Part shown: piece by piece, positions 1 to 32,201 of the stretch
Numbering within the stretch: the first letter of the stretch is position 1
How the letters are laid out: each line of letters begins with the position of its first letter
The notes under the pieces: model-generated
What the model saw: the letters and a program-made list of their open reading frames with translations, nothing else
Databases searched by the model: none
What the model was told of the DNA's origin: nothing
From: Methylobacter sp.
GTDB lineage: Bacteria; Pseudomonadota; Gammaproteobacteria; Methylococcales; Methylomonadaceae
Assembly: GCA_030679035.1 (NCBI GenBank)
Contig: JAUXTH010000130.1
Span: forward strand, 1 to 32,201
Direction: 5' to 3'
DNA: 32,201 nucleotides
Program-made: the position numbers and the translations under genes

Positions 1-34
1 TAAAAACAGTATGACTTCCATAACGGTAATCCAT
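1..34 (-). CDS. tnpA: IS200/IS605-family transposase TnpA, N-terminal 11 residues only
   Basis: The reverse strand reads MDYRYGSHTVF from an ATG at 34 and runs off the window edge. This matches the N-terminus I know for Y1 (HUH) transposases of the IS200/IS605 family. The ATG is preceded by a strong AGGGGG ribosome-binding site at about 40-45. TnpA acts on single-stranded DNA by recognising subterminal hairpins, and one such hairpin lies upstream at 96-112. Only the start is visible, so whether the gene is intact cannot be judged. Confidence 0.7.
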   Translation of the reverse strand, partial: MDYRYGSHTVF

Positions 35-135
35 AAGGCCCCCTACTTTTCAGTTCAGGGCAATATCATACGTCAAAAAATCATAGATAAATCTGACCGC
101 CTAAAAGGCGGTGGTTTTAACCTTACTACGGACTA
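1..135 (-). mobile_element. Left end of an IS200/IS605-type insertion sequence (approximate boundary)
   Basis: Upstream of the tnpA start, reading the minus strand, there is a perfect 6-bp hairpin (ACCGCC/GGCGGT, 5-nt loop, 96-112). This is the kind of subterminal stem-loop that marks the left end of IS200/IS605 elements. These elements have no terminal inverted repeats or target duplication, so the exact tip, somewhere around 113-135, cannot be fixed here. The rest of the element lies outside the window. Confidence 0.6.
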
Positions 136-191
136 ATAAATCAGCGCAAATTCGGCACCTATACTCCCTCTCCTGTTGGACGACTGCACGG

Positions 192-217
192 ATGCAGGAG
201 GTAGAGCAACGCAGGAG
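192..217 (+). repeat. 26-bp dispersed repeat, copy A
   Basis: These 26 bases recur exactly, in reverse complement, at 11105-11130. This copy lies between the IS end and vapC in a stretch without a gene (135-280). It starts ATGCAGGAGGTAGAGCAACG and is probably part of a larger dispersed intergenic repeat family. Confidence 0.8.
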
Positions 218-280
218 AGGTTGCCGAGAGGGTTGGGGTGAGGAGATTTAAAAACCGAATGTTGAAGCGTGAACAGTACA

Positions 281-667
281 TCACCAAAGCAGCAACCCCT
301 TAATCTTATTAAAGTGCCTGTCTTTTGTATAAACCGGCATGCCGTGTTGAAAGGCCACAGCGGCAATCCATATATCGTTGGTAAGAATAGGCGTTCCATT
401 ACTTCTCAATTGATCGAGAATCAAACAGTAATATTCCGCCGATTGTTCATCAATACTGTAGAGCGTGACTCTGGGCGAATCAAGAAACTGGTTGAGTTCC
501 TGGCGATTGGTTTTTTCTTTATTTCCCGCCTTAAAGCCGGAAAACAGCTCACCGATTGAGATGGCAGTAATGCCAATAGCGGCAACTTGTTGCAAGGTCT
601 GAATGACTTCAGCATCGCCCCGCATGGCGTGGGAGTAGATATTGGTATCAATCAAAACAGCGTTCAT
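281..667 (-). CDS. vapC: VapC-type PIN-domain ribonuclease toxin
   Basis: A 128-residue PIN-domain protein, the usual VapC length. The acidic residues expected of the Mg-dependent ribonuclease site are visible: D7 in the N-terminal DTN, E40 in GELF, D98 in TNDIWIAA and D116. VapC toxins cut specific RNAs, often initiator tRNA, when their antitoxin is lost. The ATG at 667 is chosen because it overlaps the vapB stop as ATGA, implying translational coupling; a frame extension upstream starts with TTG and is less likely. The neighbouring RHH antitoxin and the nearby IS end fit a mobile or stabilising toxin-antitoxin cassette. Confidence 0.85.
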   Translation of the reverse strand: MNAVLIDTNIYSHAMRGDAEVIQTLQQVAAIGITAISIGELFSGFKAGNKEKTNRQELNQFLDSPRVTLYSIDEQSAEYYCLILDQLRSNGTPILTNDIWIAAVAFQHGMPVYTKDRHFNKIKGLLLW

Positions 668-924
668 TTCCAAAGCTCGTCATCGATTTGCGCTTCACTA
701 TCGATTTTGCCCTGAATTTTTTGAAATTCGCTGTCAGACCACTGCCCGAAAAGAAAATCCAAGTCGTGGTATTCCTGGGTGAAAAGCTTTTTCTTATGCA
801 GCCCGGTATGTTCTTTTAAGGCATCAAGCGCTAATTGATTGACACTTTTCCCGCTAGCTTGCGCTTGCTGTTTGAGCATTGCCGCCAAGTCAGGATCGAT
901 GCCGCGTATGGATAGATTGCTCAT
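664..924 (-). CDS. vapB: VapB/FitA-type ribbon-helix-helix antitoxin
   Basis: An 86-residue protein with an N-terminal ribbon-helix-helix (about residues 1-45: LSIRGIDPDLAAMLKQQA, then SGKSVNQLALDAL) like FitA-type antitoxins. The acidic C-terminal tail (QIDDELWK) would bind the PIN toxin. It precedes vapC and overlaps it by 4 bases (ATGA). Such antitoxins also repress their own promoter as a complex with the toxin. An AAGG ribosome-binding site precedes the ATG. Assignment rests on domain type, length and the toxin partner. Confidence 0.8.
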   Translation of the reverse strand: MSNLSIRGIDPDLAAMLKQQAQASGKSVNQLALDALKEHTGLHKKKLFTQEYHDLDFLFGQWSDSEFQKIQGKIDSEAQIDDELWK

Positions 925-1002
925 GGTGATGCCTTATTGTAAGTGAATGCGGTTTGCTGGCATATTATGAATGCATGGGCGGTTTGTCAAAAGGATATTG
1001 GA

Positions 1003-1106
1003 GTCCAAAGCTGGCTTTGGACATTATTCAGTATCGCTTGTGGCGGTTATGGGGTGGATGTGCTGGTTCCCAAGCTCCAGCTTCGCAACTCAGGAAGCTG
1101 GAGCTT
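1003..1106. repeat. Two perfect inverted repeats in the 925-1304 gap
   Basis: GTCCAAAGC-TG-GCTTTGGAC (1003-1022) is a 9-bp inverted repeat. AAGCTCCAGCTTC (1072-1084) pairs perfectly with 1094-1106 across a 9-nt spacer. The short reading frames over this region are by-products of the palindromes. The 925-1304 gap shows no convincing gene, and no response-regulator gene for the kinase downstream. Confidence 0.75.
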
Positions 1107-1304
1107 CCAAGACTGCATTTCCAAGCTAACCAGCGCGAAATACCCAGCATCGGCGTAGTTATTTAGGTTAGAATCTTGGGGTGATTAAATTGTTCATAAT
1201 TATAAAAATCGGACATCGTAAGGGCGTTTATAAATAGCTGAGAACCAGCACATCCATGTCCTGTATTTTTATTTCCCGTTACATTCCTCCAAAAAAGGCC
1301 CTGA

Positions 1305-2648
1305 ATGCAAGTTAAATCCTTAAGCTTTCGATTGCTGGTTTCGGCTGGCCTTGTGCTGGCCGCATTCTTTGCCTTGGCTTCGGTGGTGCTTGAGCAGGGG
1401 TTTCGCGACAGCGCCGAACTGGCCTTAAAGGAAAAGCTTGAGGTGCAAGTGTATTCGCTGTTGTCGGCTGCCGAAGTTAAGAACTCCGGCGACTTAAACA
1501 TGCCGCCGAGTTTGCCTGAGCCCCGATTCGCAACTCCCGGCTCCGGCCTTTACGGCTTTATACACATGAACAAAAAAAACCTGGTCTGGCACTCGCCATC
1601 GGCCATCGGTCTTGATGTAAAGCCTCCGCCGGAATTAAGCGCAGGTAACTTCGAATTTTTATTAACCGAACATAATCGTTACGCGCTGCATTATGCCGTG
1701 AGTTGGAAAAACGTTGTCGGCGTAGAACGCGAATATATTTTTACCGTGACCGAAGATGCCCAGTTTGTCAGCAGTCAGGTGGAGCGTTTTAGAAAAACCT
1801 TAAGGGAATGGCTGCTGGCCCTGGGCTTGGTTTTGATATTCATGCAGCTGGTCTTGTTGCGCTGGGGGTTGAAGCCGCTGCGGATTATCGTAAAAGACCT
1901 TGAGGCGATAGAAAAAGGGCGCAAAACCCATTTAGATGGGGATTATGCGACGGAATTGGAGGGGCTTGCCGGTAATCTTAACGCCTTCATCAACAGCGAG
2001 CGGGCGCATCTGGAACGTTACCGCAATGCCTTGGCGGACTTGGCGCACAGCCTGAAAACGCCGCTGTCGATATTGCGCGGCTGCACCGAGTCTTTCAGTG
2101 TCGATAAGGAAACGGTAAAAGAACAAATTTTCCGCATGGATGAAATCGTCGAGTATCAATTGCAGCGGGCGGCGGTCAAGGGTGAGCACAAAACCGCCGG
2201 TACCGTGGATTTGTCGCTGATTATCAAAAAAATAACGACGTCGCTGGGTAAAGTATATTTTGATAAAAACATCCGTTTCGATATGGCGGTGCCGGAAGCC
2301 AGCCTGATTTATTACGAAGAAGGCGATCTGTATGAAATAGCCGGAAACTTAATGGATAACGCCTGTAAGTGGTGCCGGAACACGGTCAAAGTCAGCATTA
2401 CCCTGAATCAACGCAAAGGCAGGCGGAATTTTTCAGTTTTGTTGCAGATCGAAGACGACGGCCCTGGAATCCCGACTGGAAAATTGGCCGAGATTTTAAA
2501 AAGAGGCGTACGAGCTGATGAAAACATCCACGGGCATGGCATCGGCATGGCCGTTGTCTATGAATTGGTTGGACTGTTGGGCGGTGTGCTGGAAGGCAGA
2601 AAGGGCGATACGCTGGGAGGCATGAGATGGGATGTTTATTTGCCGTGA
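1305..2648 (+). CDS. PhoQ-like two-component sensor histidine kinase
   Basis: A 447-residue inner-membrane sensor kinase. TM1 is at about 8-30, a periplasmic domain spans about 31-165 and TM2 is at about 168-187. A HAMP-like linker follows, then the H box (LADLAHSLKTPLS, H248), N box (GNLMDNACKW, N348/N352), G1 box (DDGPGIP, 384-390) and G2 box (HGHGIGMAV, 409-417). The H-box wording and C-terminal GMRWDVYLP resemble PhoQ-type kinases that sense Mg2+ or envelope conditions. An AAGG site precedes the ATG. The partner response regulator normally lies directly upstream but is absent; repeats and vapBC occupy that space. The ligand cannot be told from sequence. Confidence 0.88.
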   Translation: MQVKSLSFRLLVSAGLVLAAFFALASVVLEQGFRDSAELALKEKLEVQVYSLLSAAEVKNSGDLNMPPSLPEPRFATPGSGLYGFIHMNKKNLVWHSPSAIGLDVKPPPELSAGNFEFLLTEHNRYALHYAVSWKNVVGVEREYIFTVTEDAQFVSSQVERFRKTLREWLLALGLVLIFMQLVLLRWGLKPLRIIVKDLEAIEKGRKTHLDGDYATELEGLAGNLNAFINSERAHLERYRNALADLAHSLKTPLSILRGCTESFSVDKETVKEQIFRMDEIVEYQLQRAAVKGEHKTAGTVDLSLIIKKITTSLGKVYFDKNIRFDMAVPEASLIYYEEGDLYEIAGNLMDNACKWCRNTVKVSITLNQRKGRRNFSVLLQIEDDGPGIPTGKLAEILKRGVRADENIHGHGIGMAVVYELVGLLGGVLEGRKGDTLGGMRWDVYLP

Positions 2649-2691
2649 TGGTTTTGGGGCAGTTTTAAAACGGAACACGGATGGCATATTT

Positions 2692-2722
2692 CGTCATCCC
2701 GGCAGGGATTGCCGGGATGACG
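2692..2722. repeat. REP-like palindrome (13-bp perfect stem)
   Basis: CGTCATCCCGGCA and TGCCGGGATGACG form a perfect 13-bp stem around a GGGAT loop. Related copies lie at 10983-11005 and 11146-11168. It sits just after the kinase gene in the 2649-2952 gap and may act as a transcript 3' end, though there is no U-run. A fragment of the CGGATGAC repeat family adjoins at about 2669. Confidence 0.85.
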
Positions 2723-2917
2723 GTGTCTAGCAGACACTTAATGGCAGTGACGCGACGCGTGGGAGCGAGATAAATCAGTTTAATCTGTGTCGCCTAGAGG
2801 TGCCTACTTTTTGTGATCTATGGCTAAACAAATAGTTAATAGGCGAGGGCAAGTCTTAATTTCCAGCAAAATATCCGCCGAATCAGTAATACTCGTAGTC
2901 TAGCCTGTGTTTTTTTG

Positions 2918-2923
2918 TATAAT
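2918..2923 (+). promoter_or_regulatory. Probable -10 element for nadK-recN
   Basis: A perfect TATAAT lies 29 bases before the nadK ATG after a T-run. No good -35 box is seen 17 bases upstream, so only the -10 is supported. Confidence 0.4.
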
Positions 2924-2952
2924 CAAAATCATTTCCCGATTATTATCCAATA

Positions 2953-3858
2953 ATGCAGACTCCTTTTAAGACCATCGGCATCATAGGCAAACCCAGCGAT
3001 CCAAGCATTGCCGAGACCTTAACGTCCCTACATGCTTTTTTAAAGCAACACCACTACACGGTCATTGTCGCTAAAGACAGCGCTCATTTTATTGATAATC
3101 CGGCCGTTAAATCCTGTCCCATAGACACGATGGGGCAGCATTGCGATCTGGTTATTGCCGTCGGCGGCGACGGTACTTTTCTGGCCGCCGCCCGTGCCAT
3201 CGTCGAAGATGATATTCCATTGATCGGCATCAATCTGGGGCGTCTCGGTTTTCTGGTGGATATATCGCCCGACGAATTATCCGATAAACTGATTAACATC
3301 CTTCAAGGCCATTACACGGAAGAAAAGCGCTATTTGTTGCGCACAAAGATCATCCGCGACGGGCAGGTTATTCACGAAGAAACCGCCGTCAATGAAGTGG
3401 TCATCCACCGTTGGGTAACGCCCAGCATGATAGAAATCATCACCAAAATCGACAATGTGTTTTTAAATTCGCAACGCTCCGACGGCCTGATTGTTTCCAC
3501 GCCGACCGGATCGACAGCATATTCCTTGTCTGCGGGCGGGCCGATTTTGCATCCTGCGTTAAATGCGCTGGTCTTGGTGCCGCTTAATCCCCATACTCTC
3601 TCGAATAGGCCTATCGTGATCAACGATTCGGCCGAAATTGAAATAAGCTTTTGCCAGACCAAACAAATTAACGCCCTGGTAACTTGCGATCATATTGAAA
3701 TCCCTGAGGTATTAATCAGCGATAAAATTTTGATCAAAAAAGAACCCAAACCGATTAGAATTTTACATCCTGAAGGCCATGATTTTTTCTATATACTCAG
3801 GAATAAATTAAACTGGAGCAGTGGTTACCACACCGAAAATCATGCTATTGAACCTTAA
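2953..3858 (+). CDS. nadK: NAD kinase
   Basis: A 301-residue cytoplasmic enzyme that phosphorylates NAD to NADP using ATP. The family signature GGDGTFL is at 71-77, NEVVIHR at about 147 and the glycine/threonine-rich loop STPTGSTAYSLSAGG at about 182-196. Length matches proteobacterial NadK (about 290-300). The gene ends inside the start of recN, a nadK-recN arrangement typical of gammaproteobacteria. No clear ribosome-binding site precedes the ATG, so the start rests on protein length and the TATAAT just upstream. Confidence 0.95.
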   Translation: MQTPFKTIGIIGKPSDPSIAETLTSLHAFLKQHHYTVIVAKDSAHFIDNPAVKSCPIDTMGQHCDLVIAVGGDGTFLAAARAIVEDDIPLIGINLGRLGFLVDISPDELSDKLINILQGHYTEEKRYLLRTKIIRDGQVIHEETAVNEVVIHRWVTPSMIEIITKIDNVFLNSQRSDGLIVSTPTGSTAYSLSAGGPILHPALNALVLVPLNPHTLSNRPIVINDSAEIEISFCQTKQINALVTCDHIEIPEVLISDKILIKKEPKPIRILHPEGHDFFYILRNKLNWSSGYHTENHAIEP

Positions 3859-5521
3859 TATCATCGACCTCGCCGTCGTTAAATCATTAGACCTCGACCT
3901 GGAAAAAGGCATGTCGGTGCTGACCGGCGAAACCGGAGCCGGTAAGTCTATTTTATTGACTGCGTTGGGACTTGCTCTGGGCGACCGGGCTGACTCCGGC
4001 TATGTGCGCCCCGATAGCAAGCGCGCCGAAATTAACCTGGAATTCGATTTGGCCGATGCGCCTTTAGCGCAACAATGGCTGAAAGAAAATGAATTGGATA
4101 GCGAACAGCAATGCCTAATCCGCCGCATAGTTAATAGCGACGGCCGTTCCAAAGCGTATATCAACAACCGCCCGGTCACCTTGCAGGCTTTGCAGGAGCT
4201 TAGCGAAAAGTTGGTCGAAATCCACGGCCAACACGCGCATTTGACCTTGCTCAACCCTGACGAGCAACGCCGCTTGCTGGATTCCTACGCAAAAAACCAG
4301 CCGCTGCTGGACAGCGTCAATGCCTGTTACCGGCAATGGCAGCAAGCCAGCAAGGAGCTGGCAAACCTGATTAAATCCAGCGTCGATCAAACCGAGCGCG
4401 AAGAATTGCTGCGCTACCAAATTGAAGAATTGCAGCAATTGGATTTGGCACATTTCAGCTATGCCGAGCTTTCGGAAGAGCATGGCAAGCTGGCTAACCT
4501 GGGGCAGATTTTAAGTGCCGGCCAAGCCCAGGTCGATCTGCTGTACGAGAACGACCGGCAATCGGTCAATCAAATGCTGAATCACTCCGTCGTCGAGTTA
4601 AGCCACATTGCCCAATTTGCGCCCGAGTTAAACGAAATCTGCACCATGCTCTCCGAAGCGCAGATTCAAGTTGAAGAGGCATCCCTGCAACTGCGCCGTT
4701 TTCTTGAATCGCAAGAGGCCGATCCGCAACGCCTGGAAGAAGTCGAAAACCGGATCGGCATCATCCAAAGCCTGAGCCGCAAACACCACATTACCCCGGA
4801 TGAACTGCCGGAACTGGTCGGCAAGCTGGAGCATGAGCTAGACAGCCTAACCCATAGCAGCGAACGCATCGAAGCCCTGACCGCCGACACTGCAAAACTG
4901 TTGGCCGAATACCACCAGCTGGCTGCGCAGTTGTCCGCGCAACGCAGCCTGAGCGGTAAAAAACTGCAACAGCTGATTTCAGAGATGATCAAGGAACTGG
5001 GCATGCCGCAAGGCGAGTTTCTGGTCGACATAGGCGCGCTGGATAGCGATACGCCCAAACTGAATGGCAAAGATAAAATCGAATTCCTGGTCAGCGCCAA
5101 TCCCGGCCTGCCAGCAAAACCACTGGCCAAAGTGGCTTCCGGCGGCGAATTGTCGCGCATCAGCCTGGCGATCCAAGTCACCACTTCCAGTGATAAAACC
5201 ACCCCGACCATGATTTTTGATGAGGTCGACTCAGGCATAGGCGGAGGCATTGCCGAAATCGTCGGACAAAAACTGCGCAGCTTAAGCCGTAACCGGCAAG
5301 TCATGTGCGTCACTCACCTTCCACAAGTCGCTGCACAAGCGCATCACCATCTCTACGTTGAAAAAAACAACCAAACCGATATTACTTCTTCCAATGTCCG
5401 CTTACTGGAAACGGAAGAGCGTGTTGAAGAAATTGCCAGAATGCTGGGCGGTGTCAATATCACCGCCAACACGCTGGCACACGCCAAAGAAATGTTGTTT
5501 CAATCTACTCCCGGCAACTAG
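3842..5521 (+). CDS. recN: DNA repair protein RecN
   Basis: An SMC-like ATPase of 559 residues acting in double-strand break repair. Seen: Walker A GETGAGKS near the N-terminus (about 29-36), a long glutamine- and glutamate-rich coiled-coil middle, the ABC signature ASGGELSRIS and Walker B TMIFDEVDSGIGG. The start at 3842 is chosen because RecN proteins begin MLLNLNI-like; this overlaps nadK by 17 bases. An in-frame GTG at 3821 has a GGAG only 2 bases upstream, too close for efficient use. No LexA-type operator is evident just upstream, so expression probably comes from the nadK promoter. Confidence 0.95.
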   Translation: MLLNLNIIDLAVVKSLDLDLEKGMSVLTGETGAGKSILLTALGLALGDRADSGYVRPDSKRAEINLEFDLADAPLAQQWLKENELDSEQQCLIRRIVNSDGRSKAYINNRPVTLQALQELSEKLVEIHGQHAHLTLLNPDEQRRLLDSYAKNQPLLDSVNACYRQWQQASKELANLIKSSVDQTEREELLRYQIEELQQLDLAHFSYAELSEEHGKLANLGQILSAGQAQVDLLYENDRQSVNQMLNHSVVELSHIAQFAPELNEICTMLSEAQIQVEEASLQLRRFLESQEADPQRLEEVENRIGIIQSLSRKHHITPDELPELVGKLEHELDSLTHSSERIEALTADTAKLLAEYHQLAAQLSAQRSLSGKKLQQLISEMIKELGMPQGEFLVDIGALDSDTPKLNGKDKIEFLVSANPGLPAKPLAKVASGGELSRISLAIQVTTSSDKTTPTMIFDEVDSGIGGGIAEIVGQKLRSLSRNRQVMCVTHLPQVAAQAHHHLYVEKNNQTDITSSNVRLLETEERVEEIARMLGGVNITANTLAHAKEMLFQSTPGN

Positions 5522-5553
5522 CCGGGAAATACAACTATAGGGAACCAAAAACT

Positions 5554-6585
5554 ATGAACAGATTTCCAGCAGAATGGGAAAAACAATCCGCCGTATTAAT
5601 CGCATGGCCGCATAAAACCGGCGATTTTCGCAATCTTGACGCCGTAGAGCAATCCTACAGCGTGATTGCCGAAACCATCAGCCAATATCAAAAACTGCTT
5701 ATCGTTTGCCGTGATGACAGCCATCAACAGCATATCCAGGCCCTGATCAACAAGACCGACAATATCGACTTCATCCACGCCCCGGTGAATGACATCTGGG
5801 TCAGGGATACCGTTTTTCTTACCGTCGAGAAAGACAGTGCAAATATGCACATGAACTTTCATTTTAATGGCTGGGGCGAAAAATACTCGCACCAAAGCGA
5901 CAACGCGCTTAACCACAAACTGCTAAACGTCAAACCCTTTAAAGGCGCCAGTCACACCGATGTAGACTTTATATTGGAAGGCGGCAGCGTCGAAAGCGAC
6001 GGCATAGATACCATCCTGACCACCAAACAATGCCTGTTAAACCCGAACAGGAACAAAGGCCTGAGTCAGCAGGAAATAGAACAGCAATTGTTCCAGCATC
6101 TGGGCGCAAAACGGATATTCTGGCTGGATCAGGAAAATCTGACCGGCGACGATACCGACGCCCACATCGATACCCTGGCGCGCTTTTGCTCTGCGGACAC
6201 TATCGCCTACACCAGCTGCGACGACCCGGAAGACCCGCACTACAACAGCCTGAAATTCATGGAGACGCAACTCCAAGGGCTTAGAACTCAGGACGGAGAT
6301 GTTTATCACCTGGTGCCGTTGCCGCTGCCGAAACCGATTTATGATGAAGACGGGCAGCAACTACCGGCCAATTATTCCAACTTTTTGATCATCAATCGCG
6401 CCGTCATGGTGCCTGTTTACGGTGACCCGATGGACGCGGTTGCGCTGGAACGTTTGGCTGGTTGTTTCCCGGATCGCAAGATTATCGCCACCCCGTGTCA
6501 ACCCTTGGTGCATCAGTACGGCAGCCTGCATTGCATGACTATGCAGTTTCCTGAAGGGGCATTAAGTCAAAAGCTCGTTGGATAG
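5554..6585 (+). CDS. aguA: Agmatine deiminase (Porphyromonas-type PAD family)
   Basis: A 343-residue protein of the agmatine/peptidylarginine deiminase family, which converts agmatine to N-carbamoylputrescine and ammonia for putrescine synthesis. Seen: N-terminal PAEWEKQSAVLIAWPH, NDIWVRDT (79-86) with substrate-guanidinium acids, LEGGSVESDG (141-150) and the C-terminal catalytic cysteine C327 in GSLHCMTMQFP. A GGGA-type ribosome-binding site precedes the ATG. It follows recN by 32 bases in the same direction and could be co-transcribed. The usual partner aguB (carbamoylputrescine amidase) is not in this window. Confidence 0.88.
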   Translation: MNRFPAEWEKQSAVLIAWPHKTGDFRNLDAVEQSYSVIAETISQYQKLLIVCRDDSHQQHIQALINKTDNIDFIHAPVNDIWVRDTVFLTVEKDSANMHMNFHFNGWGEKYSHQSDNALNHKLLNVKPFKGASHTDVDFILEGGSVESDGIDTILTTKQCLLNPNRNKGLSQQEIEQQLFQHLGAKRIFWLDQENLTGDDTDAHIDTLARFCSADTIAYTSCDDPEDPHYNSLKFMETQLQGLRTQDGDVYHLVPLPLPKPIYDEDGQQLPANYSNFLIINRAVMVPVYGDPMDAVALERLAGCFPDRKIIATPCQPLVHQYGSLHCMTMQFPEGALSQKLVG

Positions 6586-6604
6586 GTAGCAGAAAGGAAG
6601 GGCA

Positions 6605-6631
6605 GGGGCGGTCACTGGAGTTGACCGCCCC
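6605..6631. terminator. Perfect 10-bp stem-loop between convergent aguA and ispH
   Basis: GGGGCGGTCA pairs with TGACCGCCCC across a 7-nt loop. There is no U-run on the plus strand and only a pyrimidine-rich tail on the minus strand. It sits exactly between two convergent genes and may stop transcription in both directions. Confidence 0.55.
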
Positions 6632-6644
6632 GTAGCGGGAATTG

Positions 6645-7592
6645 TTAGTTGATGTGCTTCTTTAATTCTCTGGGCAAAGAAAACACCACTTTTTCTTCTA
6701 TGCCCTGAATCTCAATAGTCGATTGACCGCCCCATTGCTTTAACTGGTCGATAACTTCCTGAACCAGGACTTCCGGCGCGGAGGCCCCCGCAGTGACACC
6801 GACCACGGCAATGCCGTCAAACCAGTTTTGCTGCATATCGCTCGCGGTATCGATCAGGTAGGCCTGTTTGCCGAGCTGCTCTGCAATTTCGCGCAATCGG
6901 TTGGAGTTGGAGCTGTTGGGTGAGCCGACTACCAGGATAAGATCGGCCGTTTTGGCCAGTTCAAAAACCGCATCCTGGCGATTTTGCGTGGCGTAGCAGA
7001 TGTCGTCTTTTTTCTGTTCCTGTATGGCTTTAAAGCGTGCTCTCAAAGCATCGACCATGATCTTGGTATCGGTCATCGACAAGGTGGTTTGTGTGACATA
7101 AGCCAGATTATCGGGATTTTTTACTACCAGTTTTTTAACGTCTTCCGGGGTTTCTACCAGATAGATGCCGCCATTGTTCGTGCCTCTTTCATATTGTCCC
7201 ATCGTGCCTTCAACTTCCGGGTGCCCGGCATGACCGATCAGAATGACTTCACGATTCTCTTTGGCATGTTTGGCGACCTGTAAATGAACTTTGGTAACCA
7301 GCGGGCAGGTGGCGTCGAAAACCGTTAAATCACGTTCCTTGGCTTCTTGCTGCACTTGCTTGGAAACGCCGTGGGCGCTGAAAATCAGATAAGAGCCGAC
7401 CGGCACGTCGGTTAAGTCTTCAATGAAAATAGCGCCCTTTTCTTTAAGTCCGTCAACAACAGTACGGTTGTGAACAACCTCGTGACGGACGTAAATGGGT
7501 GCGCCGAAAGCCTGGATGGCTTGGTCAACAATTTCAATAGCCCGGTCGACGCCGGCACAGAATCCACGGGGGTTGGCGAGTACAATTTGCAT
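6645..7592 (-). CDS. ispH: 4-hydroxy-3-methylbut-2-enyl diphosphate reductase
   Basis: The last enzyme of the MEP isoprenoid pathway, reducing HMBPP to IPP and DMAPP with a 4Fe-4S cluster. The three cluster cysteines are present: C12 ([11 protein letters not shown]), C96 ([12 protein letters not shown]) and C199 ([10 protein letters not shown]). Substrate-site H41, H74, H124, E126 and the SSNSNRL motif (228-233) are also visible. Its 315 residues are typical. It is read from the minus strand and follows rraA by 35 bases, so the two may share a transcript. Confidence 0.96.
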
Positions 7593-7627
7593 ATCTTGAC
7601 TTCTTTGCTAGGTTAATTTGAGTTATT

Positions 7628-8113
7628 CTAACTCAACATTGTTTCTGAGACGATAATTCCATCGGAATCAGCATATAAAAAATGATTTTGCTTAAAATTG
7701 ACACCGGCGAAAGTGACCAATAAGTCGCGGTCGCCGTGGTCTTTCTTGTGGCTTTTTAAGGGATGAGTGTGCAATGCGCGTATACCGATCGGAAGCTGAT
7801 TGAGGGTTGCAGAATCGCGGATGCAGCCATGAATCACAATGCCTTGCCAGCCGTTGGCGATGGCAAGCTTTGCCAGATCAGCGCCGAATAGAGCACAACG
7901 GTGAGAGCCTCCGCCATCGACAACCAACACCCGGTTTTCAACTTTTTCTTCCAGAACCGTTTTGATCAAGATATTGTCTTCAAAAACCTTGATCGTGGTG
8001 ATTTGGCCGCAAAAGCTTGGATGACCGCCATAAGATTTGAGCAACGGTTCGGCAATCTGGAAGTGGTCTTCCGCTGAATGGGCATCGCAAAGATTGGCGG
8101 TAGTAAAAGTCAT
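7628..8113 (-). CDS. rraA: Ribonuclease E activity regulator RraA
   Basis: A 161-residue RraA/MenG-fold protein. In E. coli RraA binds RNase E and restrains RNA decay; other family members are 4-hydroxy-4-methyl-2-oxoglutarate aldolases. Typical stretches are VLVVDGGGSHRCALFGADL (about 73-91) and GIVIHGCIRDS (about 110-120). The overall length and the FTTANLCDAH start favour the RraA branch. It lies directly upstream of ispH on the minus strand. Aldolase activity cannot be excluded from sequence. Confidence 0.88.
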   Translation of the reverse strand: MTFTTANLCDAHSAEDHFQIAEPLLKSYGGHPSFCGQITTIKVFEDNILIKTVLEEKVENRVLVVDGGGSHRCALFGADLAKLAIANGWQGIVIHGCIRDSATLNQLPIGIRALHTHPLKSHKKDHGDRDLLVTFAGVNFKQNHFLYADSDGIIVSETMLS

Positions 8114-8171
8114 GATTCAAATCCCATAAAGTTAAAGACGTTGCTTGATGAGTGTCTTCTCAGCAATTGTA

Positions 8172-8260
8172 ATGGAACACGGATGACACAGATTAGACGG
8201 ATTCAAACGAATTTTTATCCGCGTTTATCAGTCAAATCCGTGTCATCCGTGTGCTATTTT
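8172..8260. repeat. Long inverted repeat of the CGGATGACRC family
   Basis: Perfect 12-bp arms CACGGATGACAC (8078+100, i.e. 8178-8189) and 8240-8251, with further imperfect pairing between. Relatives occur at 9839-9930, 9976-10002, 32027-32053 and in part near 2669. The repeat fills the gap between rraA and trhP. Confidence 0.8.
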
Positions 8261-8272
8261 TCGAACTCTGAT

Positions 8273-9613
8273 TTAAGTATACCGCGCCAACAAACCATTA
8301 TCGCCGCATATTTCCGGTAGCGGTATTTTCACTTCATAGCCGCCGCCCGAAGCTTCTTCCATGGCTTGCCCGTACATGCCTTCCATACGCTCGACGATAA
8401 TGTCCTGATTGCCCTGCGGCAGTATTAATTCCAGCTTGTCGCCAACCGAAAACTTGTTTTTCACATCAATGGTTGCAAGGCCGGTTTCCTGGTCATAACT
8501 CCTGATTTCGCCGCAAAACTGCTGCTGATGGCTTTTGGAATAACCGGTCATATAATTTTGCTGTTCGTGGGTGTGGTGGCGTTGATAAAAACCGTCGGTA
8601 TAACCCCGGTTGGCAAGGTTTTCCAACACGCCGATCAATTCAGGCTGGAATGCGCGCCCCGCCAACGCATCATCAATAGCCTGGCGATAAGTTTGTGCGG
8701 TACGTGCCACGTAATAATGCGACTTGGTGCGGCCCTCGATTTTAAGGCTGTCTACGCCGATTTCGACCAAGCGCTGCACATGCTCGATGGCTCTTAAGTC
8801 TTTTGAGTTCATGATATAAGTGCCGTTTTCGTCTTCCATCACCGGCAGTAATTCGCCTTTGCGGCCTTCTTCTTCAAGAAAATAAACCTTGTCGGCCAAC
8901 GGGTGTCGTTCCGCACCGCCGCAGCTGGCGTTGCTGATGTCGGACATCGACAGTGCAGCACCATCCAGCACATAATCTCCTTCGGCATTTTCATGGGCGG
9001 GCAACGTGTCGTATTTCCAACGGCAGGAGTTGGTGCAGGTTCCCTGGTTTGGATCGCGATGGTTGAAGTAGCCGGATAACAAACAGCGCCCGGAATAAGC
9101 AATGCATAACGCGCCGTGGACAAACACCTCCAATTCCGTATCGGGGCAACGTTGGCGGATTTCTTCGATCTCATCCAATGACAGTTCGCGGGATAAAATG
9201 ACCCGCTCAACGCCCATGCTTTTCCAGAAATTGACCGACGCATAATTGACGGTATTGGCCTGCACCGACAGATGGATCGGCATGTCCGGCCAAGCTTCCC
9301 GCGTCATCATAATCAGGCCTGGGTCGGCCATAATCAATGCATCCGGCTGCATCGCGATAACCGGGGTAATATCTTTAATAAAGGTTTTAACCTTGGCGTT
9401 ATGCGGAATCACGTTGGTTGCCAGGAAGAACTTTTTGCCCAACTGATGGGCTTCAGCGATGCCTTTAGCCAGATTGTCTTCAAGAAAATCATTGTTGCGC
9501 ACCCTAAGGCTGTAACGCGGCAGTCCTGCGTAAACGGCATCCGCGCCGTATGCAAACGCATAGCGCATGTTTTTAAGGGTTCCGGCGGGAGAAAGTAATT
9601 CGACTTGTTTCAT
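8273..9613 (-). CDS. trhP: U32-family protein TrhP (YegQ), tRNA uridine 5-hydroxylation
   Basis: A 446-residue U32 'peptidase' family protein matching E. coli YegQ in length. The start reads VELLSPAGTLKNMRYAFAYG and the U32 cysteine signature is present (C170, C177, C193, C197 in GALCIAYSGRC to CTNSCRWK). YegQ/TrhP is known to make 5-hydroxyuridine at tRNA position 34 with prephenate as a cofactor; the cysteines probably hold an iron-sulfur cluster. The ancestral label 'collagenase-like protease' is historical. It stands alone on the minus strand between repeat-filled gaps. Confidence 0.88.
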   Translation of the reverse strand: MKQVELLSPAGTLKNMRYAFAYGADAVYAGLPRYSLRVRNNDFLEDNLAKGIAEAHQLGKKFFLATNVIPHNAKVKTFIKDITPVIAMQPDALIMADPGLIMMTREAWPDMPIHLSVQANTVNYASVNFWKSMGVERVILSRELSLDEIEEIRQRCPDTELEVFVHGALCIAYSGRCLLSGYFNHRDPNQGTCTNSCRWKYDTLPAHENAEGDYVLDGAALSMSDISNASCGGAERHPLADKVYFLEEEGRKGELLPVMEDENGTYIMNSKDLRAIEHVQRLVEIGVDSLKIEGRTKSHYYVARTAQTYRQAIDDALAGRAFQPELIGVLENLANRGYTDGFYQRHHTHEQQNYMTGYSKSHQQQFCGEIRSYDQETGLATIDVKNKFSVGDKLELILPQGNQDIIVERMEGMYGQAMEEASGGGYEVKIPLPEICGDNGLLARYT

Positions 9614-9692
9614 ATTGAAGTATGTAAATAATCTGTGTGGAGGTATTCTACCGTAACCGGCTTAGGCAAGCCAAAAACGGGGGGCAAATGAA

Positions 9693-9824
9693 ATGTGGAT
9701 AGTATTGTTTATAGTCGCGTTGCTGTTTGTTTTGGGCAGTGCGTTAATTTTGTTGCGGTCGGCTAAAATGCCGAAAATTCCTGATAATGTGAAAGCGCAG
9801 CCTTATGAAGAAGATGATGAGTAA
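9693..9824 (+). CDS. 43-residue single-pass membrane protein, DUF2897-like
   Basis: A short frame from an ATG at 9693 with a GGGG ribosome-binding site at 9679-9684. The protein has one hydrophobic helix (residues 2-21, WIVLFIVALLFVLGSALILL), then basic RSAK, a PKIPDN segment and an acidic end (EEDDE). This layout resembles the small DUF2897 family of gammaproteobacterial inner-membrane proteins as I remember it. No function is known. It is divergent from trhP and followed by a repeat. Confidence 0.6.
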   Translation: MWIVLFIVALLFVLGSALILLRSAKMPKIPDNVKAQPYEEDDE

Positions 9825-9838
9825 CTCTCAGCGTGATT

Positions 9839-10002
9839 AATAGAACGCGGATGACGCAGATTAGACGGATTTACGCGGATTTTTAAATCAGTGTTTATCA
9901 GTTTAATCCGTATCACGGGTGTTCTATTTTAAATATGGGCTAAAAAGTCACCAAAAAATCTTATTAAATCATAAGCAATCCGCGTCATCAGCGTTCTATT
10001 TT
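9839..10002. repeat. CGGATGACRC-family inverted repeat plus a half copy
   Basis: A complete element with facing arms (GAACGCGGATGACGCAGATT at the left, AATCCGTATCACGGGTGTTC at the right) covers 9839-9930. A right-arm half copy lies at 9976-10002. These occupy most of the gap before dtd. Confidence 0.75.
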
Positions 10003-10045
10003 TTGTTGCTGAGTGGTTACGAAGATGATTGGTAGGAAAACGATA

Positions 10046-10486
10046 TTAGCGAGTCCTCAGCGTAAAAGTAACCGGCCCGTTATTGACCAGCGCAACCTGC
10101 ATGTCGGCACCAAACTGGCCGAATTCAACTTTTGCATAGGTTTGTTTTGCCAATTGTTGTAGATAGTCGAACAGCTCTTTGCCTTTTTCCGGTGGCGCAG
10201 CAGAAATAAAACTGGGCCGGTTGCCTTTTTGAGTATCCGCCGCCAGCGTGAATTGCGGAACCAGCAACAAGCCGCCGTTAATATCCCTTAAACTCAAATT
10301 CATCCGGTCATCGCTATCGGCAAAAATCCGATAATTGAGGATACGTTCCAGCAGACGTTGGGCATCTTTTTCGCTGTCCTCTTTTTCTACCGCAACCAGC
10401 GCCATAATGCCGGTGTCGATTTTGCCGATGTCCAGATTGTTGACGGTGACTTTAGCGGTCGTTACGCGTTGGATAATGGTGATCAT
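10046..10486 (-). CDS. dtd: D-aminoacyl-tRNA deacylase
   Basis: A 146-residue DTD-fold enzyme that removes D-amino acids (and glycine mischarged on tRNA-Ala) from tRNA, a proofreading step. The family's two motifs are visible: QFTLAAD at 78-84 and the cross-subunit Gly-cisPro motif NNGPVTF at 135-141. The first motif is normally SQFTL; here residue 77 is proline. It overlaps the upstream gene by 4 bases (ATGA), implying coupled translation. Confidence 0.93.
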   Translation of the reverse strand: MITIIQRVTTAKVTVNNLDIGKIDTGIMALVAVEKEDSEKDAQRLLERILNYRIFADSDDRMNLSLRDINGGLLLVPQFTLAADTQKGNRPSFISAAPPEKGKELFDYLQQLAKQTYAKVEFGQFGADMQVALVNNGPVTFTLRTR

Positions 10487-10887
10487 GATGGTTTTTGAAT
10501 AAAATTTGCCGACTCGATCAACTCAAGCCCTTCAATGGGATGATTATAGACATAAACCCATGCCGTAACCGTGCGTCCGTTTTTAAGCGCTACCGTTTGC
10601 TTCAAACGTAAATATTCATTAGGTTCGGGAAACTCCGGGCCGAACTCTTCATATTGATCGAACTGACGTAGCATAACGTCGGCTTGATGAAGCCGATAGA
10701 CTTCACCCTGAACTGCATCATTGGGATCATCAGAAGGAACTGCACCTGGATAGTAGTCGATCTTATAAAGCTTACCTTGATAGGTAGCATCATTGACAAA
10801 TTCGGCGTGTTTTGCCAAAAGCTGATGCGTCTCGCTGTTCGCATCGCGTCTGAGCGTTCCGTAAACAAAAATAGTGTCGGGGTTCAT
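10483..10887 (-). CDS. Gamma-glutamylcyclotransferase (AIG2)-like protein
   Basis: A 134-residue protein with the GGCT-like fold. VYGTLRRD at 8-15 forms the substrate loop, and a conserved catalytic-type glutamate lies in QYEEFGP near residue 79. Members act as gamma-glutamylamine or gamma-glutamyl cyclotransferases, so the exact substrate is open. Its stop overlaps the dtd start, making a two-gene unit on the minus strand. Confidence 0.75.
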   Translation of the reverse strand: MNPDTIFVYGTLRRDANSETHQLLAKHAEFVNDATYQGKLYKIDYYPGAVPSDDPNDAVQGEVYRLHQADVMLRQFDQYEEFGPEFPEPNEYLRLKQTVALKNGRTVTAWVYVYNHPIEGLELIESANFIQKPS

Positions 10888-10979
10888 GATACTCGGAGTC
10901 TCGTACCGATGGAGTGTGCGCAGGATTCATTTCCATGCATGGAACGCTTATTCGTTATATACATGCTTGCCTCAGAGCC

Positions 10980-11172
10980 GTCATTCCGGCAGGGATTGCC
11001 GGAATCCAGATCACAGGGATGTGAACGATTGAGTTAACAGAGAATCCCCTGTAACAAAGTTTATTCCTGATGTTGTGTTGCCATCCATGGCTTCTCGGCA
11101 ACTGCTCCTGCGTTGCTCTACCTCCTGCATCCATACAAGTCGTGGATCCCGGCAATCCCTGCCGGGATGACG
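10980..11172. repeat. REP-like palindromes in inverted pair plus 26-bp repeat copy B
   Basis: Palindrome ATTCCGGCA-GGGAT-TGCCGGAAT (10983-11005) and its inverse-orientation relative (11146-11168, arms ATCCCGGCA/TGCCGGGAT) face each other about 140 bases apart. Between them is the exact reverse complement (11105-11130) of the repeat at 192-217. This cluster fills the 10888-11244 gap; no gene is seen there. Confidence 0.8.
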
Positions 11173-11244
11173 AGCTGTCGGTATATTGCAGGCACTTGTG
11201 ATAGCAATAAAGCGCCGGAGCGTGGGGACGATGTTGGAGATATT

Positions 11245-12474
11245 TTAGTGCCCAACCGCTACCTTAGAGCCCTTGGCTTGACCGATTTCAGTCAAAGTTT
11301 GATTAAACCAAGCTGTATCCAGGTCAAAAGGCTTGCCGCCTTTGATGCGTGGAAACTCAATCGCACGCAGCACAAAGTTTTGGTCGTCATCGTGGCCGAT
11401 AACGCCAGACTCACGGCGGAAAGCGCATTCTACCGCAAGATCGGCGCAAGACTTGATCAGGCGAATGTCTTCGACATTGGCCGCAGAAGCGCGGGCAAAA
11501 TAACCTGATTTTTGCACCAGGGTTTTTTCAGCGCCGATCATTTCCGCGAACTGGTCGCCGAACCATTTTCCGGGATTAACCGCATCCAGCTTGACGTGGC
11601 CGAACGCATCGCGCGGCACTTCCTGTCCCTTGGCTTGCATTTCAGCAACGATAGACTCAACGCCCGCGCCTTCCGAAACGAAGATGTTGACGCAATCGAC
11701 TTTGTCCATCACCGCACGAAGACGCTTCGCTTCGGCAGCAAGGTCGACAGTCATTTCAGGGATAAATACGCCATGCACTTCATAAGTGGCACGATCCAGA
11801 CCCAGCTCAGGCAACCATTCGGCGCGATCCAGCAGCTTGCGGTATTCCACAGCGGTCGCAGCAGTCAGCCAGCCGCAGCTGCGTCCCATCACTTCATGGA
11901 CAATCAGCATGCGCGGGTTGGAATTGTTTTCGGCAACCACGTTCCAGAAGTAACGCGCGCCTTGCTCGGCAGCCGTCCAGGCGCCCAGCGATTGTTTGAT
12001 CGGGAACACGTCGTTATCGACGGTTTTAGGCAGACCGATAACGGTCAGCCCGTAGTCGTTTTTCGCCAGGAACGCGGCAAGATCGGCCGCAGCGGTATTG
12101 GTATCGTCACCGCCGATTGTGTGCAGAATATCCACGCCGTCTTTAACCAATTGGTCGGCAGCCACTTTTTGCGGATCCTGACCTTCCTGAACCAGTCCAC
12201 GCTTAATGCAGTCTTTAACGTTGGTCAGCTTGACGCGGCTGTTGCCGATTACCGAACCGCCGAAACGATGCAAAAGGCCTGCTTTCTCGCGGATAGCCGG
12301 AGTGACCGTGTAGTAATCACCCAACAACAGACCTTTATAACCGCTACGGTAGCAGATGATTTCAATCGTTGGATCGATTTCAGTGTAACGCTCGATAAGG
12401 CTGCCGATGGCTGAGTTTAAGCAGGGGGCCAAGCCGCCCGCCGTGAGAATCGCGACTTTTTTAGGTTTGTTCAT
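11245..12474 (-). CDS. pfp: Pyrophosphate-dependent 6-phosphofructokinase
   Basis: A 409-residue phosphofructokinase that reversibly phosphorylates fructose 6-phosphate with pyrophosphate. The key signature is GGDDTN (121-126): the aspartate where ATP-dependent enzymes have glycine marks the PPi type. PKTVDND (149-155) and MGRSCGW (196-202) are the other active-site motifs. ATG 12474 is preferred over an in-frame TTG at 12486. PPi-PFK is characteristic of RuMP-pathway methanotrophs, where it also acts on sedoheptulose 7-phosphate or ribulose 5-phosphate. It is monocistronic here. Confidence 0.94.
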   Translation of the reverse strand: MNKPKKVAILTAGGLAPCLNSAIGSLIERYTEIDPTIEIICYRSGYKGLLLGDYYTVTPAIREKAGLLHRFGGSVIGNSRVKLTNVKDCIKRGLVQEGQDPQKVAADQLVKDGVDILHTIGGDDTNTAAADLAAFLAKNDYGLTVIGLPKTVDNDVFPIKQSLGAWTAAEQGARYFWNVVAENNSNPRMLIVHEVMGRSCGWLTAATAVEYRKLLDRAEWLPELGLDRATYEVHGVFIPEMTVDLAAEAKRLRAVMDKVDCVNIFVSEGAGVESIVAEMQAKGQEVPRDAFGHVKLDAVNPGKWFGDQFAEMIGAEKTLVQKSGYFARASAANVEDIRLIKSCADLAVECAFRRESGVIGHDDDQNFVLRAIEFPRIKGGKPFDLDTAWFNQTLTEIGQAKGSKVAVGH

Positions 12475-12711
12475 GGGGAAACTCAAAGGGTGAAATTAAA
12501 AAACGGAAATTTTATCATACAAGGGCGGCGGTTTTTTAGTCTTTCATGTGTTTTGAAAAACCAGCAAGTCATATCAATATAAGTTTGCTCTGCCGCCTTT
12601 TTCCCCTTCACCTTGTCTCAATACACTGGATACAAAGCAACTTTAAAATATTGCCGGCTTAATATCGAGATTCAAATGTCGCCAGATGGTTTTTAAAGAT
12701 ATGTATAGGTA

Positions 12712-12740
12712 TTGACAAAATATTACCTTAACGGTAGATT
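12712..12740 (+). promoter_or_regulatory. Sigma70-type promoter for the NrtS-like gene
   Basis: TTGACA (12712-12717), a 17-bp spacer and TAGATT (12735-12740) form a good vegetative promoter facing the gene at 12850. It lies in the 12475-12849 gap, which is AT-rich and otherwise holds nothing recognisable. Confidence 0.55.
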
Positions 12741-12849
12741 ATTAAAAATTGAGGGGCTTTTTTTTCCTGAAAAATAAGAGTTATCCATTATTATCGTATT
12801 ACAAAATATAACGTAAAAAACTTATTTCTTAGCAAGAGGCTTGTCCCTG

Positions 12850-13161
12850 ATGTCTAAATTTTTTGGTTTTGATTGTATTGATAGAAACTGTTTGCTGAGC
12901 TTGTTCCACATTCATCGAATGGCTATCCAACGGGGTATATACCGCCGTTCGTTCAAAGTGGCCTTTATAGTCGGAACCATTCTGAATTTGATTAATCAGC
13001 CGCAAGCCATGTTCAGGTTTTTGTTTTTGGATTTTCCGGCAGTGGAGCGCCTCAATATTATCAAGATGCTCCTAACTTATGTCGTCCCTTTCCTCGTGGC
13101 ATCATACGTCGCATTAACGGCGCTCGATTTAAGGCAGAATCCAAGGCCAACCGACTCGTAA
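12850..13161 (+). CDS. nrtS: NrtS-like small nitrate/nitrite transporter family protein
   Basis: A 103-residue protein with two predicted membrane helices (about 35-50 and 70-92). The sequence FKVAFIVGTILNLINQ (35-50) followed by LLTYVVPFLVASY (74-86) matches the NrtS family I know from cyanobacteria, where two such small subunits make a nitrate transporter. The ATG at 12850 has AAGAGG about 11 bases upstream; a TTG at 12841 is too close to it. No nitrate reductase or second subunit is in the window, so the substrate assignment is tentative. Confidence 0.65.
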   Translation: MSKFFGFDCIDRNCLLSLFHIHRMAIQRGIYRRSFKVAFIVGTILNLINQPQAMFRFLFLDFPAVERLNIIKMLLTYVVPFLVASYVALTALDLRQNPRPTDS

Positions 13162-13205
13162 AGTTTGATGTTAGCCTCGCGAGCCACTTAACCATAAGTG
13201 TTTAC

Positions 13206-13285
13206 TTCCCCCTTTGAAAAAGGGGGATCGAGGGGGATTTATCTAATCAAATCTCCCCTAGCCCCTCTTTTTCAAAGAGGGGGAC
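13206..13285. repeat. Palindromic repeat cluster (CCCCCTTT / AAAGAGGGG type)
   Basis: Two hairpins, at about 13208-13226 and 13263-13283 (CCCCTCTTT-TTC-AAAGAGGGG), also pair with each other loosely. This repeat type is common between bacterial genes. It separates nrtS from the MetE-like gene and may end the nrtS transcript. Confidence 0.7.
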
Positions 13286-13331
13286 TGATGAGATGTATGC
13301 ACCAAACCTTAATCCCACACAGGAGCGCAAC

Positions 13332-14396
13332 ATGTCCATACCTACCGAATCCATTGGCAGCATTCCCCGTCCTCCGCAATTGCTCGATGCGCTCAGGGAA
13401 TTCCGTTCGGGCCGTCTATCTCGGGAGCGGCTCGACGCCTGTTACGACGAAGCCATACGCGACACTATCCAGCGTTTCGAGGCCACCGGTTCGCCGGTGA
13501 TTTCCGATGGCGAACAGACCAAGTCAAGTTTCGCGACCTACCCGTTACACGGTTTAAGCAACATCGATCAGGATGGCGTCGTTATCACCTTTGCCGACGG
13601 CCATACCCGCCAGTTGCCAAAGCTTACCGCAGGGCCGTTTAAATACGGTGTCCATGCGGACGCTTACGTTCAGGCCGCCAAACGCTACACCACGCTGCCA
13701 TTAAAGCAGGCCGTGATTTCAGCTTCCGCGCTAAGCCTGATATATCCGCAACAGGGCATAGCCGGATACTCGCGGGAGACTTTTCTGGATGACTTGGTGA
13801 TGGAAACCGTAGCGGATATTCGCGGCTGTTTGGAGCAGGGCGCTCACCATGTGCAGATTGATTTCACCGAAGGGCGCTTGTCGGTCAAGCTCGACCCGTC
13901 CAAGCAACTGCTCCGGCAGTTTATCGACCTGAATAACCGGGTACTGGAACATTTCACCCCGGAACAACGCCAGCGCATTGGCGTACATACTTGCCCCGGC
14001 GGCGACCACGATTCCACCCACAGCGCCGAGGTGGATTACGCCGATCTTCTGCCCAGCCTGTTCCAGCTGAAGGCAGGCAACATCTATATGCAGATGGCCA
14101 GCGAAAAGAATCCTGAGCATGTGTTGGCCGTCATCAAGGAACATATTCGTCCCAACCAACGGGTCTTTGTCGGCGTTATCGACGTGCTGAATCCCGAAGT
14201 GGAAGAGCCGGAATTGGTACGGGATCGTATATTGCGCGCCGCCGAATACATCCCGGCGGATCAGCTCGGCAGCACCGACGACTGCGGCTTCTCGCCTTTC
14301 GAAGATGATACGTCGACCGGGCGGGATACGGCGTTTGCCAAGATTAAGGCGCGAGTTATCGGTACGGGGCTTGCTGCTAAGGCGTTGAATTGCTGA
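13332..14396 (+). CDS. Cobalamin-independent methionine synthase (MetE core)-like protein
   Basis: A 354-residue protein of the UROD/MetE-like barrel family, about the size of the MetE C-terminal catalytic half alone. IGSIPRPPQLL near the start is the family's opening motif. Candidate zinc ligands are H219 and C221 (GVHTCPGG), possibly E258, and C318 (DDCGFSPF). The start has an AGGAG site at 13320-13324; an upstream ATG at 13293 lies in the palindrome region and is less likely. Lacking the N-terminal MetE half, it may use a different methyl donor or carrier. The substrate cannot be told. Confidence 0.8.
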   Translation: MSIPTESIGSIPRPPQLLDALREFRSGRLSRERLDACYDEAIRDTIQRFEATGSPVISDGEQTKSSFATYPLHGLSNIDQDGVVITFADGHTRQLPKLTAGPFKYGVHADAYVQAAKRYTTLPLKQAVISASALSLIYPQQGIAGYSRETFLDDLVMETVADIRGCLEQGAHHVQIDFTEGRLSVKLDPSKQLLRQFIDLNNRVLEHFTPEQRQRIGVHTCPGGDHDSTHSAEVDYADLLPSLFQLKAGNIYMQMASEKNPEHVLAVIKEHIRPNQRVFVGVIDVLNPEVEEPELVRDRILRAAEYIPADQLGSTDDCGFSPFEDDTSTGRDTAFAKIKARVIGTGLAAKALNC

Positions 14397-14447
14397 CAAG
14401 TGCCTTAAGCTGAATAGAGTAACGCGAAAACTAGGTTTATGACCGTC

Positions 14448-14675
14448 GGGCTGGGTTTCATTGCATTCAACCCAGTCTACGGAACTATTGATAGCCGGAC
14501 GGGGCATGTTGCCCCGTTCGAAACGTTTTACGCCTGATAATTTAACCACTTAGCTCGGGCATCGCAGAAACGTTAGGGACGGGGTTGCAAACCCCGTCCC
14601 GCTTGGTAGGCGCATCGCGCCCCTTTTCGATGCCGCTAATATCCTGAACTCCGCAAATGGTGCGCGGTGCGCACC
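14448..14675. repeat. Cluster of four palindromes in the 14397-14781 gap
   Basis: Stem-loops: 14448-14478 (GGGCTGGGTT/AACCCAGTCT with one G-U), 14499-14517 (ACGGGGCA/TGCCCCGT), 14576-14600 (perfect 11-bp GGGACGGGGTT/AACCCCGTCCC), and about 14659-14675 (GGTGCGC/GCGCACC). No gene is seen. None has a U-run, so these look like dispersed intergenic repeats rather than simple terminators. Confidence 0.75.
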
Positions 14676-14781
14676 CTACTAAACTTACGCTCCTTTTCGT
14701 GCCTGTCTCTGGCTAATATAACCCGTAGGCGAAGTGCCCCGAATTTTGCGTAGACAGCACTAAACCGAATAACTTGCCGAC

Positions 14782-15258
14782 TCAGTTCACCGGCAGAAAC
14801 AGCAACAACGGATTGTCAGGAGCCGCCTCGAAACCGAAGCGCTTGTAGTAGCCAGCCGCCTGCTCATCGATAGCATCGACGAACAAACCGATTCCGCCTG
14901 CTTCAGCGTAGATTCGCCGCGCACGGGTTAGGGCATCGACTAACAGCAATTCGCCGAGACCCTTGCCATGATAGTGTTTATGGACGGCCAGACGCCCCAA
15001 ACGCACACCCGGAATCCTGCGCGGCAGCTTGTTGCGCCTAGCTTCGGGTAGATGGGGGTTTTCGAGTTCGGCAAGCGTTAGCGCATAATAGCCGTAGATG
15101 CGATCCGGCATGTCCTCGTGGGTTGCTACGAAAGTCTTCGACAAGCCCTTTTCCTGGTGTTGCCGGGCAACTCGTTGCAACCAGTCGTTAAGTTCCGGGC
15201 GGCCAGAGTCGAACTCTTGCCGGTTATGGCTCCCAGTTAAAGGAACTATCTGCATCAT
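14782..15258 (-). CDS. GNAT-family acetyltransferase toxin (TacT/AtaT type)
   Basis: A 158-residue GNAT acetyltransferase. The acetyl-CoA loop HYHGKGLGE follows VRLGRLAVHK (about 88-105), and a C-terminal YYKRFGFE carries the usual catalytic tyrosine. Toxins of this class acetylate aminoacyl-tRNA and halt translation. The partner DUF1778 antitoxin is directly upstream and overlaps by about 35 bases, the hallmark of this toxin-antitoxin type. The start is one of two adjacent ATGs (15258 or 15255). Confidence 0.85.
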   Translation of the reverse strand: MMQIVPLTGSHNRQEFDSGRPELNDWLQRVARQHQEKGLSKTFVATHEDMPDRIYGYYALTLAELENPHLPEARRNKLPRRIPGVRLGRLAVHKHYHGKGLGELLLVDALTRARRIYAEAGGIGLFVDAIDEQAAGYYKRFGFEAAPDNPLLLFLPVN

Positions 15259-15532
15259 TTAACTTGGCGTTTTGGTAGCGCGTCATGGCCGCTTTTAGAT
15301 TGGCATTGGGTTCCGACGGATTTTCCAGCAGATCAAGCAGCCAATTCCAGTCCCGCGAAGATAAGCGGATGAGTTCCTCCCGCTCGATAACGGCTTGTGC
15401 TTCTTTCAGTGCCGATTGCACTAGAAATTGATTGACTGTGGCACCGGTCAGTTCGGCGGCGCGGCACAATGTTTCATAGACCTCGTGAGGTACGCGAGCG
15501 CCAATACGGTCTTGTTTAATGGTGGTTTCCAT
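15224..15532 (-). CDS. DUF1778 ribbon-helix-helix antitoxin (TacA type)
   Basis: About 102 residues with an N-terminal RHH (KQDRIGARVPHEVYETLCRA, then TGATVNQFLVQSALKEA) and a C-terminal toxin-binding tail, as in TacA-like antitoxins. AGGAAG at 15538-15543 best fits the ATG at 15532; ATG 15535 and GTG 15538 are alternatives. It overlaps the acetyltransferase gene, and the pair would repress itself through RHH-operator binding. Confidence 0.83.
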   Translation of the reverse strand: METTIKQDRIGARVPHEVYETLCRAAELTGATVNQFLVQSALKEAQAVIEREELIRLSSRDWNWLLDLLENPSEPNANLKAAMTRYQNAKLNDADSSFNWEP

Positions 15533-15658
15533 CATCACTTCCTACGTTGTATTGATCGCCAAGCATATCATTGTCGCCAATTTGACGCCATTTAATTTAG
15601 TACGCTAATGATGATTTCCAGTTATTCCGGAGTATAGCTAATTTCAGTCTATGTCTGG

Positions 15659-16153
15659 TCAGGGGCAGTTTGGATCCCAAACAAGGCGGGCAATATTGGT
15701 CAAATCGACATTCTTGTCGACCGGGCAATCCGGGCAATCTTTGCGATTGGGCCGATTGGGGCAATTTCCGCATTGGCGGATCAACATGTCGGCCCGTTCC
15801 AGATCACGATCCAGTTCTTCCAAATCGTCCAGCAAGCCGCGAACTCTTTTGCGTAAATTGTCCAGCAACGGCCGCATCGCGGCTGAGGCTTCTTTGCCCG
15901 AACCACATTGCTCCCTGGTCTGGGCAAGCTTTTGCACCGATTCCAGTTCGATTCCGACCCGCCCAAGCTGCAAAGCGATAGCCATGCGTTTCAAGTCTTT
16001 CTTGGCATAGAGCCGGGTGCCGCCCTCGGTGCGGTCGGGAGCGATCAGACCGAGTTCCTCATACAGGCGAATGGTTCGCGGCGTGGTGCCGAGCTCTTCG
16101 GCCAATTCGCCGATCTTCAGAACATCACGCTGGTGTTTTGGGGGGAGGCGCAT
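15659..16153 (-). CDS. MerR-family regulator with a cysteine-rich C-terminus
   Basis: A 164-residue regulator: winged-helix MerR domain at about 12-80 (LKIGELAEELGTTPRTIRLY, GLIAPDR, GGTRLY), a dimerisation coiled coil (about 90-130) and a tail with CGNC, DCPDC and a final NC. Six cysteines in all, five clustered in the last about 35 residues, suggest metal or redox sensing, which is inference. The ATG at 16153 is used because the longer frame upstream merely overlaps fbp in another frame. It follows fbp by 46 bases, so the two probably share a transcript. Its target promoter is unknown. Confidence 0.82.
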   Translation of the reverse strand: MRLPPKHQRDVLKIGELAEELGTTPRTIRLYEELGLIAPDRTEGGTRLYAKKDLKRMAIALQLGRVGIELESVQKLAQTREQCGSGKEASAAMRPLLDNLRKRVRGLLDDLEELDRDLERADMLIRQCGNCPNRPNRKDCPDCPVDKNVDLTNIARLVWDPNCP

Positions 16154-16199
16154 AATGGTTAAAAAAGTAATGTTGCGTATTGGATTGGTGCCGGTAATA

Positions 16200-17204
16200 T
16201 CATCCCTCCGAATGATAGCCAACAATCCGCTCAACCTCGTTTTTCGACCCCAAAATAACCGGAACCCGCTGATGCAAGCCTTTGGGCTTGATGTCGAGGA
16301 TGCGTTCGCGTCCGGTGGAACAGGCGCCGCCCGCTTGCTCAATAATAAAGCCCATCGGATTGGCCTCGTACATGATGCGCAACTTTCCGGCTCTTGACGG
16401 GTCGCGCAAATCATACGGATACATAAAAACTCCGCCGCGCGTCAGTATCCGGTAAACCTCGGCCACCATCGACGCAATCCAGCGCATATTAAAGTCTTTT
16501 TTGCGTACGCCTTCCGTGCCCTGCAGACATTCATCAATATAACGCTGTACTGGCGGCTCCCAAAAACGCTGGTTCGACATATTGATGGCGAACTCATTGG
16601 TGTCATTGGGAATCATCATGTTGGGGTGAGTCAGGATAAATTCGCCTATATCCTGATCCAGCGTGAAGCCGTTAACACCATGCCCGGTGGTTAAAACCAT
16701 CATCGTAGAAGGGCCGTAAAGCACAAAACCGGCGCAAACCTGCTCGGTACCCTTACGTAAAAAATCCTCCAGGGCCGGATCCACACCTTCGCGGCAACGC
16801 AGTATCGAAAAAATAGTGCCTACCGCCAAGTTGACATCAATATTTGAAGAACCGTCCAGCGGATCGAACAAGGCCAGGTATTTGCCTTTTGGATACTGCG
16901 AGGGGATAAGAATAATGTCGTCGATTTCTTCCGACGCCATGCCGGCCAAATGACCGGTCCAGTTCAGCGCATCCACCATAATGTCATTGGTGATGATGTC
17001 CAGTTTCTTTTGCACCTCACCTTGTACATTCTCGGAATCGGCGCTGCCCAGCACACCAATCAGATTGCCTTGATTAACCAGATGTGAGATTTTCTTACAC
17101 GCGGTAACCACATCGTTGAGCAATGAAGTAAATGTTCCCGATACCCCCGGTAATTCGCGCTGTTGCTCAATGATAAACTGGGTCAAAGTAACATGGTTGC
17201 TCAT
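16200..17204 (-). CDS. fbp: Fructose-1,6-bisphosphatase class I
   Basis: A 334-residue class I FBPase that hydrolyses fructose 1,6-bisphosphate in gluconeogenesis and pentose-phosphate regeneration. Seen: metal-binding [11 protein letters not shown] (113-123), GGVFMYPYD and the C-terminal [17 protein letters not shown]. In a cell with PPi-PFK it provides the irreversible reverse direction. Upstream (17205-17514, 310 bases) there is no gene and no promoter I could define with confidence. Confidence 0.95.
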
Positions 17205-17540
17205 TCTTTATCGCTCCGATGGTGGGTTGTTTCAAAAAATACTGTCAATAAGCACATAGCGCTTTTGTGTGCGCGAGGATCTCTGCGCCAACTCAGGCAA
17301 ACAGGCTGTTTATTTGTTAATTCACGTCAAGCATATTGTAAATCATAAAGGGCGGTATTGATGCCGGTAAAAACAGATTCACAAAACAATGATGCAAATA
17401 GCCAAGGGCTAAACATAGACGTCATAAAGGATTCGGTGTCTTTCAGAAAAAGGATTTAACTCGCAGAGCCATTAATGGCAGCTGCCTGTTGTTTGAGCGG
17501 CTGAATAATTACAATCTGCGACATTCTGACACGCGGCAAT

Positions 17541-17568
17541 TTGCCACATTCCATCATCTAGGTATTTT
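17541..17568 (+). promoter_or_regulatory. Promoter-like element in repeat copy 1
   Basis: TTGCCA, a 16-bp spacer and TATTTT, unchanged in the second copy (30058-30085). It would start RNA near 17575, about 92 bases before the terminator end. Confidence 0.4.
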
Positions 17569-17574
17569 TACTAA

Positions 17575-17666
17575 TATATATGCAACTCTTGAGATGCAAA
17601 CTTCCTCCTAGGAATTCAGAGTTTTATATCCTTCTCTAATGCGGCCTAATCAGCCGCATTTTTTTT
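17575..17666 (+). ncRNA. Candidate small RNA, copy 1
   Basis: A roughly 92-nt segment between a promoter-like element and a textbook intrinsic terminator (AATGCGGC-7 nt-GCCGCATT then T8, 17638-17666). A middle hairpin TTCC(T)/(A)GGAA at about 17602-17614 is kept in the second copy although the closing and loop bases differ. There is no reading frame of note. Its strand matches the oxidase operon, but the terminator would cut it off from that operon. The RNA's existence, exact ends and targets are inferred. Confidence 0.45.
17638..17666 (+). terminator. Intrinsic terminator in repeat copy 1
   Basis: A perfect 8-bp stem AATGCGGC/GCCGCATT with loop CTAATCA, followed by an eight-T run. The identical structure recurs at 30155-30183. 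Confidence 0.85.
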
Positions 17667-17860
17667 GCCTACAGGGCAGTGATTGCTCCCGGCAATCATT
17701 CTGCATTCACTCCATAACCCACAGGGATGTGGGGAATGCAGATATTGCAGGAGCAAATATCTGTCCATGGAGATCAGATGTAGGCAAGGGGCGTGAGCCG
17801 GGAGCGGAAGCTTTGCCTATAGGGTTTGATGCCAGAGTCTGCCCGCTAGTTCTCCCTAAA

Positions 17861-17903
17861 TCAGGTATTAACCTGAGTCCGAATCAGGGTTTCACCCGAT
17901 TTT
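17861..17903 (+). promoter_or_regulatory. Putative operator upstream of the oxidase operon
   Basis: Contains CAGGGTTTCACCCGATTTT (17885-17903) with the palindromic core GGGT-TTC-ACCC. The same 19 bases, 18 identical, lie upstream of the giant oxidase gene in the same orientation relative to transcription (29918-29936, minus strand). Just before it is a second inverted repeat, TCAGGT-ATTA-ACCTGA (17861-17876). The motif end is 233 bases before the ATG at 18137. Binding by the local LuxR-type regulator is a guess from proximity. Confidence 0.55.
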
Positions 17904-17996
17904 ATTTGCTTTACCTTTTCGATACATTTAGTCGCAACGGAGTAAACCCTTAGACTGGTTGTCGATGTAGTTCGTCTCTCGTCAAAGGGATGTTAA

Positions 17997-18140
17997 ATGG
18001 CTGGCACTCATGCCAAAAATCCAGATGTATTTCCAGTCGGGGAATGGACTCAAGTACTAGCCCGATGTGTCTTGATGTTGTTGTCGATATCAACACACAT
18101 CGGTCTTTGGTTCTTTGAAAAAATGAGGTACTTCAAATGA
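17997..18140 (+). CDS. Possible 47-residue leader peptide or small membrane protein
   Basis: A frame from ATG 17997 with GGGA about 8 bases upstream, ending in an ATGA overlap with the next gene (TGA at 18138-18140). The peptide begins MAGTHAKNPDVFPVGEWTQ, has a hydrophobic stretch with a cysteine (LARCVLMLLSISTHIGLWFF) and a basic end. The exact stop-start overlap suggests translational coupling. Against it: a strong hairpin (18062-18103) lies inside the frame. I do not recognise the peptide. Confidence 0.35.
   Translation: MAGTHAKNPDVFPVGEWTQVLARCVLMLLSISTHIGLWFFEKMRYFK
18062..18103 (+). promoter_or_regulatory. Leader stem-loop before the oxidase operon
   Basis: CCGATGTGT-C-TTGAT pairs with ATCAA-C-ACACATCGG (14 base pairs with one C/C mismatch, 12-nt loop). 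It is followed by the moderately T-rich TCTTTGGTTCTTTG and by the GAGGT ribosome-binding site at 18125-18129. Its place, 33 bases before the start codon, suits an attenuator or mRNA-stability element; the weak U-tract makes it an imperfect terminator. Confidence 0.5.
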
Positions 18141-20416
18141 AAACCAAACATACATTAGCTGCGATAGCACTTACAGCGTTGAGTCTATCCGTACATGCCG
18201 ACCTGGCACGGGTCGGGCCGACTAACTTACCTTCACCGGCGGGGCACGGTTTTCCGAACTGGTATCAGGATTTGAACGGAACCGTCCTCGATTTATGCTT
18301 GCCTAATGCCAGCGATACCGGCGCCGCGCAACAGAATGCTTGTTTGCTGGTCGGGCCCGGCTTGCCCGATCCGCCTTACAGCTTCCCAACCAACTTCCCC
18401 GACGAGGCTTTTTACTTTAATGCTTCATCCTTGATAGATATGCCCGGCGGCAAGCGCGCGACCCTGGTTCTGGCGCTGGAAGCGGCTTTCTCTGTAGGGG
18501 CTGTGGCTGTAGGCGATCAAATAACATTTACGCGCATCCGCTTATTTGCGGGCGTGCCGGAACCGGGCACTTACACCGTGACGCACCCTTACGGCGTCGA
18601 GACATTTCCGGTTGATGCGGTTTCTGCCACCGGCAACCGCGATATCGTGTTCAGCGAAGACGTCGGCGTGGCGCGCGGCGTGTTTGACGGCGCGCTCCAT
18701 AGCCGTGTCGGCCCCTTCCTGCAACGTTCCGCCAGCAGCGGCGGGGCTCCACTCGCACCGGTCACCCTTAATGGCGCTCAATTCCTGTCGGACGGAGTTG
18801 CTACGGAATTCGTTACCGGCAGTCCCTTCGGTACCAACTACCTTGAGATCTGCGGCGAAACAGCCGCCGGCGCTCCCATTTTACTCGGAACCCAAGGGGC
18901 CAACGGTACCTGTATTCGCTCCGAGCAATTCAGCCTGATGGGGCGTCTGCACAATTTTGTGGCAAGCCCGATCCCCAGTCCGCTGGAGATCTACAACGGC
19001 TTCTACAAACGCGATGCTGCCGGCACGCAGGTTGATGTGTATGCCAGAGACATTAAGGTGCTGGCCTCACAGCCTAATCCTTCGTTGACGGCGGCTGCAA
19101 CAAACATAGCGCCTGTCAAGATGATCCCGTTCGGCCCCGCCGCGCTCGGGCAGTACTATACCCAGGGCATGGTGGATCCCAGCGGCGATTTGCCAGGCCC
19201 CATATCGGTCATCAACAGCGCCGACACCCCGCCCAGCCTGTTCACCAAGCACGTGGTCGATATCGTGACCGCGGCTTCGGCGAATTACGCCAACCAGACG
19301 CTGACCGTCGTTGCGACAAGCAGCGATAAGGGGGGCTTCGGGGTCGACCAACTACCGCCTATATTGACGCTGGAGGGCTACGGCGACACAGCCGTGTCAA
19401 CCAATAACGCCAACGATCCGGCTGAAGTGACCCTAAAGGTGGCCGGTGTCGTCACTCCGCCGGATACCGTTACCGTGAAATCGACTGCCGGCGGCAGCGG
19501 GACATTCACCGTGGCACGCAATCAGGTAACAGGGGCCGGTGCGCCCGGAGCTGGCGTACCGCTTGCCCTGGATGACGGCGCAGTCGCAGAAGCGGGAGGT
19601 TTGGCCGTCGATATTCCGGTTACCGCTAACGATGTCGCTAACCCGGCGGCTCTGATCACCTCTGTGCAATTGGTCGGACAGGCGATTCCGGCGGGTTCCG
19701 GCTCGGCATCCGTTAATGGCGTTGCCATCACGTACACGCCGGGTTCTGTGAACGGCGATGTGACTTTCCAATATACGGCATCCAACAGCGTCGGACAGTC
19801 CAATGTGGCGACAGTGATCGTCACGGTCGCGCCGTCCGCAGCAGGGGCTGCACCGATTGTTAACCCCGATGGGCCGGTCAATGTGGCCGTCAGCCAGTCG
19901 GTAGTGATCGATGTGCTGGCCAACGACTCTGGCAACGGAGCTGCGCTGAATCCGGCGTCGGTATTGGTATCCAACGTCACCGGCGGCACGGCAACGCCTG
20001 ATGCGACCGGCAAGGTGACTTTCGCGGCTGGCGCCACGGCGGGCACTTTCGGCTTCGACTACACCGTAGCCAATGACAATGGTCAGATTTCGCCGCTTGC
20101 GCATGCCACGGTAACGGTCGTTAATGCTGAAGTTATCCAGATAACCAGTACGCAGTGCAAACCCATCAATGCCACTTCGGGCGAATGGCGGGTCGCTGGA
20201 ACCAGCACAGTGCAAACCAACAACAATATCCAGTTGTACCTGACAGCCTCTGTGCCGGCCGACCTGAATACCAATAAACTGGGCGCGGCAGCTCCAGTCG
20301 TCGCCGGTGCGTGGGACTTCAGGGCAAAACCAGGACCTGCCTGCAAGACGCCGATCAGCTTGCGGTCATCAGCGACGGGCGCCACTAGGGCAAATATCGC
20401 CATTACCATAAAGTAA
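18137..20416 (+). CDS. Exported protein with two Ig/cadherin-like domains, oxidase-operon first gene
   Basis: A 759-residue secreted protein with a Sec signal (residues 1-21, cut after SVHA). The N-terminal region (22-460) opens with GFPNWYQDLNGTVLDLC and has no function I can name. Two VCBS/cadherin-like repeats follow at about 475-566 and 574-663 (each with a TAND/LANDS signature), then a C-terminal domain (665-759) with a cysteine pair (C674, C736). Six mature cysteines could form three disulfides. It lies 84 bases before the multicopper oxidase in one operon, so a scaffold or surface anchor for the oxidase is plausible but not shown. Confidence 0.8.
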   Translation: MKTKHTLAAIALTALSLSVHADLARVGPTNLPSPAGHGFPNWYQDLNGTVLDLCLPNASDTGAAQQNACLLVGPGLPDPPYSFPTNFPDEAFYFNASSLIDMPGGKRATLVLALEAAFSVGAVAVGDQITFTRIRLFAGVPEPGTYTVTHPYGVETFPVDAVSATGNRDIVFSEDVGVARGVFDGALHSRVGPFLQRSASSGGAPLAPVTLNGAQFLSDGVATEFVTGSPFGTNYLEICGETAAGAPILLGTQGANGTCIRSEQFSLMGRLHNFVASPIPSPLEIYNGFYKRDAAGTQVDVYARDIKVLASQPNPSLTAAATNIAPVKMIPFGPAALGQYYTQGMVDPSGDLPGPISVINSADTPPSLFTKHVVDIVTAASANYANQTLTVVATSSDKGGFGVDQLPPILTLEGYGDTAVSTNNANDPAEVTLKVAGVVTPPDTVTVKSTAGGSGTFTVARNQVTGAGAPGAGVPLALDDGAVAEAGGLAVDIPVTANDVANPAALITSVQLVGQAIPAGSGSASVNGVAITYTPGSVNGDVTFQYTASNSVGQSNVATVIVTVAPSAAGAAPIVNPDGPVNVAVSQSVVIDVLANDSGNGAALNPASVLVSNVTGGTATPDATGKVTFAAGATAGTFGFDYTVANDNGQISPLAHATVTVVNAEVIQITSTQCKPINATSGEWRVAGTSTVQTNNNIQLYLTASVPADLNTNKLGAAAPVVAGAWDFRAKPGPACKTPISLRSSATGATRANIAITIK

Positions 20417-20443
20417 ACGCAGAGAAAGCGTTGGAAAACAACA

Positions 20444-20467
20444 CACCGGTTCCGCAAGGAACCGGTG
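20444..20467 (+). promoter_or_regulatory. Intercistronic hairpin with GCAA tetraloop
   Basis: CACCGGTTCC-GCAA-GGAACCGGTG is a perfect 10-bp stem capped by a GNRA tetraloop, 33 bases before the oxidase start. There is no U-run after it, so it is more likely an mRNA-processing or stability element that sets different levels of the two proteins than a full terminator. Confidence 0.6.
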
Positions 20468-20500
20468 CTTCTCTAAACCCTCTAAAAACAGAGGTGTGCC

Positions 20501-22429
20501 ATGTTTAAGAAAATAATCAAGGTGACTAATTTCAGCCAACGCGAGAAAACCATAACCCGTTATATGCAGGAAGTTAACGACATTCAAAAGGCCGGCATCA
20601 CCCGGCGCGAATTGTTCAAAATGGGTTTGACCGCCGGTGTTGGCGGCTTGACCGCGATTGGCGGTCGTAACTTTCTGCCCAATCTTGCTGAAGCGGCGAA
20701 TACTGGTTTGATCAGCCCGCCCTGCAACAAGCCCTGGACGGAGCCGCTGCCGATTCCGAAGTCGTGCCAGTCTGTCGGATCGAATGTCGGTCCTACGCCG
20801 GAAGAAGGCAAATGCGGCGAAAAACAGACGCTTTGGAATCCGGGCGCAAATGCTTTCGACGATTTCGTGGAAGCGCGCGACGAGAAACATCAGCGTTGGA
20901 GCGAGCTGGGCGGCTTGGATGCCTGCACGAAATATGAGCTGATGGTCAGGGAAATTGACTGGAATTTTTATTCGGCCGAGGAATATCCCGCCTTTAACTC
21001 CAAGGTCTGGACCTATGTCGATATGAACTCGGATGCCGTCGGCGTGCTGCGTATCAATGCCCAGTACGGTGCGCCGGTCCTCATGCGCATGTATAACGGC
21101 TTGCCCAAGGATAGTAAGGACAACCAAGGGTTTGGCATCAACCAATGCACTCCGCACCTGCATAACGCCCATAACCCGCCGGAATCCGATGGCGGGCCGA
21201 CCCGGTTCTACGACTCCGGCAAGTGGTGGGACTACTGGTATCCCAATGTTCGGGCAGGCTTTGCCAGCACGCACAAGAACGGAACTTGGTACAACGGATC
21301 ATGGTGTCCGGGCGACTGGCAGGAAACCCAAAGCACGCTGTGGTTCCACGACCACCGTTTCGACTTCACCGCGGCCAATGTCTATAAAGGCATGGCCTCG
21401 TTCTATACGCTGTTCAGCAACGATATTAACCTCGATACCGGTGATGAAACGACCGGCCTCAGGTTGCCCAGCGGTGAATACGATGTCCCGCTGCTATTCA
21501 CCGACAAGGTGTTCGACCAAAGCGGACAGATGTTCTTCGACACCTTCAACCTGGAAGGCATCGTCGGCGATCAGCAAACGGTCAATTTCAAGATCAAGCC
21601 CGTTATGGATGTCAAGCGGCGTAAATACCGTTTCCGCTTCCTGGATGCCGGGCCTTCGCGGTTTATCGAATTGTCTATGAGTAACGGCGCCAAGTTCACG
21701 CGCATCGCCAATTGCGGCAATCTGCTGCCTAAGGCGCAAGTCGTCTCCAGTGTACGGTTGGGGGTGGCCGAAAGGGCGGATGTGATCATCGATTTCAGCC
21801 AATACGCGCCAGGCACGGTAATTTACCTGGAAAACCGGCTGGAGCAGCTCACCGGCAAGGGCACCACGGGCAAGATTCTGCCTTCCAGCAGCAAGACCCA
21901 ATTGCTCAAGTTCGTCGTATCCGGCGATCCGGTTGCAGATGACAGTGCATCGTTGAGCACGCTCCAGTCCCAGGTCATGGTGCCCATGCCTGCTCGGACC
22001 AATCCGGTCAAGGTTCAGCGCCGGTTCAAATTTGATTCCAGCAATGGTGCCTGGACGGTCAATGGTCAGTTATTCGACCCCTCCAGAATCAGTGCCTATC
22101 CGGCAGAGGGGTCGGCGGAACAATGGACGCTGGAGTCGGGGGGCGGCTGGTCGCATCCGGTGCATACTCATCACGAGGAATTTCAACTGCTCACCCGCAA
22201 CGGCAAAGCCGAGAACCTGGCGATTGATGATAAGTCCCGAAAGGACGTGGTGCGGATTGGCGATGGGGCCGTTGGGACGTCGGGAACGGGGTCGGTCAGC
22301 TACTACATGCAATACCGCGACTGGTATGGGGACTATCCATTGCACTGCCACAATGTCGTGCATGAAGACCACGCCATGATGATCCGCTTTCGCATCGTGC
22401 CGCCCGATGACTCGAAAGCCGGCAAGTAA
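20501..22429 (+). CDS. Tat-exported CotA-like multicopper oxidase
   Basis: A 642-residue three-domain multicopper oxidase with all four copper motifs: HLH (219-221), FHDH (283-285), HPVHTH (552-557) and HCHNVVHEDHAM (615-626) with methionine as the type 1 axial ligand. WFHDHRFDFTAANVYKGM resembles the CotA/bilirubin oxidase branch. The signal is twin-arginine (TRRELFKMG, R35-R36), so it is exported folded with copper, but the n-region is unusually long; the GAGGTG site before 20501 supports this start, and M22 is an alternative. It probably oxidises metals (Mn, Cu, Fe) or phenols. The next gene encodes a copper chaperone. Confidence 0.9.
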   Translation: MFKKIIKVTNFSQREKTITRYMQEVNDIQKAGITRRELFKMGLTAGVGGLTAIGGRNFLPNLAEAANTGLISPPCNKPWTEPLPIPKSCQSVGSNVGPTPEEGKCGEKQTLWNPGANAFDDFVEARDEKHQRWSELGGLDACTKYELMVREIDWNFYSAEEYPAFNSKVWTYVDMNSDAVGVLRINAQYGAPVLMRMYNGLPKDSKDNQGFGINQCTPHLHNAHNPPESDGGPTRFYDSGKWWDYWYPNVRAGFASTHKNGTWYNGSWCPGDWQETQSTLWFHDHRFDFTAANVYKGMASFYTLFSNDINLDTGDETTGLRLPSGEYDVPLLFTDKVFDQSGQMFFDTFNLEGIVGDQQTVNFKIKPVMDVKRRKYRFRFLDAGPSRFIELSMSNGAKFTRIANCGNLLPKAQVVSSVRLGVAERADVIIDFSQYAPGTVIYLENRLEQLTGKGTTGKILPSSSKTQLLKFVVSGDPVADDSASLSTLQSQVMVPMPARTNPVKVQRRFKFDSSNGAWTVNGQLFDPSRISAYPAEGSAEQWTLESGGGWSHPVHTHHEEFQLLTRNGKAENLAIDDKSRKDVVRIGDGAVGTSGTGSVSYYMQYRDWYGDYPLHCHNVVHEDHAMMIRFRIVPPDDSKAGK

Positions 22430-22451
22430 TCAATCGAACGAGGATACAGAC

Positions 22452-23111
22452 ATGAACAAAAGAGAGTTTATCAAAAGTGCAACCGCTGCTTCTCTTGGAG
22501 CAGTGGTATTGGGTGCAATGCCCTCCATATCAACTGCCGGGGAGCGTTCCCAATCAATCAAGTCGAGCAGCCGGGACGAGCGCCGCAAAAAATCCTTCCC
22601 GAATGTCCCGTTGATAACGCATGAGGGCGAGACAGTGCGGTTCTATGATGACCTGATCAAAGACAAGACCGTGCTCATCAATTTTATGTATGCGCGTTGC
22701 GCCGATATTTGCCCCGGCATGACGGCGAATCTGAAGCTGGTGCAGAAAGAGCTGGGTGAGCGGATGGGGCGCGACATATTTATGTATTCGATCACGCTTG
22801 AGCCGGAATACGACACGCCGGCGGCGCTGAAAGCTTATGCCGATCTCTTTAGAGTCAGGCCGGGCTGGAGGTTTCTGACAGGCAAAAAAAGTGACATTGA
22901 GCTGCTGCGCAGGCAACTGGGTTTTACTTTCTCGGATCCGGTGCTGGATCAGGACAAGACGCAGCATATCGGCGTCGTCAAATACGGCATCGAGCCCTTG
23001 GAGCGGTGGGGAACATGTCCCGCCTTGGGCAATCCCAAATACATCGCCGAATATATTTACTGGATGGAACCTAGTGGGCAGAGACCGAAGTTGTCTGAAA
23101 TGATGGGCTGA
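22452..23111 (+). CDS. SCO1/SenC-family copper chaperone
   Basis: A 219-residue thioredoxin-fold protein with the SCO copper site: C83 and C87 in RCADICPGM, and H172 in TQHIGVV. The N-terminus KREFIKSATAASLGAVVL looks like a Tat-type signal with KR in place of RR, or an uncleaved anchor. SCO proteins deliver copper or reduce cysteines during maturation of Cu centres, classically cytochrome oxidase CuA; here the neighbour is a multicopper oxidase, 22 bases upstream. The ATG at 22452 has GAGG before it. Confidence 0.9.
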   Translation: MNKREFIKSATAASLGAVVLGAMPSISTAGERSQSIKSSSRDERRKKSFPNVPLITHEGETVRFYDDLIKDKTVLINFMYARCADICPGMTANLKLVQKELGERMGRDIFMYSITLEPEYDTPAALKAYADLFRVRPGWRFLTGKKSDIELLRRQLGFTFSDPVLDQDKTQHIGVVKYGIEPLERWGTCPALGNPKYIAEYIYWMEPSGQRPKLSEMMG

Positions 23112-23147
23112 AATCCGCAATAACAGAGAAGACGTCGGCTTAGCGCC

Positions 23148-23309
23148 ATGGATAAAGCGCCGGATCAAATGTTGGCGGAAAAAGATCCCGTCGCTACCGG
23201 GCTTTTTAACCGATACAGGAAACTGCCGATGCCGAACCTCAGACTGACCGACGTTGATGTAGAAGCCCTGCTTAACTATATGGAAGTCGGTGCATTCCCT
23301 CCACGCTGA
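23148..23309 (+). pseudogene. Cytochrome c domain remnant (C-terminal part only)
   Basis: A 53-codon frame, in the same frame as the SCO gene and 36 bases past its stop. DQMLAEKDPVATGLF, then YRKLPMPNLRLTDVDVEALL, match the C-terminal half of class I cytochrome c, including the Met ligand in MPNL. No CXXCH heme motif exists upstream, so it cannot bind heme as such. From memory, similar segments end cytochrome domains linked to SCO proteins; this looks like the survivor of a deletion. A weak start with no good ribosome-binding site supports decay. Confidence 0.5.
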
Positions 23310-23375
23310 TTAAACTATTGATGTCGGTAAATAGACAGCTGTAAGTGCAATATCTGATGGGTAGGGCGCTATTTG

Positions 23376-23412
23376 GACTGGCCTGGAATACTTCCGGGCC
23401 AGTCTTTTTTTT
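23376..23412 (+). terminator. Intrinsic terminator of the oxidase operon
   Basis: GACTGGCC/GGCCAGTC, an 8-bp stem with a 13-nt loop, followed by eight Ts. It ends the plus-strand unit that starts near 18137. The following 23413-23733 stretch is AT-rich with no gene and would hold the response-regulator promoter. Confidence 0.9.
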
Positions 23413-23733
23413 GTCTGAACAAAGCCGGCAAATAGTCCAGTTATCGTACCCTCATTTTTGCGAGAACTAGTATTGATACTTATATATTTATCAATCTATT
23501 AAAGCTACCATCAGACGCGAAAGGCAAGTGTAGTCATGGGTTGCGCAGTCGGAACCTGATTGTATTTTGATGTAGGCATATTATAGTGTGCACGCCTTAA
23601 ATAACCCTTAATTATAAAAACGGGTCATCTGCCTGAGGTAGTTTTGATCGACCAGAACTTGTGTCGAAAAAAGCGTGAAGAGCTCTCAGGCTGTTTAAGA
23701 AAACATTCAGCGAGGCTATGTGGGGGATTAATT

Positions 23734-24459
23734 ATGTACAAAATTGCGATAATCGAGAGCGAATCCATTATCAGGGAAGGGCTGTGTGCCTTATTATCTA
23801 AAGAGTCCGATTTTACTGTCGATTTTCAAGCTTCAGCCCCCGCGGCGCTTTTTCGTCAGGCTTGGATTAGCCCGCCCAACCTGATCTTATTGGACATGAT
23901 GATGCCAAAAAACTATGGCATAGACGTCATAAAAGAAATAAAAAGGCGATGGCAAGCGACCAAGATACTGATTTTTACCCTTAAGGATACCGAAGAGAAT
24001 ATTTGCGATGCATTCCGTGCCGGTGCCGATGGTTATATACTCAAAGGCACGACACTGCCTCAATTAATTGAGGCGATGAAAAATATTTTGGCAGGTCAGT
24101 ATTATGTTTGTCCCGACATCTTGCCCCAGATTATCAATAGCTATCTTAAGCTTGAAAACACGCCCCAAGAGAATAATTCAAACTGGAATTTGACCGGCAG
24201 GGAGTCGCAGCTGCTGAAACTGATTGCCGCAGGCTACAAGAATAAAGAAATCGCCGATAGCCTTTGCATCAGCGTCAAGACTGTAGAGACCCATCGTGCC
24301 ACGTTAATGAAAAAATTTAATGCACATAATGTGGCTACATTGTTGTCGGTTGCGAAACAGGCAAGCGTTAATCCCTGCCGGCTTTGCAAGACCTTTGTTG
24401 TTGATACTTCCAGCAACTTCTTGGTCAGAAACCATGGCTTAAGTCAGGAAAGGGGGTAA
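23734..24459 (+). CDS. NarL/LuxR-type response regulator
   Basis: A 241-residue regulator. The receiver domain (1-120) has phosphoacceptor D54 (LILLDMMMP) and K104 (YILKGT); the LuxR helix-turn-helix (about 152-208) reads LTGRESQLLKLIAAGYKNKEIA and VKTVETHR. A 33-residue tail carries CRLC (215-218), unusual for this family and possibly metal or redox responsive. GGGGGA ahead of ATG 23734 fixes the start. No kinase is near. Its position between the two oxidase units makes it the prime candidate to bind their shared upstream motif. Confidence 0.88.
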   Translation: MYKIAIIESESIIREGLCALLSKESDFTVDFQASAPAALFRQAWISPPNLILLDMMMPKNYGIDVIKEIKRRWQATKILIFTLKDTEENICDAFRAGADGYILKGTTLPQLIEAMKNILAGQYYVCPDILPQIINSYLKLENTPQENNSNWNLTGRESQLLKLIAAGYKNKEIADSLCISVKTVETHRATLMKKFNAHNVATLLSVAKQASVNPCRLCKTFVVDTSSNFLVRNHGLSQERG

Positions 24460-24566
24460 TCGTTCACTGGAACAAGCAGGGTTTCCGAGTATCAGCAGAC
24501 TTAGTGAAGCCCGGAACTTCATATCATGAACCCCTGATTAAAAAATAATGCATTATTGACCGGCTT

Positions 24567-27500
24567 TTATTGTCCCACCCGGAATATCCCCCACAGGCCA
24601 TTGTCGAACTGGAACGATGCCTGATCCCGGTACAGATAATCGCCCGGCGTGCCGTAATAGCCGCCCGCTCCGTTGGTCAGCAGCAGATTAAGATGGCTGC
24701 CTGGGCCGATGCCCGCTTCGGAACCCTTCCATTCAGACCAGTTATTCTTAGCCATCACCGTTGATCCTTTAATGTAAGGTTCTTCTTGCCAACCGTGACC
24801 ATGTAGCTGGAATACATGATTGCGTGCATGACCGCCAGGCTGCAAAACACGCAGACGGACGCTATCGCCGACTCTGGATTTGAATATCGGGGTTTCCGCA
24901 TCGCCTTTAAGTGCATTGCTGAAGTCTTGGCTGCGGGTTAGCTCCAGTGCTGTTGCCGGAGCAAAGCCCATTCGCGTCCACAGCGGCTCAGTCTTGTAGT
25001 TGAAGGCTTTTTGTCCCGAATCTTCGGGGTCTTCAGACTGGGCAGTGTTTGGCACAGGCATTCCATGCTGCTGTAAATTCAGGTCGTCCTGGAATATCAG
25101 CACATGCTCCCTGAACTTGCTCGACCCATCAGCCAGCGTAACCGTTGCCGAGGCGCGCGAATCGAAGTCTTCGACCCAGCTCGACCCCAATGGTTCGATG
25201 ATCATTGCGGCGATGGCTCCTTTGCCGGTTTGCTTGATGCGATCAGACGGCATCAGGTTGATTGCGCCGTATTCCACCGGTTCGGCAAAAAGGCGCTCTG
25301 GGTTCGACTTGGCGGTAGGATCTGTTTTAACCGTCATCCTGCCTGCATACCATTTATAGCTGACCGTTTTGCCGGGAGCTGCGATTATTGAATCGCCTTT
25401 CCATAAAGTCCAATTTGAACCCACACTCAGGCCGCCGCCGGTCAGCGCATCAAACTCCAGCAGTTGCGGGGTCAGGCCTACATAGCTGGAAGGCAGTATG
25501 TCATTATTGTTGAAGCTTTCGATAATCATCGGCAGCGTGTTATAGCCGTCAGCTTGGGTGCCGTTTAGATCTGCCGGAAGGTGATTGACCAAATCCAGCT
25601 TGATACAGTCCCCGGCTTTGGCGCGAAGAATCAAAGGCTCAATCGGAACCCCCGGTTTCAGCCGGTTTGTTGCCGGATTTAAATCCTGGTCGCGGACATA
25701 CAGCATAGCGCCTGGGTCTTCGAGACCGGCACTGTAGTTATAAACCAGCGGCCCGCCCAGCACATCCTGAGCCATGAAAGCATGAACCGTGAAGCTAACC
25801 TTGGGCGCATTGGTCGGGCAGACGCCGTTCATGCCTGCGCAATTCGGATTGGCTGATTTACCTCCGGCACAGGTCATCGGGGGCAACGCCGTCCCATTCG
25901 GATTGCTCGATAATTTCGCCAAGGTCGGTGCCGGGTATTGATTGGAGAAGTTTCCTTTGCCGTTATAAGTCCGCATGATTCCCCACAGGCCGTTCCAAAC
26001 GTCGTCTGTCGCTGTACCGGGGAAATAGGCCAGATCGGCCCACGGCGTTCCCGGCTTGACCGCGTCTACTGCCGGAATCTCGAACTCGAAGTGCTCGGAA
26101 ATGCCCAGCATCTGCGAGTTCTTGTAGCCGGAGTCTTTCAGGGACGGCTCGAACAGCCATTTAGCACCGTGTGCGCTGAAGTTATGACCCTCTTCATGAG
26201 CCCCCATCAGAATCCTGATCTGAACCTTATCACCGGAATACGCTTTCAATAATGGGGTAAACGGATCGCCGGGCATCACGTTTTTGGTCAGCGGCCAGGA
26301 AAAAAAACTGGGTTGGCTATTCAGCGAGGTGATGGCGCGGTCTGTCCGCGATTCGAAGGCGAACGAAAGATCGCCCGGCTTGCCGGTTGTCTGCCCGTTT
26401 ATTCCGTTATATATCCGCTGGGCTATCGGTTCGTTCCGATAGTTGACGGTCATGGTGCCGGGATCTTCGGCGGAAATCGCTTCAGGACAAGGCCTTGCTC
26501 CACCGCCCGGACAGGTCGGCGCGACAGCCAGCAAATTATGCAGGCCGTCTTCCATTTTCCCCGGCGGGTTCACCGGCGTGCCGTCAGGCCGGTAGGCAAG
26601 CGAGAAATCGCCCATTTCCAGCATAAACTCGCGGTAAGGTTTTTCACCATTGCCGGGTTCGATGATGGCCTGCCAGCTGGTCGGGCCGCCGTCGCTTCTA
26701 CCGCCCAGAACTGCGCCGGTTTCATTATGCTTCCAGATTGAGCCTACCGGCTCGACAACCAAACCGGCATAAAGCCCCGGATGTTGATGGGTTGACGGCC
26801 CGAAGTGATCGTGGGTGAACACCGTGCGTAGCGTCCGGTCTTCGCCGACGTTGTTGACTACATCGTCGGCAAACCAGCGCTGCACCGTGGTTTGTACACA
26901 GGTTCCATTGCCTTTTTCAAATCCGGACAAGGTACATACGCTCGGTTTAGCGACATTGGCGTTATCGGAATCCAACCATTGGCCTGCGGTGGTGTTCAGC
27001 GCAACCTGACGTTCGTGGATTTCCTCGGGGCTGAAGGTGCCGTCTTCATAATTCCAGCCGTTGCCGGAACCGTCGGACGAGGTCACATCGAACTTAACCA
27101 GATGGATATGCTGGCCGATAATGTCGGTCGGCGTGGTAACCTGGAAATCATCCTTTTTGTAAACATTGGGCACCAGATTGGTGTGCTCGAAGGTAATGCA
27201 CTCGCCGCTGTTGGCTCTAAAAAACATCGGTTCAGGAGGCCTGATGCCATCTATCGTATTAGCCACATCGTCCCACAAGGTCAGAATGCGCTGCTGGGGG
27301 AAATGCCAGCCTGCCTTGTTCATTTTGACATCCAGCTGGATAGCCGCAGCATGGTAAAAGCGATTGTTGCCGGTAACGGGCTGCTGGGCATCGTTAATGC
27401 ACGGGTCGGCATAGGGCGCACCGGCAACGGCAGGCAGGCCGTTGACCTTAAATGAACCGGTGCCGCCATCCGGTTTAGGCGTGATGTAATGATTCGCCCC

Positions 27501-29777
27501 AGCTGTCATGCCGTCGCCGCCATGAAAAAGCATCGCCTGTCTTTCCCACGGCGTCCCGGTCTCCGGTAGCTCCTTTGCGGCCAGGGTGTCGAGTATTTTG
27601 TTGAAATTATCCCGTTCCTGATAGCTGGTTGCGCTGCCGCCGGTGACCACATGCCGGGGCAATCCGCCATCGACTACGATGTCCAGCGGCGGATGCGGCG
27701 GACGGTGTCCGGCAATGCCCGGAATAAAAAACGGATAGCCGGGGTTGCCCGTTGCCACTTCGGGCAATTTGACCTGTCCGGTCGGCGCACCCGCTTTGTA
27801 TTCAATCTCCGCCTTGGCACCGGGCAGCGGTGCCATCGCCATCGTCGGCATGGGCACCAATGCCGGTATCGGCGTTCCTGCCTTGATTTCATAATCCGGC
27901 AATGCCCTGGAGCCTTGCGCCGGTCTGCCGTCTTTGGCCAATACGGTGCCAATCTCCAGCACGTCATGAACCCGCCACAATTCCCACATGCCCTGGGCAA
28001 AATGAGTGTAAAAATGGCAATGGAATATCGAATCGCCGACCGTCCGGTTACGGTTGCCGCTGCCGTGATGGGCGATTTCATAGGTATAGCCGCTGCCAGG
28101 GCCGATGCTCTGGCTGTCCAAATAGGCGGAACTGTCATTATCCGGGCTATGCAGCCATTGGTGGGCGTGCAGGTGGAAGATGTGATGCTCCTTGGGGCCT
28201 GCGTGCAGATTCCTGAACTTCACCCGGTCATTGATATAGCTGTGGTGAACATTGGACGGATCGTCAGGAAAGTAGGCTTTGGTCGCGAACTTGGGTTTTT
28301 CAACTACGCCCAGCCCATTGGCATTAACGCCTGCCGGTATATCGACCACCATCGCCGGATCGCCCAGCACCCAGGAGGTTAAAAAGAATTCTTCATATTT
28401 GCACTCGACGCAGTCTTTCATCGGGCCGAGCTTTAGCCGGTTGGCGATAATTTCCGAACCGATGCCGCCGGAACCGTAATTGATCGCGAAACCGTCCCTG
28501 ACGCCGTGCAAGGTGTGGATGAAGGCCGGGTCGTTATACCAAGCGGGGAATGCCTGCACCGCTTTGATCTCGTCATGGAAAATCACGGTAAATTCGCGGA
28601 ACGGGTCGGTTCGGTCGGGATAGGTTGCATTATTGGGTTCCTGTTGGCTGTCAAATGCCCCTAAGCCGTTTCCGGTGATGATCGCATTAATGTCGGAATG
28701 GGCGATTTTGCCGTTATCCAGCATATTCAGTATCGGCGTTCCGGCAAGAGGGTGTGGGACAGTGCCTTCGATCTTCCAGGTGTAGGGTGGTAGGTCACTG
28801 TTAAAGGCTTCCGTTATCGTCACCTTGGCCGAGCCATCGGTAAAAACGTTGTCAATATGTGCCTTGCCTGTTACGCCGGCTAAGGTTTTACCGACATCGT
28901 CAGCAATAAAGCCGACATTGCTGGTCAGAGTGGTCATGGTTGCCTTAATGCTGCCGTCCTGATATGTGGATAAGCTGAGTTGCTCGGGCGGTTTGCGGGT
29001 TTCAACAGCGGGATACACGGCGTCGTAATTGATGACTGGGTAATATTTCCCATCCGACAGGGTAGTATCCGTTGCGGCTAAAGCTAAATCCTGTTCGGTC
29101 ACCTGGCTGCGATACCATTGGGATCTCTTGTCTTCAACATTGACCGCACCGAACAAACCATGCGCCAACGATCCGCCATTGCCTTCACCGCCTGTCGACG
29201 CTGCTGTACTGTAGGCAAAATAGGTGCCTTCTTTTTGCGCGTAAAAAGTGTAGCTTTTGGTATCACCCGGGCTTGCCAGGCTGTTGGTATTATTAGCTAC
29301 GTTAGAGCCATCCGATTCGATGCCTTTCGCCTGCATGCCGATCACATGGAATGATGCGGTGCGTGTGCCTGGGCCATCGCCATTTTTAGTCGCAGTCGCG
29401 TTGGGATTGGGGCTGCTGGGGGCGACAGGGCTTAGCAACGAGCCAGCAAGGTTCGGACTTAGCCAGTTGGTGAAGTTGACGGTCAAACAATCGCCTTCGT
29501 TAACACGCAGCACCAGGGGTCTGGGCCGCTTGTCGGGTCGCAACATCGCATTGCCAGGGGAGGGAGACGAACCCTTTATCGCAACCACATCGCGTTTTAA
29601 CGCATAAATCATTCCCGAAGGATTCATCGCGCCGAGGCGGTTGTAATAGAGAACTTGGTCTAGAGCCACTACATCGGCGCTTATGCATGCCTGAGCCGGA
29701 TGGCTTGCCGCGAACGTCAGTAGTAGAAAACACGACTTGGCTATTGATCCGCTTTGAATGTTGGGTTGTGAGTTCAT
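24567..29777 (-). CDS. Giant secreted multicopper oxidase, MofA/MnxG-like size class
   Basis: A 1736-residue exported protein (signal 1-30, cut at AQA/C31) made of several cupredoxin domains. Complete copper motifs occur in the order HxxHxH (532-537), HCHFYTHFAQGM (586-597, Met axial ligand), HIH (890-892) and HDH (989-991), not the usual HxH, HxH, HxxHxH, HCH. A degenerate site near the C-terminus (HVFQLHGH, 1654-1661) has Q1657 where histidine is expected and lacks HCH. Size and multidomain layout recall MofA and MnxG, the Mn(II) oxidases of Leptothrix, Pseudomonas and Bacillus; Mn oxidation is inference. A strong AGGAGGGG site precedes the ATG. Confidence 0.88.
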   Translation of the reverse strand: MNSQPNIQSGSIAKSCFLLLTFAASHPAQACISADVVALDQVLYYNRLGAMNPSGMIYALKRDVVAIKGSSPSPGNAMLRPDKRPRPLVLRVNEGDCLTVNFTNWLSPNLAGSLLSPVAPSSPNPNATATKNGDGPGTRTASFHVIGMQAKGIESDGSNVANNTNSLASPGDTKSYTFYAQKEGTYFAYSTAASTGGEGNGGSLAHGLFGAVNVEDKRSQWYRSQVTEQDLALAATDTTLSDGKYYPVINYDAVYPAVETRKPPEQLSLSTYQDGSIKATMTTLTSNVGFIADDVGKTLAGVTGKAHIDNVFTDGSAKVTITEAFNSDLPPYTWKIEGTVPHPLAGTPILNMLDNGKIAHSDINAIITGNGLGAFDSQQEPNNATYPDRTDPFREFTVIFHDEIKAVQAFPAWYNDPAFIHTLHGVRDGFAINYGSGGIGSEIIANRLKLGPMKDCVECKYEEFFLTSWVLGDPAMVVDIPAGVNANGLGVVEKPKFATKAYFPDDPSNVHHSYINDRVKFRNLHAGPKEHHIFHLHAHQWLHSPDNDSSAYLDSQSIGPGSGYTYEIAHHGSGNRNRTVGDSIFHCHFYTHFAQGMWELWRVHDVLEIGTVLAKDGRPAQGSRALPDYEIKAGTPIPALVPMPTMAMAPLPGAKAEIEYKAGAPTGQVKLPEVATGNPGYPFFIPGIAGHRPPHPPLDIVVDGGLPRHVVTGGSATSYQERDNFNKILDTLAAKELPETGTPWERQAMLFHGGDGMTAGANHYITPKPDGGTGSFKVNGLPAVAGAPYADPCINDAQQPVTGNNRFYHAAAIQLDVKMNKAGWHFPQQRILTLWDDVANTIDGIRPPEPMFFRANSGECITFEHTNLVPNVYKKDDFQVTTPTDIIGQHIHLVKFDVTSSDGSGNGWNYEDGTFSPEEIHERQVALNTTAGQWLDSDNANVAKPSVCTLSGFEKGNGTCVQTTVQRWFADDVVNNVGEDRTLRTVFTHDHFGPSTHQHPGLYAGLVVEPVGSIWKHNETGAVLGGRSDGGPTSWQAIIEPGNGEKPYREFMLEMGDFSLAYRPDGTPVNPPGKMEDGLHNLLAVAPTCPGGGARPCPEAISAEDPGTMTVNYRNEPIAQRIYNGINGQTTGKPGDLSFAFESRTDRAITSLNSQPSFFSWPLTKNVMPGDPFTPLLKAYSGDKVQIRILMGAHEEGHNFSAHGAKWLFEPSLKDSGYKNSQMLGISEHFEFEIPAVDAVKPGTPWADLAYFPGTATDDVWNGLWGIMRTYNGKGNFSNQYPAPTLAKLSSNPNGTALPPMTCAGGKSANPNCAGMNGVCPTNAPKVSFTVHAFMAQDVLGGPLVYNYSAGLEDPGAMLYVRDQDLNPATNRLKPGVPIEPLILRAKAGDCIKLDLVNHLPADLNGTQADGYNTLPMIIESFNNNDILPSSYVGLTPQLLEFDALTGGGLSVGSNWTLWKGDSIIAAPGKTVSYKWYAGRMTVKTDPTAKSNPERLFAEPVEYGAINLMPSDRIKQTGKGAIAAMIIEPLGSSWVEDFDSRASATVTLADGSSKFREHVLIFQDDLNLQQHGMPVPNTAQSEDPEDSGQKAFNYKTEPLWTRMGFAPATALELTRSQDFSNALKGDAETPIFKSRVGDSVRLRVLQPGGHARNHVFQLHGHGWQEEPYIKGSTVMAKNNWSEWKGSEAGIGPGSHLNLLLTNGAGGYYGTPGDYLYRDQASFQFDNGLWGIFRVGQ

Positions 29778-29799
29778 GGTTTCCCCTCCTGATCGGTTT

Positions 29800-29825
29800 A
29801 AGCAAGTTACGGCGGCTTCTTGCTT
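29800..29825 (-). promoter_or_regulatory. Leader hairpin of the giant oxidase gene
   Basis: AAGCAAG/CTTGCTT, a perfect 7-bp stem with a 12-nt loop, lies 22 bases before the start codon on the transcribed side. It may influence ribosome access or mRNA stability, parallel to the leader stem-loop of the other oxidase operon. Confidence 0.4.
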
Positions 29826-29917
29826 GGATCATGCGTTGCTTAAATGTTCCCGCTTAGCATTATGAAAAAATGTATTTTTAGGATAGGAATCGACAATACA
29901 ACTTCGGAAGACAATTA

Positions 29918-29936
29918 AAAATCGGGTAAAACCCTG
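29918..29936 (-). promoter_or_regulatory. Putative operator upstream of the giant oxidase
   Basis: On the minus strand it reads CAGGGTTTTACCCGATTTT, differing by one base from the site at 17885-17903, and has the same orientation relative to the oxidase gene. The 3' edge lies 140 bases before the ATG. I saw no third copy in the window by eye. Confidence 0.55.
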
Positions 29937-30091
29937 AAATATTGCAAAAATTATTTCTATGTCGCCAATGGTGCCGAGATGATTTTTAGCTCGAATAAGG
30001 CGCTTGATTCGTTAGGTTAAACAACCATAACTCTGCGACATTCTGACACGCGGCAATTTGCCACATTCCATCATCTAGGTATTTTTACTAA

Positions 30092-30183
30092 GATATATGC
30101 AACTCTTGAGATGCAAATTTCCTCCTTGGAATTCAGAGTTTTATATCCTTCTCTAATGCGGCCTAATCAGCCGCATTTTTTTT
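30092..30183 (+). ncRNA. Candidate small RNA, copy 2
   Basis: The second copy of the 17575-17666 element, with an identical promoter-like box (30058-30085) and identical terminator (30155-30183). Only a few bases differ in the body, with the mid hairpin preserved. Here it is transcribed divergently from the giant oxidase gene. Existence as RNA is inferred. Confidence 0.45.
30155..30183 (+). terminator. Intrinsic terminator in repeat copy 2
   Basis: AATGCGGC/GCCGCATT stem, CTAATCA loop and T-run, identical to 17638-17666. Confidence 0.85.
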
Positions 30184-30377
30184 GCCTACAGGGATGTAGG
30201 CAAGGGGCGTGAGCAGGAGCGGAAGCTTTGCCTACAGGGCAGTGATTGCTCCCGGCAATCATTTCTGCATTCCCTCCATAACCCACAGGGATGTGGGGAA
30301 TGCAGATATTGCAGGAGCAAATATCTGTCCATGGAGGTCAGATGTAGGCAAGGGGCGTGAGCTTTGTCTACCTAAAT

Positions 30378-31439
30378 TTAGGCAAGGGGAGGGAAGCGCT
30401 GCCTGAAATAAAGCGCCGCCTTGACCAAGCCGATCAGTACCGGAACTTCTACCAACGGGCCGATGACGGCGGCAAACGCTTGCCCGGATTGCAGACCGAA
30501 AACCGCTACGGCCACTGCTATGGCCAGCTCAAAATTATTGCCGGCAGCGGTAAACGACAGTGTGGCGCTGATGCGATACCCGGCCCCGGCCTTGGCCGAC
30601 ATATAAAACGTGACCAGGAACATAACCAGAAAGTAGATGACCAGCGGTACGGCGATGCGTGCCACATCCAGCGGCAGCTGCACAATGGTTTCGCCCTTGA
30701 GCGAAAACATGACCAGGATCGTGAACAGCAGCGCAATCAGAGTGATGGGGCTGATTTTAGGAATGAAGGTTTCGTCATACCACTGCAAGCCCTTGCGCCG
30801 CACCAGAAAAAAGCGCGTGAACATGCCGCCGAAAAACGGAATGCCTAGGTAAATCATCACACTCTTGGCGACTTGAAGCATGGTAACCTGAACTTCAAGG
30901 CCGGAAGCCACACCTAACCAGTCGGGCAGGACGGTGACGAAAACATAGGCATAAACGGAAAAGAACAGCATCTGGAAGATGGAATTGAACGCTACTAGGC
31001 CAGCGCAATATTCGCTATCGCCGTCGGCCAACTCGTTCCAGACCAGAACCATCGCTATACAACGCGCCAGTCCGATGATAATCAGGCCCACCATATATTC
31101 AGGGTAATCCCGAAGAAAGATCACAGCCAGCGCGAACATCAGCACCGGGCCGATCACCCAGTTCTGGATTAGGGACAGCAGCAGGATCTTGGTGTTCTTG
31201 AAGACCTTGGGCAGTTCTTCGTAACGCACCTTGGCCAGCGGCGGGTACATCATCAGGATCAGGCCGATGGCGATAGGCATAGACGTGGTGCCTACCTGGA
31301 AGCGGTTTAGCCACTGGGTGAAACTGGGGACAAAATAGCCCAGAGCGACCCCGGCTGCCATCGCTGTAAATATCCATAACGTCAGGAACCGCTCTACAAA
31401 ACCCAAGCGCTTTGGTGCGTGATCAACTTGTTTATTCAT
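30378..31439 (-). CDS. acr3: ACR3-family arsenite efflux permease
   Basis: A 353-residue polytopic membrane protein (about ten helices) of the ACR3 family, which exports arsenite using the proton gradient. Signatures: [21 protein letters not shown] (51-71), [16 protein letters not shown] (123-138) with the conserved arsenite-site cysteine C127, and [12 protein letters not shown]. The ATG at 31439 follows arsC by 20 bases; the frame's upstream TTG is less likely. The C-terminus runs into the edge of the palindromic repeats, where the stop lies. It forms an ars unit with arsC. Confidence 0.93.
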
Positions 31440-31459
31440 GGTTGTCGTTTCCCGATGTC

Positions 31460-31939
31460 TCAAAGAGTTTTTGCGCCGATCTTGTTCAGCGCCTCAGCCA
31501 ATTCCGTTCCGGACATTGTGTCAACCGGCAACGCCAACATCTGCTGTATCCGTTTTTCCAGGGCCGCGTAGGTTGCCTCAAAAGCCGCTTCAATAACTTC
31601 CGGGCTGCCGGTGACATGGGCCGGATCGGGCAAGCCCCAATGCGCCCGGATCGCGCCCGTAAGATAAACAGGACACACTTCCCCGGCAGCGTTATCGCAA
31701 ACGGTAATCGCAATATCGATGCCTTTGTCGTCAAATTCATCCCAGGATTGGCTGGTAAATCCTTCGGTCGGGATGCCGTGGCGGGCTAAGGTCGCCAGCG
31801 CATTGGGGTTGACCTTGCCGGTCGGATGACTGCCGGCTGAGAAAGCCTGAAACCGGCCTCCGCCCAGATGATTAATCAGCGCCTCACCCAAAATGCTTCG
31901 GCAAGAATTCCCGGTGCACAAGATCAGAACGTTTAACAT
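31460..31939 (-). CDS. arsC: Arsenate reductase, low-molecular-weight phosphatase type
   Basis: A 159-residue LMW-PTP-fold ArsC that reduces arsenate to arsenite for export by Acr3. The phosphate loop CTGNSCRS (C8, R14) is at the N-terminus and a second redox pair is at C81/C89 ([12 protein letters not shown]), as in thioredoxin-coupled enzymes. HWGLPDPAH supplies the general-acid aspartate. AGGAG precedes the ATG. It is the first gene of the ars unit, directly behind the operator. Confidence 0.93.
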
Positions 31940-31959
31940 GGCTTACTCCTTATATTTAT

Positions 31960-31979
31960 ATATTCGTATAAGCGAATAT
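31960..31979 (-). promoter_or_regulatory. ArsR/SmtB-type operator of the arsC-acr3 unit
   Basis: ATATTCG-TATAAG-CGAATAT is a perfect 7-bp inverted repeat with a 6-bp spacer, the size and AT-rich half-site style of ArsR-family operators. It lies 21 bases before the arsC start. No arsR gene is within the window, so the repressor must be encoded beyond the right edge or elsewhere. Confidence 0.65.
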
Positions 31980-32024
31980 TATAAGGCAAAATATCGGCTG
32001 CGTAACTATTCAATAAATCAAATG

Positions 32025-32201
32025 CAATGGAACGCAGATGACGCAGATTGCATATGATTGAATAACTGATGTTACGCACGGACGGTACTTCTCCCGTTTG
32101 CCGCTCCGAGCACCGGAGCTTTTGTCGAGAATAGCCCGTCAGGGGTGCGGCATGGATGCCGCACGTCAGCAGAGGGGCAGGAGCCCCTTCTGCTGACCCT
32201 C
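32025..32201. repeat. Repeat-rich right edge
   Basis: A half element of the CGGATGACRC family (32027-32053) is followed by palindromes TGCGGCAT/ATGCCGCA (about 32137-32154) and GTCAGCAGA/TCTGCTGAC (about 32165-32197). No gene is seen; the last palindrome nearly reaches the window end. Confidence 0.7.

Follow-up and report, generated by a model that had tools for sequence, protein, structure and literature searches.

Probable small-RNA genes in tandem arrays appear to border slots of exchangeable gene cargo in Methylobacter

The copper-oxidase block and its bracketing repeats

The window considered here, a stretch of 32,201 nucleotides, is the entire contig C165 of a Methylobacter genome of 4.79 Mb in 216 contigs. 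Its central part carries a block of five genes, four of which lie on the forward strand. These encode an exported Ig-like (Big_9) protein of 759 aa (18137-20416), a multicopper oxidase of the CotA/bilirubin-oxidase type of 642 aa (20501-22429), an SCO1/SenC-like protein of 234 aa (22407-23111) and a LuxR-type response regulator of 271 aa whose start codon is uncertain (23644-24459). All were assigned with Pfam, the oxidase also with PDB sequences, and their DNA is 95.8%, 94.8%, 95.9% and 88.2% identical, respectively, to that of the isolate Methylobacter tundripaludum SV96. The fifth gene, on the reverse strand (24567-29777), is absent from SV96 and encodes a giant oxidase of 1736 aa. By sequence it is related to the manganese oxidase MnxG (PDB 9bxa, E 8.9e-105), yet its 1365.9 bits on the NCBIfam MnxG model are far below the cut-off of 3100, which leaves it outside the curated family. 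On the left, the block lies beside fbp. On the right, it is followed on the reverse strand by acr3 (30378-31463; NCBIfam TIGR00832, 460.1 bits against a cut-off of 282.8) and an arsC-like gene of the phosphatase family (31460-31939; Pfam LMWPc), which have the same neighbours in relatives.

A preliminary description of this DNA had assigned every gene of the block to copper-oxidase biology or its control. Of these genes, those for the Ig-like protein and the regulator are linked to that theme by position only. The description had also stated that the block lacks an integrase or transposase and, in effect, Pfam found neither among the five genes. Among the matches listed in searches of the literature on manganese oxidation in methanotrophs and on small-RNA hotspots, nothing on the block or the locus was found.

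The block is bracketed by direct repeats made of two matching stretches, 17515-17676 with 30032-30193 (162 nt) and 17699-17798 with 30263-30362 (100 nt). Both stretches are 98% identical and in the same orientation, as originally described, and they are 12,517 bp apart when measured from start to start; the sequence enclosed by the copies amounts to the 12.2 kb reported earlier. The right copy contains about 47 extra bases between its halves, the copies measuring 284 nt on the left and 331 nt on the right.

The repeats are composite. Their first half is a probable small-RNA gene and their second half a dispersed repeat (forward strand, 17677-17798 on the left and 30193-30362 on the right, the latter with the roughly 47 extra bases at its start), of which many partial copies occur elsewhere in the same genome. 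With the 284-nt repeat as the query, 25 matches are obtained in this genome, and only three of them span most of the first half, namely the two sites in the window and the end of contig C114. Occurrence of the repeat at dozens of sites with no link to the block had been named earlier as an outcome that would refute the idea of a module; it is approached by the second half only. In addition, the dispersed repeat directly follows the T run of the terminator described below at both window sites and at the end of C114, and does so in the relatives G012, G009 and G015 too. Short dispersed-looking repeats also form inverted pairs outside the block (185-229 with 11093-11137, and 10979-11008 with 11143-11172). 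tRNA and tmRNA genes serve as integration sites; a scan of the window found no tRNA, and integration of the tRNA type was rejected for this reason.

A small-RNA gene in the first half of the repeats

It is very probable that the bracketing repeats contain a small-RNA gene, and the features of their first half, as read from aligned copies, are the anatomy of such a gene. On the left, the promoter region (17515-17582, forward strand) was delimited by an alignment of 38 copies and an operator scan, and holds two RegA-like inverted repeats (about 17518-17532 and about 17533-17547) and a TAATAT box. It is followed by a predicted RNA of 84 nt (17583-17666, forward strand) that ends in an intrinsic terminator (stem 17638-17660), as supported by the alignment, a fold z of -3.23, pair counts, a model match of 111.8 bits and a terminator scan. 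On the right, also on the forward strand, the same alignment and operator scan place a promoter region with two RegA-like inverted repeats at 30032-30099, and alignment, folds, pair counts, model match and terminator scan place the 84-nt RNA at 30100-30183 (terminator stem 30155-30177).

The alignment took in only copies with a BLAST match of at least 90 nt. Common to all 38 is a TAATAT or TAAGAT box, followed about 5 nt further on by a constant RNA start, CAACTCTTG. After this start come a variable hairpin with a loop of the CCUCC (anti-Shine-Dalgarno) type, a pyrimidine-rich linker, a G+C hairpin and a T run. The conserved non-coding stretch is, then, enclosed by a promoter and an intrinsic terminator of its own, the promoter being recognized by its conservation; promoter-like matches in the terminator/promoter scan are no commoner than in shuffles. 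A sigma-54 promoter driven by the adjacent NtrC was also considered and rejected, as no GG-N10-GC element was seen by eye in the aligned upstream region. No Rfam family reaches its gathering threshold in the window.

The structure of the RNA was read off the folds and evaluated on an alignment of 57 distinct copies. In this alignment, 93.9% of the cells pair, compared with 25.5-48.5% when the partners are slid, and two-sided changes are found at 8 of the 19 pairs, compared with 2.7 in shuffles, none of the 500 shuffles reaching the observed count. The covariation supports the inner hairpin and the terminator (helices 2 and 3); the outer stem is without any two-sided change in the 57 copies, and RNAalifold, run on an earlier, first alignment, predicted the terminator hairpin (helix 3) only. 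In all five copies tried, folds were more stable than those of shuffles, with z from -2.9 to -5.9.

Two roles tied to the neighbouring oxidase were rejected. Binding of the RNA to the giant oxidase through its Shine-Dalgarno sequence gave a null result, with 39 of 200 shuffled RNAs binding equally well and the gene ranking 7th of the 34 tried. Likewise, the RNA is not part of the oxidase system, because G023 and G040, which have relatives of the giant oxidase, show no RNA match in the 19-kb stretches around them (L094 and L099).

A putative operator and its regulator

Upstream of the RNA start, copies carry a putative operator, an inverted repeat near GCGAC-N5-GTCRC. In 70 of the 73 copies scored, which are related and not independent, the best site is at -65/-64 or -50/-49 of the RNA start, and it has 8-10 of 10 matches, also in 70 of 73, with about 0.9 expected from shuffles. 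The scoring covered 73 of 76 model matches, leaving out one whose contig ends 62 nt upstream (L086) and the two weakest (L091 and L155). A GCG inverted repeat at a fixed distance from the start is the arrangement that characterizes sites of the RegA/PrrA type, and the small RNA would consequently be a candidate for control by a regulator of that type.

An exact operator occurs once more in the same genome, between genes for a RegB-like kinase and a RegA-like regulator on one side and an RNA-like unit on the other. The kinase reaches 214.9 bits where its family requires 350, the regulator was named by eye, and the RNA-like unit is a weak model match (E 0.005). As a side observation, two exact operator matches elsewhere in this genome, at G000:C4:19006 (L155, about 7006-7155) and G000:C59:10740 (L153), each have a terminator-like hairpin with a T run within about 150 nt, one of them beside RegB/RegA-like genes. 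It is possible, judging from these features, that both sites mark further RNA genes under the same control.

Distribution of the RNA gene

With a covariance model, the RNA is detected at E up to 1e-4 in 80 of 121 family genomes, representing 24 of 29 genera; matches at E 1e-9 or better occur in 38 of the 121 genomes, and many of the weak ones near 1e-4 may be due to chance. Tandem copies, up to four, are common across the family. DNA of the first half was detected in 24 of 41 genomes searched, namely the window's own genome, 21 of the 22 others of the genus (in G003 and G004 by weak matches), as well as two that belong to the family but not to the genus. A pattern scan of a collection of species genomes returned 40 stretches, all from Methylococcaceae, Methylococcales, Methylobacter, Methylovulum or Crenothrix.

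Outside the genus, the RNA tends to have another left neighbour. Of 20 stretches from 19 genomes of other genera, 16 have it immediately downstream of a pdxA-rsmA pair, next to the rsmA-type gene. In one more stretch a single gene intervenes, and in the other three the RNA is located elsewhere; the names pdxA and rsmA were taken from one genome and carried to the others by clustering. In one such stretch (L246 22-5481, from G085), nine clustered open reading frames of a single family (about 115-215 aa) lie upstream of pdxA-rsmA and the RNA gene. No paper on this small-RNA gene of methanotrophs was found among the matches listed for small or non-coding RNA in methanotrophs and for tandem small RNAs with cargo.

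Filled and empty slots at the array locus

In Methylobacter, the array lies mostly between ntrB-ntrC and either acr3/arsC or a FUN14 gene; the regulator of SV96 scores 730.8 bits on the NtrC model, whose cut-off is 558.6. Tandem copies without cargo are present on one contig in 6 of 23 genomes of the genus (G007, G010, G012, G018, G020 and G022), and cargo lies between copies on one contig in five, which are the window's genome, SV96, G021, G011 and G006. G008 has the copper block in three contig pieces, and in the remaining 11 the copies are single, partial, divided by contig breaks or missing altogether.

The cargo itself differs among these genomes. SV96 has two stacked cargoes, first the copper block, which lacks the giant oxidase there, and then a condensin/Wadjet-like operon, each followed by an RNA gene. 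G021 and G011 carry the condensin-like operon. In these three genomes, the operon shows DUF3584, MksE and DUF7281 in Pfam, and the sole PADLOC matches, in 2 of the 8 proteins scanned, are weak ones to JetC (1.2e-4). The cargo of G006 is an expanded block with extra multicopper oxidases; its slot of about 24 kb (G006:C134:45290-69501, in L070 and L071) contains three further multicopper oxidases and a protein with cadherin/Ig domains. In another genus, the two RNA copies of all four genomes examined are separated by 6.7-10 kb, a space occupied by CheB/CheR-PAS and hybrid-kinase genes, and the genes of their right flank are also found near the array in Methylobacter. It is probable that slots between array members hold exchangeable cargo and that the copper-oxidase block fills one such slot in the window. 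The earlier proposal that the block is exchangeable as a unit is borne out to this extent, for species differ at one locus in having the block, lacking it or having other cargo in its place, its edges lie at the repeats, and no recombinase gene was seen in it.

A different fate befell the proposal that the block was inserted with duplication of its boundary. By this account, one insertion between fbp and acr3 produced the repeats, and it is true that the two copies of the window are 98% identical and bracket the block exactly. Nevertheless, duplication by one insertion was rejected because tandem RNA genes occur without cargo, in the genus as well as in the family. In addition, the left neighbour of the block in G008 and SV96 is ntrC with an RNA gene, and in SV96 a distance of 1.2 Mb separates fbp from the array, so that a single insertion at fbp appears highly improbable. 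Relatives lacking the block had been expected to show one fused repeat copy at a fbp-acr3 junction. Instead, they carry either a single copy or two to three RNA genes, mostly between ntrC and acr3 or FUN14, and the five spacers that were measured are 91-504 nt long. These five empty spacers match only RNA promoters and dispersed repeats and contain no cargo remnant.

Islands could also have been brought in by an integrase that used the RNA gene as its attachment site and was since lost. Non-coding RNA genes such as those for tRNA and tmRNA are integration sites elsewhere (PMC5635113). Still, no integrase was found among the genes of the window's block or the cargo proteins scanned, and arrays free of cargo already consist of two or three complete RNA genes, which makes such an origin very unlikely. 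What is found at this locus is variable content between conserved flanks without mobility genes, as in a recombination hotspot.

The left junction at fbp

Synteny between the window and SV96 stops at 17370, close to the left repeat. The gene that adjoins fbp in three relatives (SV96, G021 and G011) is located within a different contig of the window's genome. Contig C114 of this genome bears the RNA copy that adjoins ntrC and terminates in a dispersed repeat of 78 nt. The true left junction is not reached from the end of C114, as this 78-nt repeat occurs at several contig starts. From the position of fbp in SV96, and from the array lying mostly between ntrC and acr3/FUN14, it follows that fbp is not the ancestral left neighbour of the block.

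The block probably came to lie beside fbp by a rearrangement. An inversion with fbp and the array at its two ends would agree with the orientation in SV96, but its reciprocal junction did not turn up. Alternatively, the junction from fbp to the RNA gene (17371-17514) could be an assembly misjoin, the true left neighbour of the block being another than in the assembly. Such an error is conceivable, as the ntrC-adjacent copy sits on a contig ending in a dispersed repeat and as 17371-17514 matched none of the loci compared from other genomes. However, the left RNA copy is distinct from the one on C114 (81.4% identity, compared with 98.1% to the right copy), the SV96 neighbour of fbp sits within a different contig of this genome, and G006 likewise shows a break of synteny upstream of fbp. 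A misjoin is thus considered unlikely.

Transfer of the block and history of the RNA copies

Between the window and SV96, DNA identity is 94.8-95.9% for the first three block genes and 88.2% for the response regulator, compared with 85.6-87.2% for ntrB, ntrC, acr3 and arsC and 89.0% for the recN locus. Along the sequence, most values between about 18.1 and 23.7 kb are 92-99%, and those of the right flank are 83-88%; the right RNA copy, taken together with the 60 nt before it, is 95.9% identical to SV96, and the 0.3 kb just right of the left RNA copy about 83%. Block genes at 95-96% against flanks at 86-87% and recN at 89% show a recent transfer between species of the block interior and its right end, whose left edge, inside the slot at about 18.1 kb, is not at the RNA gene. 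The block is patchy on a recN tree of 21 of the 23 genomes, many of whose forks are unsupported (G014 and G017, with recN in two pieces, were left out). For instance, the nearest relatives of the window's genome (G012 and G009) and of G008 (G015 and G022) are without the block at the array and without the giant oxidase anywhere, in assemblies that are 81-93% complete.

Twenty-two RNA copies of 10 genomes were compared with each other; genomes with single copies, G007 and the partial third copy of G020 did not enter the comparison. Across genomes, mean identity is 84.6% for copies that occupy the same position and 76.5% for those whose positions differ. Two copies of one genome share 63.5-87.7%, the window's pair, at 98.1%, being the exception, so that its near-identity reflects a recent duplication in the lineage of the window. 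Among right-hand copies that stand next to the same cargo, identity is 93.5-96.1%. It cannot be claimed from this that an RNA copy travels with its cargo, because right-hand copies of genomes without cargo are nearly as close (G012 95.5%, G018 92.2%), and the grouping of copies by cargo may reflect mere position.

Possible mechanisms and related systems

As a whole, the observations seem to be best explained, with somewhat more in favour than against, if the repeats are small-RNA genes of a tandem array whose slots carry exchangeable cargo. The anatomy of the RNA gene, the tandem arrays, the filled and empty slots, the two stacked cargoes and the recent transfer of the block interior are established at the level of DNA sequence. 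The rest of the proposed mechanism would be as follows. Cargo would be gained and lost by ordinary RecA-type recombination, with the RNA genes or the flanking core genes providing the homology and no dedicated recombinase taking part. The RNA would be transcribed and switched by a RegA/PrrA-like redox regulator, and would act on mRNAs through its CCUCC loop. Finally, the recent duplication of the window's RNA copies may be tied to the rearrangement that placed the block beside fbp.

That the crossovers fall at the RNA genes themselves is a tentative suggestion, about evenly poised. The alternative is a permissive spot in which cargo is exchanged via crossovers in flanking core genes (ntrBC and the arsenic genes) and the RNA genes merely happen to lie. 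Hotspots without mobile elements but with frequent recombination at their flanking core genes are known (PMC5635113). In the same direction point the start of the high-identity tract with SV96, inside the slot and not at the RNA gene, and the cargo of G005, a multicopper oxidase and a CopB gene located between ntrC and the RNA gene. By contrast, cargo edges coincide with RNA genes in two genera that differ in their left flanks (ntrC and pdxA-rsmA), and an RNA gene separates the two cargoes of SV96. The alternative is therefore possible but the less expected outcome. As for crossovers at the RNA genes, a more specific form would have a cargo plus one RNA gene as the moving unit, swapped and stacked in a cassette system that is free of a recombinase and in which each cargo adds a dose of the redox-controlled RNA; this form is doubtful.

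Several known systems resemble parts of this locus. Multicopy (sibling) small RNAs also occur as tandem near-copies with an anti-Shine-Dalgarno CCUCC loop and their own promoter and terminator, all of which are found here; the present RNA differs in having no Rfam match and in that cargo separates array members in some species. Integron cassette arrays are stacked cargo units, each beside a conserved non-coding element. This likeness extends to the stacked cargo described above but, unlike in integrons, no integron integrase is seen, and the element has a promoter, a conserved RNA and a terminator. With the integrase-free hotspots of PMC5635113, the locus shares variable cargo, conserved flanks, the lack of a visible mobility gene and signs of recombination. 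It differs from them in that the slot edges are tandem copies of one small-RNA gene, and in that one isolate has two cargoes split by a copy.

The locus would thereby give an integrase-free hotspot an edge that is defined in sequence, and it adds a probable small-RNA gene of methanotrophs that has no Rfam family and carries a testable predicted operator. As an oxidase related to MnxG is found in cargo that is probably exchangeable, methanotrophs may pass metal-oxidase traits from one species to another as a single block. Separately, a gene block near the right side of the array (gene families F15, F09, F10 and neighbours) is reversed relative to the RNA genes in some genomes, namely in G003 (L098) and in genus g37 (L232 and L235) as compared with other Methylobacter.
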